Shown here in pieces: positions 1 through 64,000 of a stretch of 64,000 nt of DNA. A program made the translations under genes and the position numbers. Under the pieces are notes generated by a model that saw only the letters and a list, made by a program, of their open reading frames with translations, made no database searches and was not told the origin of the DNA. Within the stretch, counting starts at the first letter, position 1; each line of letters starts with the position of its first letter. Source of the stretch: Paenibacillus pasadenensis DSM 19293 (lineage in GTDB: Bacteria > Bacillota > Bacilli > Paenibacillales > Paenibacillaceae); the NCBI RefSeq assembly GCF_000422485.1, contig NZ_KE383849.1, positions 158,472 through 222,471 of the forward strand, written 5' to 3'.

Positions 1-2
1 GC

Positions 3-30
3 AATCCAAGGCACATTTATGCCTTGGATT
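3..30. terminator. Hairpin at the window edge, possible terminator
   Basis: Perfect 10-bp inverted repeat (AATCCAAGGC / GCCTTGGATT) around an 8-base loop. It lies about 130 bases beyond the stop of the minus-strand bacteriophytochrome gene, so it could end that transcript. No clear U-tract is visible on the minus strand, and the sequence beyond base 1 is unseen. Confidence 0.35.
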
Positions 31-162
31 CGACGAGTCGGCCCGCCTTGGACTTCCCCGCTCGTTTCACTCTATCGCCGGCGGCGATCAGCTCCGACGC
101 CGCCACAGCCTCTGGCTGCCGCGCGCTGCGAACGCGCGCCGCTGCCGGATCGCGGCCGCGGC

Positions 163-2691
163 CTACTGCGGCGAGGCGCTCGCGCCGCGGCCCGTGCCGG
201 CGGCCTTCGCCTGCCGCAGCGCCTCCTGCGCCGCCTGCAGCAGCTGCGCGGAGGCTTGGCCGTCGGCCGGCCGCGCCGTCGCCGCGCCCGTGCCGACGGA
301 GATGAAGCCGCCGCTCGCGCCGTCGCGCGGAATCTGCAGCGACAGCACGCTGCTGCGGATCTCCTCCGCCAGACGCGCCGCGGCCTCCTCGTCTTCGCGC
401 AGCTTCAGCACGAACGTATCGCCCGTGATTCTGGCCAAATAAGCTCCATGCTGCTTGGAGATGACGCCGAGAGCGTCAGCGACCCACTGCAGGCACAAGT
501 CGCCGCCGCGGAAGCCGTGCAGCGCGTTGTACGACCGGAAATCGTCGATGTCGACGAGCAGCAGCGACAGCGGCTCGCCGGTCCGCTCCGGCTCGTCCCA
601 GTCGGCTTCCAGATCCCGCTCGAACGTAAGCCGGCTCGGCAGGTCGGTGAGCGAATCGCTCGTCACATAGCTTTCCAGCTGGCTCGCGATATGGGAGAAA
701 TTCTCCTTTTGCTCGGGCTCCGCCTTGACTTCCTTGGCGATGACCATCGCGGACGGCTCTCCGCCGTGGATGACGGAGGCCAGCGTCAGATCCAGCTCGA
801 CCGGACCGCTCCCCTTGGGCAGGAACGTCCCCCGATACGAGTCCAAAAGGGCGACGTTCTCGCCCAGGCTGTCCAGCCGCGCCCCGAGCTCGCCTCGTCC
901 CTGCTCGTCGAAGAAGTCGAGGAATCCGGCCCCTTCCAGCTCCCGGGCCGACTTGCAGCCGAGCAGCTCCGCCGCCTGGCCGTTGGCGTATACGACGCGC
1001 CCGCCCGTGACGGTCAGGAACGGAACCGGAGAGTACTCCATCAGCTGCAGATAGCGGTTCTCGTTGTCGCGAAGCACGCGGGCGTTCTGCAGCGCCTGCT
1101 CCTCGGCCTGCACGAGCTGATGCTCCGTCTCGCGCTGTACGATCGACTTCAGCTCCTGCAGCGCGCTCAGCTCCGATTCCTTCCACGGCTCCGACTTGCC
1201 CTTGATGACCTCTCGCCATTTTTCGAAGGACTTGCGCGGAGAGAGCCGCAAGCCGTCATCGGCCTGGATGACCGCCTTGGCCGGATCTCCCGCCCACTCG
1301 ACGACCTCCACCTGCTCCGGACGGAACCAGAGGATGTAATGCTGCAGGCCGGGCGACAGCGCGAGGAACACCGCTCCCGCCGCCTTGTCCGCATAAGCGG
1401 CGGCGGGAGCGTATTCCTGGCCGAGCCTGGACGTATGGTACGCGTAGTCGGCCGACTGCGCTCCCATCCATCCGGCCAGCTCGCGCACCTGCGAGGCCGT
1501 CGGCGTCCTGCCGAACAGCTGCAGCTTGTCGCGGAAGCAGACGGCGGCGCCGCTCGCTCCGAGCAGCTCGAGCAGCTGCCGCTGGCTCTGCTCCACCTTC
1601 TGCATCGTCCGCAGCGCATTGCCGCCCGCGAACAGGCCGGTGAGCCGGGACGCGGCGGAGCGGGTGCTCAGCGTCCGCTCGTACTCCTCCAGCTGCTGGC
1701 GCTGGTACAGCTCGTTCGAGAAAAACGCGCCGAGAAAGTTGCACAGGCTCCGCACCCGATGCGGAACGTACTTGGGCGAATAGTGGTGGCAGGTGATGAG
1801 GCCCCACAGCTCGCCGTCGTGGATGAGCGAGATCGTCGTCGTCGCCGCGACGCCCATGTTGCCCAAGTATTCGATATGGAGCGGAGACACGCTGCGCAGG
1901 GAGGACAGGCTGAGGTTGAGCGGCTTGCCGGTGAGCGGCTGCACCGTCGGCACGATGGCCGAGGGCTCGTACCGGACGTCGACGATCGTCCGCAGCCAGT
2001 TGCGCAAGTACAGCGCGCGCGCCTGCTTCGGAATGTCGGAGGCCGGATAGTGATGGCCGAGGAACGGCTCCAGCCCTTCTTCCTTGGCTTCGGCAATGAC
2101 CTTGCCGTTCCAGTCCGCATCGAACTCGTAGATCATGACGCGGTCGTAGCCGAGCATCTCCTTGACCTGCTCGGCTGCCGCCTGGCTCGCCTCGATCCGG
2201 CTCGACGCCTGCTTGATCCGGGAAAAGAACGTATTGATCCACTGGAAATCGTGAAGCGAAGGGCCGAGCTCCTCCTCGCACGGCTCCAGCTCCAGGATGA
2301 GCAGCCCTTCGCTCACATGGACGATGCCGGTGAACGTCATCCGGCTGCCGTCGGCGCGCGAGACCGGGACGGCGACATAATGGAGGTCCGCCGTCATCGT
2401 CGCGTCCGGATCCGTGCTTGCGATCTGCTCCGCCTTGTCCTGGCCGACGAGGCGCTCGAGAGGCTGCCCGATCAGCTCCTCCGCCGGATAGCCGAACAGC
2501 TCCAGCGTGCTGCGGCTCGCCTGCACGATGAGCGGCCGCTCGTCCCGCGTCACCGCCAGCAGCGCCCCGTGGGGCTGGATGCTGCCGGGAATATGGATCG
2601 GCTCCTTGTCGCAGTTCGTCAGGTCGATCTGCGCACCGTGCTCGTACTCTCCCTCGTCCAGAAGAGTCCGGTCCAGCGTCCCCTCCTCCAT
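163..2691 (-). CDS. bphP: Bacteriophytochrome with PAS and degenerate GGDEF output
   Basis: Red/far-red photoreceptor that would bind biliverdin covalently. The N-terminal PAS segment has the biliverdin cysteine C27 in TNCDKEPIHIPG, followed by IQPHG. The GAF domain has PASDIP at 216-221 and CHH at 301-303. The PHY domain has the tongue motif PRKSF. A PAS domain (PVPFLTVTGGRVVYANG) and a GGDEF-like domain follow. The GGDEF signature itself reads TGDTF (in ARITGDTFVL), so cyclic-di-GMP synthesis is doubtful; the domain may be a binding or dimerisation module. There is no histidine kinase domain and no EAL domain. The start is supported by AAGGAA about 10 bases upstream. Heme oxygenase, the source of biliverdin, lies 69 bases upstream on the same strand, so the two form an operon. 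Length 842 residues. Confidence 0.93.
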   Translation of the reverse strand: MEEGTLDRTLLDEGEYEHGAQIDLTNCDKEPIHIPGSIQPHGALLAVTRDERPLIVQASRSTLELFGYPAEELIGQPLERLVGQDKAEQIASTDPDATMTADLHYVAVPVSRADGSRMTFTGIVHVSEGLLILELEPCEEELGPSLHDFQWINTFFSRIKQASSRIEASQAAAEQVKEMLGYDRVMIYEFDADWNGKVIAEAKEEGLEPFLGHHYPASDIPKQARALYLRNWLRTIVDVRYEPSAIVPTVQPLTGKPLNLSLSSLRSVSPLHIEYLGNMGVAATTTISLIHDGELWGLITCHHYSPKYVPHRVRSLCNFLGAFFSNELYQRQQLEEYERTLSTRSAASRLTGLFAGGNALRTMQKVEQSQRQLLELLGASGAAVCFRDKLQLFGRTPTASQVRELAGWMGAQSADYAYHTSRLGQEYAPAAAYADKAAGAVFLALSPGLQHYILWFRPEQVEVVEWAGDPAKAVIQADDGLRLSPRKSFEKWREVIKGKSEPWKESELSALQELKSIVQRETEHQLVQAEEQALQNARVLRDNENRYLQLMEYSPVPFLTVTGGRVVYANGQAAELLGCKSARELEGAGFLDFFDEQGRGELGARLDSLGENVALLDSYRGTFLPKGSGPVELDLTLASVIHGGEPSAMVIAKEVKAEPEQKENFSHIASQLESYVTSDSLTDLPSRLTFERDLEADWDEPERTGEPLSLLLVDIDDFRSYNALHGFRGGDLCLQWVADALGVISKQHGAYLARITGDTFVLKLREDEEAAARLAEEIRSSVLSLQIPRDGASGGFISVGTGAATARPADGQASAQLLQAAQEALRQAKAAGTGRGASASPQ

Positions 2692-2760
2692 GCTTGCTCG
2701 TTCCTTCTTGATGGGAATTCTCCTCCTCGGCGGTTGGATTCGCGGAACGCGCGGCGTCCG

Positions 2761-3348
2761 TCAGGCGGAGGCGGCGACCCAGCGCTCCAGCAGGGCGAAC
2801 GTCTCCTTGGCGGCGGCGATCGTCTCTTCCTCGCGTCCCGCCGCTCCCTGCTCGATGATGCTCCTCATCTCCAGCCAGCGGCTGCGGGTATCGTCTCCGT
2901 AGGCGCGGAAATAAGCGAGTCCCCGCTCCTCGTCCAGCCCGAGGCTGGCCGCCAGCTTGCGGGAAATGATCTGTCCGCCGAGAGTGGAGCCCTCCAGGAC
3001 GTACAGATAGCCGAGCTTGCGCGCCGGATCGGACAAGTCGGGCAGCTCCGCGCAGCGCGGAATGGCGCCGAGCTCCTCCCTCGACAACCCCAGCTTCTCG
3101 AGATCGCTTTCAAGCAGCGGCGCCTTTTGCCGAACGGCCGCCTCGAGCCCCAGCGACTCCAGCTCCGCATCGGGATAGATCCGCTCCTCCGCCGGCTGGA
3201 TGAAGCCGTAGAACAGCTCCAGATAGCGGCGATATCCCGCAGGATCCAGCGTGCCTTCCATGATCGCCCGAGCATACCGGTTCTCCTCCATGCGCTCGTG
3301 CTCCTCCGCGGTCTGGCCGCGAAGCCGTTCCATGATCGATTGGCCCAT
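2761..3348 (-). CDS. bphO: Biliverdin-producing heme oxygenase (BphO type)
   Basis: Cleaves heme to biliverdin, iron and CO, supplying chromophore to the phytochrome encoded directly downstream. Family features: proximal histidine H17 in RGQTAEEHERMEEN, the distal helix motif LYVLEGSTLGGQII and the all-alpha pattern expected of about 195 residues. A longer frame opens at 3447, but the ATG at 3348 is preceded by AAGAGGTGG at good spacing and gives the usual family N-terminus, so I chose it. The ORF ends 69 bases before bphP, and a shared transcript is likely. It could in principle serve heme iron acquisition, but the gene pair argues for phytochrome assembly. Confidence 0.92.
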   Translation of the reverse strand: MGQSIMERLRGQTAEEHERMEENRYARAIMEGTLDPAGYRRYLELFYGFIQPAEERIYPDAELESLGLEAAVRQKAPLLESDLEKLGLSREELGAIPRCAELPDLSDPARKLGYLYVLEGSTLGGQIISRKLAASLGLDEERGLAYFRAYGDDTRSRWLEMRSIIEQGAAGREEETIAAAKETFALLERWVAASA

Positions 3349-3503
3349 GATCCACCTCTTCCTAACCGCCTCGGCGGAAATGTCGCTGCCGTACATCCCA
3401 GCATGGAGCGAGAAAAAACGTCCATCCACCCATCCTACCATATTCAAAGAGCGCCTTGAAATGCCGAGAAAAATAGGACTATATGTTCAACAATTCCAAT
3501 GAT

Positions 3504-3519
3504 ATAGTTAATGAACTAT
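3504..3519. promoter_or_regulatory. Palindrome between divergent genes
   Basis: ATAGTT-AATG-AACTAT, a perfect 6+4+6 inverted repeat in an AT-rich patch between bphO (minus) and the gene at 3542 (plus), 22 bases before the latter's start. It could be an operator. No matching regulator is in the window. Confidence 0.3.
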
Positions 3520-3541
3520 CTCAATCAAGTACGGAGGAACT

Positions 3542-4009
3542 ATGGCTATCAAGAATGGAAAAGGACTCCATACCTATTCTTTCCAGACCGATCTGGTCGT
3601 CGAGGCAAGCACCCGCGATGCGGCCGAGGCGCTGCTCAGGCAGCGCCTCGGCGAGGCGGGGCTCGACCGCTACCGGATCGGCAAAGGAACCCTCATCGGC
3701 TTCTCGCTCCTGCCCGACACCGACGCCCCTGCCGCATCCGGCGCCGCGACCGTCCCGGCCGCGCCCGTCCCGCCTCCGGGCCAGCCTGCCGACGGCCTGC
3801 GCGATCTCGCGCTCGATCTGATCCGGCGCTGCGTCGATGACGGACGCCTCGTCCGGCTCAGCATCAACCGCGGCAAAGGCGTGCGGCTGAGCGTGCCTTG
3901 CCGGATCTTGCGCTGGGACGAGCCGTCCTCGCTGCTGACCGTCTACCATGTCGACGAGAAGCAGGTGTACACGTTCGGCATCGGCGAGATCGACGACTTC
4001 CTGCTGTAG
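3542..4009 (+). CDS. Conserved-looking hypothetical protein, 155 aa
   Basis: Function not recognised. The N-terminal part (about residues 1-55, FQTDLVVEASTRDAAEALL) looks like a small alpha/beta domain. A Pro/Ala-rich linker follows (about 60-85). The C-terminal half (RLSINRGKGVRLSVPCRIL ... VDEKQVYTFGIGEIDDFLL) looks like a small beta-barrel. ACGGAGGAACT precedes the ATG. It is divergent from bphO and followed by a strong intrinsic terminator, so it is monocistronic. No signal peptide or membrane segment is seen; a cytoplasmic protein is likely. Confidence 0.75.
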   Translation: MAIKNGKGLHTYSFQTDLVVEASTRDAAEALLRQRLGEAGLDRYRIGKGTLIGFSLLPDTDAPAASGAATVPAAPVPPPGQPADGLRDLALDLIRRCVDDGRLVRLSINRGKGVRLSVPCRILRWDEPSSLLTVYHVDEKQVYTFGIGEIDDFLL

Positions 4010-4052
4010 CCGCCGGCTGGCGGCTGGCGGCCCGAACCTTTTCCCAACTCAA

Positions 4053-4096
4053 AAGACCTTGCCTCGATGCTTGTCCGAGGCAAGGTCTTCTTTTTT
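4053..4096 (+). terminator. Intrinsic terminator
   Basis: 14-bp perfect stem (AAGACCTTGCCTCG / CGAGGCAAGGTCTT), 9-base loop, then CTTTTTT on the plus strand. It ends the hypothetical gene at 3542-4009. Confidence 0.9.
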
Positions 4097-4122
4097 AAAG
4101 CATAAAGGGCCGATGCGGCAGA

Positions 4123-4506
4123 TCAGCCTTCTCCCCTCGCCCTCCAGGCGCTCCAGGCGGCGATCCCCCAGGCGGCGATGAAGCAGACGCCTCCGATCGG
4201 CGTAATCGCGCCGAGCCAGGTGACGCCGCTCAGGACGAGGACGTACAGGCTGCCGGAGAAGATCCAGATGCCGGCCTGCATGAGGCGGCCGGCGAGGCGA
4301 AGCGGCCTCCGGTCGCCGAGCTTGCTCGCGGCGAAGGCGAGCAGGATGAGGCCGATCGCATGGTACATCTGATAGCGCACGCCCGTTTCAAAAATCTCGA
4401 GCCGGTCCGGCTCCACATGAGCCTCCAGCCCATGGGCGCCGAAAGCGCCGAGAGCGACGCCCGCAAGAGCGTAAAGGGCGCCGAAGGCGACGTAGCGGGG
4501 AAACAT
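4123..4506 (-). CDS. DUF423 (YgdD/YwdK-like) membrane protein
   Basis: Small integral membrane protein of 127 residues with four predicted helices. The N-terminus has the family pattern [19 protein letters not shown], followed by [20 protein letters not shown] and the C-terminal [18 protein letters not shown]. Family function is unknown. AGAGGTGAG lies 9 bases upstream of the ATG. Divergent from yhbH; no partner gene is apparent. Confidence 0.88.
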
Positions 4507-4607
4507 CGGTTGGACTCACCTCTTCTGTCGTCCCGGAAGGAACGGATTCTACCGTAGTATAGCACAACCCGCCGGCGCCGGTCCCGTCCGCGCCGCCCGG
4601 CGCTCCG

Positions 4608-4635
4608 TCATGATCGTCCTCCATCTGAATATACT
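4608..4635 (+). promoter_or_regulatory. Possible sigma-E promoter of yhbH
   Basis: TCATGAT, 13 bases, then AATATACT, resembling the sigma-E pattern KMATATT-N14-CATACAnT with mismatches in both boxes. It lies 53 bases before the yhbH start. Weaker than the spoVR promoter in this window. Confidence 0.3.
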
Positions 4636-4687
4636 TGGAGAACAGGTCCGGCGGACTCTGAATATCGAACGAAGCGGGGTGAGCGGC

Positions 4688-5833
4688 ATGACGGAACCGT
4701 TGTTCATCGTCTCGCGCGAGGACTGGTCCCTGCACCGCAAGGGCTATCAGGACCAGACCCGGCATCAGCAGAAGGTCCGCGAGGCCATCAAGAAGAACCT
4801 CAAGGACATCGTCAGCGACGAGAGCATCATCCTGTCGAACGGCAGGGAGACGGTCAAGGTGCCGGTGAAGAGCATCGACGAGTACCGGTTCGTGTACAAC
4901 TACAACAAGAAGCAGCATGTCGGACAAGGCGACGGCGACTCGCAGGTCGGCGACGTGCTCGGCGTCGATCCGAGCTCGGCCAAGGGCTCCGGCAAGGGCC
5001 AGGGCGCGGGCGACCAGGCGGGCGAGGATTATTTCGAGACCGAGGTCACGATGGATGAACTGGAGGATCTGCTGTTCGAGGAGCTGGAGCTCCCCCGGCT
5101 GGAGCAAAAGCAGAAGGAGAACGTGCAGGCGGCCGACGTCGTCTTTCAGGATATCCGCAAGAAGGGCATCATGAGCAACATCGACAAGAAGCGGACGCTG
5201 CTCGAGAACCTGCGCCGCAACGCGGGCAGCGGACGCAAGGGCATCGGCGGCATCACGCCCGAGGACCTTCGCTACAAGACGTGGCAGGAGGTCATGAAGC
5301 CCCACTCCAACGCGGTCGTGCTGGCGCTCATGGACACGAGCGGATCGATGGGCTCGTTCGAGAAATATTGCGCGCGCAGCTTCTTCTTCTGGATGACGAA
5401 GTTCCTGCGGCGCAAGTACGAGCATGTGGAGATCGTCTTCGTCGCCCACCATACCGAGGCGAAGGAGGTGACCGAGGACGAGTTCTTCACGCGCGGCGAG
5501 AGCGGCGGCACGATCTGCTCGTCCGCCTATCAGAAGGCGCTCGACATCATCGACAGCCGCTATCCGACCGCGAACTGGAACATCTACCCGTTCCACTTTT
5601 CCGACGGCGACAACCTGACCTCCGACAACGAGAAATGCGTCAAGCTGATCGACGAGCTGATGAAGCGCTCGAACCTGTTCGGCTACGGCGAGGTGAACCA
5701 GTACAACCGCAGCAGCACGCTCATGTCCGCCTACAAGCATATCCAGGACAAAAAATTCCTGTTCTCCGTCATCCGCGACAAGAGCGAGGTGTACGACGCG
5801 CTCAAGAAGTTTTTCGCCAAGCCCGCCGGCTGA
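4688..5833 (+). CDS. yhbH: YhbH/YeaH family sporulation protein (DUF444)
   Basis: DUF444 protein of 381 residues with a charged N-terminus ([19 protein letters not shown]), a Gly-rich segment near 95-115, and a C-terminal von Willebrand A-like domain with a MIDAS-type [11 protein letters not shown] motif. In Bacillus it is a sporulation gene; in enterobacteria the homologue is encoded with a PrkA kinase and a SpoVR homologue. An in-frame ATG occurs at 4610, but ATG 4688 has GGGGTGAG at proper spacing and gives the conserved N-terminus. spoVR is in the same window but 30 kb away, and prkA is not seen. Confidence 0.92.
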
Positions 5834-5872
5834 GCCCGGCGCCCCTCCTGTCCGCCGATGGCGTCCGGCATG

Positions 5873-5931
5873 AAAAAGGGCTGCGCCCTTCCGCGACCTG
5901 CATGCAGGTCGCGGAAGATGCGCAGCCCTTT
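5873..5931 (-). terminator. Long hairpin terminator
   Basis: Nested inverted repeat: AAAGGGCTGCGC pairs with GCGCAGCCCTTT, enclosing a 14-bp perfect palindrome (TTCCGCGACCTGCA / TGCAGGTCGCGGAA). Read on the minus strand it ends in CCCTTTTTCA, so it fits as terminator of the YjcZ gene. It may also stop yhbH readthrough. Confidence 0.75.
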
Positions 5932-5972
5932 GGCTGGCGGGATGCGGCGCGCCGGGCTTCAGCCCCGAGGCG

Positions 5973-6074
5973 CTACACCAGGAAGATGCGGCTGATGATG
6001 ACGAGAAGAATGAAAAGGACGAGGATGACGCTCGTGCTGGTCCAGCCTGCCCCGGCTCCTGCAGCATATGACAT
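5973..6074 (-). CDS. YjcZ family small sporulation peptide, 33 aa
   Basis: Short gene starting MSYAAGAGAGWTSTSV and ending in a single hydrophobic helix (ILVLFILLVIISRIFLV). This is the layout of YjcZ/sporulation-associated miniproteins: Gly/Tyr-rich head and one membrane anchor. AAGGAGTG lies 8-10 bases upstream of the ATG. A strong terminator lies downstream on the same strand. Expected to be spore- or forespore-membrane associated; molecular role unknown. Confidence 0.85.
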   Translation of the reverse strand: MSYAAGAGAGWTSTSVILVLFILLVIISRIFLV

Positions 6075-6196
6075 GGATGCTTCACTCCTTTTGCCTTGAA
6101 TAGTCCAGCATATGCCCGGTTCGGGCGTTTGCTCTGGACGCATGCCCATGCCCTTGCAGCCGGAACGATCCGATCTTGAAAGGAGGCCTGAACGCC

Positions 6197-8257
6197 ATGT
6201 CCGACCCGGCCCGCCTCGCCTCGGCCGCCATCTCGAGGCTGCAGCAGGAGCTGCTCCGCAGCCAGAGCGGCGACGGCGCCTGGAGAATGATATGCGAAAG
6301 CGGCGTCATGAGCGACGCCTACCTGCTCATCCTGCTGCAGGCGCTCGGACGCCCGCCGCAGGACGAGGAGCTGATCCGCCGCATCGCCGCGCGCATCGCC
6401 TCGCTGCAGCACGAGGACGGCGGCTGGCGGCTGCATGCCGATCAGCGCGAAGGCCATCTGGAGTCGAGCGTGGAGGCGTATTACGCGCTGCTCGCGAGCG
6501 GCGCGCTGGAATACGGCGATCCCGCGCTCGTCCACGCCCGCCGCTTCATTCTCGAGCGGGGCGGCCTGACCCGCGTGCGGGCGATGATGACGCAGGTGCT
6601 GCTGGCGATGACGGGCCAGCTGCCGTGGCCCAAGGAGCTGCGGCTGCCGGTCGAGGCGCTGCTCGCCCCCTCCTGGCTGCCGCTGTCGCTGTTCGACCTG
6701 TCCGGCCACGCGCGCGCCCATCTCGTGCCGGTGCTCATGCTCAGCTCCGGCTCGTTCCGCCTCGGCGAGGGCCGGCTGCCGCATCTGACGGAGCTGATCG
6801 CCGGCGAGGACCGCGGCTTTTCGCTGCCGACGCTGCTGCCCGAGCCGCTCGCCGGCATGCTGCAGGCGATGGCGGACGGCCATTCGCCGCTCTACCCGGC
6901 CTCGCTGGAGCGCGCCGAGCGCTACCTGCTGGAGCGGATCGAGCCGAACGGCACGCTGCTCACGTACTCGACCGCCACGATGCTCATGGTCGCGGCGCTG
7001 CTGTCGATCGGCTACGATCCCGGCGACGAGACGATCCGGCGCGCGCTGGACGGCGTCCGCTCGCTCGTCTGGCAGGAGCCGGAAGAGGCCGAGGCTGTGG
7101 AAATCGCGGCGGCGGCGGCCACGGGAACGGCATCGGCACCGCCGGAGCATGCCGCGGCCGGCCCGGCGCCGCAGCCGGAGCGAGCGCATCTGCAGATCGC
7201 CGACTCCGCGCTGTGGGATACGGCCATGATCGCCAATGCCCTCCTGGAAAGCGGCATGCCCCCCGAAGCGAACGCGATCCAGCGGGCCGCCCGCTGGGTC
7301 GCCGCCCGGCAGCAGAGCGAGGCCGGCGACTGGCGGCGCCGCGTTCCCGGCGTCAAGCCGGGCGGCTGGGGCTTCAGCGCCGTCAATACGCGCTATCCCG
7401 ATGTCGACGATACGACGGCGGCGCTGCTGCTGCTGCAGCGGGCGGCAGGCAAGAGCGGCGGCGCTCCGTACTGGAGCGAGGCCGCGCAGGAGCGCGGCAG
7501 CCGCTGGGCCTGGGCGCTGCAAAACCGCAGCGGCGGCTGGCCGGCGTTCGAGCGCGAGTCGGGCAGCCCGCTCATCGGGCTGATCCAGTTCGAGCAAAGC
7601 GCGCAGATCGTAACCGATCCGCCGACCGTCGACCTGACCGCGCGCACGCTCCAGTGGGCGGCGCTGGCCTCCGCCCCGCTGCCGGGCTGGCTCGCCGCCG
7701 CGCTGCAGGCGGAGGACGACGATGCGGAAACGGCCGCCGCCACGGACGCCGTGCGCCGGGCCTGCGCATGGATCGTCTCGCAGCAGGACCACGACGGCAG
7801 CTGGGCCGGACGCTGGGGCATCTGCCGCGTGCACGGCACCGGCGCGGCGCTGGCCGGCCTGCTCGCCGTCAAGGCGCCGAGCTCGGCATCCGCCCTGTAC
7901 CGCGGCATGCAATGGCTGCTCTCCGTGCAGAACGGCGACGGCGGCTGGGGCGAGTCCTGCGCCAGCGACGTCGAGGGCAAGTACGTGCCGCTCGGCGCCA
8001 GCACGCCTTGCCAAACCGCCTGGGCGCTGGAGGGGCTGCTCGCCCATCCGCATGCGCCGCGGGAGGCGGTCGAGCGCGGCATCGCCTGCCTGTGCTCTCT
8101 GCTCGAGGCGGACGACTGGCGCGGACGCTATCCCGCCGGCGGCGGCTTGCCGGGGCATGTCTACCTGCACTACGGCAGCAGCCGCTACATCTGGCCGCTG
8201 CGCGTGCTGGCGCAGTATGTCCGGCGCTACGGCGGCGGCATGCCGGCGGAGGGCTGA
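6197..8257 (+). CDS. Class II terpene cyclase (squalene-hopene / sporulenol synthase family)
   Basis: Protonates and cyclises a linear isoprenoid. The catalytic DxDD motif is DVDDT with the central acid at D404. QW repeats are visible (for example QNRSGGWPAF and QNGDGGWGES). With 686 residues it is longer than Bacillus SqhC (about 630); part of the excess is an Ala/Glu/Pro-rich insertion at about 298-330 (EAVEIAAAAATGTASAPP). Start ATG 6197 follows AAAGGAGG. Sporulenol synthase (tetraprenyl-beta-curcumene) and hopene synthase cannot be told apart here; no squalene or tetraprenyl synthase gene is nearby. Likely membrane-associated. Confidence 0.85.
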   Translation: MSDPARLASAAISRLQQELLRSQSGDGAWRMICESGVMSDAYLLILLQALGRPPQDEELIRRIAARIASLQHEDGGWRLHADQREGHLESSVEAYYALLASGALEYGDPALVHARRFILERGGLTRVRAMMTQVLLAMTGQLPWPKELRLPVEALLAPSWLPLSLFDLSGHARAHLVPVLMLSSGSFRLGEGRLPHLTELIAGEDRGFSLPTLLPEPLAGMLQAMADGHSPLYPASLERAERYLLERIEPNGTLLTYSTATMLMVAALLSIGYDPGDETIRRALDGVRSLVWQEPEEAEAVEIAAAAATGTASAPPEHAAAGPAPQPERAHLQIADSALWDTAMIANALLESGMPPEANAIQRAARWVAARQQSEAGDWRRRVPGVKPGGWGFSAVNTRYPDVDDTTAALLLLQRAAGKSGGAPYWSEAAQERGSRWAWALQNRSGGWPAFERESGSPLIGLIQFEQSAQIVTDPPTVDLTARTLQWAALASAPLPGWLAAALQAEDDDAETAAATDAVRRACAWIVSQQDHDGSWAGRWGICRVHGTGAALAGLLAVKAPSSASALYRGMQWLLSVQNGDGGWGESCASDVEGKYVPLGASTPCQTAWALEGLLAHPHAPREAVERGIACLCSLLEADDWRGRYPAGGGLPGHVYLHYGSSRYIWPLRVLAQYVRRYGGGMPAEG

Positions 8258-8266
8258 CACCGGGAT

Positions 8267-8311
8267 CTCGCCCCGGCGGAGGACCGGCTCGAGCCCCCGC
8301 CTCGGGGCGAG
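8267..8311 (+). terminator. GC-rich hairpin after the terpene cyclase
   Basis: Imperfect stem CTCGCCCC...GGGGCGAG with an extended inner part, starting 9 bases after the cyclase stop. No U-tract, so a terminator call is tentative; it could stabilise the transcript end. Confidence 0.35.
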
Positions 8312-8456
8312 GACTGCTTCGGACCTGTACTAGCCGGCAGGTCCTAGAAGAAGCCTTGAGGCTGCGACCAAACTCCTTTTTATCGCCGATCTTGAACTTT
8401 GCCGGCGCTTCAGGCGTACGAAAGATGGATCGCCTTACAAAAGGAGGGAATTTTCA

Positions 8457-10535
8457 ATGAAAAAAAGGATCGGCTGGATGCTGGCCGCCGCGCTCGTCGC
8501 GACTCCCGTGCTGCCCGTCTCCGCGGCTCCGTCCGCCCCGCAAGGGGCCGCTCCCGCCCAAGGACAAGGACTGGAGCGGATCGCCGCGGACAAGGCAAGG
8601 CTGCTCACCGAGCAGTACGGCACGGTCAGCGTCCAGTACGCGCTCATCGACGAGGGGAGCATCGTCGTCTCCGGCCAGAACGGCAAGAACGACGAGCAAG
8701 GGAAAATTCCGCTGGCCGCGGACACGATGTACGGCATCGGCTCGGTCAGCAAGATGTTCGCCGCAGCAGCCGTCATGAAGCTGGTCGACGAGGGGAAGAT
8801 CGACCTGGACGTCCCGCTCGTCCAGTACATGCCCGACTTTACGATGAAGGACGAGCGGCATAAGCAGATCACCCCGCGCATGCTGCTGAACCATTCCTCC
8901 GGACTGCCGGGCTCGAGCCTGAACAACGTGTTTCTGTTCGAGGATCCGGACTCCTACGCCCACGATACATTGCTGCAGCAGCTGGCCGAGCAAAGCCTGA
9001 AAGCCGATCCCGGCGCCTTCTCCGTCTATTGCAACGACGGCTTCACGCTCGCGGAGCTGCTCGTGGAGCGCGTGAGCGGCATGGCCTTCACCGCCTTCGT
9101 GCACCAGCATTTCACCGATCCGCTCGGCATGGAGCATACGAAGACGCCTGCGGACGGGGTCGATCCCGCCCGGATGGCGGGGCTGTACTTCCCGGCGATG
9201 GCGCGGCAGCTGCCGAATGAAACGGTCAACATCTTCGGCGCAGGCGGCATCTATTCCACGGCGGAGGACCTGGCGCGGTTCTCGCAGCTGTTTACGGACG
9301 AGGAGCAGGGCATCCTCTCGGCCGAGGCGGCGGAGGCCATGGAGCAGCCCGAATACAAGAGGGGGCTGTGGCCCGAAGAAGCGGACAACAGCATCGACTA
9401 CGGCCTCGGCTGGGACAGCATCCGCCTGTATCCGTTCGGCGATTACGGCATCCAGGCGCTGACCAAGGGCGGCGACACGATGTTCTACCATGCGTCGCTC
9501 GTCGTCCTGCCGGAGCAGGACATGGCGGCGGCCGTCCTGTCCTCGGGCGGAAGCAGCTCGACCGCCCAGCTGCTGGCGAACCAGATTCTTTTGGAGGCGC
9601 TGAAGGAAAAAGGAGAAATCCCGGACATCAAGCCGGACAAATCGTTCGGCAAGCCGGCGCCGGCCCCTCTGCCGGCCGGCATGAAGAAGCTCGCCGGCTA
9701 CTACGGCATGTCCGGACAGCTGGCGAAGGTCGAGCTGAAGGGCGACGGCATGTCCGTCACGCTGCCTAACGCGCCGGAATATCCCGCGGAGAAATATATG
9801 TATACGGCAGACGGAACGTTCATGGACGAAGCCGGAACCGTCAAGATCGAGCTCGTGAAGGAAACGAACGGCCAGACCTATGTCTGGGTCCGCCAGTACA
9901 TTTCGGTGCCGGGACTCGGACAGACCGCGCTGTCCCACTATACGATGCAGAAGCTCGCCAGCAATCCGCTTCCCCGGGAGACGGCCTCGGCCTGGGCGAA
10001 ACGGGAAGGCAAGACCTACTACCCGCTCAATGAAAAATACACGTCGATGCTCTACCTGCTGAACCCGAAGCAGGACATCCGGCGCGTCGTCGAGTTCGGC
10101 GGGTATGCGAACGACAAGCAGATCACCGGCCCGAACAGCGCCGCAAGCCGGCTGCAGATTCCCGCCATGGGCGGCCGCGATCTGGCCGCCTACCGCTTCT
10201 ACCGCCAGGCCGGCGCCGAATACCTGGAATCGGCCGGAATCCGCTATATCAGCGAGGATGCGGTCAAGCCGCTGCATCCGGGCAAGCAGTCGGCCGTGAC
10301 GGTGAAGCAGGACGGCCATGCCAGATGGTTCACGATTCCCGCTGCGGCAGCGGGCAAGACGATGACGGTGAAGCTGCCGGCCGCAGGCGGATTCACCGTG
10401 TATGACGCCGCTGGCCTCCCCGCAGGCAGCAGCGTCGCCGGCGGCACGACCTCCGTCGCGCTGCCGGCAGGCGGAACGGTCGTCTTCGCGGGCGAGCCCG
10501 GCTCGGCGTTCGGCATCACGCTGAGCAAGAAATAA
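8457..10535 (+). CDS. Secreted serine hydrolase, beta-lactamase/PBP-like (class C fold)
   Basis: 692 residues with a clear signal peptide (MKKRIGWMLAAALVATPVL, cleavage after about VSAA). Catalytic motifs: S96-V-S-K99 (SxxK), Y191-C-N193 (YxN) and K337-G-G (KTG-like box). Family members include D-aminopeptidases, esterases and penicillin-binding-protein-like peptidases; substrate cannot be read here. A long C-terminal region (about 400-692) carries additional beta-rich domains, unlike a plain class C beta-lactamase. Excellent RBS AAAAGGAGGG. Monocistronic, bounded by hairpins. The third motif is followed by FYHA rather than the usual arrangement. Confidence 0.82.
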   Translation: MKKRIGWMLAAALVATPVLPVSAAPSAPQGAAPAQGQGLERIAADKARLLTEQYGTVSVQYALIDEGSIVVSGQNGKNDEQGKIPLAADTMYGIGSVSKMFAAAAVMKLVDEGKIDLDVPLVQYMPDFTMKDERHKQITPRMLLNHSSGLPGSSLNNVFLFEDPDSYAHDTLLQQLAEQSLKADPGAFSVYCNDGFTLAELLVERVSGMAFTAFVHQHFTDPLGMEHTKTPADGVDPARMAGLYFPAMARQLPNETVNIFGAGGIYSTAEDLARFSQLFTDEEQGILSAEAAEAMEQPEYKRGLWPEEADNSIDYGLGWDSIRLYPFGDYGIQALTKGGDTMFYHASLVVLPEQDMAAAVLSSGGSSSTAQLLANQILLEALKEKGEIPDIKPDKSFGKPAPAPLPAGMKKLAGYYGMSGQLAKVELKGDGMSVTLPNAPEYPAEKYMYTADGTFMDEAGTVKIELVKETNGQTYVWVRQYISVPGLGQTALSHYTMQKLASNPLPRETASAWAKREGKTYYPLNEKYTSMLYLLNPKQDIRRVVEFGGYANDKQITGPNSAASRLQIPAMGGRDLAAYRFYRQAGAEYLESAGIRYISEDAVKPLHPGKQSAVTVKQDGHARWFTIPAAAAGKTMTVKLPAAGGFTVYDAAGLPAGSSVAGGTTSVALPAGGTVVFAGEPGSAFGITLSKK

Positions 10536-10579
10536 AGCTTCGCGCGAAGCTGAAGCCGATTCAACTTCATGGAAACCGA

Positions 10580-10618
10580 ACAGGACGATGCAGAGGGAGA
10601 TCCCTCGCATCGTCCTGT
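10580..10618. terminator. Bidirectional terminator between convergent genes
   Basis: Near-continuous 18-bp stem (ACAGGACGATGC ... GCATCGTCCTGT enclosing GAGGGA/TCCCTC). It separates the plus-strand serine hydrolase from the minus-strand GH2 gene. Confidence 0.75.
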
Positions 10619-10647
10619 CTTGGCCTTCCTATTTCCGCTGCCCCGCC

Positions 10648-12420
10648 TCAGCCCTGCGCGTACCGTCCCTCGACGATCGCGCGGATCGTCTCCAGCGGCA
10701 GCTTGGGCTGCCGGTCGTACGTCAGCAGGCCGTTGATCTCCTGCTCGACGTCGGTCAGCTGCGTGTAGCACCAGCCCTGCACGATGCCGCCGGCCAGCGG
10801 CGAGATGACGTTGTCCAGCCGCTCGGCGAAGTCCTCGTCGCTCGACGCGCCGGAGTAGCCCCAGCCCTCCCAGTCGCTCTTCTTGTAGGCGATGCCGCCG
10901 AACTCGGTGACGAGGATCGGCTGCCCCTCGTACGGGAAGCCGTCGACCGCCAGCACGCGGCCGGCCGGCGAGGCGGCGACGGCGCTCTCCGCCGTGGCGT
11001 ACCGCCGCTCGAGCACGCCCCGCCGCCACTCGTAGTCGTGGATGTTGAACAGGTCGGTGCGCACCATCTCCCAGCCGTCGTTGGAGACGACCGGCCGCGT
11101 CGCGTCGAGCGACTTGGTCAGATGGTACATCGCCAGCGCATGCTGCTGCTGGCGCTTGTCGACGGCGATGTTCGGCACGCCCCAGCTCTCGTTGAGCGGC
11201 ACCCAGGCGACGAGGCACGGATGGTTGTAGTCGCGCTCGACGCTCTCCTGCCACTCCCGCGTGAAGCGGCCGACATACTCCTCGGAGTAGGCGTAGGCGT
11301 TGGCCGCCTCGCCCCACACGAGCAGGCCGAGCCGGTCGCACCAGTACAGGTAGCGCGGGTCCTCCAGCTTCTGATGCTTGCGCGCCCCGTTGAAGCCCAT
11401 GTCCTTGGTCAGCTCGACGTCGCGGCGGATCGCCTCGTCACTCGGCGGCGTCAGGTTGCCGTCCGGGAAGTAGCCCTGGTCGAGCACGAGCCGCATGAAG
11501 TACGGCCGGTTGTTCAGACACAGCCGCCCGCTCTCCACGGAAATCTTGCGCATGCCGAAATAGCTCTGCACCTCGTCGAGCGTCTTACCGTCGCCGTCCA
11601 CGAGCCGCAGCGCGACATCGTACAGCTGCGGCTTCTCCGGCGACCACCAGCGGCCGAGGCCGTGGTCGCTGAAGTCGCCGAGCGCGATGGCGCGCGACTC
11701 CTCGCCCCGCCGCACGGAGAACGTGTCGCTCGCCACCGGCTCGCCCTCGAACGAGATGTCGGCGCGCAGCGTCAGCCCGTCCGGCAGCGGACCTTTCACC
11801 CAGGAGCGCAGCTCGATGCGGTCGGCGTCGATGTCGGGCGTCAGCTTGATTCGGTCGAGCCGCGTCGCCTCGACGGCCTCCAGCCATACCGTCTGCCAGA
11901 TGCCGGTCGTGCGGGTGTAGAAGATGCTGGCCGAGTCTTCCTTCCAATACTGCTTGCCGCGCGGCAGCGTCACGTCCCGGCTGTAGTCGGCCGCCCGCAC
12001 GACGAGCCGCTGCGGCCCGTCTCCCGCCGCCCGCAGCGCGTCCGTGATGTCCGCGCGGAACGGCGTATGGCCGCCCTCGTGCCGGACGACGAGCGCGCCG
12101 TTCACCCAGACGCTCGCCTCGTAGTCGACGGCGCCGAAGTGCAGCAGGATGCGCTTGCCGGCGAACGCCTCCGGCAGCTCCAGCTCCCGCCGGTACCAGA
12201 CGATGTCGTGGAAGCCCGGCTCGGCGATGCCGCTGAGCTTGCTCTGCGGCGCGAACGGCACGACGATGCGCCGCCCGAGCTCCGTCTCTCCCCGCTGCCA
12301 GCCGAGGCTCTCGCCCTCGCCGTCGTCGTCGAACTGGAACTCCCATTCCCCGTTCAGATTGATCCATGCCTCGCGGTAAAACTGCGGCCGCGGATGCTCC
12401 GCGCGCGGTTGTTCTGCCAT
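10648..12420 (-). CDS. Glycoside hydrolase family 2
   Basis: 590-residue cytoplasmic-looking GH2 enzyme (beta-galactosidase/glucuronidase/mannosidase superfamily). Domain order: sugar-binding domain (about 1-180, WINLNGEWEF and WVNGALVVRHEGGHTPF), immunoglobulin-like domain (180-285), TIM barrel (290-590). Acid/base E411 in PLNESWG; nucleophile E506 in TEFGG. No signal peptide, so it would act on imported oligosaccharides. Last gene of the minus-strand run that begins with a binding protein at 22365; only 19 bases separate it from the response regulator gene. Substrate is not determinable from sequence alone; the context suggests side-chain removal from hemicellulose or arabinan oligomers. 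Confidence 0.88.
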   Translation of the reverse strand: MAEQPRAEHPRPQFYREAWINLNGEWEFQFDDDGEGESLGWQRGETELGRRIVVPFAPQSKLSGIAEPGFHDIVWYRRELELPEAFAGKRILLHFGAVDYEASVWVNGALVVRHEGGHTPFRADITDALRAAGDGPQRLVVRAADYSRDVTLPRGKQYWKEDSASIFYTRTTGIWQTVWLEAVEATRLDRIKLTPDIDADRIELRSWVKGPLPDGLTLRADISFEGEPVASDTFSVRRGEESRAIALGDFSDHGLGRWWSPEKPQLYDVALRLVDGDGKTLDEVQSYFGMRKISVESGRLCLNNRPYFMRLVLDQGYFPDGNLTPPSDEAIRRDVELTKDMGFNGARKHQKLEDPRYLYWCDRLGLLVWGEAANAYAYSEEYVGRFTREWQESVERDYNHPCLVAWVPLNESWGVPNIAVDKRQQQHALAMYHLTKSLDATRPVVSNDGWEMVRTDLFNIHDYEWRRGVLERRYATAESAVAASPAGRVLAVDGFPYEGQPILVTEFGGIAYKKSDWEGWGYSGASSDEDFAERLDNVISPLAGGIVQGWCYTQLTDVEQEINGLLTYDRQPKLPLETIRAIVEGRYAQG

Positions 12421-12439
12421 GTTGCGAATCCTCCTCGTG

Positions 12440-14071
12440 TTAGCGGGAGCGCGCCTCGGCGCTCCCTCTCATGCGTTCCCGATATTCCTTCGGCGATGCG
12501 CCGGTCCGGCTCTTGAACACCCGGTTGAAATGCCTCACATGGGCGAAGCCCGTCTCCTCGGCGATCGCCTGGATCTTGTCGGAGGTGAGCGCCAGACGGC
12601 GCTCGGCCTCGCGCAGCCGCAGTCCGGTCAAATGCTCGACGAACGTCTCGCCGGTGCGCTGCTTGAACAGATTGCTGAAATAGGCCGGATTCAGGTACAC
12701 CGCCTCCGCCACGTCGCGCAGCGTCAGCGGCTCCCGGTAATGCTCGGCGATGTAGCGCGCCGCAGCCGCCACCGGATCGCGCTCCTGCAGCGCCCGCGCC
12801 TGCGCGATCGCCGCCGCGAGCCGGACGAGCAGCTCCTGCAGCCGCTCGGACAGCTCCTCGCGCGAGCTGATCGCGCATACCTCCGCGAGCCGCTTGCCGA
12901 TGTCCTGGCCGCCGAGCCAGGCGGACGACGCCCCGAGCTCCTCCGCGAGCTCGTAGTAGCGCAGCAGCAGCTTGCACAGCTGCTGGTGGATCGCCTCCGG
13001 CGAGCGGGCCGCCTCGCACAGCTCGCCGACCCAGAGGGCCGCCTCGGCGGCAATGCGCTCCGGCGCTCCCTCCAGCACCGCCTGCTCCAGCCGGTCGGCC
13101 GAGCGCCGGGCCGCCTCGCCGGCAGCCGAGCCGCGGCCGCCGACCTCGGCGTAGTCGAGCACGCAGTCGCCGCCCGCGATCAGGCGGTGCAGCAGGGCGA
13201 TCTCCGCCTCGCCGTAGGCGCGCGGGATGCCGCCCAGCCCCTCGGCCGGCGCGCTGACGCCGATCGTCACCGTCAGCCGCGACAGCGACGAGATCTGGCG
13301 GCGGATCATCTCCGCCAGCGAGTCCGCGCCGGAGCGCAGCGGCTCCGGCGTCGGCCGGTTCACGAGCGCGACGACCTTCGTCTCCGACAGCACGAAGCTG
13401 ATGCCTTCCGCATGGCGGTCGAGCATTTCCTGGGCGAACTGCTGGATGTACAGCTGGAACAGCGACGGATCGCCGCTGCGGTAGCGCTCCTCGCCGACCG
13501 AATGCTTGTCGAGGTTGATGACGAGGCAGACGAAGTACGGGTGGCGGAAGCTCGCGCCCATCTGCTCCAGCAGCTCCAGCTCGCCGGGCCCGATCCGGCC
13601 CGCCAGCAGCGCCTCGGCCAGATGGCCGGCGAGATGGCGGCGCACCTCCGGCTGCGCCTTCCAGCCGGCCTCCGCCCGGCGCTCGGCGCTGCGCCGCGTC
13701 CGCAGCTCCTCCCCGAGCCGGCCGAGCACGCGCGCCAGCTCCTCGCGCTCGATCGGCTTCATCAGGTAGTCCCTGGCCCCTTGGCGCATCGACTGCTGCG
13801 CGTAGGAGAAGTCGTCGTAGCCGCTGACGACGACGGTCAGCAGGCCGGGCTGGCGGCTGGCGGCGAGCCGCTGCAGCTGGATGCCGTCCATCCGCGGCAT
13901 GCGGATGTCCGTCAGCAGCACGTCCGGCGCCAGCTCCTCGAGCCGGTCCAGCGCCTCATGGCCGTCGCAGGCTTCCCCGGCGACCGTCCAGTCCTCGCCG
14001 AGGCCGCCGATCATTTTGCGGAGCCCTTTGCGGAAGATCGATTCATCATCGACGATCAGGATGCTCGGCAT
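12440..14071 (-). CDS. AraC-type response regulator (YesN family)
   Basis: 543 residues: receiver domain (1-125) with acidic pocket DDE at 8-10 and phospho-acceptor D55 in LLTDIRMP, a middle region, and a C-terminal AraC double helix-turn-helix (about 440-540, EPLTLRDVAEAVYLNPAYFSN). A longer frame opens upstream, but ATG 14071 has GGAAAGGAGGAGG and gives the canonical MPSILIVDDES. It overlaps the kinase gene by 26 bases, implying translational coupling. Predicted to activate this glycan operon. Confidence 0.93.
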   Translation of the reverse strand: MPSILIVDDESIFRKGLRKMIGGLGEDWTVAGEACDGHEALDRLEELAPDVLLTDIRMPRMDGIQLQRLAASRQPGLLTVVVSGYDDFSYAQQSMRQGARDYLMKPIEREELARVLGRLGEELRTRRSAERRAEAGWKAQPEVRRHLAGHLAEALLAGRIGPGELELLEQMGASFRHPYFVCLVINLDKHSVGEERYRSGDPSLFQLYIQQFAQEMLDRHAEGISFVLSETKVVALVNRPTPEPLRSGADSLAEMIRRQISSLSRLTVTIGVSAPAEGLGGIPRAYGEAEIALLHRLIAGGDCVLDYAEVGGRGSAAGEAARRSADRLEQAVLEGAPERIAAEAALWVGELCEAARSPEAIHQQLCKLLLRYYELAEELGASSAWLGGQDIGKRLAEVCAISSREELSERLQELLVRLAAAIAQARALQERDPVAAAARYIAEHYREPLTLRDVAEAVYLNPAYFSNLFKQRTGETFVEHLTGLRLREAERRLALTSDKIQAIAEETGFAHVRHFNRVFKSRTGASPKEYRERMRGSAEARSR

Positions 14072-15890
14072 CCGAATCCTCCTCCTTTCCGGTATCGAGC
14101 GGCAGCAGCGGCAGCCGCAGCGCGGCGCGGAAGCCCCGGTACGGCATGCTCTCCAGCTGCAGGCCGTACTCCTCTCCATAGTGCAGCACGAGGCGGCGGT
14201 GGACGCCCAGCAGTCCGTTGCCGGAGCTGCCGCCGAGCTCGCGCGTATGCCGCAGATGCTCGCGCAGCGCCTCCAGCGCCTCGCCCGTCATGCCGATGCC
14301 GTCGTCGGCGACGGCGATGACGAGCGTCTGCCCTTCGGCCGCGGCGCTCAGGACGATCCGGCCTTCGCCGGCGCCCTTGTCGATCGCGTGGTTGATCGCG
14401 TTCTCGACGAGCGGCTGCACGAGCAGCGGGATGACCTCGCAGCCGAGCAGCGCCGGATCGGCCTCCAGCGTGAACTTGATGCGCTCCTCGTAGCGCATCT
14501 GCTGGATGCTCATGTAGCCGCGCACATGGTCGAGCTCGTCGCCGAGGGTCACCCGCTCCTTGCGCCCGCTCAGGCTGTAGCGCAGCAGGCGGCTGAGGCT
14601 GTTGGCCATCGTGATGATCTCGCGATTGCCCTCGATCTCCGCATACATGCTGATCGAGCCGAGCGTGTTGTAGAGGAAATGCGGATTGATCTTGCTCTGC
14701 AGCGCGGCGATCTGCGCGTCCTTCTCGCGGATCTCCGTCTCGTAGAGCAGGTAGCCGAGCTCGCTCAGCTTCGCCGTCATTTCGTTGAACGACTGGCCGA
14801 GCGCGCCGACCTCGTCGCGCCCCTCGGCCGGGAAGCGCTGGCTCAGGTCGCCGCGCTCGACGCCCCGCATGAGCCGGCTCAGCTTGCGCAGCGGCTGCGT
14901 GACGCGGTACGCGATGAACACGTAGAGCAGCAGCGCGAGGCCGACGCAGACGGTGCCGAACAGGATCAGGAACGTGCGCAGCGTGTCGACGTCCTTCATC
15001 AGGCTCGCGAGCGGCACGACGCCGACCGTCGTCCAGCCGGTCACCTCCGACTTGAAGCGGGAGACGAGCAGGCCGCGGCCCCGCTCCTCGACCTGGCTCA
15101 GCCCGTCGCCTCCGGCGACAAGCGACGCTCCCGCTCCGGCGAGGTCGAGCGGAGCGGCTGCCGCCCCGCCCCCGCCTTTGCGGATGACGAGCTTTCCCTC
15201 GTCGTCGGCGATGTACAGCGACTCCTCCGCGTCGAGCTTCACCTTGGAGAGGATCTCGCGGATGAACTTGGGGTCGACGTCGATGACGATATGGCCGAGC
15301 GTGCGGCCGCTGTCGAAGCTGCGCAGCTCGCGCGCGATCGAGAACGCCTGGTAGACGATGCCGCCGGTCGAGCGCACATCATGCGTCGGCACGAATACCG
15401 GCTCGCCGTAATGGCCCTCGAAGCGGTCGAGCCAGGCGACGCTTTCGTCGAGCTTGTAGGTCGTCACGTACTGGCTCTCCGGCAGGACGACATAGGAGGC
15501 GCCGTCGCGGCCGTAGAGCGACACCCCGAGGATGTCGACCCGTCCGTTCAGGAACACCTGCGTCACGAAATTGTTGAGCTCGCTGATCTCCTCGAGCGTG
15601 AGCGGCTGCCCCGGCGTCCGCTTGGACTCCAGGAACGCCGTCACCTTGGGATACTGGTACGGCATGACCGTCAGCCGGTTCAGCTCGTTCATATAGGTGT
15701 CGATGTTCAGCGTCATCTGCTTGATCGCCTGCAGCTGCGATTCGCCGACCTTGGCCTCCGTCGTCTCCGAGAAGCGGGCGAAGGCGAAGCCGCCCATCAG
15801 CCCGAGCGGCAGGACGATGAACACGGCGTTGATGAGGATGAGCTTGCGCGCGAGCTCGAGGCTGCGGAACCAGATGCCGAATGCCTTCAT
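14046..15890 (-). CDS. Sensor histidine kinase (YesM family)
   Basis: 614 residues. Transmembrane helix near 18-38, a large extracellular Cache-type sensor (about 40-300), second helix near 305-325, HAMP, His_kinase domain with H404 in KINPHFLYN, and HATPase_c with VENAINHAIDKG and GIGMTG. The histidine and receiver pair belong to the YesM/YesN class that controls polysaccharide use. RBS GAAGGAGAGAGG. The upstream neighbour is a solute-binding protein without matching permeases; the two may sense together. Confidence 0.93.
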   Translation of the reverse strand: MKAFGIWFRSLELARKLILINAVFIVLPLGLMGGFAFARFSETTEAKVGESQLQAIKQMTLNIDTYMNELNRLTVMPYQYPKVTAFLESKRTPGQPLTLEEISELNNFVTQVFLNGRVDILGVSLYGRDGASYVVLPESQYVTTYKLDESVAWLDRFEGHYGEPVFVPTHDVRSTGGIVYQAFSIARELRSFDSGRTLGHIVIDVDPKFIREILSKVKLDAEESLYIADDEGKLVIRKGGGGAAAAPLDLAGAGASLVAGGDGLSQVEERGRGLLVSRFKSEVTGWTTVGVVPLASLMKDVDTLRTFLILFGTVCVGLALLLYVFIAYRVTQPLRKLSRLMRGVERGDLSQRFPAEGRDEVGALGQSFNEMTAKLSELGYLLYETEIREKDAQIAALQSKINPHFLYNTLGSISMYAEIEGNREIITMANSLSRLLRYSLSGRKERVTLGDELDHVRGYMSIQQMRYEERIKFTLEADPALLGCEVIPLLVQPLVENAINHAIDKGAGEGRIVLSAAAEGQTLVIAVADDGIGMTGEALEALREHLRHTRELGGSSGNGLLGVHRRLVLHYGEEYGLQLESMPYRGFRAALRLPLLPLDTGKEEDSDAEHPDRR

Positions 15891-15911
15891 GCTGCCTCTC
15901 TCCTTCGCCCG

Positions 15912-17396
15912 CTACTTGGCCAGCGCCGCGTCGACCGCCGCCTGCGCCCGCCGCAGCGCCTCGGCCGGCGTCTGCTGCCGGTAGATCATCCGCTCCCACT
16001 CCTTGATGAGCAGCTCGATCATGCTCCACTGCTTCACCTGGCGCGGCCAGTAGGCGACGTCGTTGGCCACCTCCGCATAGTCGCTGCGGAACTTGAGCCG
16101 CGCGTACGCCTCGCTCGCCACGACCTGGCTCGAGCTCGGCACATGGCCGGCCTTGGCCCACAGGTCGCCGTGCTCGACCGCCCACTTGGCGAACGTCAGC
16201 GCCGCCGCCCGCTTCTCCGGCGTCAAGCCGGCCTTGGCCGGCAGCGCCAGCGTATGCGTGTCGCCCCAGACGGCGGCATGGTCGTACAGCACGGGGAACG
16301 GCACGACCGACAGCTCCAGTCCCGGCGCCTGCTCGAACGCGCCCGTGCCCCACATGCCGGTGACGAGCAGCGCCGCGTCGCCGTCGTGGAACAGCTGGAA
16401 CGCGTCGTTGATGCCGGACGGGATGAGCTCCTTGCGGTACAGGCTGTCGACGAGCTCCAGCGCCTCGAGCGCCTGCGGATTGTCGAACACCGCCTTGCCG
16501 CCGTCCGCGCTGTAGAACGCGCCGCCGCCGTCCATCTGGTTGTACAGGCTCCACCACAGCCATACGGAGTCGATGCGCGTGCTCGGCAGCGCGAGCGGAG
16601 CGACGCCGGGCGGACTGCTCGCCTTGAGCCGCTCCAGGAAGCGGAGGAAGCCCTCCTTGCCCGGCTCCAGCAGCGGCTTGCCGTCGTCGCCGAGCAGCCC
16701 GGCGCGACGCAGATGCGCCTGGTTGGCGTACAGCACGAGCGCATGCGTGTCGAGCGGCACCGCATAGTGGGCCTGCTCGTAGAGCGTCGATTCGACGATG
16801 TTGGCGTTGAACTGGCTCCAGTCCAGCCCCGCCGCGGCCGCCGGCTCGTCCAGCCGCTCGATGTAGCCGTTCTGCACGAACTGCGGCAGGTTCGTCGCAT
16901 GCACGATCGCCAGATCCGGCGCGTTGCCGGCGAGAATCGCCGTGCGCAGGCGGGAGTAGTAGTCGTCCAGCCGCGAGTTGATCTGCTCGACGCGGATGTC
17001 CGGATGCTCCGAGTTGAACGCTTCCACGATATCCGTCATGAAAATGTTGTCGCCGCCGCTGAACGGCGTCCAGTACTCGAGCACGATCGGCTCGACCGCC
17101 GGGCCCGGATCGGGCTGCGGCTCGGCCGCCCCGGAGCAGCCCGCCGCGAGCAGCGCCGCCGCCGCTGCGGCCCATCCGAGCCGCCGCCAGCCTCTCCGGC
17201 CGATCCAGCCTCTCCAGCCGCCGCTGCCTTTCCAGCCTCTCCAGCCGCCGCTGCCTTTCCAGGCGCTCCTGCCGCCGTCTCCGGCGGCGCGCGCTCCGCT
17301 CCGCCGCGCCTTTCCGGCTTCGCAGTCCATGCTGCCGCCCTCGCGCTTCCATCCGTGCCGTCCGCCGCTCCTGCCGAGCTGTCCGCCGCTTCTCAT
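15912..17396 (-). CDS. Solute-binding lipoprotein next to YesMN kinase
   Basis: Family 1 sugar-binding protein (IVLEYWTPFSGGDNIFMTDI; NAPDLAIVHATNL; LVTGMWGTGAF). Lipobox LLAAGC puts the anchored cysteine near residue 87. The N-terminus is odd: about 70 residues of Gly/Trp/Arg-rich sequence with an exact repeat (WKGSGGWRG twice) precede the hydrophobic signal. An alternative ATG at 17330 would shorten but not remove it. AGGGGGAT precedes ATG 17396. The permease genes of this operon already have a binding protein, so this second one probably feeds the kinase or an alternative ligand. Confidence 0.85.
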   Translation of the reverse strand: MRSGGQLGRSGGRHGWKREGGSMDCEAGKARRSGARAAGDGGRSAWKGSGGWRGWKGSGGWRGWIGRRGWRRLGWAAAAAALLAAGCSGAAEPQPDPGPAVEPIVLEYWTPFSGGDNIFMTDIVEAFNSEHPDIRVEQINSRLDDYYSRLRTAILAGNAPDLAIVHATNLPQFVQNGYIERLDEPAAAAGLDWSQFNANIVESTLYEQAHYAVPLDTHALVLYANQAHLRRAGLLGDDGKPLLEPGKEGFLRFLERLKASSPPGVAPLALPSTRIDSVWLWWSLYNQMDGGGAFYSADGGKAVFDNPQALEALELVDSLYRKELIPSGINDAFQLFHDGDAALLVTGMWGTGAFEQAPGLELSVVPFPVLYDHAAVWGDTHTLALPAKAGLTPEKRAAALTFAKWAVEHGDLWAKAGHVPSSSQVVASEAYARLKFRSDYAEVANDVAYWPRQVKQWSMIELLIKEWERMIYRQQTPAEALRRAQAAVDAALAK

Positions 17397-17458
17397 GCGC
17401 CATCCCCCTGCCGCTTCATCGTTGTCGCCTTAAGTTTCCTCCGGCAAGGCGGCTGCCG

Positions 17459-19204
17459 TCAACCGCCGGGACGAATCCAGATGTCGGCAAAGTCGACGCG
17501 CAGGCTGCCGGCCCGCGCCGTCAGCTCGATGGCGCTCGCGCCGGCAGGCAGCTTCAGCTCCGCCTCGTACATCCGCAGCTCGCCCCGCTGCTGCGGCTCG
17601 ATGTCGAGCGTCCGCTTCGCGCCGCCTGCGGATATCTCCAGCTTGGAGCCGTCCGCCGGGTTCAGCACGGCCACGGACACCGTGTACGTGCCGGACTTCG
17701 GCACGCGCACGTTCGGCAGCCGCACGCCGGCGCCGGCCTCATGCAGCAGCGCGGCAGCGCCGCGCGAGGCGAACACGTTCTCGTTCTCCTCCGCGCCGCC
17801 GAGCATCTCGCCCCATTCCGCCTCGAAGCGCGGCAGCTCCAGCGCCAGCAGCTCCGCTCCGCCGCTCGCCCGCGCCCGCAGCTCGCCGCCGCCCTCCGGC
17901 AGCTTCAGCTCGGCGTAGGCATAGCCGACTGCTCCCGTCGCGGTCGGCTCCAGCTCCGCCGTCTCGGCCTTGCCGGCGGAGGAGCTCAGCGAGATGCGTC
18001 CCGCGCCGCCCTCCGCCATCCGGTAGTGGAGCAGCACCGGCACGACCGTCTCGACGGTGGAGACGACGTCGCTGAACACAAGCTCCTCGCCGTCCGGCCG
18101 CGCGTCCTCCGCCCGCAGGACGCCCATGCCGGACGGCGCCTCGATCGCCGCCTCCAGCGGCTGCGGCGGACCGAAGTCCGGCAGGCCGTCCGCGGTCCAG
18201 CCGACCTTGGCGGCGCGCGCCTTGCGGTTCGCCCAGCCGTCGGACTCGCCGCTCGTCGCGTGGTAGACGATCCACGTCTCCGTCCCGTCCGGCGACGCCG
18301 CGAACGAGTTGTGCCCCGGCCCGTACACGCCGGCCTCCGCGTCCGGCGCGAGCAGCGGCTCGGGATGCTTGCTCCAGTCCTCCGCCCGCAGCGGATCGCC
18401 GCCCTCGCGCAGCGAGAGCGCGCCGATGCTGTAGTACGGCGTCCAGCTGCCGGCGCCGGAATAGACGATATGGACGCGTCCGTCCCGGCGCAGCACCGAC
18501 TGCCCTTCGTTGATGTACGGCGGTCCGCCGGCCTTTTCCCAGTCCAGGTCGGGACGGCTCAGCAGCACGCGCGGCCCGCTGATCGTGAGCGGATCGCTCA
18601 TCGGAGCGATGTACGTGTTCTGGGCTTCGTTGACGTCGCCCTCCCAGCCCGACCAGATGAAGTACAGCCGCTCCTCATGCTCCATGACGAGCCCGTCGAT
18701 CGCCCACTTGTCCGTGTCGTCCGCGATCTTGCCCTTGAAGGCGTATTCGCCCATCGGGTCGTCCGTCGCCGCTTCGAGCGCGTACATGCGGTGGTTGGCG
18801 TTGTCGCCGTCGTCGGCCGCGAAGTAGATCAGCCATTTTCCGCGCACATGCTGGATTTCCGGCGCCCACAGGTTCGCCGAATAGGCGGTGCCGACCGGCG
18901 GATGCCAGACGACCTTGCGCTCGGCGGAGCGGAAGTCGAGCGTGCGCGACTTCATGACCATGATGTCCGTGCCGCCATGGGTGAACGTCATGTAGTAGAA
19001 TCCGCCGTGATGGACGACGCTCGGGTCCGGCGTGTCGATCTCGGCCAGCGTGTTCTTGAACGTGCCGCCGTGTCCGGCGTACGACGCATCCGTCTCATCC
19101 GGATGTCCTTGCTTGCTCCACATCCAATAGCCTCCTCCCGCGATCAAAAGCAGGAGCAGCGCCGCCAGCAGCGTCGCCGTCCCTCGATTCCTTTTCAGCC
19201 GCAT
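17459..19204 (-). CDS. Glycoside hydrolase family 43 with C-terminal accessory domain
   Basis: 581 residues with an uncleaved-looking signal anchor (LLAALLLLLIAGGGYWMW), so surface-attached. Five-bladed propeller catalytic domain about 45-330: base Asp in DTPDPSVV, modulator Asp in KWAIDGLV, acid Glu in INEGQSVL. The C-terminal part (about 350-581) has beta-sandwich, CBM-like character. Likely an alpha-L-arabinofuranosidase or beta-xylosidase acting outside the cell. It is clearly related to the GH43 at 23282-24700 (shared NLWAPE, YFAAD, NHRMY, FIWSGWEG), so the two may be paralogues with different substrates. RBS AAGGAGAAC. Sits between permease and binding-protein genes in the operon. Confidence 0.87.
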   Translation of the reverse strand: MRLKRNRGTATLLAALLLLLIAGGGYWMWSKQGHPDETDASYAGHGGTFKNTLAEIDTPDPSVVHHGGFYYMTFTHGGTDIMVMKSRTLDFRSAERKVVWHPPVGTAYSANLWAPEIQHVRGKWLIYFAADDGDNANHRMYALEAATDDPMGEYAFKGKIADDTDKWAIDGLVMEHEERLYFIWSGWEGDVNEAQNTYIAPMSDPLTISGPRVLLSRPDLDWEKAGGPPYINEGQSVLRRDGRVHIVYSGAGSWTPYYSIGALSLREGGDPLRAEDWSKHPEPLLAPDAEAGVYGPGHNSFAASPDGTETWIVYHATSGESDGWANRKARAAKVGWTADGLPDFGPPQPLEAAIEAPSGMGVLRAEDARPDGEELVFSDVVSTVETVVPVLLHYRMAEGGAGRISLSSSAGKAETAELEPTATGAVGYAYAELKLPEGGGELRARASGGAELLALELPRFEAEWGEMLGGAEENENVFASRGAAALLHEAGAGVRLPNVRVPKSGTYTVSVAVLNPADGSKLEISAGGAKRTLDIEPQQRGELRMYEAELKLPAGASAIELTARAGSLRVDFADIWIRPGG

Positions 19205-19229
19205 CGCCTCGTTCTCCTTCTAAGCTGCC

Positions 19230-20069
19230 TTATTTGACGCCGCTGCTCGTAATCGCGCGGACGAACGACTTCTGCCCGAGGATGAAAATGAGCACGACCG
19301 GAAGCGCGGCGACCGTCGTCATCGCCATCAGCTTGCCGTAGCTCTGCGTGTAGCTGCCCGTCGCCATCATCGCGATGCCGGCCGTAATCGTGCGCATCTC
19401 CGGCGACGTCGTGGCGTAGAGCGGCCAGACGAAGTCGTTGTAGATGCCCATGAACGTGAAGATGCCGAGCGTCACCAGGATCGGCACGGCCGACGGCATG
19501 AGGATGCGGGCGTACAGCTGCCATTTGTTGACGCCGTCGATGCGGCCGGCCTCCTCGATCTCCTTGGGGAACGAGAGGAAGAACTGGTACAGCAGGAACA
19601 CGCCGAACGCGCCCGCCGTCGCCGGCAGGATGAGCGCAGGATACGTGTTGATGAGGCCGAGCGCGTTGAACTCCATGTACATCGGCAGGAACGTCAGCAC
19701 GCCCGGAATCATCAGCGAGGCGATGAACATCGGCAGCAGCAGCCGGCGCAGCGGCAGGTCGGTCAGGCGCGCCAGCGCGAAGGCGGCCATCGAGTCGATG
19801 ACCAGCACGATCGCCGTGCCGATGGCGCCGACGGACAGCGAGTTGGCGATCCAGCGCAGCACCGGCGTGTTCATCAGCTCGCCGCCGAGCCCTTGCCGGA
19901 AGTTGTCGAGCGTCGGCTTGCGCGGCAGGAAGTCCATCCGTCCGGACAGCGCCTCGAAGTCGTTCTTGAAGCCGGTCGAGAGCATCCAGATCAGCGGCAG
20001 CACCATGACCGCGGCGATGATCGCGGCCAGCAGGAGAAGGATCGCCTGGTTCCGTTTCGAAGTCGTCAT
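19230..20069 (-). CDS. Carbohydrate ABC transporter permease (AraQ/MalG type)
   Basis: 279 residues, six helices, with the cytoplasmic EAA loop (FPKEIEEAGRIDGVNKWQLYARILMPSAVP). Partner of the permease encoded directly upstream; the ATG abuts that gene's TAG. RBS AAAGGAGAAGG. No ATPase gene accompanies the pair, as usual in Firmicutes where an MsmX-like ATPase is shared. Confidence 0.93.
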   Translation of the reverse strand: MTTSKRNQAILLLLAAIIAAVMVLPLIWMLSTGFKNDFEALSGRMDFLPRKPTLDNFRQGLGGELMNTPVLRWIANSLSVGAIGTAIVLVIDSMAAFALARLTDLPLRRLLLPMFIASLMIPGVLTFLPMYMEFNALGLINTYPALILPATAGAFGVFLLYQFFLSFPKEIEEAGRIDGVNKWQLYARILMPSAVPILVTLGIFTFMGIYNDFVWPLYATTSPEMRTITAGIAMMATGSYTQSYGKLMAMTTVAALPVVLIFILGQKSFVRAITSSGVK

Positions 20070-20957
20070 CTAAGCCTTCTCCTTTCGGTTGGTGAGCTTG
20101 AACTGCACGACGGACACGGCCATGATGAGCAGCGCCATCAGGATCGCCATCGCCGACGCCGAGCCGACGTCCTTGCGCGCGAACGCCTGGTCGAGCACGT
20201 TGATGAGCAGCACGCGCGTCGTGTCGCCCGGCCCTCCGCGCGTCAGCAGGAACGGCTGCGCGTAGATGTTGAACGAGGCGATCGTCGAGGTGATCATGAC
20301 GAACAGCATGACCGGACGGATCGTCGGCAGCGTCACGGAGACGAACTTCGACCAGGCGCCCGCCCCGTCGATCGAGGCCGCCTCGTACTGCTCCTCCGGC
20401 ACCTCGTTGAGCGCGTTGATGAAAATGATCATGTTGAAGCCGATCGTCCACCAGATCGTCGCTCCGATCAGCGACACCCACGCCCACGGCGTGTCGGTGA
20501 GCCACGGAATGCCGGCGAAGCCGAGCCGCGCGAGCAGGCTGTTGATGAAGCCGGCGTTCGTATCGAGCATCATGAGCCAGATGACGGCCATGACCGACGC
20601 CGAGAGCGCGTACGGCAGGAAGTAGAACGTGCGGAACAGCCCGCGCACGCGCGCCGGCAGCGCGTTCAGCAGCATGGCCAGGGCGAGCGCGACGAAGATG
20701 AGCAGCGGCACCGAGTAGAGGACGAACTGCGCCGTCGTCCACAGGCCGCGGAAAAACAGGCTGTTCTCGTACGTGCCCGGCGTGAGGATGGAGATATAGT
20801 TGCTCAGGCCGACGAACGCATGCTCGCTCGAGAGCAGCTCGAAGTCCTGGAGGCTGATGACGACCCCGTACAGGATCGGGAACAGCAGGAACAGGCCGAA
20901 GCAGGCCAGATAGGGCAGCACGAACAGGAACGAGGTGAGCCGCGAGGTCCATTTCAT
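20070..20957 (-). CDS. Sugar ABC transporter permease (AraP/MalF type)
   Basis: 295 residues, six helices, EAA loop EEQYEAASIDGAGAWSKFVSVTLPTIRP. Typical partner of the downstream permease. RBS GAAAGGAAGG before ATG 20957. It lies 109 bases downstream of the binding-protein gene. Imports the oligosaccharide bound by the lipoprotein encoded at 21067-22365. Confidence 0.93.
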   Translation of the reverse strand: MKWTSRLTSFLFVLPYLACFGLFLLFPILYGVVISLQDFELLSSEHAFVGLSNYISILTPGTYENSLFFRGLWTTAQFVLYSVPLLIFVALALAMLLNALPARVRGLFRTFYFLPYALSASVMAVIWLMMLDTNAGFINSLLARLGFAGIPWLTDTPWAWVSLIGATIWWTIGFNMIIFINALNEVPEEQYEAASIDGAGAWSKFVSVTLPTIRPVMLFVMITSTIASFNIYAQPFLLTRGGPGDTTRVLLINVLDQAFARKDVGSASAMAILMALLIMAVSVVQFKLTNRKEKA

Positions 20958-21066
20958 GGATGGGTCCTTCCTTTCATGGGCAGCGGGCGGGCGAGAAGGA
21001 AAGAAGGACGAGAGAGCGCACAGCCCGCTCTGCCGTCCTTCCGCTTTCGCTTCCCGGCAAGCCGGA

Positions 21067-22365
21067 TTATTTCATCGCCTGGCGGGACTTGGCGACCGCG
21101 TCGTCCATCGCCTGCTGGGCCGGCTTCTTGCCGAGGATCGCGTTGCTCAGCTCGCCCCACAGCGGCTCGACGATCGTGCCCCAGTTGAGCACGTTCGGCG
21201 CGAACTGCACGTCGGCGAAGCTGCCGGCGACCGTGCTCTGGAACTCCAGCGCCTTGAACTCCGGCGATTCCAGCACCTTGTTGGAAGCGACCGCCTGGCC
21301 GGACTCCGCCCAAGCGAGCGAGTCGCCGGAGACGAACTTGAGGAAGTCGCCGATCGCGGCGAGCTTATCCGCATCCGTGACCGCCTTCGGCACGACGAAG
21401 CCGTGCGAGCCGGCGTAGACCGCTTTTTTCGCCTTGCCGATCTGCGGCATGACGGCGACGCCGTAGTTCAGGCCGGCTTCGTCGAACTGCGACTTCATCC
21501 ACGGACCGTTGAACTGGATCGCGTTTTTGCCCTGGAGGAACAGCGTGTTCTCTCCGTCCTGCTGCACGTTGCCCGGGGAGATGCCCTTCTCGACCATATC
21601 CCGCAGCCATTGCACCATCTCGACCGCCTCCGGCGAGTTGTACGCCACGTCGGAGCCGTTCCACAGCTCGCCGCCGTTCTGCCAGACAAGCGAAGGGAAG
21701 ATGAACTGCTGCGGCCACAGCGTCGGCACGACGTAGCCGTACACGCCTTTGTCCTTGTTCGTCAGCTTCTCGACGGCGGCGTCGAACTCGGCGCGGTTCG
21801 TCGGCGGAGCGGAGATGCCGGCTTGCTCGAACAGATCCTTGTTGTAGTACATGACGGCCGGGTGGATGTCGAGCGGGATCGTGTACAGCTTGCTGTCGAT
21901 CGTCGCGTACTTGATCGGCGCCTCGGCGAAGTCCGCGGCGTTGATGCCGGCCTGGGACGCCAGGTCGTCGACCGGCTGCAGCTGGTCCTTGCTCTGGTAC
22001 GTCGGCACGGAGTCGACGTGCATGATCATCAGGTCGGGCCGCTCCTTGCCGGTGCTGAGCGCGACGTCGAGCTGCTTGTAGTACTCGCCGTTCGGCTGGA
22101 TGACGAATTTCACCTTGTAGGCGTCCTGCGAGCTGTTGTATTGGTCCACGATCTTTTTCATGAACGGGCCGTCCGAGCCGGAGAAAGGAGACCAGAACAG
22201 AATTTCCGTCGCTTTGCCGCTTCCTCCTCCGGAGGACTGATTTTCGGCCGCGCTGCCGCTGCCGTTTCCATTTCCGTTTCCGTTGCCCGAGCAGGCGGTG
22301 GCCAGAAGCGGCACCATCAGCGTCATGGCGAGGATCGAGGCTTTTTTCCGGTTGCGTTTGCTCAT
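21067..22365 (-). CDS. Sugar-binding lipoprotein, first gene of the glycan operon
   Basis: 432 residues with a lipoprotein signal (LLATACSG), then a low-complexity Gly/Asn/Ser linker (about 24-50). Family 1 extracellular binding protein: FWSPFSGSDGPFMKKIVDQY, LDVALSTGKERPDLMIMHVD, NGPWMKSQFDEAGLNYGV. A frame opens upstream at 22398, but ATG 22365 has AGGGGAG and the normal MSKRNRKK n-region. Starts the presumed eight-gene operon running down to GH2. Confidence 0.92.
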   Translation of the reverse strand: MSKRNRKKASILAMTLMVPLLATACSGNGNGNGNGSGSAAENQSSGGGSGKATEILFWSPFSGSDGPFMKKIVDQYNSSQDAYKVKFVIQPNGEYYKQLDVALSTGKERPDLMIMHVDSVPTYQSKDQLQPVDDLASQAGINAADFAEAPIKYATIDSKLYTIPLDIHPAVMYYNKDLFEQAGISAPPTNRAEFDAAVEKLTNKDKGVYGYVVPTLWPQQFIFPSLVWQNGGELWNGSDVAYNSPEAVEMVQWLRDMVEKGISPGNVQQDGENTLFLQGKNAIQFNGPWMKSQFDEAGLNYGVAVMPQIGKAKKAVYAGSHGFVVPKAVTDADKLAAIGDFLKFVSGDSLAWAESGQAVASNKVLESPEFKALEFQSTVAGSFADVQFAPNVLNWGTIVEPLWGELSNAILGKKPAQQAMDDAVAKSRQAMK

Positions 22366-22525
22366 CCGAGATACTCCCCTTTTATGTCGGTCTTCCACGA
22401 GCGAGGCTCGTTGGATAGCCTTATCGTAAGGGAAGGAGACGCTTTGAAAAATGGCGCTTCTACAGATGAAGTGGACATTTTTACAGGTCCTGTCTTCGGA
22501 AAGAGGAATCTAAACCCGCTTATAT

Positions 22526-22568
22526 GTATATCCTGTGGATATACAAATTGGGAGGAGGGCGATATAAT
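22526..22568 (+). promoter_or_regulatory. mazEF promoter with overlapping palindromic operator
   Basis: Perfect -10 box TATAAT (22563-22568), a 17-base spacer, and -35-like TATACA (22540-22545). A perfect inverted repeat GTATATCC-TGT-GGATATAC (22526-22544) covers the -35. This layout fits autorepression by MazE or the MazEF complex. The transcript would start about 25 bases before the mazE ATG. Confidence 0.7.
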
Positions 22569-22600
22569 TGAGCCATCAAATACGAAGGGATAGGGTCCTT

Positions 22601-22867
22601 ATGACGACGGTAACGCTCAGCCGTTGGGGCAACAGCAGCGGCATCCGAATTCCGAACCAGTTTCTCAAGAGGATGAATCTGGTCGAAGGCGCGGAAATGG
22701 AAGCCGTGCTGACGGAAGATAATTGCATCTTGCTGCGTCCGCTGAATCAGACGGATGCGAACGAACAATTGCGGGAGCATCTGAACATGCTGCTCTCGAA
22801 AATCAAGCCGGATTCCTCGCGGCATGAGGAGATCGACTTGGGAATCGAAGGAGACGAGCTCATTTGA
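22601..22867 (+). CDS. mazE: MazE-family antitoxin (AbrB-like)
   Basis: 88 residues. N-terminal SpoVT/AbrB swapped-hairpin (MTTVTLSRWGNSSGIRIPNQFL) binds DNA; the acidic C-terminal tail (HEEIDLGIEGDELI) would bind and block MazF. ATG 22601 gives the standard family N-terminus; an upstream TTG frame at 22568 is less likely because it overlaps the -10 box. Its stop overlaps the mazF start by four bases. Confidence 0.88.
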   Translation: MTTVTLSRWGNSSGIRIPNQFLKRMNLVEGAEMEAVLTEDNCILLRPLNQTDANEQLREHLNMLLSKIKPDSSRHEEIDLGIEGDELI

Positions 22868-23199
22868 CCTTTCCCGCACGCGGCGATCTCGTCTGGCTCG
22901 ATTTTGATCCGCAGGCAGGCAGAGAGCAGGCAGGCCGCCGCCCCGCCCTTGTCTTGTCGGAAGCTTTGTTCAACGAGCTTACCGGCTTTGCCGTTGTATG
23001 TCCCATCACCAATCAAGCCAAAGACTATGCGTTTGAAGTGCCGATTCCGGAAGGCCTGGCGTTTTCCGGAGTTGTCCTGACCGATCAATTCAAGAGCCTT
23101 GACGTTCGGAAAAGGAAGATCAAGGTCGTCGGGAACGCGGCGCCGGAATCGGACTTTTTCAAGAGCGTGCTTCAGAATGTCCGCTCCATTTTGGCTTGA
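22864..23199 (+). CDS. mazF: MazF/PemK-family endoribonuclease toxin
   Basis: 111 residues with PemK-like features: RGDLVWLDFDPQAGREQAGRRPALVLS, CPITNQ and LTDQFKSLDV. Predicted sequence-specific mRNA interferase. Start is TTG in the TTGA overlap with the mazE stop, so translation is coupled. The catalytic Arg and Thr/Ser positions look intact. It sits on the opposite strand between two GH43 loci, which suggests later insertion into a carbohydrate region. Confidence 0.88.
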   Translation: MTFPARGDLVWLDFDPQAGREQAGRRPALVLSEALFNELTGFAVVCPITNQAKDYAFEVPIPEGLAFSGVVLTDQFKSLDVRKRKIKVVGNAAPESDFFKSVLQNVRSILA

Positions 23200-23251
23200 C
23201 CCTCATCTTTCGATGGACTCCGATGGAGTCGTTCCAAAAACAAGACGCTGC

Positions 23252-23276
23252 GCCGGCATCCCTCGAGGCTGCCGGC
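23252..23276 (-). terminator. Possible terminator of GH43
   Basis: 7-bp stem GCCGGCA / TGCCGGC, followed on the minus strand after a few bases by TCTTGTTTTT. It lies just beyond the stop of the minus-strand GH43 gene and separates it from mazF. The U-tract is displaced, so confidence is modest. Confidence 0.4.
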
Positions 23277-23281
23277 TTCGG

Positions 23282-24700
23282 TCAGAGGCTCGGGAACAGA
23301 TCCAGGCTGTCGATCTCGGCGTAGTTGCTGACGCGGGTGAAGCGCACCGTGTTCGAGCCGGCGTTCAGATAGACCTTGGCCGTGGACGTCCCCCAGTTGT
23401 TCCAGCCGGAGTAGGCGACATAGAAGTTCGAGGCCGCTCCGCCGTTCACCGACAGCCCGTGGATCGCCCACGGCTGGCCGCTCGTGCCGTTGCCGGTGCG
23501 CGCTGCGAGCACGTACCAGCCGGCCGCAGGAGCGCTGACCGTGAACTGCACGTAGCTCGCCGCCGTATCGATGTAGCCGACCTTGCGGCCGCCGGAGGCG
23601 CTGGCCTCGTTGGTCGCCGCCGCGCCGCCTCCGAGCGCGGCGTTCTCCGCCTCATAGCGCTCGCGGGACGGCTCGCCGGACGGAACGGCGATCGGCGCAT
23701 TCGGCGCGGCGGGGGAGCCGAGGTTCGGCGTATTGTCGGCGTTCCAGCCGAACTTCTGCGCGCGCACCTGGCGCGTCCAGCCGGCGCCCTGCCAGCGGGC
23801 GGAGTGGTAGACGATCCAGTCCTCGGCGCCGTCCGGGGACTTGGTGAAGCTGTGGTGGCCGGGGCCGTAGATGCCGTTCGCGCTGGCGAAGATCGGCGTG
23901 CTCTTTTTCGTCCAGGACGAAGCGTTCAGCAGGTTCGCGGACGTGCCGGCGGTGATGAGGCCGAGGCAGTAGCCGTCGGTCCAGCTGCCGCTCGCCGAGT
24001 AGACGAGGCTGATCGTGCTGCCGCGCACGATGACCTGCGGGCCTTCGTTGACCTGCGGCGTCGTGTTCGTCTCCCAGCTGTACGTCGGCGTGGCGATGCG
24101 CGTGCGCGCGCTGCTGATCGTCCACGGGTTGCTCATCTGCGCGATGTACAGATGCTGCTTGTCGTTGACCGTTCCCTCCCAGCCCGACCAGAGGAAGTAG
24201 CGGCTGCCGCCGACGGTCAGCACGGTGCCGTCGATCGCCCAGCGGTCGGTCGCGTCGCTGATCTTGCCCTTGAGCGTCCAGCTGCCGGTCATCGGATTGG
24301 CGCTGGCGTTCTCCAGGACGTACATGCGATGGTTCTCGTTGCTGCCGTTGTCGGCGGCGAAGTAGACGTACCATTTGCCGTCGAGATAGTGCAGCTCGGG
24401 CGCCCATAGGTTGGAGCTGTACATCGTGCCTGCGGGCGGCGTCCAGACGACGGCGCTCTCGCCGGCGTCGATGCCGCTGAGCGTCCTGGAGCGGGACAGC
24501 GTGATGTTGCCGCCCGTCGTCTGCGTGTAATAGTAGTAGCCGTCCGTATGCTTGTACATCCATGGATCGGCTCCGTCCTGCTTGATGACGTTGAAGAAGG
24601 TCGAGACCGGGGCGGCATGCGCGCGCTCGGCGCCGAGCGGCAGCACCAGCGTGACGGCGAGGAAGCAGGCGAGGGCCATCAGGGCGAGGCGTTTGATCAT
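23282..24700 (-). CDS. Secreted glycoside hydrolase family 43 with C-terminal CBM
   Basis: 472 residues with a cleavable signal peptide (MIKRLALMALACFLAVTLVL ... AHA). Catalytic propeller about 35-335: base Asp in DGADPWMY, modulator in RWAIDGTV, acid Glu in VNEGPQVI. C-terminal CBM6/35-like sandwich about 350-472 (YEAENAALGGGAAATNEAS; YVQFTVSAPAAGWY). Likely releases arabinose or xylose units outside the cell. RBS AAGGAGG. An operator-like GGAAGCGCTTCC lies 65 bases upstream, suggesting catabolite or LacI-type control. Related to the GH43 at 17459. Confidence 0.9.
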   Translation of the reverse strand: MIKRLALMALACFLAVTLVLPLGAERAHAAPVSTFFNVIKQDGADPWMYKHTDGYYYYTQTTGGNITLSRSRTLSGIDAGESAVVWTPPAGTMYSSNLWAPELHYLDGKWYVYFAADNGSNENHRMYVLENASANPMTGSWTLKGKISDATDRWAIDGTVLTVGGSRYFLWSGWEGTVNDKQHLYIAQMSNPWTISSARTRIATPTYSWETNTTPQVNEGPQVIVRGSTISLVYSASGSWTDGYCLGLITAGTSANLLNASSWTKKSTPIFASANGIYGPGHHSFTKSPDGAEDWIVYHSARWQGAGWTRQVRAQKFGWNADNTPNLGSPAAPNAPIAVPSGEPSRERYEAENAALGGGAAATNEASASGGRKVGYIDTAASYVQFTVSAPAAGWYVLAARTGNGTSGQPWAIHGLSVNGGAASNFYVAYSGWNNWGTSTAKVYLNAGSNTVRFTRVSNYAEIDSLDLFPSL

Positions 24701-24764
24701 GATCGATTCCTCCTTGGGATGGTCGCATATGCGAGATGCGCCAAGCCCAGTCTACTCGGTTCAG

Positions 24765-24776
24765 GGAAGCGCTTCC
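24765..24776. promoter_or_regulatory. cre/LacI-type operator upstream of GH43
   Basis: Perfect 12-bp palindrome GGAAGCGCTTCC, with the AAGCGCTT core of CcpA (cre) and other LacI-family sites. It lies 65 bases upstream of the GH43 start. Confidence 0.5.
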
Positions 24777-24989
24777 AGGACATCCTTTTGCAGATGCCGG
24801 ACGTATTTCTAGATCGTGGAATGGAAATGGCCGCAAATGGGCAAGCCGACCGGCTCTAGACGGAATCGGCATCGTCCATCTGGAACGATTCAGCGGCGGC
24901 TCGAGCGGCCGAAGCAATTCTCTTGCCGAAGCCAGGGAGCTGACGACGAATCAGATCGTTAGCAGGTTGAAATGACGCCATTTCCATGC

Positions 24990-25083
24990 CTAACGACGCG
25001 TGGCGGGCTTAGCCGTTAAAAAGACGAAAAAAATGAGCGAAATGGGGGCGTCGGAGCGGTTTAAGCGTATGACGCGTCGTTAG
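24990..25083. repeat. Inverted repeat with 12-bp perfect arms
   Basis: CTAACGACGCGT (24990-25001) and its exact complement ACGCGTCGTTAG (25072-25083) bound a 70-base interior. Part of the 719-base gene-free stretch 24701-25419. Similar in layout to the repeat cluster at 52321-52501. No ORF is convincing here. Confidence 0.6.
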
Positions 25084-25149
25084 TCGATCATGAAGGCGGA
25101 ATATGGGGCTCTAAGCGCACCAGGGATCGTTGCCGCGGAATGCCGTCAG

Positions 25150-25238
25150 CCGGCAGCAGTTCAAGCTGCTCATTGGCATTATTCCGGCTGCTTGCCGGCA
25201 GCAGTTCAGCTGCTCGTTGGCATCATTCCGGCTGCTGG
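25150..25238 (+). repeat. Two tandem copies of a 44-45-bp repeat
   Basis: CCGGCAGCAGTTC(A)AGCTGCT..TTGGCAT.ATTCCGGCTGCT occurs at 25150-25194 and 25195-25238 with about four differences. Each copy contains GCAGTTCAGCTGC-type internal symmetry. The second copy runs into a further palindrome GCTGGCTTGCAAGCCAGC. Noncoding, between GH43 and the alpha/beta hydrolase. Confidence 0.75.
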
Positions 25239-25332
25239 CTTGCAAGCCAGCACGGAGACGACAAGCGAACCGGCCAGGCCGCAACGAAGCTTCTCCGCCA
25301 GGCGAGCCGCGCCGTCAAGAAAATGATGCAAC

Positions 25333-25375
25333 GCAAACGAGACGAAGCCGCTTCCTGCGGCTTCGTCTCGTTTGC
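25333..25375 (-). terminator. 19-bp perfect hairpin
   Basis: GCAAACGAGACGAAGCCGC, a 5-base loop, then its exact complement. It lies 45 bases beyond the stop of the minus-strand hydrolase gene and probably ends it; only a broken U-rich tail follows. Confidence 0.65.
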
Positions 25376-25419
25376 TGCTTCCATTCCTCTGCGCCATGCG
25401 CCTTGCGGGAGGACCGCTT

Positions 25420-26193
25420 TCACGGCAGGCTTTCCAGCCACGCGGCCATCGCTTCGGCGGTGTGACGCGCCTGCGCGCCTGCAGGGAGAGTCGACTTGCC
25501 GTCGCCCCGCTGCTCGCCGTAAGCGCCGAAGCCGGCATGATTGCCGCCCTCGATCGGCACGTACGCCGTGTCCGGCGGCAGCCAGCGCTTCGCCTGGCCC
25601 CAATCGCCGCGGTCCATCACCTCGTCGTTCGTCGCGAACACGGACAGAGCCTTCAGGCCGCTTCCGTTCAGGTCGCCCTTGGGGTCGGGGTAGGAGGCGA
25701 GGAAAAACACGCCCGCCAGCCGGTCCGGATGCTCCGCCGCATATCGGGCCGCCATCACGCCGCCGAGGGAATGGCCGCCGATGACAAAGCTCCCGTCCCG
25801 GGCCGAGTCCAGCACCCCGTCGGCGCGGCTCCCTCCCAGCACGGCGAGGTCGAGCGGCATGCGGATGAGATAGGCCGGGTAGCCTCGGCGGGAGAGCTCA
25901 AGCGCCAGCGGCGCGTAGCTGCGCTCATCGACAAGCGCTTCGGGATACAGCAGGACGGACGGGCTCTTGCGATCGCCCGTCGGGACAAAGGCGATGAAGG
26001 AGTCGGTTTGCTCGACCTCGACGTCGGCTGCCCGCAGCGCTTCCTCGGCCTCGGCAGCGGGACCGTAGCTCAGCGCCTTCAGCGCGATCAGTCCGGCCGC
26101 AGCCAGCAGGAGCAGCGAGGCGCCGATCCACATCGCCGCCTTGGTGCTGCGCCGGCGCTTCGGGCGGGACTGGGAGTTGGCAATTTCGCTCAT
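25420..26193 (-). CDS. Membrane-anchored alpha/beta hydrolase
   Basis: 257 residues. One N-terminal transmembrane helix (about 20-42, AAMWIGASLLLLAAAGLIAL), then an alpha/beta hydrolase domain. Nucleophile serine in GGHSLGG, acid in FATNDEV, histidine in GGNHAGFGAYG. Resembles the alpha/beta hydrolase_5 group; substrate unknown. The ATG lies 4 bases from the stop of the preceding 95-aa gene, so the two are co-transcribed and probably coupled; its own RBS is weak. Confidence 0.83.
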   Translation of the reverse strand: MSEIANSQSRPKRRRSTKAAMWIGASLLLLAAAGLIALKALSYGPAAEAEEALRAADVEVEQTDSFIAFVPTGDRKSPSVLLYPEALVDERSYAPLALELSRRGYPAYLIRMPLDLAVLGGSRADGVLDSARDGSFVIGGHSLGGVMAARYAAEHPDRLAGVFFLASYPDPKGDLNGSGLKALSVFATNDEVMDRGDWGQAKRWLPPDTAYVPIEGGNHAGFGAYGEQRGDGKSTLPAGAQARHTAEAMAAWLESLP

Positions 26194-26196
26194 CGT

Positions 26197-26484
26197 CTAG
26201 ACCTGCAGCGAGCCGGCCGTCTCCGCGCCGCCGATCGAGCAGGCGAGGATCGCCGCATCGAGCAGCTCCAGCTCGCCGGCGAGCGCCGCGCGCTTGCGCT
26301 CGAACTGCTGCAGATGCAGCACCCCCGTCTCGTCCTCCGGGTAGCGCTCGACATATTGGCGCATCTCGGCCAGCGTCAGCTCAAGCTCCTCCAGCTCCCC
26401 CGGCCCCGCCTGGCTGGCGGCAAAGCCTTGGCTCAGCCGATCGTCCTGCATCCTGTATTCGTTCATCATCATCATGGAATTCAT
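26197..26484 (-). CDS. Hypothetical protein, 95 aa
   Basis: Not recognised. Begins MNSMMMMNEYRMQDD, then a helical, Leu/Glu-rich middle (about 28-80, coiled-coil-like) and a short C-terminus. No signal or membrane segment. Strong AGGAGGT RBS. First gene of a two-gene unit with the alpha/beta hydrolase. Confidence 0.7.
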   Translation of the reverse strand: MNSMMMMNEYRMQDDRLSQGFAASQAGPGELEELELTLAEMRQYVERYPEDETGVLHLQQFERKRAALAGELELLDAAILACSIGGAETAGSLQV

Positions 26485-26609
26485 CGTTGTCGTACCTCCT
26501 GATTTCTCGCGTTCGTTTCGGTCCGGATGGGCTCGTTTCGCTCCGAGCCGGGCAGCCCTCGCTGCCGTCCGCTTCCTTTATTACCACCGCGAGTCCGAGT
26601 GAAACAACG

Positions 26610-26642
26610 AAAAGGCCCTCCCTTATGGAAGGGAAGGGCCTT
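26610..26642 (-). terminator. Terminator of yqkE
   Basis: Stem AAGGCCCTCCCTT / AAGGGAAGGGCCTT with a small bulge; on the minus strand it is followed by TTCGTTGTTT. It lies 55 bases beyond the YqkE stop. Confidence 0.7.
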
Positions 26643-26696
26643 GCCGGAAAGGAAAGGGTCCATCCGCCGCAGAGCATGCGGAAAAAGGGCTCGATT

Positions 26697-26960
26697 CTAC
26701 TTGAATTTCTTCCAGTCCATGCTGCTGTTCTCAAGCAGATACTCCATGCTGCTCTCGTTGCGCTTCTGCTCGGCCTTGCGCGCTTCTTCGGCGCGACGGC
26801 GCTCTTCCTCGCGGACGCGCTCCTGCTCCGCGCGCATGTCTCCCGCCTGGTTCTTCAGGCGGTCGACGAGCTCCGCCGGCAGCAGATCCTTCAGCGTCGC
26901 CGGCTTCGCCGCCGCTTCCGGACGCGGCTCCGGCGCGCGGCCCCGATTCTTTTTGGCCAT
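26697..26960 (-). CDS. YqkE family protein (DUF3886)
   Basis: 87 residues, highly charged. Contains TLKDLLPAELVDRLKNQAGDM and a long Glu/Arg helix (EQERVREEERRRAEEARKAE) typical of the family; ends in MDWKKFK. Function unknown. A TATAAT -10 box on the minus strand (complement at 27002-27007) lies about 45 bases upstream. Confidence 0.85.
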   Translation of the reverse strand: MAKKNRGRAPEPRPEAAAKPATLKDLLPAELVDRLKNQAGDMRAEQERVREEERRRAEEARKAEQKRNESSMEYLLENSSMDWKKFK

Positions 26961-27044
26961 ATTGCGGCATCCTCCCCTCGCGTCTAGCTTGCTCGCAGGC
27001 GATTATACCACAGCGCGCCCCTCCCGGCATCTGCCGCGCTCGGC

Positions 27045-27926
27045 TCAGCCGATCGACAGGCGCAGCGTGATGCCGGAAGGATCGACGACCTCAAGGCCGC
27101 CCTCCGCCTCGCGAACGTCGACGCCGCCTGCCCGCAGCCGGTCCGCCGCCGCCTGGCGCGCCGCCTCGTCCGGGAACAGGATCGTGGCGAACTTCAGGCC
27201 GACGGCGTTCTCCGGCGGATGCTTGGCGCCTCGTCCGGCCCAGATGTTGAGCCCGATATGATGGTGATAGCCGCCGGCGGAAATGAACAGCGCCCCCATC
27301 GACTGCCAGCCGTCGACGATCAGATCGAAGCCGAGCAGGCCGCAGTAGAACTGGCGGGCCGCCTCCAGCTCCGCCACATGGAAGTGGACATGGCCGATGA
27401 CCGTGCCGTCCGGCAGCCCTTCCCACGGCTGGCCCTCCGCCAGCGCGAGCAAGCCCTCGACGTCGACCGGATCGGTGCCCATCCGCACATGGCCGCTCTC
27501 GTCGTACGTCCACTCGCTGCGCGGACGGTCGCGGTAGATCTCGATGCCGTTGCCGTCAGGATCGGTGATGTACAGCGCCTCGCTCACCCAGTGGTCGCCC
27601 TGGCCGATGTGGATGCCCGCCTCGGCCATGTTGCGAAGCACGAGCCCGAGCGACCGGCGATCCGGCACGAGCACCGCGAAATGATACAGTCCGGCCGCCG
27701 AGCGGCGGTCGACCGCCGCGGCATCCGGCCTTTCCTCCAGCTCCAGCAGCGCCTCGTCCGAGCCGGCATGGCCCAGCGCGGCCTCGCCGCCGCTGCGGCT
27801 CAGTACGCGGAAGCCGAGGATGTCGCGATAATAGGCGATGGAACGGTCCAGGTCGCGGATCTTGAGCCGGACCTTGCCGATGCGGACGGCGGGATCGATC
27901 GAGCCCTGCAAAGGATTATTCATCAT
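27045..27926 (-). CDS. CatE-like extradiol dioxygenase / VOC family protein
   Basis: 293 residues made of two vicinal-oxygen-chelate repeats. Metal-ligand positions are visible: H in GLYHFAVLV, E in GNGIEIYRD, H in VIGHVHFHV, and late ITLRL. Closest to Bacillus CatE (catechol-2,3-dioxygenase), which is induced by catechol and quinone stress; a glyoxalase-type role is possible. RBS GAGGTG. An AT-rich promoter with a TACT-N7-AGTT element lies immediately upstream. Confidence 0.85.
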   Translation of the reverse strand: MMNNPLQGSIDPAVRIGKVRLKIRDLDRSIAYYRDILGFRVLSRSGGEAALGHAGSDEALLELEERPDAAAVDRRSAAGLYHFAVLVPDRRSLGLVLRNMAEAGIHIGQGDHWVSEALYITDPDGNGIEIYRDRPRSEWTYDESGHVRMGTDPVDVEGLLALAEGQPWEGLPDGTVIGHVHFHVAELEAARQFYCGLLGFDLIVDGWQSMGALFISAGGYHHHIGLNIWAGRGAKHPPENAVGLKFATILFPDEAARQAAADRLRAGGVDVREAEGGLEVVDPSGITLRLSIG

Positions 27927-27943
27927 GGATGCACCTCATTAGT

Positions 27944-27958
27944 TACTTATTTTTAGTT
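27944..27958. promoter_or_regulatory. YodB/CatR-like operator upstream of the dioxygenase
   Basis: TACT-TATTTTT-AGTT, one mismatch from the TACT-N7-AGTA box of the Bacillus quinone regulators YodB and CatR. It lies 18 bases before the ATG, in AT-rich DNA with TATAAT-like sequence next to it. Confidence 0.45.
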
Positions 27959-28015
27959 AGTATAATACATAAAGTAAATAGATGCAATCGTCAGCGGATC
28001 CGATTCGTTCCCATG

Positions 28016-28055
28016 AAAAAGGGACGCTGCGAGCAGCGCCCGCCTCGTCCCTTTT
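28016..28055. terminator. Terminator of kimA
   Basis: AAAAAGGGACG pairs with CGTCCCTTTT around an inner GCTGC/GCAGC hairpin. The U-run on the minus strand follows the stem, so it ends kimA; the A-run on the other side makes it look bidirectional. Confidence 0.75.
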
Positions 28056-28144
28056 CGGCTCTTCCCTATCGTATCCATTTCGAGCGGCTTCATTCAAAGT
28101 CGAGCCGGCCGCAGGAGATCGGAGCGGAGCGCTCTTGTCTCTCG

Positions 28145-29965
28145 TCAATGCTTCAAATGATAAGGGACCGTCGCGATGACGATGTCCTTGCGGTTGAACA
28201 GATACGTCCGCAGCAGCAGGCCGGTCTGATTGTGCAGGATGTGCTGCCACCAGTGCTTCGTCACGAACTGCGGGATGAGGATCGTAATATGGTCGGTCTC
28301 CGCCGTCTTCCACTCGACCGTGTCGATGAACTTGAGCAGCGGCCGCGTGATGCTGCGGTAGCTGGAGCGCAGCACGATCAGGCGAACGCCCGGGTTCCAC
28401 TCCGCCCACTTGGCCTCCATCCGCTCGATGGAGTCGTCGTCGAAGCCGACGTAGACGGCGACGACGTTGTCCGTGAGCGACTTGGCGTAGCCGATCGAGT
28501 TGCTCACGACGCGCGTGATGCCGGCGACCGGCACGACGACCGTGCTGCCTTTGATGACCGGCTTGTCGGCGGCGAGGTCGATGCGCAGCTCGTCGGCGAC
28601 TTTGACGTAGTGGCGATGGATGCGCAGGAACAGCCACATGACGACCGGCAGGAAGACGAACACCATCCACACCTGGGAGAACTTCGTGAAGATGAAGATG
28701 AGCGTAATGCCCAGCGTCGTCAGCATGCCGACCGTATTGATCGCGAGCTTGCCTCCCCAGCCCTTGGGCCGCAGCCGCACCCAGCGCACCATCATGCCGA
28801 GCTGCGACAGCGTGAACGGGATGAACACGCCGACGGCGTACAGCGGGATCAAGTTCTCCGTATCGCCGCCGAACAGCACGACGAGCACGATCGAGAACGC
28901 GGCGAGGAATAGAATGCCGTTGGAAAAGCCGAGCCGGTCGCCGCGCACCATGAACGCATGCGGCATGTATTTGTCCTTGGCCAGCATGAACGCCAGCAGC
29001 GGGAACGCCGAATACGCCGTATTGGCCGCCAGGAACAGGATGAGCGCCGTCACGCCCTGGATGAAATAGTACAGGAAGCCGCGGCCGAACGTCGAGGCGG
29101 CGATCTGCGACACGACCGTCTCGTTGTGGCTCGGCGTGATGCCGTACCAATACGCCAGCACGCTGATGCCGAGGAACATGCCGCCGAGGATGAGGCCCAT
29201 CATGACGAGCGTCGCGGCGGCGTTGCGCTCGGCCGGCTGCTTGAAGTTCGGAATGGCGTTGGACACCGCCTCGACCCCGGTCAGCGCCGAGCAGCCGGAG
29301 CTGAACGCCTTGAGCAGCAGGAACAGGCTGACGTTGCTGACGGCCGTGCCGAGCTCCGGAATGTCGGGATGGGCTCCGCCGGTCAGGTAGCGGATGACGC
29401 CGGAGACGATAAGCACGAAGATGGATACGACGAACAGATAGATCGGAATCGCGAGCACCGAGGCCGACTCGGTGACGCCGCGCAGGTTCATGAGCGTGAG
29501 GAACAGGATGACGACCGTCGCGATCAGCACTCGGTGGTCGTGCAGCGACGGGAACGCCGACGTGATCGCATCGGTGCCGGCGGAGGCGCTGACCGCGACG
29601 GTAAGGATGTAGTCGATCAGCAGCGAGCCGCCGGCCAGCAGGCCGGTCGTCGTGCCAAGGTTGTTCTTGGCCACGACATAGGCGCCGCCGCCCATCGGAT
29701 AGGCGAAGATCGTCTGGCGATACGACAGGATGAGGATCAGCAGCAGGCCGAGCACCGCGATCGAGATCGGGATGCTGTACCAGACCGCGGCGAAGCCGGC
29801 GACCATCAAGGCGATCAGGATCTGCTCCGTGCCGTAGGCGACGGAGGACAAAGCGTCCGAGGACAGGATGGCGAGCGCCTTAAGCCGCCCCAGCTTCTCT
29901 CCTTCGAGCTCCTTGCTTTTCATCGGCCGGCCGATCAGCAGCCGTTTCATTCGGTTTGCCATCAT
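28145..29965 (-). CDS. kimA: KimA-type potassium importer (APC superfamily)
   Basis: 606 residues: about 12 transmembrane helices (1-430) and a cytosolic C-terminal domain (450-606). The N-terminal signature LKALAILSSDALSSVAYGTEQI includes D37 and Y44, equivalent to residues implicated in potassium or proton handling in Bacillus KimA; SAGTDAITSAFP and GCSALTGVEAVSNAIPNF are also conserved. Start follows AAGGGGAAAG. In Bacillus the gene is controlled by a c-di-AMP riboswitch and the protein by c-di-AMP; I could not recognise that riboswitch here. Monocistronic. Confidence 0.93.
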   Translation of the reverse strand: MMANRMKRLLIGRPMKSKELEGEKLGRLKALAILSSDALSSVAYGTEQILIALMVAGFAAVWYSIPISIAVLGLLLILILSYRQTIFAYPMGGGAYVVAKNNLGTTTGLLAGGSLLIDYILTVAVSASAGTDAITSAFPSLHDHRVLIATVVILFLTLMNLRGVTESASVLAIPIYLFVVSIFVLIVSGVIRYLTGGAHPDIPELGTAVSNVSLFLLLKAFSSGCSALTGVEAVSNAIPNFKQPAERNAAATLVMMGLILGGMFLGISVLAYWYGITPSHNETVVSQIAASTFGRGFLYYFIQGVTALILFLAANTAYSAFPLLAFMLAKDKYMPHAFMVRGDRLGFSNGILFLAAFSIVLVVLFGGDTENLIPLYAVGVFIPFTLSQLGMMVRWVRLRPKGWGGKLAINTVGMLTTLGITLIFIFTKFSQVWMVFVFLPVVMWLFLRIHRHYVKVADELRIDLAADKPVIKGSTVVVPVAGITRVVSNSIGYAKSLTDNVVAVYVGFDDDSIERMEAKWAEWNPGVRLIVLRSSYRSITRPLLKFIDTVEWKTAETDHITILIPQFVTKHWWQHILHNQTGLLLRTYLFNRKDIVIATVPYHLKH

Positions 29966-30067
29966 GCTTGCTTTCCCCTTTGCGCGCGCTGCGCCTTGAC
30001 ATGGTTGAGTGCTGGCGGCCCCGTCTGCGCCGGAGCCATGATGTATCTTACACCCGGCCCTTATCGC

Positions 30068-30085
30068 TGTAAATAAACATTTACA
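30068..30085. promoter_or_regulatory. Palindrome upstream of kimA
   Basis: TGTAAAT-AAAC-ATTTACA, perfect 7-bp arms, 103 bases upstream of the kimA start. Operator-like; the regulator is unknown. Confidence 0.4.
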
Positions 30086-30166
30086 CCTAAGCTTCTTGCT
30101 TCTCTCCTTTCAACCGAAAACCATCCTTCCGAAACGCAATTCGAGCCGTCCCGTTCGGCCTGAACG

Positions 30167-30205
30167 CGCCGAAGAGCCCTTGCAGCCGGCAAGAGCTCTT
30201 CGGCG
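30167..30205 (-). terminator. Hairpin after the 79-aa gene
   Basis: 11-bp stem CGCCGAAGAGC / GCTCTTCGGCG, starting 9 bases beyond the stop of the minus-strand gene at 30214. No strong U-tract. Confidence 0.55.
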
Positions 30206-30213
30206 GAGGCGGC

Positions 30214-30453
30214 TCAATGACTGGACTTGTCGTCCTTCTCGTTGCCGTGCTTGAAGTTTCCGGTCAGCTTGGCCATGACGAGCTGCGTTCCTTTATGGTC
30301 CTGGCCTGCAATCGCGCTCAAGAACCTGTCGCTTGCCTTGCCGGCGAGAGTCTTTACATGTTTGCCATTCCAATAGAGGAATATCCCGTTGTTTTTGGTG
30401 CGCTTATAGGTAAATATTTCTTCGTTCAGACGGCCGCGCTTGTCGATTGCCAT
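30214..30453 (-). CDS. Hypothetical protein, 79 aa
   Basis: Basic small protein (MAIDKRGRLNEEIFTYKRTKNN ... GKHVKTLAGKASDRFLSAIAG). Looks like a compact nucleic-acid- or RNA-binding size class, but no family is recognised. RBS AAAGGAGC. Monocistronic with its own hairpin. Ends KDDKSSH. No signal peptide. Confidence 0.7.
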   Translation of the reverse strand: MAIDKRGRLNEEIFTYKRTKNNGIFLYWNGKHVKTLAGKASDRFLSAIAGQDHKGTQLVMAKLTGNFKHGNEKDDKSSH

Positions 30454-30611
30454 GTCGTTCCTGCTCCTTTATTCTGCATCTCCCTCCATCATAGAGGCGC
30501 GTCTCTTCCCCCGCGAGGCCCGATTCGGCTTAACCTGTTTTCCACCGGCAGTTTCATTTGTAAACGAGATGTAACGGGATTGAGATTTTTTCTTCAGGTT
30601 GGTTTAAGATT

Positions 30612-30697
30612 CGATGCTTAAAATGAACACATGACCCCCCTTTGAATAGAGCATCATCTTGGGCTCGCCGGCTGCCACCGGCGGGCCGCTTTTTTTC
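30612..30697 (+). ncRNA. Candidate small RNA: orphan promoter plus intrinsic terminator
   Basis: A textbook terminator (10-bp stem GGCTCGCCGG / CCGGCGGGCC with one wobble, 6-base loop, then GCTTTTTTT; 30662-30696) sits on the plus strand with no plus-strand gene upstream. A sigma-A-like promoter, TTGAGA (30580-30585) with TAAGAT or TTTAAG 17-19 bases on, could start a transcript near 30615. That gives an RNA of about 80 bases with no convincing ORF. Both flanking genes are on the minus strand, so neither explains the terminator. Confidence 0.4.
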
Positions 30698-30743
30698 CCC
30701 GCAAGCAAAAACGCCGGCGGGATCCGCCGACGCTGTTGTCCTT

Positions 30744-31829
30744 CTATTCCGTTGCGCTTGCCGCCTCTTCTTCCGCCGGCCCGGCCGCTGCGGCTTCATT
30801 CCGCTTTGCCGCCCGCTGGATGACGGACGAGAGGAGCGCGAGCGCCAGTCCCTGGCCCCAGCCCTGCGCCCATTTGCGGTCGATCTGAAGATAAGCGTCG
30901 ACGTCGTTCATGACGGCGGTGCCGCCCGACACGTTTCGGACCCGCCCGTTGTCGGCGATATTCGCCAGCACGCCGTCGAGAGCCTTTTGAACGTACTTCG
31001 TATGAAGCGGGTTGCCCTGCTGGACCATCGCCGCGGCGATGCCCGCTGTCGCCGACACCTCGCCGTACGCATCCGGGCAGTCCAGCACCGTCCCCCACAG
31101 GCCGTCGTCCTTCTGAAGCTTCTTGAGCGCTGCGAGCTGGTCGCGCAACGAGCTCCAGATATGCATCATCGGCGGATACAGGTAGCCCTCCGGCACCTCG
31201 CCGGCGGCTCGGGACATCGTATAGGCCGCCCAGGCGTTCGCGCGCGCCCAGTGGATGCCGGACATATGGTTCTGGTGGACGTGGGTGTAGCCGTGGTACC
31301 AGAGGCCGTTGTCCTCGTCCTGCAAGTAGTTGATGTGCCACAGGAACTGATGCAGCCCGTCATGGATCAGCCGCTTCTCGTTCAGCTTGACGCCGACGCG
31401 CAGCATGAAGTACGCCGCCATGAACAGCGTATCCGCCCAGCACTGCTCCGGAAAGTCGTTTTTGGACGACACGGTATGCTGCAGCACCCGGTCGCCGAAC
31501 CGCAGCGCGCGATTTTCCAAATAATCGATCTTGCTCAGGATGATGTCGAGGTATTTCTGATCCTTCGTCTCCTCGTACAGAGTGAGCAGCATATGCCCCA
31601 TGGCGCAGGTGTTCACCGTCCAGCCGGGCAGGCCGACCTCGATATACTCGTCGACCCAGCGGATCATCCGCTCCAGATACGTCTTGTCGCCCGTCGCCTC
31701 GTATGCCCGGCTGACGCCGTAAAACGCGACGCCGCCCGGCCAGTCCCAGGTCAGATCCATCCCGAACGTATAGTCGACCACCCGATCCGCCACCTGGTTC
31801 AGCCGGTCCGCGGAAGCCAGTATGTTCAT
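30744..31829 (-). CDS. GH105 unsaturated rhamnogalacturonyl hydrolase (YteR/YesR type)
   Basis: 361 residues, alpha6/alpha6 barrel. Signature ECWADTLFMA carries the catalytic aspartate; GIHWARANAWAAYTMSRAAG and VSATAGIAAAMVQQG fit the GH88/GH105 fold. It hydrates unsaturated galacturonyl or glucuronyl oligosaccharides left by pectin or polysaccharide lyases. No signal peptide, so cytoplasmic. ATG 31829 has GGAGGG upstream; an upstream in-frame start at 31868 is less likely. It stands alone, with no lyase gene nearby. Ala/Glu-rich C-terminal tail. Confidence 0.87.
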   Translation of the reverse strand: MNILASADRLNQVADRVVDYTFGMDLTWDWPGGVAFYGVSRAYEATGDKTYLERMIRWVDEYIEVGLPGWTVNTCAMGHMLLTLYEETKDQKYLDIILSKIDYLENRALRFGDRVLQHTVSSKNDFPEQCWADTLFMAAYFMLRVGVKLNEKRLIHDGLHQFLWHINYLQDEDNGLWYHGYTHVHQNHMSGIHWARANAWAAYTMSRAAGEVPEGYLYPPMMHIWSSLRDQLAALKKLQKDDGLWGTVLDCPDAYGEVSATAGIAAAMVQQGNPLHTKYVQKALDGVLANIADNGRVRNVSGGTAVMNDVDAYLQIDRKWAQGWGQGLALALLSSVIQRAAKRNEAAAAGPAEEEAASATE

Positions 31830-31953
31830 CCGTCCAAGCCCTCCATTTCCTGAAAAGCATGCGGACATTCGGCCTGCTCCGTCCGCATGCTGTCGTTTGT
31901 AATGGATTATAACGGCTTCACGAGCGGGATGACATACAGATATCCGACTTGTT

Positions 31954-33150
31954 TCAGCGAAAAGCAGAGTCTTGGCGGCGGCGCTTCTCGGCTGCGCCGG
32001 ACTTGAGAGCCGAAGCGAGCGTGACGGCGGCTCCGCCCGCTCCGATCCAGGTCAGCGCGGCGACGGCATGATTCCAGCTCAGTCCTTTGCCAAAGAAGAA
32101 CAGCTCCCGAAGTCCGTCGACCATAAACCGCATCGGCAGCCAAGGATGGATCCAGTCCCGGTAGAACGGCGACATCATCTCCGGAGCCAGAGCGAGCAGC
32201 GGAGCGCCGAAGAACAGCATCAGCGCGAACACGGCGATGCCCTTGAGCCCCAGCCAGGACACCACGGCCGTGATGAGCAGGAAAAAGCTGAAGAAGGCAA
32301 GCGCGAGGAACAAAGCCGTATCGACGAACTGCGGAATCGCAAGCCCGATCATAGCCTCCGCGATCCAGGCGAAGCCGAAGCCGACGAGCAGCGCCACGAC
32401 GGCTCCCGCGCCGATGTGGACGAGCTTCGTCGCGAGCGACCGCTTGCGATCGGAGGCCGCGGATTTGCCGAATGCCAGGAACAGGACGGCGGAGCAGGCC
32501 ATGCTCGCCATCCAGAGAGGCTGGAACAGCGAGATCGGCGCGTTGCCGTTTGCGCTTTTCGTGCCGATCTCGTTGACGTTCGTCACCTTCTTGGCGATCG
32601 GAACGGCCAGCGCGGCCGCCTGGTCGGGCGACAGCGTCGCTCCCTGGGCTTGGAACGCATCCAGCACCTGCGCGCGGATCTTCTCGCTCAACGTATCGAC
32701 GACGCCGTTCAGCACTTGGCCGGCCGCGGTAGCCGCCGCCGCGTTCAAGCCCTGATTGAGGTAGATCCGAAGCTCCGGCGACGAGGGAGACGGAGTCCGC
32801 AGCGAAGCCTGCTTGGCGCTGAAATCCTGCGGGATGACGAGCGCGGCATAATAGTCCTTGTCGTTCAGGCCTTGCCGCGCCGCGTCCTCATCCTTCACGA
32901 CGACCCACTCGACAGCCGGCTCCTCGCCGGGGGCCGTCGGCGCTTGCCGGATCGTCTCGACGATCGTCTCGCCCATATTGAGCTTCGGCTGGCCGGAGAT
33001 CTCGACTCCCTGATCCTCGTTGACGACGGCGATCGGCAGCTGCCGAGGCTTGATCTGCACGCTCGGGAACAGCGTGAGCGAGAATACGAATACGATCAGC
33101 AGCGCGATGACCGGCGCGAGCAGGACGAGCTTTTTTTCTTTGGCTTGCAT
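31954..33150 (-). CDS. YhgE/Pip-like ABC-2 family membrane protein
   Basis: 398 residues. N-terminal helix (about 8-30), an extracellular region (30-215; PRQLPIAVVNEDQGVEISG), then five C-terminal helices (LFQPLWMASMACSAVLFL onward). The pattern matches the YhgE/Pip and DUF3533 group, membrane proteins with ABC-2-permease-like topology. Possible efflux or envelope-stress role. RBS AAAGGGAGG. Co-transcribed with and 15 bases downstream of a TetR gene, which probably represses it. Confidence 0.8.
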   Translation of the reverse strand: MQAKEKKLVLLAPVIALLIVFVFSLTLFPSVQIKPRQLPIAVVNEDQGVEISGQPKLNMGETIVETIRQAPTAPGEEPAVEWVVVKDEDAARQGLNDKDYYAALVIPQDFSAKQASLRTPSPSSPELRIYLNQGLNAAAATAAGQVLNGVVDTLSEKIRAQVLDAFQAQGATLSPDQAAALAVPIAKKVTNVNEIGTKSANGNAPISLFQPLWMASMACSAVLFLAFGKSAASDRKRSLATKLVHIGAGAVVALLVGFGFAWIAEAMIGLAIPQFVDTALFLALAFFSFFLLITAVVSWLGLKGIAVFALMLFFGAPLLALAPEMMSPFYRDWIHPWLPMRFMVDGLRELFFFGKGLSWNHAVAALTWIGAGGAAVTLASALKSGAAEKRRRQDSAFR

Positions 33151-33165
33151 GTCAGGATCCTCCCT

Positions 33166-33813
33166 TTAGATAGACGATGGATTTCCAATTCCGCGGAGCA
33201 GGAAGCGGACCGCTTCCTCGATCTCCTCGTCCTCGATGACGTCCTGGTTCAGGAGCACGAGGCGCGAAGCGAAAAATCCGCCGACGAACGTGAACAGATT
33301 TTTGAGCAGCATAGCTGGAGGCAGTTCAATGAGCTCCCCCCGCTGCTGGAACAGCTCGATGACCGGAATGAGCCGGGAAGCCGCGACATCGGCCAGATAG
33401 GGCAGGATGTCGTTTTTGAGCTCTTCCTTGTAGATCAGCTCCTTGATCAGGACGCGGAGGATGTCCTTGTTCTCCAGCGCGAAATCGACCCGGTTGCGGA
33501 TGAACGCCCGCAGGAACCCTTCGAGCGACGAGTTGGTGCGGACGATGCTTCCAATGACCTCTTCCGCCATGACCGGAAAGATTTCCTTGACGCGAGGGAC
33601 GAGCAGATGAAGCAGCAGCTTCTCCTTCGTCCCGTATTGCTTGAAGATGCTCGCCTCCGACACCTCGGCCGCTTTTGCGATTTCCGCCGTCGAGGTATTG
33701 GAATAGCCCTTTTCGGCGAACAATTGAATGGCCGCCTCGACGATCCGCTCCTGCTTGACCGTCAGCTTGGATGCGCCGGAGAGCAGGATTTCCTGGAACA
33801 GGTTGCTGGTCAA
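33166..33813 (-). CDS. TetR/AcrR family transcriptional regulator
   Basis: 215 residues. N-terminal HTH (about 18-65): KQERIVEAAIQLFAEKGYSNTSTAEIAKAAEVSEASIFKQYGTKE. The rest is an all-helical ligand domain. First gene of an operon with the YhgE-like membrane protein. A perfect palindrome lies 32 bases upstream and is the likely autoregulatory operator. Confidence 0.92.
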   Translation of the reverse strand: MTSNLFQEILLSGASKLTVKQERIVEAAIQLFAEKGYSNTSTAEIAKAAEVSEASIFKQYGTKEKLLLHLLVPRVKEIFPVMAEEVIGSIVRTNSSLEGFLRAFIRNRVDFALENKDILRVLIKELIYKEELKNDILPYLADVAASRLIPVIELFQQRGELIELPPAMLLKNLFTFVGGFFASRLVLLNQDVIEDEEIEEAVRFLLRGIGNPSSI

Positions 33814-33844
33814 CCTCCGTTCACCTCATTCTTCCCGATTCAAA

Positions 33845-33858
33845 AGTAAGTACTTACT
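33845..33858. promoter_or_regulatory. Palindromic operator of the TetR operon
   Basis: AGTAAGTACTTACT, a perfect 14-bp palindrome, 32 bases upstream of the regulator's ATG in an otherwise AT-rich promoter region. Typical of TetR autoregulation. Confidence 0.65.
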
Positions 33859-33963
33859 CACTGGGTTATATCACTCCGCTGCGCAACGGTCAAGAGCGCT
33901 CGGCGCCGGATGCCGGCCCCGAACGCTGTCCCCCTCCTATCGGCCCGGATAGCCGACGATCCG

Positions 33964-34854
33964 TCAGCTCCGCCGGCCGCGATGCTCCGCCGCGATCTCA
34001 TCGATTACGCGCCTGCCCCATTCGGACAGCTCCGAGCCTTTTTCATGCCACTCGTAGGTGATGAGCGCCTTCCAGAGCGCCCAGCCGCGGGCGCGGTCGA
34101 TCACGCCCTCGTCGGCGGCCATGCGCCCCAGGAACACGGCTCTGCTTGGGGCATCAAAAAAATTCCATGCCATCACCAAATCGCTGGACCGGTCGCCGAC
34201 GCCCATCGTGCCGAAGTCGATGACGCCGCTCAGGCGGCCGCCGCTCGCCAGCAGGTTGCCGACCGCGACGTCTCCATGCAGCCAGACCGGCTGGCCGGAG
34301 AACGGCGCCGCCAGCGCCCTCTCCCAGACCTCAGTCAGCAGCGCGGCATCGAACGGAGCGCCCGGCCTCGCCAGCACGGAGCGGGCATCGTCTTCATAAA
34401 CCGCGAGATCGCCGCCGCGATGAAAATTCTGCTCGCCTGCCGGCACGCCGTCCGTCGCGTCGATGGCCTCCAGCTCCAGCAGGAAAGCGGCAAGATCCTC
34501 GGCGAACTCGATTTTATCGCGAATCGCGGCACGGGAGACCGGCTCGCCGGCCAGCCAGCGATTGACCGACCAGGGCAGCGGATACTCCTCATCCGGCTCG
34601 CCCTTGGCGACGGGCACGGTGATCGGCAGCGTCAGATGCGGCTGAAAGACGGGGAGCCATTTCTGCTCCTTTTCCACGGCGGATGCGTAGCGCTCATGGC
34701 TCGGCAGGCGGACGGCCAGCTCCGGACCGAGGCGGAACGTGCGGTTGTCATGGCCGCTCTCGTCGACCGGACGCACCTCCAGACGGCTCCACTGGGGGAA
34801 CTGGCGGGCGATCAGCCTCTGGACGAGGTCGGAGGTGATGCCGATCGTCCCCAT
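33964..34854 (-). CDS. Aminoglycoside-phosphotransferase-family kinase
   Basis: 296 residues, protein-kinase-like fold. Catalytic loop WLHGDVAVGNLL (HGDxxxxN) and metal-binding VIDFGTMG. Resembles the APH / fructosamine-kinase-like group of small-molecule kinases; drug resistance cannot be inferred. Its ATG overlaps the stop of the Uma2 gene (TGATG), and there is no separate RBS, so translation is probably coupled. Confidence 0.85.
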   Translation of the reverse strand: MGTIGITSDLVQRLIARQFPQWSRLEVRPVDESGHDNRTFRLGPELAVRLPSHERYASAVEKEQKWLPVFQPHLTLPITVPVAKGEPDEEYPLPWSVNRWLAGEPVSRAAIRDKIEFAEDLAAFLLELEAIDATDGVPAGEQNFHRGGDLAVYEDDARSVLARPGAPFDAALLTEVWERALAAPFSGQPVWLHGDVAVGNLLASGGRLSGVIDFGTMGVGDRSSDLVMAWNFFDAPSRAVFLGRMAADEGVIDRARGWALWKALITYEWHEKGSELSEWGRRVIDEIAAEHRGRRS

Positions 34855-35429
34855 CAGGCATCCGCCTCCAAGCGGAACAGCTCTTCCAGCTGGACTTGAA
34901 ACCCTTCGAATACAAAGGAGGGCACGCTGCCCTTATCCATATACAGCTCCTTGACCTTGTACTCGCCATCTGCCAGCGCAAACACATGGACGGCACGGTT
35001 GCCTGGGTCTACGATCCAATATTCGGCGACGCCATATTTTTGGTACAGCTCGAATTTCTCATTGAAGTCCTTGAGGGCGGTGGACGGCGACAAGACCTCG
35101 ATGACCAGCGTCGGGGCTCCATGACAGCCCTTTTTCCCGATCTGATCCTTGGCGCATACGACGGAGAGATCCGGCTGCACCACATGATCGGGCGAGCGGT
35201 AATCACCGCTTTCGCTGAGAAAGACATCGAAGGGAGCGACGAAGACTTGGCAGCTTCTGCGCTGGAAGTAAGCTCGCAAAGCGAAATGGAGCTCTCCGAC
35301 GACGGACTGATGGAGCGGTGTAGGGGCGGGAGACATGCTGTACGCCTTCCCGTTGATCCATTCCCAGTTTCCTTCCCATGTCTGCCAGTCCTGGTAGCTG
35401 TAGACGGCTTTTTCGTCCGGAAATGACAT
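34854..35429 (-). CDS. Uma2 family protein (DUF820, PD-(D/E)XK-like)
   Basis: 191 residues. Conserved Uma2 pattern: WEWINGKAYSMSPAPTPLHQ, PFDVFL, VQPDLSVVCAKD, LVIEVLSPSTALKDFNEKFELYQKYGVAEYWIVDP. The core D...E.L residues of the restriction-like fold are present. Actual nuclease activity is unproven for the family. ATG 35429 has GGAGGAG. Upstream partner of the APH kinase. Confidence 0.88.
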   Translation of the reverse strand: MSFPDEKAVYSYQDWQTWEGNWEWINGKAYSMSPAPTPLHQSVVGELHFALRAYFQRRSCQVFVAPFDVFLSESGDYRSPDHVVQPDLSVVCAKDQIGKKGCHGAPTLVIEVLSPSTALKDFNEKFELYQKYGVAEYWIVDPGNRAVHVFALADGEYKVKELYMDKGSVPSFVFEGFQVQLEELFRLEADA

Positions 35430-35519
35430 CGGTCTCTCCTCCTTCGAGTTCCTGCATCCTCGGATCGTTCTAGGGAAAGTATACCCCATCTCTTCAGGGA
35501 CTGCACTTGCCCCCATCCC

Positions 35520-35548
35520 TCATAGTCCCGTCCACCGTCGCATAGATT
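35520..35548 (+). promoter_or_regulatory. Sigma-E promoter of spoVR
   Basis: TCATAGT (6 of 7 to KMATATT), exactly 14 bases, then CATAGATT (7 of 8 to CATACAnT), 42 bases before the spoVR ATG. Matches mother-cell sigma-E control known for Bacillus spoVR. Confidence 0.65.
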
Positions 35549-35589
35549 GGGTATGAACCTCAACTTTCGCACGGAGGGATGGAACGGAC

Positions 35590-37023
35590 ATGACTCAGGA
35601 CGAGATCCGCCAGCTGGAGCGGGCGATCGACGAGATCACGGAGATCGCGGCCGGCTTCGGCCTTGACTTTTACCCGATGCGCTACGAGATCTGCCCCGCG
35701 GACATCATCTATACGTTCGGCGCCTACGGCATGCCGACCCGCTTCTCGCACTGGAGCTTCGGCAAGTCCTTCAACAAAATGAAGCTGCAATACGATCTCG
35801 GCCTCAGCAAGATCTATGAGCTGGTCATCAACTCCAACCCCTGCTACGCCTTCCTGCTCGACGGCAACTCGCTCATCCAGAACAAGCTCATCGTCGCGCA
35901 TGTGCTCGCCCACTGCGACTTTTTCAAAAACAACGCCCGCTTCCGCAATACGAACCGCGACATGGTGGAGAGCATGTCCGCTACGGCCGAGCGCGTGACG
36001 CAGTACGAGATGCTGTACGGCACGGAGACGGTCGAGGCGTTCATCGACTCGGTGCTCGCCATCCAGGAGCATATCGATCCCGCGCTCGTGAAGCCGCGCC
36101 AGCTCGACAAGTCGCTGCAGGGCGAGTTCCTGCGCCGGGAAGCCGAGGAAGCCGAAGCGCCGCCCGCGGGCGCCTACGACGACCTCTGGTCGCTCGACGA
36201 GGACGATGCCGGCGACCAGGACGTGCAGCCGGACCCCCACCGCTTCCCCCGCCAGCCGGAGAAGGATCTCGTCTGGTTCATCGAGGAGCACAGTCCGACG
36301 ATGCAGGACTGGCAGCGCGACATCATGAGCATGCTGCGCGAGGAGATGCTGTATTTCTGGCCGCAGATGGAGACCAAGATCATGAACGAGGGCTGGGCCT
36401 CCTACTGGCATCAGCGCATCATCCGCGAGATGGACCTGACGAGCGAGGAGACGATCGAGTTCGCCAAGCTCAACTCCTCCGTCGTCATCCCCGGACGCGG
36501 CAGCCTCAATCCGTACTACCTGGGGCTGAAGATCTTCGAGGACATCGAGAAGCGCTGGGATGAGCCGAGCGAGGACGACCGGCGCCGCTTCGGCTACAAG
36601 CCGGGACGCGGCCGCGAGAAGATCTTCGAGGTGCGCGAGCTCGATTCCGACATCTCGTTCCTCCGCAACTACCTGACCAAGCAGCTCGTCGAGGACATGG
36701 ACCTGTACATTTTCGAGAAGAAGGGCCCGGAGTGGAAAATCACCGACAAGACGTGGAAAAACGTCCGCGAGCAGCTCGTCGTCTCCCGCATCAACGGCGG
36801 CTTCCCCGTGCTCGAGGTGCTGAACGGGGACTTCAACCGCGTCGGCGAGCTGTACCTCGGGCACAAGTACGAGGGCGTCGAGCTCGACCTCAAGTACGTC
36901 GAGCGCACCTTGCCGCATGTCGTCAACCTCTGGGGCAAGGCGGTCCATCTGGAGACGGTCGTCGAGGACAAAAAAATCGTCTTCAGCTGCGACGGCAAAA
37001 AGACGAGCCGGAAATTCATCTGA
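35590..37023 (+). CDS. spoVR: Stage V sporulation protein R
   Basis: 477 residues, close to the family length (about 470). Conserved blocks: [63 protein letters not shown]. In Bacillus it is mother-cell expressed and affects spore cortex formation; biochemical activity is unknown. RBS ACGGAGGG. A sigma-E promoter is visible upstream. The window also has yhbH, its frequent partner, but not adjacent. Confidence 0.96.
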
Positions 37024-37034
37024 ATCGGAAGCGA

Positions 37035-37070
37035 AAGCAAGCCGCCCCGCGCGAACGGGACGGCTTGCTT
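37035..37070. terminator. Bidirectional terminator
   Basis: AAGCAAGCCG / CGGCTTGCTT with an inner CCG/CGG, between convergent spoVR and the DUF6933-like gene. Confidence 0.75.
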
Positions 37071-37094
37071 GTCTGAGCAGGGAAACTCCGGACG

Positions 37095-37589
37095 TCAGCC
37101 GCCCGCTCTTGCTTTCATGTTCAGCCACAGCGCTTTCTGGAAAGCTTCGATCGGCCGGTCGTAGTTCAGCGGCTTTCGGATGATGCGGTTATGATAGCCG
37201 ATGCGGTCAAGCGGATGGGCAAAATCATCCCGCTGGAAGAAGGAGATTTCCGTCATCGTGCCGATGACGCTGCGGCTGTTCGTTTTTGCGATGGAGAAAG
37301 TCGTGGCTTCTTCCAGGTAGAGGCTTACCGCCCGCTCCTCCAGCTTTTGCTGCAGCAGGTACTCCCGCAGCGTCTGCACGAAGGCGCTTTGCAGCTTGTC
37401 GAGCTGGCCGGCGCGGATGCCCTCGAGAAAAAGGCAGAGCAGCGTCTCGTCATTGACGAGCAGGATCTGCTTGCGGTTGTTCAGCTTGATGATGTTCGCA
37501 TGCCAGCTGTACAGGCCGTCCGCCGCCTGCTCGTCCGGCTTTGCCTTCATGTCCTTCAGCAGCGACTGGGTCATTCGCAGCGTAATCAT
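37095..37589 (-). CDS. DUF6933-like hypothetical protein, 164 aa
   Basis: MITLRMTQSLLKDMKAKP ... WHANIIKLNNRKQILLVNDETLLCLFLEG resembles DUF6933 proteins, whose function is unknown. Cytoplasmic; alpha/beta character. GAGGACGG precedes the ATG. Monocistronic. Confidence 0.72.
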   Translation of the reverse strand: MITLRMTQSLLKDMKAKPDEQAADGLYSWHANIIKLNNRKQILLVNDETLLCLFLEGIRAGQLDKLQSAFVQTLREYLLQQKLEERAVSLYLEEATTFSIAKTNSRSVIGTMTEISFFQRDDFAHPLDRIGYHNRIIRKPLNYDRPIEAFQKALWLNMKARAGG

Positions 37590-37693
37590 GCTTCCGTCCT
37601 CATTTCCGTTCGGCGGTTCCGATTTTACTTTCCACTATACGGCCAGCACCGCCGGCTCGTCCATCCTTCAGCCGCCATTCCTTGAAAAAAGCA

Positions 37694-37747
37694 TTGACAA
37701 GCATTGCCGAATAGCTGTAGCATCATCCTTGTTCGTAATTTTTACAT
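37694..37747 (+). promoter_or_regulatory. Sigma-A promoter with Zur-like box
   Basis: TTGACA (37694-37699), 18 bases, TAGCAT (37718-37723). Downstream, TCGTAAT-T-TTTACAT (37733-37747) matches 11 of 14 defined positions of the Bacillus Zur box TCGTAATnATTACGA. The box would cover the start of transcription of the histidine-tailed propeller gene. Confidence 0.5.
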
Positions 37748-37763
37748 ATAGGAGAGGGTTGGA

Positions 37764-39386
37764 TTGAACAAGCTGTCCGCATTCGCGCTTTCGCTGAGCG
37801 CGCTTGCTCTATTGCTGCCTGCATCCGGCGCCATGGCGCACGGGACGGTAGAACGCATTTCGGAAAGCACCTCAGCCGAAGCCCGGCTGTTCGTGGCTGA
37901 CGGCCAGAATGGCGATCTCGTCACGATCGATCTGCCGAGCGGCAAGACGGTCTCGCGGCTGTCCACGCCGGCCTCGATCATGAGCCTGAGCCTGGCGCCG
38001 GACGCCCGCCATCTGTTCGTCACGCGCGGCCGCGACACGGACAAGGATTACGTCACCGTCGTGAACACCGGCTTCGATCCGGCGACCGGCGCCGCCCGTC
38101 CTCCGATCGTCTCACGCACGTTCGAGGGCTACTCGCCCGACAGCTCGCATCCCGTGGCCGGCTTGCCGACGATCGCCAACGAATCCAAAGCGGAGCTGCT
38201 GCTGCTCAGCGGCGATCTCGACTCGCTGGACGGCGTGAGCGTACGCAAGCTCGCGCTGGCGGGCAACGCCCATTACCACTATGCCGAGGCGGGCGGCCTG
38301 CTCTACGTCGGCCATCTGCAGCAAGGCTTCGTCCAGGTGCTCGACCTCGAGAGCGGCCAGGAAAAGACGCGCATCCCCGGCTGCCCGGTGCTGCACGGAA
38401 TCGCCGAGGACGAGCCGAGCGGCCGCCTGCTGTTCGGCTGCCAGAACGGCACGCTGGTCGTCGGCACGCAGGGCGCGGAGACGGCGAAGGCCGTCGCGCG
38501 CATCGACTATCCGGAGAAGCAGCGCGTCGCCGCTTTCCTGGAGGGCAAGGACCGCGTGTTCTGGGGCTACACGGAAGGCACGCTGCCGCTGCTGTACAAG
38601 CTGGACGCCAGCCGCCAGCCCTATGCGTATGAGACGGTCGCGATCGAGCCGTCGATCCGCCAGGCGGTGTCCTCGGATCAGGCGTACCTGCTGAGCCTGC
38701 GCCGATCCGGCATGCTGGAGATCCGCGACTCGGCCAGCGGCAGCCTGCTGCGCGCGACGGCGATCGGCAAAGGCTGGAGCGCCGACTTCCATGAGCATGT
38801 CGACAAGGCGGTGCTGCCGGATATCGCCACGAGCGCGCGCTACGCCTATGTCAGCCTGCCCGGCGAGGGACGGATCGCCCAGGTCGAGCTGGCCTCCGGC
38901 AAGCTCGTCCGCTACCTGGAGGTCGGCGGCGAGCCGACCCGGCTGGAGCTGCTGGAGAAAAAGGGCGGCGACGATGCGCCGTCCGCCTCCGAGCCGTCCG
39001 CTTCTCCAGCGGCAGCGGAGCCGGCGCTGAAGCGCGGCGATAAATCCGTGCCGCTGGCGGCCGCTCCGCTGATGCAGGACGATCATGCCTGGCTGCCTTT
39101 GCGCAGCACGGCCGCAGCGTTCGGCCTGCGCGTGCAGTGGCAAGCCGGCGCCGGCATCGCGGTGAGCGGGGAGGGCCTGTCCGTGCAGCTGACGATCGGC
39201 GGCCGGACGGCGAAGGCAGGCGGCAAGGCGGCGGAGCTGCATGCTCCGATCCGGCTCGTCGGCGGCTCCGCCTACATCCAGGAGCATGATCTGGAAAGCC
39301 TGCTCGGCATCCAGCTGCTCGGCGCGGGCGGCCATGCCCACGGCGAAGGGCATGAGCATGGCGAGGAGCATGACCACGCGCATTAA
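37764..39386 (+). CDS. Secreted beta-propeller protein with His-rich tail, AztD-like
   Basis: 540 residues, TTG start after GGAGAGGG. Signal peptide (NKLSAFALSLSALALLLPA ... MAHG). A repeat-rich beta-propeller (about 35-395; VADGQNGDLVTIDLPSG, HGIAEDEPSGRLLFGCQNGTLVV) resembles AztD zinc chaperones. A copper-amine-oxidase-N/stalk-type domain follows (about 425-520), and the C-terminus is a metal-binding tail (HAHGEGHEHGEEHDHAH). Likely an extracellular zinc-binding or zinc-chaperone protein; the Zur-like site supports this. No AztABC transporter gene is adjacent. Confidence 0.75.
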   Translation: MNKLSAFALSLSALALLLPASGAMAHGTVERISESTSAEARLFVADGQNGDLVTIDLPSGKTVSRLSTPASIMSLSLAPDARHLFVTRGRDTDKDYVTVVNTGFDPATGAARPPIVSRTFEGYSPDSSHPVAGLPTIANESKAELLLLSGDLDSLDGVSVRKLALAGNAHYHYAEAGGLLYVGHLQQGFVQVLDLESGQEKTRIPGCPVLHGIAEDEPSGRLLFGCQNGTLVVGTQGAETAKAVARIDYPEKQRVAAFLEGKDRVFWGYTEGTLPLLYKLDASRQPYAYETVAIEPSIRQAVSSDQAYLLSLRRSGMLEIRDSASGSLLRATAIGKGWSADFHEHVDKAVLPDIATSARYAYVSLPGEGRIAQVELASGKLVRYLEVGGEPTRLELLEKKGGDDAPSASEPSASPAAAEPALKRGDKSVPLAAAPLMQDDHAWLPLRSTAAAFGLRVQWQAGAGIAVSGEGLSVQLTIGGRTAKAGGKAAELHAPIRLVGGSAYIQEHDLESLLGIQLLGAGGHAHGEGHEHGEEHDHAH

Positions 39387-39501
39387 GCGCATAGCCTGAT
39401 CGGGACGACGACGCGACATTTTCTCCCCGATTTTTACACGACTGGAGGAATTCGGCCCTCTGATGCCAAAGTAGTCGTGGAAAAAGGAGGAGGAATGAGC
39501 G

Positions 39502-39984
39502 ATGCAGACCCGGCATGAAGTGTTGTTCAACCAGCTTGAAGCGTATCGAAGCGAGCTGCTCGAACTCGCCGAGGCGGCAGGCGAGGACGCCGCCGACCGG
39601 ATCCCGGACGGATTCGCCAACAACATCCGCTGGAATCTCGGACATGTGTTCACGGACCAGTACCTGTGGATCCGGGCGCTGACGAAGGAGGAGGTCCCCC
39701 TGCCGCCAGGCTTCCCCGCTTGGTTCGGATACGGCACGAACCCGAGCCTTTTCACGGCCGAGACCCCCTCGTACGGCCAGCTGCTGGAGCTGCTGCGGCA
39801 GCAGCCGCTGCAGCTGAGGGAGCGGTACGGCGATCGGCTCGAGGAGAGCTATCCGCCGACGGAGATGGGGATGCATACGATCGAGCAAGTGCTTGTGCGC
39901 ACGATCTTTCACGAAGGACTGCATATCGGAGCCGTCCAGGCGATCCGCCGCCAGCTGAACCGGCAAGCGGCCAACGCCGGCTGA
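39502..39984 (+). CDS. DinB family protein
   Basis: 160 residues, four-helix DinB_2 fold. Metal-ligand histidines in WNLGHVF and FHEGLHIG. Family members include thiol transferases, but most have no known substrate. RBS AAAGGAGGAGG. Followed by a strong terminator. Confidence 0.87.
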   Translation: MQTRHEVLFNQLEAYRSELLELAEAAGEDAADRIPDGFANNIRWNLGHVFTDQYLWIRALTKEEVPLPPGFPAWFGYGTNPSLFTAETPSYGQLLELLRQQPLQLRERYGDRLEESYPPTEMGMHTIEQVLVRTIFHEGLHIGAVQAIRRQLNRQAANAG

Positions 39985-39989
39985 ACAAA

Positions 39990-40026
39990 AAATCCAAGGC
40001 TTATGAGAGCCTTGGATTTCTTTTTG
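39990..40026 (+). terminator. Terminator of dinB
   Basis: AAATCCAAGGC / GCCTTGGATTT then CTTTTTG. Its stem shares AATCCAAGGC with the hairpin at 3-30. Confidence 0.88.
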
Positions 40027-40041
40027 TATCAGCGTAAGGAA

Positions 40042-40221
40042 CTAGAGCCGATGGTTGCGCTTTTCGTCCAGGTAGATGTCCAGCGCGGCGATAGCGCGTT
40101 TCAGCAGCTTAATTAGAAGATAGAGCACGTAAAATCCAATACCAATCAATAGCAGGTAGACGATGCCAATGCCAAGGGGCAAAAAGAAGCTAAATGCGGA
40201 AAAGCCGGTAGCCGAATTCAT
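40042..40221 (-). CDS. Small membrane protein, 59 aa
   Basis: MNSATGFSAFSFFLPLGIGI then one long hydrophobic helix (VYLLLIGIGFYVLYLLIKLL) and a basic/acidic tail ending DEKRNHRL. Its ATG overlaps the stop of the GNAT gene (ATGA) and follows GAGGAGGAG, so it is translated as the third gene of this operon. Function unknown; it may partner the membrane-anchored acetyltransferase. Confidence 0.75.
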   Translation of the reverse strand: MNSATGFSAFSFFLPLGIGIVYLLLIGIGFYVLYLLIKLLKRAIAALDIYLDEKRNHRL

Positions 40222-40982
40222 TGCTCCTCCTCGGATTCAGCGGCATTTTTTCCTGCCGCAGATTTTGTCGGCCGTTTCAGCCGGGTCGAATAGGGCCGAA
40301 AGCCAGCGCTTCTCCAGAAAGCCATCCCTTCGGGATTGCTCTCCAAAACATCGACGGTCACTTCCGTGCCTGCAGAAGCATGGCGGTCCACATACAGCCG
40401 GACAGCCTGCTGCCCGATGCCGCTGCGCCGATGCTGCCGTTCCACGAACAGCTGCCGGATCTGGCCGTTCCCATCCTCGCTCCGCCGATGCAGCAGATAA
40501 CCGGCTGTCCGCTCGTCAAGCATGATCCATTGGGCATGCCACTCCTCCGAGAGGAGCCAGCCGCGCATCCGTTCCAGCAGCTCTTCGTCGCTCATCGGGT
40601 TCGAGCTGCGCTCGTCCTCGATCAGCATCCGATTCATCTGCGCAAGTCGCGGCGCATCCTCGACGGCAGCCGGAACCAGCCGCACCTGCGCGCCAGGCCC
40701 CGAGCCGCCAGCGCTAGAGGCGGGGTCTTCTGGCCCGCGCATCCTCTCCAGCTCTTCCTCGATCTCGCGGTTGTACGCCTCAAGCTCGGGATCATGCGTC
40801 TCGCGCTCCGCAAGCTTCGCTTCCTCCTCCATCGCCCGCTTCAGCTCGCGCTCCGCGAGCTCCTCCGGCCGCAGCAGGCCGAGCTTTTCGCGAATGGCGG
40901 TCAAATCCTCCTGAACCGACTTCGTTTTCTGGTACAGGCTGAACGTCAGCATAAGAAGCGCGATAAGCACGATTAGAATCAT
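40218..40982 (-). CDS. Membrane-anchored GNAT acetyltransferase
   Basis: 254 residues with an unusual layout: an N-terminal transmembrane helix (1-18, MILIVLIALLMLTFSLY), an acidic coiled-coil-like stretch (about 20-85), then a GNAT domain (about 95-230) with acetyl-CoA motif A QLFVERQHRRSGIGQQAV and SNPEGMAFWRSAGF. The ATG at 40982 overlaps the APH stop (ATGA) and sits 6 bases from AGGAGG; the ATG at 40988 is too close to that RBS. The substrate is unknown and would be at the membrane face. Confidence 0.82.
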   Translation of the reverse strand: MILIVLIALLMLTFSLYQKTKSVQEDLTAIREKLGLLRPEELAERELKRAMEEEAKLAERETHDPELEAYNREIEEELERMRGPEDPASSAGGSGPGAQVRLVPAAVEDAPRLAQMNRMLIEDERSSNPMSDEELLERMRGWLLSEEWHAQWIMLDERTAGYLLHRRSEDGNGQIRQLFVERQHRRSGIGQQAVRLYVDRHASAGTEVTVDVLESNPEGMAFWRSAGFRPYSTRLKRPTKSAAGKNAAESEEEQ

Positions 40983-41821
40983 GTCCATCCTCCTGGCGTC
41001 GCGGCGAGCAGGCTGCGCAGCTGAGCCGCATGCCTGCCGTCGTCGCCACGGTCCATTTCCGCAGCGCGGACCGCGAAGGTCGGAACCATCCAGGCATCCG
41101 CCAGCGCCGGGTCCATCCCGGACAGCGAGAAGTACTCCTGGCGATAGTCGTGATGAAATAGCTCCCTGAGCTCGCGCCGGCGCACCCATTCCGGAGCGCC
41201 GGGCGGGAGCGACCGCCCCTGGAGCATCATCGAGCTGCGGGCTACATCCGCCGCCGGATCGCCGACAAGCGCGTTCATCCAGTCGATGATGACCGGTCCT
41301 CGCGGAGACAGAATGATATTGTCCGGATGAAAATCATAATGGCATACTCGCTCGCCTGCAGGCAGAACGTCCAGCACGGCCTGAGACGCCTGCTTTTCGC
41401 TTTCCGTGAGCCAAGGCGCCCATTGGATCATCCGCGCCATATCCGTCTTGAGCTCCGGACCGCCCTCGGCGCGGACGCCGTGCAGCTCGTTCTGCAGACG
41501 AGCCATCATCCGGGCATAGGCGGAAACGCTTGCCGCCGACGGCTCGATCGTCCATAGCATCGTCAAGCCCTCGATCCGCTCATAAATCAGTCCCGGCCGA
41601 CCTTCAAACTCGACGAATCCGCCAAAAGAAGGGGCATTCAAGCCGAGCTTCTGAAAAAAGACGGCCTTGGCCGCTTCTTTCTCGGCTTCCTGACGAGCCG
41701 TCGAACCGTCATGGAATAGTTTGACGACCTCCGTTTTTCCCCAGCGGTAAATCGTCGCCGTGTTCCCCCTGCCGATCGGCTCGCCGAGGGTCGAAGCCAA
41801 CCCATCCTTCAATGAACCCAC
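40979..41821 (-). CDS. Aminoglycoside-phosphotransferase-family kinase
   Basis: 280 residues. Glycine-rich start (GEPIGRGNTATIYRWG), catalytic loop HYDFHPDNII, metal site VIIDWMNA. Small-molecule kinase of the APH/choline-kinase-like group, substrate unknown. GAGGTGGG precedes the ATG. First gene of a three-gene overlapping operon with GNAT and a small membrane protein. Distinct in sequence from the APH at 33964. Confidence 0.85.
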   Translation of the reverse strand: MGSLKDGLASTLGEPIGRGNTATIYRWGKTEVVKLFHDGSTARQEAEKEAAKAVFFQKLGLNAPSFGGFVEFEGRPGLIYERIEGLTMLWTIEPSAASVSAYARMMARLQNELHGVRAEGGPELKTDMARMIQWAPWLTESEKQASQAVLDVLPAGERVCHYDFHPDNIILSPRGPVIIDWMNALVGDPAADVARSSMMLQGRSLPPGAPEWVRRRELRELFHHDYRQEYFSLSGMDPALADAWMVPTFAVRAAEMDRGDDGRHAAQLRSLLAATPGGWT

Positions 41822-41975
41822 CTCATTTCGATGGATCTAGCATACAGATTCTTCCTTATCGTGTAAATATGCCGACCGCCCCGGAATCGACACATTGAGA
41901 TCGCTTCCAACAGGCAAGCTATCGAATCCTCAGGACCGATCCCCAGATCCTGTCCTCAGTCCTAAAAAAAGTTAG

Positions 41976-42022
41976 TTGCACATTTTTAGTTATCACGCTA
42001 TACTGTGACTTATTCAGTCACA
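41976..42022 (+). promoter_or_regulatory. azoR promoter and palindromic operator
   Basis: TTGCAC (41976-41981), 17 bases, TATACT (41999-42004). Immediately downstream, overlapping the -10 end, is TGTGACT-TATTC-AGTCACA (42004-42022), perfect 7-bp arms. A repressor bound there would block transcription start. TTAGTT also occurs twice upstream (near 41972 and 41986). Confidence 0.6.
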
Positions 42023-42050
42023 ATTCATTTTCAAGGGAGCGATTTTTTTC

Positions 42051-42674
42051 ATGGCAAATGTTCTATTCATCAAAGCAAACGACCGTCCTTCGGATCAGGC
42101 CGTCAGCGTTCAAATGTACGACGCCTTCCTGGACTCTTATAAGAGCACTCATGCCGGCGACACGGTGACCGAGCTTGATCTGTACACGGAGCTCCTGCCG
42201 TTCTACGGCAACACGGCGATGACCGCGATGTTCAAAGGCGCGCAAGGCATGGAGCTGACGGCCGAGGAGCAGGAAGCGGCCGATCGCGTCAACCAATACG
42301 TCAACCAGTTCCTCGAAGCCGACAAGGTCGTCATCACGGTTCCGCTGTGGAACTATGCCGCTCCGGCTCCGCTGATCAACTATGTCGCATACATCGCCCA
42401 AGCCGGCAAGACGTTCCGCTACACGGCGAACGGTCCGGAAGGCCTGGCCAAAGGCAAAAAAGTCGTGCTGCTGAGCGCGCGCGGCGGCGTGTACTCCGAA
42501 GGTCCGATGGCCGACTTCGAAGCGGCTGTCCGTCCGCTCAAAGGCGCATTCGGCCTGTTCGGAGCCGACGTGCAAGAGCTCGTCATCGAAGGCCACAACC
42601 AGTTCCGCGACCGCTCCGCCGACATTCTGCGCGAAGGTCTGGACAAAGTGAAGGCTGTCGCTTCCGACTTCTAA
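42051..42674 (+). CDS. azoR: FMN-dependent NADH:quinone oxidoreductase / azoreductase
   Basis: 207 residues, flavodoxin-like. MANVLFIKANDRPSDQAVSVQMYDAF, FMN-binding VPLWNYAAPAPLINYVAYIAQAGKTF and LLSARGGVYSEGP are typical of AzoR. Two-electron reduction of quinones protects against thiol modification; Bacillus homologues respond to quinone-sensing repressors. RBS AAGGGAG. Terminator downstream. Confidence 0.93.
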   Translation: MANVLFIKANDRPSDQAVSVQMYDAFLDSYKSTHAGDTVTELDLYTELLPFYGNTAMTAMFKGAQGMELTAEEQEAADRVNQYVNQFLEADKVVITVPLWNYAAPAPLINYVAYIAQAGKTFRYTANGPEGLAKGKKVVLLSARGGVYSEGPMADFEAAVRPLKGAFGLFGADVQELVIEGHNQFRDRSADILREGLDKVKAVASDF

Positions 42675-42692
42675 GAAACGGCTGCAACCACG

Positions 42693-42736
42693 AACGGAGG
42701 ATCCCCATGCCTGGCATGGAGATCCTCCGTTTTTTT
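42693..42736. terminator. Terminator of azoR
   Basis: ACGGAGGATC...GATCCTCCGT with inner CATGCC/GGCATG, then TTTTTTT on the plus strand. Separates convergent azoR and hydrolase genes. Confidence 0.88.
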
Positions 42737-42760
42737 GCTATTCGGGCGACCGATGCCGGG

Positions 42761-43642
42761 TCATCGGGGAGCCAGAGCTTTTTCCAGCCAGGGCTTGATC
42801 AGCGGCAGCGCGGCGTCCGGCTGCATCGCTTTCACATGGTCCATATCCGCTCCCCGAAGAAGCTCCACCCGCCATCCTGCCTGCTCCATGGATCTCCGAT
42901 GGCGCTCGATCGGCCCGGCGATATCGACGGTCACGCCGCCGAACCTTTCCCCGTAGGCGATCATGTCCCTTTCTCCGGCAAAGACCAGCCTCGGCATCCC
43001 CAGCTTGTCCTGGACGCGCCGATCATCGAAGTCCGCCAGGCTTTCATACAACGTCCGAAACTGCAGCGCGACCTGCGGATCGACCGTGACCGGAGCGCTG
43101 TCCCAGTCATGCTCCTCCATGGATGGCGGAGACTCTGGAGGCGGCACGGAAGCGCCAGGCCGCAGCCAGTTCTGCCGGGCCAGCTCATGCGTGCGGCGGG
43201 TCACCTCCAGCATCTCTGCATAAGGCCCGTCCAGAGGAGGGAAACCTCCCATGACGAGGCTTTCCATCCGATCGGTGCGGATCGCCACCTGCAAGCCGAC
43301 CAGAGCGAGCCACGAGTACCCGTAATAACTGAAGCGCCCGACCTCCGCGGCATCCGCGATCTCCAGCATGTCCCTTGCGGCTCGCTCGGCAGTCAAGCCT
43401 TCCGGATACGGATTCGAGAAAAGATAGCTTTCATAGTCGAAATATACGACCCGAAACGATTCCGCCAGCCCTTGAACGAACCGCTCTCCAAGAAGCGGGT
43501 CGACTCCCCACTGCAAGAGCGCATCGGCCTCCTTTCCGTATACGCTCCGTTTTGCTCCCGGCAGCAGGACGACTCGTCCATCCGGCCTCCCCGCAACCCC
43601 GACATCGATCTCCCCGCGAGACAGCTTCGCCTTTCGGTCCAT
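42761..43642 (-). CDS. Alpha/beta hydrolase
   Basis: 293 residues. Nucleophile elbow GYSWLALV (serine), VVLLPGAKRSVYG near the N-terminus, acid in VFAGERDM, and histidine in GADMDHVKAM. Substrate unknown. AAGGAAGG precedes the ATG. Divergent from a MerR-type regulator, which may control it. Confidence 0.83.
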   Translation of the reverse strand: MDRKAKLSRGEIDVGVAGRPDGRVVLLPGAKRSVYGKEADALLQWGVDPLLGERFVQGLAESFRVVYFDYESYLFSNPYPEGLTAERAARDMLEIADAAEVGRFSYYGYSWLALVGLQVAIRTDRMESLVMGGFPPLDGPYAEMLEVTRRTHELARQNWLRPGASVPPPESPPSMEEHDWDSAPVTVDPQVALQFRTLYESLADFDDRRVQDKLGMPRLVFAGERDMIAYGERFGGVTVDIAGPIERHRRSMEQAGWRVELLRGADMDHVKAMQPDAALPLIKPWLEKALAPR

Positions 43643-43800
43643 TCGGCATCCTTCCTTTCCTTTTCCCTCTCCTTATCAGGCTACTACATGAAGGCAAGCT
43701 TTCGGTTCGACGGGCGGAAAGCCTTGATTCGCGGGTCTCAATCCGGTTCAATGTTGTTGTAGCGCTTCAAGGCTCTACATGAAGGAGGAAAGGTGAGGCG

Positions 43801-44526
43801 ATGCAGAAGATGCAGAAGCTCTACGCGCCTAGCCAGCTGGCCGAGCTCCTGAAGGTCAGCACGACGACGCTGCGCCGCTACGAGGATCTGGGCCTGATCC
43901 CGGATGTGCCTCGAACGGAAAGCGGACGCAGAGGCTATGCCGAGCTTCATCGGCAAGCTTTTCAGACGATCCGGGCTCTGCTGAAGGCCGGCTCGATCCC
44001 GCTCGCCTACGAAACGATGCGGCTCCTCAAGCAGGGACGAGGCGGGCAGGCGCTGTGGGGCGTCAATCGGCAGCAAGCCGATATCCAGGCGGAAAAGGAG
44101 CGGGTCGAGTCGCTCCTCGTCTGGATCCGGTCGGCTGAGTCGGATCCGCCAGAGAGAGCGGACCGCAAGAAAGGAAGGACGATCGGAGAAGCGGCGGAGC
44201 TGGCCGGCGTCCGGCCATCCGCGATCCGCCACTGGGAGAAGGAGGGGCTGATCGCCTCCGAGCGGAATCCCGCCAACGGCTACCGCCTGTTCTCGAATCG
44301 CCAGCTGCGCCGGATCCTTGTCATCAGCAGCTTGAGACAATCGGTCTATTCGATAGACAACATGAAAAAGCTGCTCGATGAGCTGGACGGCCGGCAGCTC
44401 TCCAGCGTCGAGGCTTCCTTCGAGCTCGCTCTGGAGAAGCTGAACGGTCAGCTGGAGCGGCAGTTTCAAGCGATCGCGGAGCTGATGGCTTATCGGAAGC
44501 AGCTCATAAAAGCCAGCCTTGAATGA
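43801..44526 (+). CDS. Transcriptional regulator with two MerR-type HTH domains
   Basis: 241 residues. First HTH about 7-75 (YAPSQLAELLKVSTTTLRRYEDLGLIPD), second about 125-190 (TIGEAAELAGVRPSAIRHWEKEGLIASERNPANGYRLFS), then a helical C-terminus (about 195-241). Ordinary MerR proteins have one HTH and dimerise; two in one chain is uncommon. No cysteine metal site is visible. Divergent from the alpha/beta hydrolase; the 158-base intergenic has duplicated CTACATGAAGG. Confidence 0.85.
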   Translation: MQKMQKLYAPSQLAELLKVSTTTLRRYEDLGLIPDVPRTESGRRGYAELHRQAFQTIRALLKAGSIPLAYETMRLLKQGRGGQALWGVNRQQADIQAEKERVESLLVWIRSAESDPPERADRKKGRTIGEAAELAGVRPSAIRHWEKEGLIASERNPANGYRLFSNRQLRRILVISSLRQSVYSIDNMKKLLDELDGRQLSSVEASFELALEKLNGQLERQFQAIAELMAYRKQLIKASLE

Positions 44527-44574
44527 ACCGGCGTGGGCGAAAAGGTGACGGGGTTGGTTAAAGGCCCCTGCACC

Positions 44575-44780
44575 GATTCGTGACCGGAGGCGTACTTGTA
44601 AGGATAGGGGAGCCGAAGCCGATGATGCTCGGCCTCCACATCCTCGCCTCCTGTCCGGTCGTTCCCGTGAACAGGTCCAGCAGCCGATAGGCATCTTCGC
44701 GCTTCTGCGGGTTGTCTACGCTCTCGATGAAATCCAGCATGCTCGCTTCGGACTGCTTCGTCTTTCAGCTCGTAAGCCAT
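44575..44780 (-). pseudogene. DUF1801 (YdhG-like) gene remnant with frameshifts
   Basis: Three reading-frame pieces give one family-like protein: MAYELK (frame A), then TKQSEASMLDFIESVDNPQKREDAYRLLDL ... MWRPSIIGFGS (frame B), then PYKYASGHES (frame A). At least two frameshifts are needed and the C-terminal half is missing. No function expected. A sequencing error could explain one shift but not the truncation. Confidence 0.75.
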
Positions 44781-44846
44781 GCGGAGACGCGCCGCTTGTG
44801 TGCTTCTCTCCCTGGAAGGCGAAAATCAGCCTGTACCTGAAGACCG

Positions 44847-44879
44847 AAAAAGGACTGCCCCGTAAGGGCAGTCCTTTTT
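44847..44879. terminator. Bidirectional terminator
   Basis: AAAAAGGACTGCCC / GGGCAGTCCTTTTT, 14-bp perfect stem with 5-base loop; A and T runs on both sides. It lies 35 bases beyond the amylopullulanase stop on the minus strand. Confidence 0.92.
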
Positions 44880-44913
44880 GCATGCAGCATGCTGCTGGAG
44901 TCGCCTCGGCTCG

Positions 44914-47900
44914 CTACAGCCCGAGACGATCCGCCAGATTGAGGATCGCTTGCGCGCTGTCCGCGCGGCTTGCGGAAGCCGCCGGCGCGAAGCTGCCGTC
45001 GGCGCGGCCTTTGAGCAGGCCGAGCGCCAGCGCGTCCTGCACGTCCTTGGCCGCCCATGCGGATACGCGGTCGAGATCGCGGACAGCAGCCGCTTGAGCG
45101 GCAGCTGCGGCATCCGCCGCTTGCGCGCGGTAGGCACGGACCAGCATCAGCGCCATCTCCTCGCGGGTAATCGCCGCGTGCGGCTGGAACGTTCCGTCTC
45201 CTTTGCCGGTGACGATGCCGTGATGGCGAGCCGCCTCGACGGCGGAGGCGTACCAGGCGCCGGACGGAACGTCGTTGAACGCGCTGCCCGCTGCCGGCGC
45301 GTCCAGTCGGAGCGCTCTCGCCAGCATCGCGGCGAACTCGGCGCGGGTGACGGCTTTGGCCGGCGTGAACGTCGTGGAGCTCGTGCCGGCGACGATCTGC
45401 TTCGCCGACAGCCGCTTCACGGCCGCTTCGGCCCAGTGGCCGGACAGATCGGCGAACGTCTTGTCGACTTCAAGCGCCGCATAGCGGCTGAAGTGGCTTA
45501 CGCTGGCCGTCAGACGTCCATCCGCCAGCTTGCCGCCGACGTATTCCGGCTGCTCGCCGGACAGGTAGTAGATGCCGGCCAGCTGCAAGCTCACGCCGGA
45601 GTCCAGCGCGAACGTCAGCTGGACCGGAGCTTCGAAGCGATCAAGCGAGTAGGCTTGGCCTGCCTTCGTCACGACGGCGAGGCTCAGCTCCACCAGCTTG
45701 CTGCCGAGCTTGACTTCGGCATCCAGCTTCGTCGCCGCTTGATCCGCGGCCGCTACGGCTGCCGCTGCATCCAGCTCGGCGGCCTGGAAGCGGAGGTACG
45801 CGCCTTCCGACTCGCCTGCCGGCATCAGCTTGGCGAGCTGCGCCAGCAGAGCTGACGGCAGCTGCACCGTCAGTCCCTCGCGCTTCAGCTCCAGCGGCTT
45901 CGAGCCCAGAATCGTGCTCGCGTCAAGCGGCAGGCGGACTTCCGCGATCCCAGCTTCAAGCGTGATGGAAGCCGAGGCTTTGAGCGCATCCGCGGTCAGC
46001 TCGACCACGTTCTCCGGCTTGGCAGGAGAGGAGCTCGGCGCCGGAGTCGGAGTGACCGGCGACGGTGTCGACGGGTTCTCCGGCGTCGGCGACGGGTTCT
46101 CCGGCGTCGGCGACGGGTTCTCCGGTGTCGGCGTCGGGTTCTCCGGTGTCGGCGTCGGGGTTGCCGGCGTCGGCGTCGGGTTCTCCGGCGTCGGCGTCGG
46201 GTTTGCCGGCGTCGGCGTCGGGGTTGCCGGCGTCGGCGTCGGGGTTGCCGGTGTCGGCGTCGGATTCTCCGGCGTCGGCGTCGGGGTTGCCGGCGTCGGC
46301 GTCGGGGTTGCCGGTGTCGGCGTCGGGGTTGCCGGTGTCGGCGTCGGGGTTGCCGGCGTCGGCGTCGGATTCTCCGGCGTCGGCGTCGTTTTCACGCTCG
46401 CCAGCACGACCGTGCCGCCATCCGCCATCGCTGGCAGCGAGAACGTCACCTTGCCGCCTTCAGAGACCGCGTAGGTCTTGCCGCCGTACAGATCCTTCAC
46501 GCTGCTGCCTGCCGCGAACGGCACGGCCAGCGTCACTTCCTGCGCGGCGGTCTTGACGCCGAGCGCCGTCACGAGCTGCTCGCCTTCATAGCGGTTGAGG
46601 AAGGCCATGTAGCCTTTCTCATTGGAAGCCTCCAGGCTGACCCGCTCGCCTTTAGCGTACACTTTCGAATAGTCGGCGCGGATGCCGAGCAGCTTTTGGT
46701 AATGCGCCAGCAGCTTGGACTCGGACTCCAGCTTGTCCCACGGCATGTCGCCGCGGTTCTCGCTGAACTCGCCCTTGCCCATGTCGCGGGCGTTCTTGCC
46801 GGAGCGGCCGAGCTCCTCGCCATAGTAGACGACCGGCTGGCCCTTGGCCGTAATCTGCATGGCCGCGGCAGCCATCAGCTTGGCCTTGTCGCCGCCGACA
46901 TACTCGCTCAGGAAGCCGTCCTCGTCATGGCTGCTCAGGAACTGCCCCATGACGCGCGTATTGTCCAGCTTGGCGGCGCGCTCCGTCAGATAAGCGTCTG
47001 CCGCCTCTACGTTGCCTTCGACAAAGGCCTTGGCCTGGCCCTTGAACCCGAAGTCGAGCAGGCTGTCCATCTGGCCGCTCTGCAGCGTGCCGCCGTCGCT
47101 GTCGACGGTCGCGCCGAAGTATTCGCCGATCAGCTTGAAGTTCGGATCGATGCGCGTCAGCTCGTTCTTGAACGCTTTCCACGTCGTGTCCTCGACATGC
47201 TTGACCGTATCGACGCGGAAGTAGTCGATCGTATCGCCGCGATCGCTCTTCGCGCGCTCCAGCCAGTCGGTCTGCCAGCGGATGACCTGGCTGCGGACAT
47301 CCGGATTTTCCGTCAAGAAGTCCGGCAAGCCGGCCAGCTCGCCCTTGATCGCATCCGTATCGGCGGAGAGGCCGTCCGTGCGAAGCATGCCCGCGAAGCG
47401 ATCCTTGTCTGCCTGCGTCACGCCAGGGTACTGATCTCCGGGCTTCATGCCGTAGCCCGTATGGTTGAGCACGACGTCGACCATGATCTTGATGCCGCGG
47501 TCATGAGCCTCGTCGATGAGCTGCTTGAACGTGTCCAGATCGCCGAGATGCTCGTCGAGCTTGGCGAAGTCCTTGGCCCAGTAGCCATGGTAGCCGTACT
47601 GCTCGCCGCCGAAGTCGGTGCCTTTGTTGAAGTCGATGTTGTCCACGATCGGGGTGATCCACAGCGTATTGACGCCAAGATCCTCGATGTAGTCGAGCTT
47701 GTCGATCAATCCCTGGAAGTCGCCACCATGATACGCCTCCAGATGGTTCTTGTTCACGTTGAAGTTATTCGTCTCGTCGCCGTCCGCGAAGCGGTCGGTC
47801 AGCACGAAGTAGATGCGGGACTCGTCGAAGTCGAAGTCCAGCTTGCCGCCGGCCGTGCTCTTCGCTTGCACCGTCAGCTCGGCGCTGCCATGGTGGCGGT

Positions 47901-50900
47901 TGCCGTACGAATCGACGAGCGTAATCGGGATTGTCTTCTCTCCCGCAGGCACCGAGTCCTTGACGGCGACCGTCTGCTGCATGAGCTCCGTGTCCAGCTT
48001 CACCTTGGCCGGTCCGCCAAGCGCCGTCAGATCCAGATAAGCTTCCTTGAATGCAACTTCTTCGGAAGCTTCCGCTTCCACTTCCAGCACGGCGTGCTGG
48101 CCTGCAGCGATCGCTGCCGGGGATGCCGATGCGGAGATGGCTACATCCGGCCTTACATAAGTGACGGTCGACTTTCCATCCACCGTGTTTTTCGGATCGG
48201 TGATCTCGGCCGTCTGGCCGTTCTTCGTCACCGCGAACGAATACTCATGCGTGCCCGGCTCGATGCCGCTCAGCACGTAGCGGAACAGCTCCTGCTCCGG
48301 CACATACGCCATCGCATGCTCCTGTCCGCCGATGAGGAGCTTCACGCCCTCGATCTCATTCATGCGGTTCGTGCGGAACAGCGCATCGTCCCGATAGCGG
48401 AACGTGATCGTTCCGTCGTCGAGCGTCGGACCGGTCAGGCTCGGCTTGATGTCGAGCTCGCGGACCATGCTCGTCACGTTGACCTTCGTAAAGGCCTCGC
48501 CCGGAACGAGCGGGATGATGCGGTCATCCGGAATATCCTGCTTCGCCGTATTCCAATCGGTGCCTTTGCGAAGCACGAAGCCGACGCTGGTCGCTTGCGG
48601 CGCGACCTCGATGAGCACCGAAGCGATGCCGTTGTCGAACGTCTGGAAATCGATTTGGTCGTTCTTGACACCCGTATTCCATACCCACATATTCCAGTCC
48701 TTGTAGCTCTTGTCCGGACGGATATAGTTGACCTGCACGTAGCGCTTCTCCGTCGGAGGAGCCGTCTTGCCCTCCGTGCGGATGATGACCGCGGTCAGCG
48801 GCTGCAGCGTGATCGAGCCGGACTCGAGCGAGAAGCCGCTCGGAGCGGATACGCCCGCCGCCAACGCTTCGTCGTCGTCCGCGACGACCAGACCGCCGGT
48901 CAGGTCTTCGGAGAGCGTCAGCTTCCGGGACTTGCTGTCGGCGTTGACGAACACATAGAAGTCGTCCTTGCCGTCGGAGGACTGGCTCTTGTACGCGATG
49001 ACCAGATCCTGCGCGTTCACTTCCGGAACCTGGAGCAGCGTCACGTTGCGATCCACCAGGGCCTTGTCGCCGAGGCGGAACGCGTCGCTCGACTGGCGCA
49101 GATCGATGAGGCCTTTCGTATACTCGACGGTCTTGACGTTCTCGCCGTAGACGTTCGCATCCGTTGTCTTCGCCCAGTCGAACTTGTTGATCGCGTCGGA
49201 GGAGTCATAGGAGTCATGGACGAAATAGCCGAACGTAACGCCTTTTTCATCCTTGAGCTCATGGTACTTCTGCTCCGGCACCCCTTCGCCGAGCCACTGC
49301 TTCGTGCGGCCGTATTCCTGACCGGCATGCAGGAACGCAGTCCCTTGAGACGTGAGTGTCAGCAGGTTGCCGAGACGGACGCGCTTCAGAATTTCCTCAT
49401 TGTTCTCGGGAACGGAAGGATCCTTCTTGATCGCCTGCGCCACGATGTCGTACAGCGGCAGGTTGTCATGCGCCTCGACGTACTGCACCATGTCGCCGGG
49501 ATCGTCCTGCTTCGTATTGCCGGCCTGAGCCTTGATATTGTTGAAAATGACGCTGATGTCCCGCGCCCCGCCCGTGATGAAGCGCGGCTCGCCTTCGCTT
49601 CCGAAGCCGGACTTCAGTTCATTGCGGAACTCGTCGGAGAAGACGCCGACATCGTCGGTCTTGTCCATCCAGTCCTGATCGGCGCCGTGGCCCGCCAGGT
49701 AAGGATCTGCCTGATGGCCGGCGAACGTGCGCCAGCCTTCGCCGATGAACAGCGCCTGCGGGTTGATCGCCGCGGCCGCGTCGTAAGCGTTCTGGATCGA
49801 CTCATAGGTCGCGTCGCCCATCATGTCGAAGCGCATGCCGTCGATCTTGTATTCATCGAACCAATATTTCACCGAGTCGACCATGAGCTTCTCGGCCATC
49901 TTGCGATTCGTCGCCAGGTTGTTGCCGAACCCGCCGAGGAAGTTGCCGTTCGGTCCTTGGAACGCATAGTAGTTCGGAACGATGTCGTTCAGGAAGTCCG
50001 CCTTGGCCATATGCGTGTAGACGACGTCCAGGATGACGCCCATGCCGGCGTCGTGGATCGAGTCGATCATCGCCTTCAGCTCGCGGACGCGCAGCTCCGG
50101 ATCGGCCGGATTCTCGGAGTAGGCTCCGTCCGGAGAGAAGTAGCTGTGCGGATCATAGCCCCAGTTGTACTCATTGTTCATCGCCGAGTAGGCGAGCTCG
50201 CGCTCCTTCATCGCCGCCTCGTCGCCGTAGTACCAGGCCATCACCGGCAGCAGCTGCACATGGGTCACGCCGAGCGACTTGATGTAGTCGACCTTCTGCT
50301 TGAAGGCGTCGAACGTGCCCCAGGTCGCTTCGTGGAGGTCGCTCTCGACCGACGGATCGGACGTGAAGTCGCGGACGTGGATCTCCCAGATGACCGCGTC
50401 CTCTCGCTTCTCGTAGCCGTCGATGTCGGCGAAGCCGTAGCCTTCCGGATCGGTGCCGGCCAGATCGACGATCGCCGCCTTGCCGACCGCGTCGCCGTCC
50501 GCTCCCGTCTCGCCCTTCGTATTGACGTGGAACTCGGCCATCGACTTGGCGTACGGGTCGAGCACGCGCTTCGTCACGCCGCCGTTGGTCACTTCATATT
50601 GGTAGAAATAGTTCTTGAAATCCGTCACGCCGAAATCGTTCGGCTGGAGCTGGATCGACCAGACGCCTCGCTCGCCTTGGGCAAGCGGCCGGGAGCCGAC
50701 CTTGACGGTCGCGTCGTCCTTGTCGTAGACGTTGACCGTGACGCTCGACGCCTTTGGCGCCCACAGCTTGAGCGTCGCTCCGCCGGCGGCATACGTCGCG
50801 CCGAGATCGCTGCCGTCGTAGGCGTACAGCTCGTCCATCATGCGCCAGCCGGCAGCGGCGGCGACGGTCTTGCCCTCGTAGGTCAGCTGCAGCGGCGCTT

Positions 50901-51933
50901 GGGCGTCGGAGAAATCCGCCTGGATGCGGATCGACGTCGCGCTGTCGATCTCGACGGAAGCGATCGAAAGCTGCGCTCCGCTCTTGTCCTTGAGCTGCAG
51001 CGCCTCCTTGAGCGCCGCCGTATCCAGACCTGTCGTCAGCGTGAAGTCCGCATGAATGCGGCCTCCGGCCAGCAGCTGAGCGGACAGGAGCGCAGGCGCT
51101 CCTTCGTTCACCGGCAGCTCGCCGAACGGAGAGATATACACCTTGTCGTCGCCCTGCTTCACGAACAGATGCTTGTAGCTGCTCACGTAGGCGAACTTCT
51201 TGTCGCCGCCGTCCTTGCCGGCGTCGCCCTTGGATGGATCAAGCAGCAGGAAGCCGATTTCCTGGGCGTTTTCCTTGAGCTTCAGATCTACGAATCCGCC
51301 ATAGGCGTCCTCGCCGGAGAACATCGCCGCATCGGTCGGCCATGTGGACGGAGGAGCCGCGACCTCTCCCCACGACCATACGCCGTATTTGGCATGCTCG
51401 CCATCGGAGCGCTGATAATGCACGCGCACCGTATCGGCCGGCAGCTCGACCGGCTCGAAGCTATGTACCGCATCTGAGCCTTGCTTCAGCCACACCTCGT
51501 TCATCGCCGGCGAGGCCAGCGAGAACTTCTTGTCGCCGGCGTCCTTGTCGCCGTTGGCCGGCTTCATGACGACGAGGCCGACGTTCTTGGCGTCCGCCTT
51601 CAGCGGAATATCGACGTACGCTCCGTATCCGTCGGCCTGTCCGGCCGGGAAAGGCGTGCCGCCGTTCGGCCAGTTCGAAGACGGCTGGGCGACGTCCTCG
51701 AATTGCCATAGCCCCCAGCCCTCATAGTTGCCGTCCGTACGTTGGTAATGGACGCGCAGATGGCCATCCGCCACCGGCGGCGCCGTTTCCGCCTGCACGG
51801 CTGCGTTTTCGCCAGCCGCCGCGTCCGCGTTCGCCTGCACGGGCAAAGCCCCGGCGAACAGCGACAGCAGCAGCGCGAAAATGGCGGTGATGGAAGCGAA
51901 ACGCTTCGTCGTAGCGCTCATGATCATGTTCAA
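44914..51933 (-). CDS. Surface amylopullulanase with two GH13 domains and SLH anchor
   Basis: 2339 residues. Order: signal peptide (about 1-35), two CBM41-like modules (55-265), CBM48-like (375-470), type I pullulanase GH13 (505-950) with D703 in MRFDMMGD, E732 in GEGW and D823 in EAHDN, a third CBM41-like module (about 1050-1130), linker domains, a second alpha-amylase GH13 (about 1365-1830) with D1575, E1604 and D1670, a Pro/Thr linker (about 1848-1965), a beta-rich domain and three SLH modules (about 2160-2339). It would cut alpha-1,6 and alpha-1,4 bonds of starch or pullulan at the cell wall. TTG 51933 and ATG 51927 are both possible starts after GGAGGG; numbering uses the former. MalR/CcpA-like operators lie upstream. 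Confidence 0.93.
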   Translation of the reverse strand: MNMIMSATTKRFASITAIFALLLSLFAGALPVQANADAAAGENAAVQAETAPPVADGHLRVHYQRTDGNYEGWGLWQFEDVAQPSSNWPNGGTPFPAGQADGYGAYVDIPLKADAKNVGLVVMKPANGDKDAGDKKFSLASPAMNEVWLKQGSDAVHSFEPVELPADTVRVHYQRSDGEHAKYGVWSWGEVAAPPSTWPTDAAMFSGEDAYGGFVDLKLKENAQEIGFLLLDPSKGDAGKDGGDKKFAYVSSYKHLFVKQGDDKVYISPFGELPVNEGAPALLSAQLLAGGRIHADFTLTTGLDTAALKEALQLKDKSGAQLSIASVEIDSATSIRIQADFSDAQAPLQLTYEGKTVAAAAGWRMMDELYAYDGSDLGATYAAGGATLKLWAPKASSVTVNVYDKDDATVKVGSRPLAQGERGVWSIQLQPNDFGVTDFKNYFYQYEVTNGGVTKRVLDPYAKSMAEFHVNTKGETGADGDAVGKAAIVDLAGTDPEGYGFADIDGYEKREDAVIWEIHVRDFTSDPSVESDLHEATWGTFDAFKQKVDYIKSLGVTHVQLLPVMAWYYGDEAAMKERELAYSAMNNEYNWGYDPHSYFSPDGAYSENPADPELRVRELKAMIDSIHDAGMGVILDVVYTHMAKADFLNDIVPNYYAFQGPNGNFLGGFGNNLATNRKMAEKLMVDSVKYWFDEYKIDGMRFDMMGDATYESIQNAYDAAAAINPQALFIGEGWRTFAGHQADPYLAGHGADQDWMDKTDDVGVFSDEFRNELKSGFGSEGEPRFITGGARDISVIFNNIKAQAGNTKQDDPGDMVQYVEAHDNLPLYDIVAQAIKKDPSVPENNEEILKRVRLGNLLTLTSQGTAFLHAGQEYGRTKQWLGEGVPEQKYHELKDEKGVTFGYFVHDSYDSSDAINKFDWAKTTDANVYGENVKTVEYTKGLIDLRQSSDAFRLGDKALVDRNVTLLQVPEVNAQDLVIAYKSQSSDGKDDFYVFVNADSKSRKLTLSEDLTGGLVVADDDEALAAGVSAPSGFSLESGSITLQPLTAVIIRTEGKTAPPTEKRYVQVNYIRPDKSYKDWNMWVWNTGVKNDQIDFQTFDNGIASVLIEVAPQATSVGFVLRKGTDWNTAKQDIPDDRIIPLVPGEAFTKVNVTSMVRELDIKPSLTGPTLDDGTITFRYRDDALFRTNRMNEIEGVKLLIGGQEHAMAYVPEQELFRYVLSGIEPGTHEYSFAVTKNGQTAEITDPKNTVDGKSTVTYVRPDVAISASASPAAIAAGQHAVLEVEAEASEEVAFKEAYLDLTALGGPAKVKLDTELMQQTVAVKDSVPAGEKTIPITLVDSYGNRHHGSAELTVQAKSTAGGKLDFDFDESRIYFVLTDRFADGDETNNFNVNKNHLEAYHGGDFQGLIDKLDYIEDLGVNTLWITPIVDNIDFNKGTDFGGEQYGYHGYWAKDFAKLDEHLGDLDTFKQLIDEAHDRGIKIMVDVVLNHTGYGMKPGDQYPGVTQADKDRFAGMLRTDGLSADTDAIKGELAGLPDFLTENPDVRSQVIRWQTDWLERAKSDRGDTIDYFRVDTVKHVEDTTWKAFKNELTRIDPNFKLIGEYFGATVDSDGGTLQSGQMDSLLDFGFKGQAKAFVEGNVEAADAYLTERAAKLDNTRVMGQFLSSHDEDGFLSEYVGGDKAKLMAAAAMQITAKGQPVVYYGEELGRSGKNARDMGKGEFSENRGDMPWDKLESESKLLAHYQKLLGIRADYSKVYAKGERVSLEASNEKGYMAFLNRYEGEQLVTALGVKTAAQEVTLAVPFAAGSSVKDLYGGKTYAVSEGGKVTFSLPAMADGGTVVLASVKTTPTPENPTPTPATPTPTPATPTPTPATPTPTPATPTPTPENPTPTPATPTPTPATPTPTPANPTPTPENPTPTPATPTPTPENPTPTPENPSPTPENPSPTPENPSTPSPVTPTPAPSSSPAKPENVVELTADALKASASITLEAGIAEVRLPLDASTILGSKPLELKREGLTVQLPSALLAQLAKLMPAGESEGAYLRFQAAELDAAAAVAAADQAATKLDAEVKLGSKLVELSLAVVTKAGQAYSLDRFEAPVQLTFALDSGVSLQLAGIYYLSGEQPEYVGGKLADGRLTASVSHFSRYAALEVDKTFADLSGHWAEAAVKRLSAKQIVAGTSSTTFTPAKAVTRAEFAAMLARALRLDAPAAGSAFNDVPSGAWYASAVEAARHHGIVTGKGDGTFQPHAAITREEMALMLVRAYRAQAADAAAAAQAAAVRDLDRVSAWAAKDVQDALALGLLKGRADGSFAPAASASRADSAQAILNLADRLGL
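46040..46393 (-). repeat. Pro/Thr linker-encoding tandem repeats in amylopullulanase
   Basis: Roughly 18-base units encoding TPTPA(T/N)P or TPTPENP, about 20 copies with small variants, some SPTPENP at the 3' side of the protein order. Extended, probably glycosylated linker between the catalytic and SLH parts. Such repeats often vary in copy number between strains. Confidence 0.9.
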
Positions 51934-51979
51934 CTAGACCCTCCTCTGAATGAATGACTCCTAAGACAATGACCGTTAA

Positions 51980-52095
51980 GCAAACGTTTGCATAAGGGTG
52001 GAAAAAGATACCCGCTCGTCCAAGGAACGAAGGCAATCCACGGGACGGCAAGCACCAGGATAAATATAAAGCGCTTTCACAGAAAACGTTTGCAC
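51980..52095. promoter_or_regulatory. Cluster of LacI/CcpA-type operators before amylopullulanase
   Basis: Three sites: GCAAACGTTTGC (51980-51991, perfect palindrome, identical to the MalR-type core), AAAGCGCTTTCA (52068-52079, cre-like) and AAAACGTTTGCA (52083-52094). A minus-strand TATATT box lies at 52063-52068. Suggests starch induction and glucose repression. Confidence 0.65.
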
Positions 52096-52320
52096 AACCT
52101 ATTCTAGGGATGAAAAGCAAGATCGTCAACTTTAAAATTTCCTCCAAAGCAAAGCGATCCTATCGCGCGAATCGAGAACGAGTCATATCCCGTCATCAGA
52201 TGACGATGATGAACTTATGCGGAAGCTCGCGGGCATGACCCGACCGCGGACGGTTCATGAACGAAGATTCGTTGGGAGGAGGGGCTGGTTATGCAGCCAG
52301 ATCGAACTTTTTGACGTCTC

Positions 52321-52501
52321 AATGATACCAGGAAACGCTATTCGGCGGTTTTGATGGTTTTTTCGCAGCCAACGATACGGAGGAGCGCTATTTTGTCGAA
52401 AAAGCAGCTTCGGGAGCGACTTGGGCAGCAATAAGGTCTGTCCGTATCGTTAGGATTTCATTCGGCGCCAATCGGACGAAATAAGGTCTGTGAGTATCAT
52501 T
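52321..52501. repeat. Four-copy intergenic repeat in inverted pairs, 50-bp spacing
   Basis: AAYGATAC...CGCTATT at 52321 and 52371 (plus orientation, exactly 50 bases apart) and the complementary AATAAGGTCTG..GTATCRTT at 52430 and 52480 (again 50 bases apart). The rest of the 773-base gene-free interval 51934-52706 holds the operators above and the hairpin and repeat below; no ORF is convincing. Confidence 0.65.
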
Positions 52502-52528
52502 AGATCGCGGAGCAGGCGTATGGGAACG

Positions 52529-52562
52529 CCGCTTCGCTCGCCCCGATGGGCGAGCGAAGCGG
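52529..52562. terminator. 15-bp hairpin downstream of the Dap cluster
   Basis: CCGCTTCGCTCGCCC-CGAT-GGGCGAGCGAAGCGG, perfect. It lies about 145 bases beyond the SbnB stop on the minus strand. No U-tract. Confidence 0.4.
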
Positions 52563-52565
52563 CGC

Positions 52566-52628
52566 GGCGGGCATGGAGCTCGGCAGGTCTGGAGCTTGGC
52601 GGGCATGGAGCTTAGCGGGTCTGGAAGC
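52566..52628 (+). repeat. Two tandem copies of a 31-32-bp repeat
   Basis: GGCGGGCATGGAGCT(C/T).GC.GGTCTGGA at 52566-52597 and 52598-52628, with sub-repeats of CTTGGCGGGCATGGAG type. Noncoding, function unknown. Confidence 0.7.
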
Positions 52629-52706
52629 GCATCACGCCTGGCGGCGCAACGTGCTCCCTTCCCCCTCCTGCAGAATCATCCTTGCGACCTTAATGATCTC
52701 GTCAGG

Positions 52707-53672
52707 TCAATCCAGCCCCACCCCAAGCCCCTCCGCCAGCGCGCGGCGGTAGAAATCCCCCGCCAGCGCCAGGTCGAAGATGCCGAGCCCCATCGGATTA
52801 AAAAAGATCGTCTCGCCCGCGAGCGGAGCCAGCGCGTCGCGGCAGACGGCGTCCGCCAGCGTCAGCGCGTCCGGCTCCGCCAGCAGCCCCGCCGCGTGCA
52901 GCCGCTCGATGTCCGTATCCTCGCGGCATACCTGGCTCCAGTCGTCGACGAACGTGCGCAGGCCGGCGACGCTGTGCGGCTCGTAGTCCCGCAGCGACAC
53001 ATGCAGCAGCAGCGCTCCCTGCGGCGGCGGCTCGTCGATGTAGCGGCTCGGCGCGACCGTGCAGGTCGCGGTCACGTCCGACTGCCGGTACAGCTCCCGC
53101 CAGTCCGTCGTCGCCTCGACGCGGCCGAGCAGCTCCGGCGGGATGCTGTCCTCCGCGATGCCGCGCACGTCATGCAGCAGCACCCGCTCCAGGCGCGGCC
53201 CGAGCAGCGCCGCCGCCATGTCGAGATGCAGGCGGCCGATCGGCCCCCAGCCGATGATGCCGACCGTGAAGCCGCCCCCGGACGCCGGACGCAGCTCGGC
53301 GTACCAGCGCAGCATGGCGCCGCTGACCGCCGCCGCGCGCAGTCCGTTCAGCCGATCGCTGCGCAGCACGGCGAGCGGCTCGCCCGTCGACGGATCGTTC
53401 AGCGCGATCAGGTTGCGGGCGCGCGGCAGCCCGCGCTGCGGGTTGCCGGGAAATCCGGCGATCCACTTGATGCCGGCCAGCTCCGTGCTTCCGCCGAGAT
53501 AGGCCGGAGTCGCGATGATCCGGTTCGGCGTGCCGGGAAAGCGCAGATAGCCTTTGAGCGGAGCGGCGCTACCGCCCGCGTCCATCGTGCGCACCGCTTC
53601 CTCGATGAGATCCGCCAAGCGGCTCCAGTCCCAGCCGAGCTCGCGGATATGCTCGTCGTTCAAGTAAAGCAT
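52707..53672 (-). CDS. sbnB: SbnB-like N-(2-amino-2-carboxyethyl)-glutamate dehydrogenase
   Basis: 321 residues, ornithine-cyclodeaminase/mu-crystallin family. LAGIKWIAGFPGN carries the conserved lysine; FTVGIIGWGPIGRLHLDM is the Rossmann NAD site; DPSTGEPLAVLRSDRLNGLRAAAVSG is typical. In staphyloferrin B biosynthesis SbnB oxidatively splits the SbnA product into L-2,3-diaminopropionate and 2-oxoglutarate. ATG 53672 has AGAGGAGGAG. Follows sbnA by 88 bases, same strand. Family members also include plain ornithine cyclodeaminases; the SbnA partner decides the call. Confidence 0.88.
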   Translation of the reverse strand: MLYLNDEHIRELGWDWSRLADLIEEAVRTMDAGGSAAPLKGYLRFPGTPNRIIATPAYLGGSTELAGIKWIAGFPGNPQRGLPRARNLIALNDPSTGEPLAVLRSDRLNGLRAAAVSGAMLRWYAELRPASGGGFTVGIIGWGPIGRLHLDMAAALLGPRLERVLLHDVRGIAEDSIPPELLGRVEATTDWRELYRQSDVTATCTVAPSRYIDEPPPQGALLLHVSLRDYEPHSVAGLRTFVDDWSQVCREDTDIERLHAAGLLAEPDALTLADAVCRDALAPLAGETIFFNPMGLGIFDLALAGDFYRRALAEGLGVGLD

Positions 53673-53760
53673 CGCTTCTCCTCCTCTTTCCTGCGCTTCC
53701 TGGCCTTTTCCCCGACCGTCGTCTCGCTGCTGCCCGTCTCGCTGCCGCTCAAACGCTCCG

Positions 53761-54753
53761 TCACGGCGCGGCGGCCAGCTCCTCGTCCGGTCCAAGGCCG
53801 AGCTCGCGGCTCGCCCATCCGGCGTCGAACGCCGTATCGAGATAGCGGTCGCCCCGGTCCGGCAGGATCGCCGCCACGACCGCTCCGGCAGGCAGGCTGC
53901 CGGCCATCCGCTTGATCGCGGCGACGACGCCGCCCGAGGAAGCTCCGGCGAGGATCGCCTCGCGCCGCAGCAGGCTGCGGCAGCCGCGCACGCAATCGGC
54001 GTCGCTGACGCGGACGACCTCGTCGGCCAAGTCCGCGCGATGCAGCCCCGGCTCCAGCGCCGCCCCGAGGCCGGGAAAGCGGCGAACGCCGCTGCCCCCG
54101 CCGAACAGCGCGCTCCCCTGGGCGTCGACCGCGACGATCCGGGTCGGCCAGCCGCGGCCGCGGATGTAGTCGGAGCAGCCCCGGATCGTGCCGCAGGAGC
54201 TGACGCCGCAGAACAGCCAGTCGACCGTGCCGAGCTTCTCGGCGATCTCGGCCATCGTCGTGGCTTCATGCGCGGCGGCGTTGTCCGGGTTGGCGTACTG
54301 GTTCGTCCAGTACGCCCCGGCAATCGACGCCCGCAGCTGCCGCACGCGGGCGATGCGCGCCGGCAGGAACTCGCCGGTCGCCGGATCGGGCCGGCTCACC
54401 AGCTCGATCTCTCCGCCGTAAGCGGAGATGAGCGCCTTATGCGCCTCGGTCGTGCGCGGATCGACGACGCAGACGAAGCGCAGGCCCGCCTGCCGGCATA
54501 GCTGGGCGAGGCTGATCGCCAGATTGCCGGAGCTGGACTCGACGACCGTGCCGCCGGCGGCCAGCTCTCCGCGCCGGATCGCCTCCTTCAGCATATGGAG
54601 CGCGGCCCGGTCCTTGGCGCTCCCGCCCGGATTCATCCCTTCGAGCTTGGCATGGACCTCGAACGCCTCCCCCTCGAACAGCCGCGAGAGCCGCACGAGC
54701 GGCGTCCGCCCGATCGCCGACGCGATGCCTCCATTCAGATCCGGTTCCCGCAT
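53761..54753 (-). CDS. sbnA: SbnA-like 2,3-diaminopropionate biosynthesis enzyme
   Basis: 330 residues, fold-type II PLP enzyme. PLP lysine K47 in MNPGGSAKDR; phosphate/substrate loop VVESSSGNLA; GVSSCGTIRG. SbnA joins O-phosphoserine and glutamate to N-(2-amino-2-carboxyethyl)-glutamate. The SSSGN loop and GGSAKDR favour SbnA over cysteine synthase. A GTG at 54756 is also possible; ATG 54753 overlaps the upstream stop as TGATG and lies 8 bases from GGAGAG. Middle gene of a three-gene operon. Confidence 0.9.
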   Translation of the reverse strand: MREPDLNGGIASAIGRTPLVRLSRLFEGEAFEVHAKLEGMNPGGSAKDRAALHMLKEAIRRGELAAGGTVVESSSGNLAISLAQLCRQAGLRFVCVVDPRTTEAHKALISAYGGEIELVSRPDPATGEFLPARIARVRQLRASIAGAYWTNQYANPDNAAAHEATTMAEIAEKLGTVDWLFCGVSSCGTIRGCSDYIRGRGWPTRIVAVDAQGSALFGGGSGVRRFPGLGAALEPGLHRADLADEVVRVSDADCVRGCRSLLRREAILAGASSGGVVAAIKRMAGSLPAGAVVAAILPDRGDRYLDTAFDAGWASRELGLGPDEELAAAP

Positions 54754-56222
54754 CACGGCGTCTCTCCTTCTCCGTAAAAGATCTTCTTGCGCTTGATCGG
54801 CCCTTCGGCCGCCTCGTCCCCGAGCCGCACCCGCCGCACCGCGATGTCCTCCAGCAAGCCGCTGCGGATCATCTCCCCGATCGCCGGGATGCGCGCCTCC
54901 ACGTCCCGCCCCGCCAGCTCGAACTCCTCGTCCGAGGCGGACGGACTGTCGATGCCGATCGCCAGCCGGTTGCCCCGCACCTCGACGCGCAGCCGCGCGT
55001 CCGGCAGCCGGCGGCTGACCGCGTCCTCGATGTCATAGAGGCTGATCTTCTCGCCATGCTTGAGGTCGGGCCCGATGCGCTTGACGAGTCCGGCGAAGCT
55101 TTGGCGCAGCCGGCCGCCTGCGACGATCGGCCGCAGGTCGCGCACGACGTCATAGGTGACATATCGAAGCGCCGGGAACGCTTCGCGCAGCGCGGAGGTG
55201 AGCACGAGCACCGCCTCGCCCTCCGGCAGCGGCTCCAGCCCGTCGCCGAGCGCTTCCGCCGGCACGCCCTCCGCAAGCAGCCCGTCAGCCAGCAAATAGC
55301 GGCCATGCTCCGGGGAGTAGGAGGCGATCGTGCCGATCTCGATGGAGCCGTACGTATCCGCGATGTCGAGCTCGGTCAAGCCGAGCCGAGCCGCTGCCGC
55401 GCGCCGCCATCCCGGCGAGGCCAGCTCGCCGACGAGCAGCACGCGCCGGATGCCGAGCTCCGCCGGCCGCGCCGCCGCCGCCAGGATGCGGTCGAGAATC
55501 GACGGCATCGTGTAGAGCACCTCCGGCCGCAGCCGCTCGAGCGCGGCGACATGCTCGGCGATCGGCAGCCGGAACGGCAGCGTCTCCACGGACAAGCCGA
55601 GCTCGCGGAACACCTCGCCCGCCGTCGCCTCGGCATGGCCGGTGCCCATGTCGGAGACGGCTGTCCGCCACTCGCCGCCGGCCAGCAGCTCGCGGAACAC
55701 GTCGAGCTTGACGCGCAGGTAATCCGCCTCGTCCTGCGGCGAGTAGTAGATCGCCTTGCGCCGGCCGGAGCTCGTGCCGGACGTGCGGTACACGTTCAGG
55801 CCCGGCTGCGCGGCGAGCGGGTTGCCCTCGGCATAGTAGTGCCGCTCCAGCGCCGACGCCGTCAGCAGCGGCAACCCTTCCAGCAGCTGCAGCGCCGCGG
55901 CCAGACCGTCGCCGGAATCAGCCTTATCCGGCCTTCCATCGCCGGCTTCGTCCTCGGCATCCGCGGCCCCAGCCAGACCGTCGCCGAAATCAGCCTCATC
56001 CGGACTTCCGCCGCCGGCTTCGTCCTTGGCATCCGCGGCCCCCGCCAGACCGCCGCCGAACTCGGCCTCATCCGGCCTTCCGCCGCCGGCTCCTTCCGCT
56101 GCCCCGGCCGCCGCATCCGCTCTGCCCGCCGCTCCCTCGACGGCTGCCCCTGCCAGCCCATCGATCCACGGAAAGCTCCGGCGCAGCCGTCCGATCGCCG
56201 CGCTCCACTCCGCTGTCCGCAT
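54753..56222 (-). CDS. Adenylate-forming enzyme, PaaK / CoF-synthetase-like
   Basis: 489 residues. Adenylation motifs: YRTSGTSSGRRKAIYY (P-loop-like), IADTYGSIEIG, YVTYDVVRDL and a C-terminal lid. Most like phenylacetate-CoA ligase / coenzyme F390 synthetase relatives, which activate a carboxylate as the acyl-AMP. Substrate unknown; adjacency to sbnA/sbnB suggests it activates an acid to be joined to diaminopropionate, or activates Dap itself. Residues about 41-112 are a tandem acidic Ala/Gly/Asp repeat with no counterpart in the family. RBS GAGGAGGG. First gene of the operon. Confidence 0.8.
   Translation of the reverse strand: MRTAEWSAAIGRLRRSFPWIDGLAGAAVEGAAGRADAAAGAAEGAGGGRPDEAEFGGGLAGAADAKDEAGGGSPDEADFGDGLAGAADAEDEAGDGRPDKADSGDGLAAALQLLEGLPLLTASALERHYYAEGNPLAAQPGLNVYRTSGTSSGRRKAIYYSPQDEADYLRVKLDVFRELLAGGEWRTAVSDMGTGHAEATAGEVFRELGLSVETLPFRLPIAEHVAALERLRPEVLYTMPSILDRILAAAARPAELGIRRVLLVGELASPGWRRAAAARLGLTELDIADTYGSIEIGTIASYSPEHGRYLLADGLLAEGVPAEALGDGLEPLPEGEAVLVLTSALREAFPALRYVTYDVVRDLRPIVAGGRLRQSFAGLVKRIGPDLKHGEKISLYDIEDAVSRRLPDARLRVEVRGNRLAIGIDSPSASDEEFELAGRDVEARIPAIGEMIRSGLLEDIAVRRVRLGDEAAEGPIKRKKIFYGEGETP
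55893..56100 (-). repeat. 72-bp tandem repeat inside the adenylate-forming gene
   Basis: GCCGGCTTCGTCC-type units start at 55941, 56013 and 56085, period 72 bases, in frame. Encodes about 24-residue units of the form AGGGxPDEADFGDGLAGAADAxDE. Three copies, the outer two diverged. Confidence 0.85.
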
Positions 56223-56441
56223 CGCTTCGCCCTCCTCTAGTCGGCGGAGTCGATTCCGCCCATCGCACTACCGTATGCCCATGACGCCTGTCAGGTTCGT
56301 GCGTATGTGCCCGCAACGCCGCCGCCAACGGCAAATGGGGCTCTACGAGCTCCACGGTCACGATCCTTCCCCGCGCGCCCAGTCGCCCGCCGCCAATTGC
56401 CCATACACTGGAACCAATCCCTAGCGAGAGGAGCCAGCGGC

Positions 56442-57245
56442 ATGTCTAGCGGCGAAGGCGGCGACGCCACCCGGCGATCCGTCGCCAGCAAGATGGAAAA
56501 GACGCAGCGGCTGCTTCAGCATCCGCAGCTGGCCAAGTCCGTGCCCGCGACGCGCTGGCTGAACGAGGAGTCGCTCGCCGAGCTGCTCCGCAAGCACCGC
56601 ATGGTCTACGTGAAGCCCGACGTCGGCCGGATGGGCATCGGCGTCATGCGCGTCGAGCGGACCGGCAGCGGCTGGGCTTACCAGAGCGGAGAGAAGGTGC
56701 GGCGCTTCGCGACGCGCAGCGGGCTGTACCGCTCGCTCGCCAAGCGCATCGGCGATACGCCCTATCTGGTGCAGAGGGGCATCCGCATGCTGGAGCACGA
56801 AGGACGTCCGTTCGATTTTCGCCTCATGATCCAGCAGGACCGGTCGGGGGCATGGGCATGCAACGGCACCGCGGCGCGCGTCGCCCATCCCGCCAAGATC
56901 GTCAGCAACGGCAGCCAGGGCGGCACGATCTTCGAGCCGATGCGTCTGCTCGCGCCCGCCTTCGGCCAGACGGAGGCCGAGGCGCTGCTGCGCCGCATGG
57001 ACCGGATCGCGCTGCAGACGGCGGGCGAGCTCGGCCGGTCGTACCCGGCGCTGCGCGAGCTCGGCCTCGACCTGGCGGTCGATACGAGCGGCAAGCCGTG
57101 GATTCTCGAGGTGAACACGCGGCCCGATCCATGCCCGTTCACCAAGCTCGACGATCCGGCGATCATCCGGCGCATCGTCGAGTACGGCAAAGGCTACGGA
57201 CGGCATTACAAGCTGATCTGCAACAAAGCGAAAAAAGCGCCCTGA
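56442..57245 (+). CDS. YheC/YheD family ATP-grasp protein
   Basis: 267 residues, ATP-grasp fold: MVYVKPDVGRMGIGVMRV, YLVQRGIRML, PFDFRLMIQQD, and C-terminal LDLAVDTSGKPWILEVNTRPDP with metal-binding acids. YheC/YheD are spore-coat-associated in Bacillus; the ligase substrate is unknown. ATG 56442 has AGAGGAG. Divergent from the adenylate-forming/Dap operon. CATACACT (56402-56409) upstream resembles a sigma-K -10. Confidence 0.87.
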   Translation: MSSGEGGDATRRSVASKMEKTQRLLQHPQLAKSVPATRWLNEESLAELLRKHRMVYVKPDVGRMGIGVMRVERTGSGWAYQSGEKVRRFATRSGLYRSLAKRIGDTPYLVQRGIRMLEHEGRPFDFRLMIQQDRSGAWACNGTAARVAHPAKIVSNGSQGGTIFEPMRLLAPAFGQTEAEALLRRMDRIALQTAGELGRSYPALRELGLDLAVDTSGKPWILEVNTRPDPCPFTKLDDPAIIRRIVEYGKGYGRHYKLICNKAKKAP

Positions 57246-57258
57246 AGGGGCGCTTTTC
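57231..57258. terminator. Terminator between convergent genes
   Basis: AAAAAAGCGCCC-TGAA-GGGGCGCTTTT; the 5' arm overlaps the end of the YheC/D coding region. Serves it and the convergent ABC operon. Confidence 0.85.
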
Positions 57259-57281
57259 GCTGTCATCCTTTTCTCATCCGT

Positions 57282-58136
57282 TCACTTGATGCCGGAAATA
57301 TTGTAGTTCTCGATGATCTGCCGCTGGAAGAAGATGAAGATGACCATGATCGGCAGCACCATGAACGCCGCGCCGGCCATCTGCAGGGCGAAGTTGGTCG
57401 TGTTCTGCCCTTTGAGCAGCTGCAGGCCGACCGAGAGCGTGTACAGCTTCTCGTCGTTGGCGATGATGAGCGGCCACAGGAAGCTGTTCCAGCCGCCGAT
57501 GAACGTCAGGATCGCCTGCACGGCGAGGATCGGCTTGGACATCGGCAGCACGACCTGCGCGAACAGCCGGTACTCGCTCGCGCCGTCGAGCCGCGTCGCC
57601 TCCATGATCTCCTCCGGCAGCGTGCTCATGAACTGGCGGAACAGGAAGATGCCGAAGGCGCTCGTGAAGCCGGGCAGCACGATGCCGAGCATCGTATTGG
57701 TCAGGCTGACGCCGTTCAGGATGAGGTAGACCGGGATCATCGTCACCTGGCCGGGGATCATCATCGTGGCGAGCACGAGCAGGAACAGCTTTTCCCGCCC
57801 CTTGAACCGGTACTTGGCGAAGCCGAATCCCGCCATCGCGTTCAGCAGAAGGCCGACGAACGAGAACAGCGTGATGAGCAGCGTGTTGCCCAAGTACGTG
57901 CCGAAGTCCATCTCCGTGAACAGCCGGGTGAAATTGTCCACGGTGAACGCCTCCGGCCACAGCGTCGGCGGGATGCGCTTGATCTCGCCTTCGGTCTTGA
58001 AGGCGGACAGCACCATCCAGACGAACGGCAGCACCATGGCGATGCCGAATACGGTCAGCACGATGCCCGCGGCCCATTGCTGGAGCCGGCCTCTCGGAGC
58101 GGCCGAGGCGGGCTTTCGAGTCGTCGCTTGTTTCAT
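57282..58136 (-). CDS. Carbohydrate ABC transporter permease
   Basis: 284 residues, six helices, EAA loop PEEIMEATRLDGASEYRLFAQVVLPMSKP. Last gene of the binding protein-permease-permease operon. Start at 58136 with GAGGAGG. In Listeria, a similar transporter adjoins the 1,2-beta-oligoglucan phosphorylase gene; here the same layout is divergent. Confidence 0.92.
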   Translation of the reverse strand: MKQATTRKPASAAPRGRLQQWAAGIVLTVFGIAMVLPFVWMVLSAFKTEGEIKRIPPTLWPEAFTVDNFTRLFTEMDFGTYLGNTLLITLFSFVGLLLNAMAGFGFAKYRFKGREKLFLLVLATMMIPGQVTMIPVYLILNGVSLTNTMLGIVLPGFTSAFGIFLFRQFMSTLPEEIMEATRLDGASEYRLFAQVVLPMSKPILAVQAILTFIGGWNSFLWPLIIANDEKLYTLSVGLQLLKGQNTTNFALQMAGAAFMVLPIMVIFIFFQRQIIENYNISGIK

Positions 58137-58148
58137 GAGAGCCTCCTC

Positions 58149-59033
58149 CTATTCCTCGGCTTGCTTCCGCTGCAGGCGCAGCTGGACCATCGTGACGGCG
58201 ATGATGAGGAAGAACAGCACGAACGAGCCGGCGGCCGCATAGCCGAAGTGGCTGTACTGGAAGCCGTTCTGGTAGATGAACAGCGACGCCGAGACGGTGC
58301 CGTTCAGCGGTCCGCCCTGCGTCATGACGAAGGGCTCCTCGAAAAACTGCAGCCAGCCGATCATCGTCGTGATCGTCACGAAGAAGATCGCGAAGCGCAT
58401 CATCGGCAGCGTGATCCGCGTCAGCTGCTGCCAGCCGCTCGCCCCGTCAAGCTGCGCCGCCTCGTAATAAGAGCGGTCGATGCCCTGCAGCGCGGCGATG
58501 AAGATGATCATGTTCAGTCCGATGCTCCGCCACAGCGCCAGCAGGATGAGCGACAGCTTGGCGATCGTCGGCTCCGTCAGCCACGGCACCTTGTCGAAGC
58601 CGATCGACGTCAGGATGTAGTTGAACAGCCCGATGCCCGGGTTGTACAGATAGCTCCAGACGACGGCCACGGCGACGACGTTCGTCACCGACGGCAAGTA
58701 GTAGACGACGCGGAACACCTTGAACAGCCGCGAGCGGCCGAATTGGATGAGCAGCGCCACGCCGAGCGAGCAGGCGATGACGAGCGGCACGCCGATGACG
58801 ACGTAGAACAGCGTGTTGCGCAGCGCCAGCAGGAATACCGGATCGCCCAGCACGTCGGCATAGTTGGCCAGGCCGACGAAGGAGATGGACGAATAGTCGG
58901 CCAGCCCGGCGAGGTCCATGTCGGTCAGGCTGATGCCCAGCGCGACGAGGATCGGCAGCAGCGAGAACACCGCCAGCAGCAGCAGCGTCGGTCCGATGAA
59001 CACATACGGCGCCATTTTGGAGGAACCCTTCAT
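58149..59033 (-). CDS. Carbohydrate ABC transporter permease
   Basis: 294 residues, six helices, EAA loop DRSYYEAAQLDGASGWQQLTRITLPM. GGAAGTGAG upstream of the ATG. Middle gene of the transporter operon; 12 bases from the next permease. Confidence 0.92.
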   Translation of the reverse strand: MKGSSKMAPYVFIGPTLLLLAVFSLLPILVALGISLTDMDLAGLADYSSISFVGLANYADVLGDPVFLLALRNTLFYVVIGVPLVIACSLGVALLIQFGRSRLFKVFRVVYYLPSVTNVVAVAVVWSYLYNPGIGLFNYILTSIGFDKVPWLTEPTIAKLSLILLALWRSIGLNMIIFIAALQGIDRSYYEAAQLDGASGWQQLTRITLPMMRFAIFFVTITTMIGWLQFFEEPFVMTQGGPLNGTVSASLFIYQNGFQYSHFGYAAAGSFVLFFLIIAVTMVQLRLQRKQAEE

Positions 59034-59132
59034 ACACTCACTTCCTTTGCAAGTCGTGGCCGCTCCGAACGGCAGGCGGAAGCCGGCGGCGGGCTGCTCC
59101 CGTCCTCCGGCCGCCGCCGCGGCCTCGTTCGT

Positions 59133-60374
59133 TTACTTGTCGAGCAGCTTCTGCGACTGCTCGTTGAAGTCCTTCAGCTTGGCGTCGATGTCCGCGTCCG
59201 CGCGGTAGATCTCCTCGAACGTCTTGAGGAAGTTCTGGGAGATGTTGTCCCACGCCTTGACGAGCGGCATCGGCTCGGCATTTTTCAGCTGCTCGCCGAC
59301 GACGGCCATGTTCGGATCGCCGCTCAGCTGCGGGTCCTCCCACGCCTTCTTGTTCGCCGGTAGCTCGCCGGTCTGCTTCATCCACTCCAGCTGGTTCTCC
59401 GGCTTGCTGAGGAACGCAATGAACTTCATCGCGGCCGCCTTCTGCTCGGTGAAGCCGAATACGCTCAGGTTGGAGCCGCCGAGCGAGCTCATGTTGCCGT
59501 CCTTGGACGGCAGCACCGCCGTCGCCCACTTGCCCTCGATGTCGGGGATCTGGTCCGCGACCGTCTTGATCATCCACGGGCCGCTGATGAACATCGGCAC
59601 CATGCCGTCGCCGCCGAACGTCTGGGACGTATCGAGGCCGAGATCGACCGGCGCGTAGCCGTTTTTGAAATACCCGTCCAGGTAGCGGACCGTCTCCGCG
59701 AATGCCGGCTGATCGAACTGGGCCTTGCCGTCCTCGATCAGCTTGGAGCCGTTCTGGCGGGCGAACATGAAGCTGAGCGTCGGCTCCTTGGGATCGAGGC
59801 CGATGCCGTATTTGTCCTTGCCCCGCTCGGTCAGCTTCTTCGAAGCGTCGAGCAGCTCATCCCAGGTTTTCGGCGCATGATCGTAGCCGACCGACTGCAG
59901 CACGTCCGTGCGGTAGAACAGGACGCGCGTCTCCGCCAGCCACGGCACGCCGACCGTCTTGCCGTCGAACTGCGTGGACGTGACCGTGCCGTCGAAGAAA
60001 TTGTCCGCGGCCAGCTCCGGGTAGTCGGCCAGGTCGGCGGTCAGGTCGGCCAGCGCGCCGGCCGCCGCGAACTCCGGCATCCACGTCGTGCCCATCTGCA
60101 GCACGTCCGGACCTTTTTTGGAGGCGACGGCCGTCAGCAGCTTGTCATGCGCGCTGCCCCACGGAATCGCCTGCACCTGGATCGAGACGTCCGGGTTCTC
60201 CTTCTGGTACGCGGCCGCCATCTGCTCCATCGGCTTGCTGCTGTCTCCCATCGCCCATACGGTGAGCTTCGTCTTGCCTTCCTCTGCGCCGCTTCCGCCA
60301 GACGAGCAGCCTGCGATCAGGCTGCCTGCCAGCGCGGCGGCAGCCAGCGCCGCGATCGTTCTTTTCGTATCCAT
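59133..60374 (-). CDS. Sugar-binding lipoprotein (probable sophoro-oligosaccharide binder)
   Basis: 413 residues. Lipobox LIAGCSSG near 24. Family 1 binding protein: LTVWAMGDSSKPMEQMAAAYQ, FMFARQNGSKLIEDG, FISGPWMIKTVADQ. ATG 60374 has GGGGAGG; longer frames upstream lack an RBS. A TTGAAT-17-TATACT promoter and an operator lie immediately upstream. By context with the divergent GH94 phosphorylase it probably binds beta-1,2-glucooligosaccharides. Confidence 0.88.
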   Translation of the reverse strand: MDTKRTIAALAAAALAGSLIAGCSSGGSGAEEGKTKLTVWAMGDSSKPMEQMAAAYQKENPDVSIQVQAIPWGSAHDKLLTAVASKKGPDVLQMGTTWMPEFAAAGALADLTADLADYPELAADNFFDGTVTSTQFDGKTVGVPWLAETRVLFYRTDVLQSVGYDHAPKTWDELLDASKKLTERGKDKYGIGLDPKEPTLSFMFARQNGSKLIEDGKAQFDQPAFAETVRYLDGYFKNGYAPVDLGLDTSQTFGGDGMVPMFISGPWMIKTVADQIPDIEGKWATAVLPSKDGNMSSLGGSNLSVFGFTEQKAAAMKFIAFLSKPENQLEWMKQTGELPANKKAWEDPQLSGDPNMAVVGEQLKNAEPMPLVKAWDNISQNFLKTFEEIYRADADIDAKLKDFNEQSQKLLDK

Positions 60375-60417
60375 TCGCCATATCCTCCCCTGGATTCCGG
60401 TTGCTTTTCGTTTAAAG

Positions 60418-60463
60418 CGAAACGTTTCGAACAAAGTATAAATCAAATTGAAATCGCATTCAA
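60418..60463 (-). promoter_or_regulatory. Promoter and operator of the ABC operon
   Basis: On the minus strand TTGAAT (60463-60458), 17 bases, TATACT (60440-60435), then CGAAACGTTTCG (60429-60418) immediately after the expected start point. LacI-family-type palindrome, same core as at 60591. Confidence 0.75.
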
Positions 60464-60545
60464 GTCCTCTTTTCCAATCATTTTTCGCTTCATTAATAGC
60501 CAGGAAGTCGATACGCTCGTTCGACGCCATGGCCCGGAGCGCCGT

Positions 60546-60601
60546 TTGACTTCCTCAAGCTCTATTGTATATACTCGTCTTGGTTGTTTTCGAAACGTTT
60601 C
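60546..60601 (+). promoter_or_regulatory. Promoter and operator of the GH94 gene
   Basis: TTGACT (60546-60551), 18 bases, TATACT (60570-60575), then CGAAACGTTTC (60591-60601) downstream of the start point. Mirrors the divergent ABC promoter, so one repressor probably controls both. Confidence 0.75.
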
Positions 60602-60645
60602 TATCACTATTATCAAGCGGCTCTGCAAGAAAAGGAGGAAGCACC

Positions 60646-63600
60646 ATGCGATCCCAATCCAAGCCGTTGCCGTCCGCCAGCTGGCGGCTCGAGCGCGACG
60701 GACTTGCCTTCACCTTCCACCCGACCGGCGACCTGTATGAGGCGTCCGGCAGCGGCATGATGCTGAACCAGCTGCGCAGCCATCCGCTGGACGGCTCGCT
60801 CAACCAGCTGTACCTGCGCGTGCGCGGTCCCGAGGGCATGCGCGCCTATCCGCTGATCGGCATCCGCTCGGACAGCCGCGTCGGCCGCGGGAGCGACCGC
60901 ATCGTCTGGAGCGGCGAGGCCGACGGCGTCCGCTACGAGGCCGCTTTCCGGCTCGGCTCGGGCGGCGCCTGGTTCTGGCGCGTCCGGCTCGAGGCGGACG
61001 AGCGCGGACGCTCCGCCGACATCGTCTACGGCCAGGATATCGGCCTGGGCGCTCCGGGCGCCGTGCGCGGCAACGAAGCGTACAACGCTCATTACCTGGA
61101 CCATTCCGCCTATGAGGACGAGCAGCGCGGCTGGATCGTCTGCACCCGCCAGAACCAGCCGCAGGACGGGCGCTTCCCGTATGCGCAGCAAGGCTGCCTG
61201 ACCGGGGCGGTCTCGTTCGCGACCGACGGCTTCGCCTTTTTCGGCCGCTCGTTCAAGGAGACGCATCAGCCGGAGGCGCTGAAGCTGGACCGGCTGCCGG
61301 GCGAGGTGCTGCAGTATGAGTTCGCCTATACGGCGCTCCAGTCGCGCGAGGTCGATCCGGCCGACGGCGCGGAGATCGTATTTTACGGACTGTTCCGCGA
61401 CGATCATCCCGAGGCGGTCGAACGGGCCGAGTTCGGCGAGGAGATCGAGCGGGCATGGACGGAGCTTTGCCGAGAGGAAAATGAAGCCGTCCCGACGCAG
61501 CCGACGCCGCGCCGCGCGGACGATCTCGGCGAGCCGCTGCAGGCTCGCTCGCTGAGCGAGCAGGAAATCGCGGCGCTCTACCCCCTGCGGATCGAGGAGG
61601 AGCGGCGGGACGGGGAGCTGCATGCCTTCTTCACGCCGGAGTACGCCCATGTCGCGCTCAAGGCCAAGGAGCTGCTCCTCGAGCGGCCGCATGGCCATAT
61701 TCTGCTCAGCGGAGCGCCGGATATGCCCGGAGCGGAAGTGCTGGCCACGACCGCTTATATGTACGGCATCTTCCATTCGCAGCTCGTCGTCGGCAACACC
61801 AGCTTCAACAAGCTCATCGGCCATGCCCGCAGCGCGCTGAACGCGGCGCATGCGTCGGGCTTGCGCCTGTACGCCGAGCAGGACGGCCGGTTCCGCCTGC
61901 TGGCGATGCCGAGCCTGTTCGAGATGGGCTTCAACTACGCCCGCTGGGTGTATGCGCTGGACGGCGACACCGTCACGGTGACGAGCTGGACGTCCGCGGA
62001 CGCGCCCGAGGCGACGCTGGACATCGCGTCCGCCGCCGGCATTTCGCGGCGCTACCTGCTCACGGCGCAGATTACGATGGGCGAGCGGGAGCTGGAAGGC
62101 CCGTATCGGCTCGAGGCGCCGGCGGACGGCTCGCTGCGCTTCCGCGCGGCCGCCGGCTCGCCGATCGCCGGCGCCTACCCCGAGCTCGCGTACCGGCTGA
62201 CGGTCGCCGGCACGGGCTTCGAGCGCTTCGACGATCGCAGGCTCGTGCCGGATCTGGAGCCCGGCGTCTCGCCGCTGCTCGTCCTGCAGACGGAAGCGTC
62301 GGCGAGCTGGAGCGTGCGGATCGAGGGCCGGCTGGACGGGCTGCCGGCCGCGGCTGCGCCGGCGCCGGAGCTCCCGCAGTCGGCGGCGGCGTACCGCGCA
62401 GGCATGGCGGAGCTCATGCGCGGCTTCCGCCTCGAGCATCCCGGCGGCGATCCGTCGGTGCGGCGGCTTGATCTGCTGTCATGGTGGTATGTCCACAACA
62501 TGCGCGTGCATTTCCTCTCTCCGCACGGCCTCGAGCAGTACGGAGGCGCCGCCTGGGGCACGCGCGACGTCTGCCAGGGTCCGGCCGAGTTCTTCCTCGC
62601 GATGCAGCGCTGGGACGCGGTCCGCGGCATCCTGCGGACCGTGTACGAGCATCAATATGAGCAGAGCGGCGGCTGGCCGCAATGGTTCATGTTCGACCGC
62701 TACAGCCGCATCCAGCAGCACGAGAGCCACGGCGACATCGTCGTGTGGCCGCTCAAGCTGCTCGGCGATTATCTTTCCGCCACCGGCGATTACGGCCTGC
62801 TGGACGAGAAGCTTCCGTACACGGATGAGACGACGTTCGACTTTACGGCGGGGCGGCATCCGCTGCGGGAGCATGTCGAGCGGCAGCTCGCCCATATCCG
62901 CGACCGCTTCCTGCCCGGCACGATGCTGTCCGCCTACGGCGACGGCGACTGGGACGACACGCTGCAGCCGGCGCGTCCAGAGCTGCGCGCCTCGATGGCG
63001 AGCAGCTGGACGGTGGCGCTGACCTATCAGGCGATGCGGACGCTCGGCCGGGCGCTCGCCTCCGCGCCCGGGCACGCCTCCTGGTCGGAGGAGCTGCTCG
63101 CCCTGGCGGACGGCATCCGCCGCGACTTCGCCGCCTATATGGATCCGGACGGCGTCATTCCCGGCTTCCTCGATCTCGCCGACCCGGCCCGTCCGGCCAA
63201 GCTGCTCCATCCGGACGACGTCCGCACCGGCATCCGCTACCGCCTGCTGCCGATGACGCGCAGCATGATCGCGGAGCTGCTCACGCCCGAGCAGGCGGAG
63301 GCGCATCGGGAGCTCATCCGGCGCGAGCTCCGCTTCCCGGACGGCGTCCGCCTCATGAACCGTCCGGCCGCTTACGAGGGCGGAGTGAGCGTGCGCTTCA
63401 AGCGAGCCGAGCAGGCGGCCAACTTCGGCCGCGAGATTGGGCTGCAGTACGTGCATGCGCATATCCGCTACATCGAGGCGATGGCCAAGCTCGGCCAAAG
63501 CGAGGAAGCGTGGCATGCGCTGCAGGTCATCAGTCCGGTCGGCATCGAGGACGCGGTCCCGAACGCCGCTCCGCGCCAGAGCAACGCTTATTTCAGCAGC

Positions 63601-64000
63601 TCGGACGGCGCCTTCGCCAATCGCCGCGAGGCGGCGGCGCGGTTCGAGGAGCTGCGCAGCGGCGCGGCGCCCGTCAAGGGCGGCTGGCGCATCTACTCGA
63701 GCGGTCCAGGCATCTATCTCAACCAGCTCGTGTCCAGCGTGCTCGGCATCCGCGCGGCCGCCGGCCGGATCGTGCTCGACCCGGCGCTGCCCGCATCGCT
63801 CGACGGCCTCTCCGTCCGCTTCGAGCTCGCCGGCAGGCCGGTCCGCATCGTGTACCGCCTGAGCGGATCGCCGGTGTCGCGCATTTCCGTCAACGGCCGC
63901 GAGGCCGCCTTCGCCCGCCTGCCCCATCCGTACCGGAGCGGAGGCGCGGAGCTGTCTCTGGACGAGCTGGAGCCGCTCTGGAACGATGAATCCGGGGCGC
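60646..64000 (+). CDS. GH94 1,2-beta-oligoglucan phosphorylase-like enzyme (3' end cut by window)
   Basis: At least 1118 residues, open to the window edge. Phosphorolyses beta-1,2-glucooligosaccharides to alpha-glucose-1-phosphate. Closely resembles the Listeria 1,2-beta-oligoglucan phosphorylase: GLEQYGGAAWGTRDVCQGP, ESHGDIVVWPLKLLGDY, catalytic-acid region YGDGDWDDTLQPA (about 764-776), and ANFGREIGLQYVHAHIRYIEAM. No signal peptide, so cytoplasmic. RBS AAAAGGAGG. Length is already near that of the family, so little is missing. Divergent ABC transporter with a shared operator supports oligosaccharide import then phosphorolysis. Confidence 0.9.
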   Translation, partial: MRSQSKPLPSASWRLERDGLAFTFHPTGDLYEASGSGMMLNQLRSHPLDGSLNQLYLRVRGPEGMRAYPLIGIRSDSRVGRGSDRIVWSGEADGVRYEAAFRLGSGGAWFWRVRLEADERGRSADIVYGQDIGLGAPGAVRGNEAYNAHYLDHSAYEDEQRGWIVCTRQNQPQDGRFPYAQQGCLTGAVSFATDGFAFFGRSFKETHQPEALKLDRLPGEVLQYEFAYTALQSREVDPADGAEIVFYGLFRDDHPEAVERAEFGEEIERAWTELCREENEAVPTQPTPRRADDLGEPLQARSLSEQEIAALYPLRIEEERRDGELHAFFTPEYAHVALKAKELLLERPHGHILLSGAPDMPGAEVLATTAYMYGIFHSQLVVGNTSFNKLIGHARSALNAAHASGLRLYAEQDGRFRLLAMPSLFEMGFNYARWVYALDGDTVTVTSWTSADAPEATLDIASAAGISRRYLLTAQITMGERELEGPYRLEAPADGSLRFRAAAGSPIAGAYPELAYRLTVAGTGFERFDDRRLVPDLEPGVSPLLVLQTEASASWSVRIEGRLDGLPAAAAPAPELPQSAAAYRAGMAELMRGFRLEHPGGDPSVRRLDLLSWWYVHNMRVHFLSPHGLEQYGGAAWGTRDVCQGPAEFFLAMQRWDAVRGILRTVYEHQYEQSGGWPQWFMFDRYSRIQQHESHGDIVVWPLKLLGDYLSATGDYGLLDEKLPYTDETTFDFTAGRHPLREHVERQLAHIRDRFLPGTMLSAYGDGDWDDTLQPARPELRASMASSWTVALTYQAMRTLGRALASAPGHASWSEELLALADGIRRDFAAYMDPDGVIPGFLDLADPARPAKLLHPDDVRTGIRYRLLPMTRSMIAELLTPEQAEAHRELIRRELRFPDGVRLMNRPAAYEGGVSVRFKRAEQAANFGREIGLQYVHAHIRYIEAMAKLGQSEEAWHALQVISPVGIEDAVPNAAPRQSNAYFSSSDGAFANRREAAARFEELRSGAAPVKGGWRIYSSGPGIYLNQLVSSVLGIRAAAGRIVLDPALPASLDGLSVRFELAGRPVRIVYRLSGSPVSRISVNGREAAFARLPHPYRSGGAELSLDELEPLWNDESGA

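Follow-up and report, generated by a model that had tools for sequence, protein, structure and literature searches.

We identified, in a 64,000-nucleotide window (the whole stretch of DNA analysed, part of a 5.7-Mb genome), a conserved four-gene cluster that we modestly favour as a sporulation-stage pathway to amides of L-2,3-diaminopropionate (Dap), dapdiamide-like and equipped with a different ATP-grasp ligase. Computation yielded the conserved unit, the family assignments of its products, the conservation of their active sites, a fusion of the adenylating ligase with SbnA and the promoter type, and from these we infer the reactions, the acid, the substrate of the YheC/D-family enzyme and the destination and role of the product.

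Under the proposed scheme, sigma-K RNA polymerase in the mother cell would transcribe both arms of the cluster late in sporulation. SbnA would join O-phosphoserine and glutamate, and SbnB would oxidise and split the SbnA product, yielding Dap. The DdaG-family enzyme would adenylate a small carboxylic acid, with a fumarate-like dicarboxylate as the best guess, and form an amide on a Dap amine, while the YheC/D ATP-grasp enzyme would make a second amide bond via an acyl phosphate, with an amino acid, a peptide or a spore protein as the partner. Such a product might be kept in the mother cell, placed on the spore surface or freed by mother-cell lysis, so that no exporter would be needed. As a tentative extension, which we hold with clearly less confidence, the pathway may belong to the late spore programme of the Paenibacillales, with the YheC/D enzyme either loading a Dap conjugate on the spore or building a spore-borne metabolite. 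If this is true, the spore ATP-grasp proteins of the orphan YheC/YheD family would be ligases that form amide or peptide bonds in building the chemistry of the spore surface.

Table. Coordinates of the cluster genes and associated sequence features.
Feature	Position	Strand	Family or basis
Window	contig C4:158472-222471		
SbnB-like NAD-dependent dehydrogenase/hydrolase, predicted second step of Dap synthesis	52707..53672	-	TIGR03944
SbnA-like PLP enzyme, predicted first step of Dap synthesis	53761..54756	-	TIGR03945
DdaG-family adenylate-forming amide ligase, predicted acid-to-Dap coupling	54753..56222	-	NF041596
YheC/D-family ATP-grasp ligase, predicted second amide bond	56442..57245	+	PF14398
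Sigma-K-type operon promoter, GAACC-N16-CATACGGTA	56269..56298 (-35, 56294-56298; -10, 56269-56277)	-	sequence pattern
CATACACTG, possible -10 of the ATP-grasp gene	56402..56410	+	read from sequence
Terminator-like hairpin, 3' end of the ATP-grasp gene	57232..57258		11-pair stem

Family matches located all four genes where the initial annotation had placed them, with the ATP-grasp protein encoded opposite the other three, as had been described. The genes for SbnB, SbnA and the adenylating enzyme constitute one operon, divergent from the YheC/D ATP-grasp gene. The description of this operon as overlapping holds at the junction of the SbnA and adenylating-enzyme genes, which share 4 nt, but not for the SbnB gene, which is separated from that of SbnA by 88 nt. 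The ATP-grasp gene most likely starts at the ATG at 56442, which follows a predicted GAGGAG ribosome-binding site, rather than at the GTG at 56307. The hairpin beyond its 3' end, with a T-rich tail after the stem on the minus strand and a stem visible on the plus strand too, separates it from convergent ABC transporter genes. The cluster is flanked on this side by a sugar ABC transporter (57282-60530) and on the other by a gene for an amylopullulanase-like protein of 2339 aa with a long Pro-Thr-rich linker (44914-51933).

The four genes are not scattered in related genomes, but remain neighbours in almost every one of about 100 loci. Clustering of the open reading frames of 99 loci and the window found only these four genes to be generally shared, in keeping with the minimal pathway first proposed; the flanking amylopullulanase-like gene and sugar ABC transporter are not generally kept with them, and the conserved unit contains no transporter, NRPS, NIS or regulator gene. 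The claim that no NRPS, NIS synthetase or transporter adjoins the cluster holds for the conserved unit; in the window, its neighbours are the two flanking features named above. Strong homologues of the adenylating enzyme occur in approximately 127 of the 297 whole genomes of the family (142 matches, 15 of them weak generic AMP-ligase matches), in 82 of 248 genomes in the order sample and, in the class sample, in four genomes outside the order; the phylum sample contained none outside the family. Holders of the cluster belong to Paenibacillus, Cohnella and related families. The adenylating-enzyme scan returned 72 loci from named genomes, all Paenibacillus or Cohnella except two labelled Bacillus sp., and essentially all present the ATP-grasp gene on the minus strand followed by DdaG, SbnA and SbnB genes on the plus strand, although related genomes and loci in these counts are not independent samples. 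The closest named relatives of the adenylating enzyme, at 66-69% identity, are found in Paenibacillus humicus, P. pasadenensis and P. herberti, and the arrangement recurs across species at DdaG identities down to 44-50%, which argues against a chance association.

Some departures from this arrangement are informative. In seven genomes, belonging to one genus of the family (g13) and, in one case, to another family of the order, DdaG and SbnA are encoded as a single polypeptide of ~730-940 aa (loci L110-L112, L133-L136, L139 and L157), a fusion that supports the Dap-amide pathway. On the other hand, three loci (L046, L083 and L151) showed no SbnB gene beside the cluster. Two genomes (G770 and G778) carry a DdaG-YheC pair without adjacent SbnA and SbnB and encode SbnA elsewhere, and a further genome (G561), in which the DdaG match ends 45 positions before the profile end, has no SbnA above the cut-off.

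The assignment of SbnA and SbnB to Dap synthesis, already made in the initial annotation, is supported by family matches and by invariant active-site residues, although a family name does not by itself establish activity. The SbnA-like protein scores 405 bits against TIGR03945, above the curated family cut-off of 350, and S. aureus SbnA (5d84) is the solved structure nearest to it. In a column-wise alignment, each of the 93 homologues has the same residue as the S. aureus enzyme at Lys47 (the PLP lysine), Arg132, Tyr152 and Ser185. Tyr152 is the residue mutated to Phe in PDB entry 5d86; the strict NQ[YF][AD]N motif around it matches 26 of 95 sequences, with the variation confined to the neighbour of Tyr152. 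For the SbnB-like protein, TIGR03944 is the best family (277 bits, E 1.6e-82), and all 88 homologues carry the conserved Lys, Arg and Asp unchanged. Its score falls short of the cut-off of 327 and, as with that of the DdaG-family enzyme, this shortfall from the equivalog level weighs against the pathway.

The best family of the adenylating enzyme is DdaG (NF041596; 240 bits, E 5.5e-71, against 29 for the next family), the fumarate--(S)-2,3-diaminopropanoate ligase of dapdiamide biosynthesis, which uses Dap itself. All 26 aligned homologues match NF041596, and the protein shares 37% identity and the DxGTGHA, GSIEIG and KHGEKI motifs with Pantoea DdaG. Since it scores below the equivalog cut-off of 700 bits, fumarate cannot be claimed as its substrate, and its pocket was matched to no particular acid. 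By structure comparison, the AlphaFold model (pLDDT 80, with low values in a lineage-specific repeat) shows the PaaK-type AMP-ligase fold shared with phenylacetate-CoA ligases. The earlier label of PaaK/CoF-synthetase-like understates the relationship with DdaG, which is far closer than PaaK-type ligases, to which sequence similarity is weak (best E 2.5e-7). Near the N-terminus of the protein, a low-complexity stretch is encoded by a 72-bp in-frame tandem repeat of 2.7 copies (55900-56091), which is missing from most homologues.

The relationship with DdaG also admits a more specific version of the product's role, based on the same chemistry, in which the mother cell would make a diffusible dapdiamide-like antibiotic, such as an N-beta-fumaroyl-Dap peptide inhibiting glucosamine-6-phosphate synthase, that protects the surroundings of the spore. 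Dap-based glutamine analogues are known to inhibit GlmS (PMC3535389; FMDP literature), and release by lysis would stand in for an exporter. The conserved unit, however, lacks the fumarate amidase (DdaH), an epoxidase, the NRPS components (DdaC and DdaD) and a resistance gene, no relation between its ATP-grasp enzyme and DdaF is detectable and the ligase scores below the DdaG equivalog level; we consider an antibiotic unlikely.

The ATP-grasp protein belongs to PF14398 (201 bits, E 3e-59; gathering cut-off 26.8), and ATP-grasp motifs are retained in 88-98 of its 98 homologues. Its structural model (pLDDT 92) most resembles tubulin tyrosine ligase and the TTLL enzymes, with a TM of approximately 0.5. 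An origin as a DdaF homologue was rejected, as no relation to the dapdiamide enzyme could be detected. The same genome encodes 11 YheC/D proteins; outside the window, it harbors an array of five tandem YheC/D ATP-grasp domains (G000:C4:94785-101389; L196-L199 and L203) and five further scattered copies. The size of this family and the opposite orientation of the gene could indicate that the ATP-grasp gene adjoins a pathway to which it does not belong, one comprising only Dap synthesis and acylation. We regard this as improbable: the gene is adjacent in nearly all loci and still adjoins DdaG in three genomes where SbnA and SbnB do not (L144-L146), in two loci (L143 and L156) it shares the strand of sbnA/sbnB and diverges from DdaG, and the cluster copies group apart, with modest support, from the paralogues of the window's genome. 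The first two of these observations also favour the Dap-amide pathway with the ATP-grasp enzyme as a member.

To characterise regulation of the cluster, we analysed the divergent intergenic regions after trimming the coding ends, because a strongly conserved CCWTGGTA motif before the DdaG gene, rejected as a regulatory element, corresponds to Pro-Trp-Tyr codons of the DdaG N-terminus; expectations were derived from GC-matched windows of the same loci. On the DdaG side, 40 of the 94 regions contain the pattern AC-N15-18-CATAnnnTA, where 0.44 are expected, in agreement with shuffled controls, and CATAnnnT occurs in 88 of them, where 13.2 are expected. The usual form is GAAC-N16/17-(G/A)CATA(T/G)GnT(A), located ~50 bp upstream of the gene. 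The window contains a single sigma-K-type match (0.03 expected), 47 bp upstream of the operon. A genome-wide search returned six matches, against 11 for a reversed-pattern control, and the weight of the CATACGGTA site therefore lies in its position and conservation. Another of the six genome matches (L165 1501-1529, minus strand) lies upstream of a cell-wall hydrolase gene of PF07486, a family with spore-germination enzymes among its members.

As a positive control, we searched upstream of dpaA, the dipicolinate synthase gene, which is sigma-K-dependent in B. subtilis; 28 of 30 genomes from the same family carry [AC]AC-N15-18-CATAnnnT[AG] there, where 0.4 are expected. The dpaA promoters (L166-L195) also present a conserved TGGGC/TAGGC between the -35 and -10 elements, possibly a regulator site. 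The layout of the operon promoter agrees with the published sigma-K consensus (AC, ~16 nt, CATAnnnTA; PMC517825). Judged by consensus, conservation and correspondence with a known regulon member, the operon is apparently under sigma-K-type, late mother-cell promoters, and the putative spore link, previously drawn from the ATP-grasp family only, gains support from these promoters and from the dpaA control.

Regulation of the other arm is less clear-cut. On the ATP-grasp side, 16-21 of 94 regions match the sigma-K-type pattern strictly, and the CATACACTG element in the window's genome has a poor -35, so that the promoter on this side is weak here. In addition, B. subtilis yheC and yheD are mother-cell sporulation genes under sigma-E and SpoIIID, not sigma-K (PMC517825). 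Both observations count against the pathway as proposed. Sigma-A, sigma-G, sigma-F and full sigma-E patterns are not enriched in the divergent regions, while on the ATP-grasp side the loose sigma-E -10 alone is raised (21 against 8), as are, slightly, SpoIIID-like sites (10 against 3), and GerE-like sites are raised on the DdaG side (33 against 11.5). A small Dap-based metallophore, siderophore- or zincophore-like, is suggested by SbnA and SbnB, best known from staphyloferrin B (PMC3179956), but we reject this reading as highly improbable, given that Fur and Zur boxes are absent from 96 promoter regions and the window, that NIS, NRPS and transporter genes are absent from the conserved unit, and that a true siderophore-type sbnAB operon in genome G310 looks different.

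That operon (L213 2048-10882) is staphyloferrin-B-like, with a Fur-like box and with three IucA/IucC synthetases and an MFS transporter after sbnAB, and in genome G778 one SbnA copy lies with SbnB inside an NRPS operon (L214 770-8066). The contrast between the separate siderophore-type operon and the Dap cluster indicates that SbnA/SbnB is a reusable cassette, for which the present cluster is a third setting. No description of the cluster, or of Dap synthesis in sporulation, was found in the literature searched, although such absence does not prove novelty. The Dap pathways known so far serve siderophores and antibiotics; the wide conservation of this Dap-amide unit and its sigma-K-type promoters point to a spore molecule yet to be described. 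For the uncharacterised YheC/D family of spore ATP-grasp proteins, the cluster provides a metabolic partner and hence a testable substrate, a first biochemical handle.

Among known systems, the closest is the dapdiamide/APV pathway (dda, apv) of Pantoea, exemplified by plasmid pPag2 of P. vagans C9-1, which the initial annotation did not mention. Both systems combine SbnA, SbnB, a DdaG-family enzyme and an ATP-grasp ligase, and dapdiamide assembly likewise relies on a pair of free-standing amide ligases in place of a complete NRPS line (PMC12568646). The cluster differs in lacking DdaC, DdaD, DdaH and other dda genes in its conserved unit, in drawing its ATP-grasp enzyme from a family other than that of DdaF and in its sigma-K-type promoters. 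Its workings would be those of a trimmed dapdiamide pathway, but with its ligase below the DdaG equivalog level and counterparts of DdaF, DdaC, DdaD and DdaH missing, it is not filed as a dapdiamide cluster. The staphyloferrin B (sbn) operon shares the use of SbnA and SbnB to make a Dap building block, whereas the cluster has no NIS synthetases, transporter or Fur box. With B. subtilis yheC and yheD, finally, the cluster shares the PF14398 family of its ATP-grasp enzyme, but this copy is tied to a Dap pathway and appears to be under sigma-K-type rather than sigma-E/SpoIIID control.
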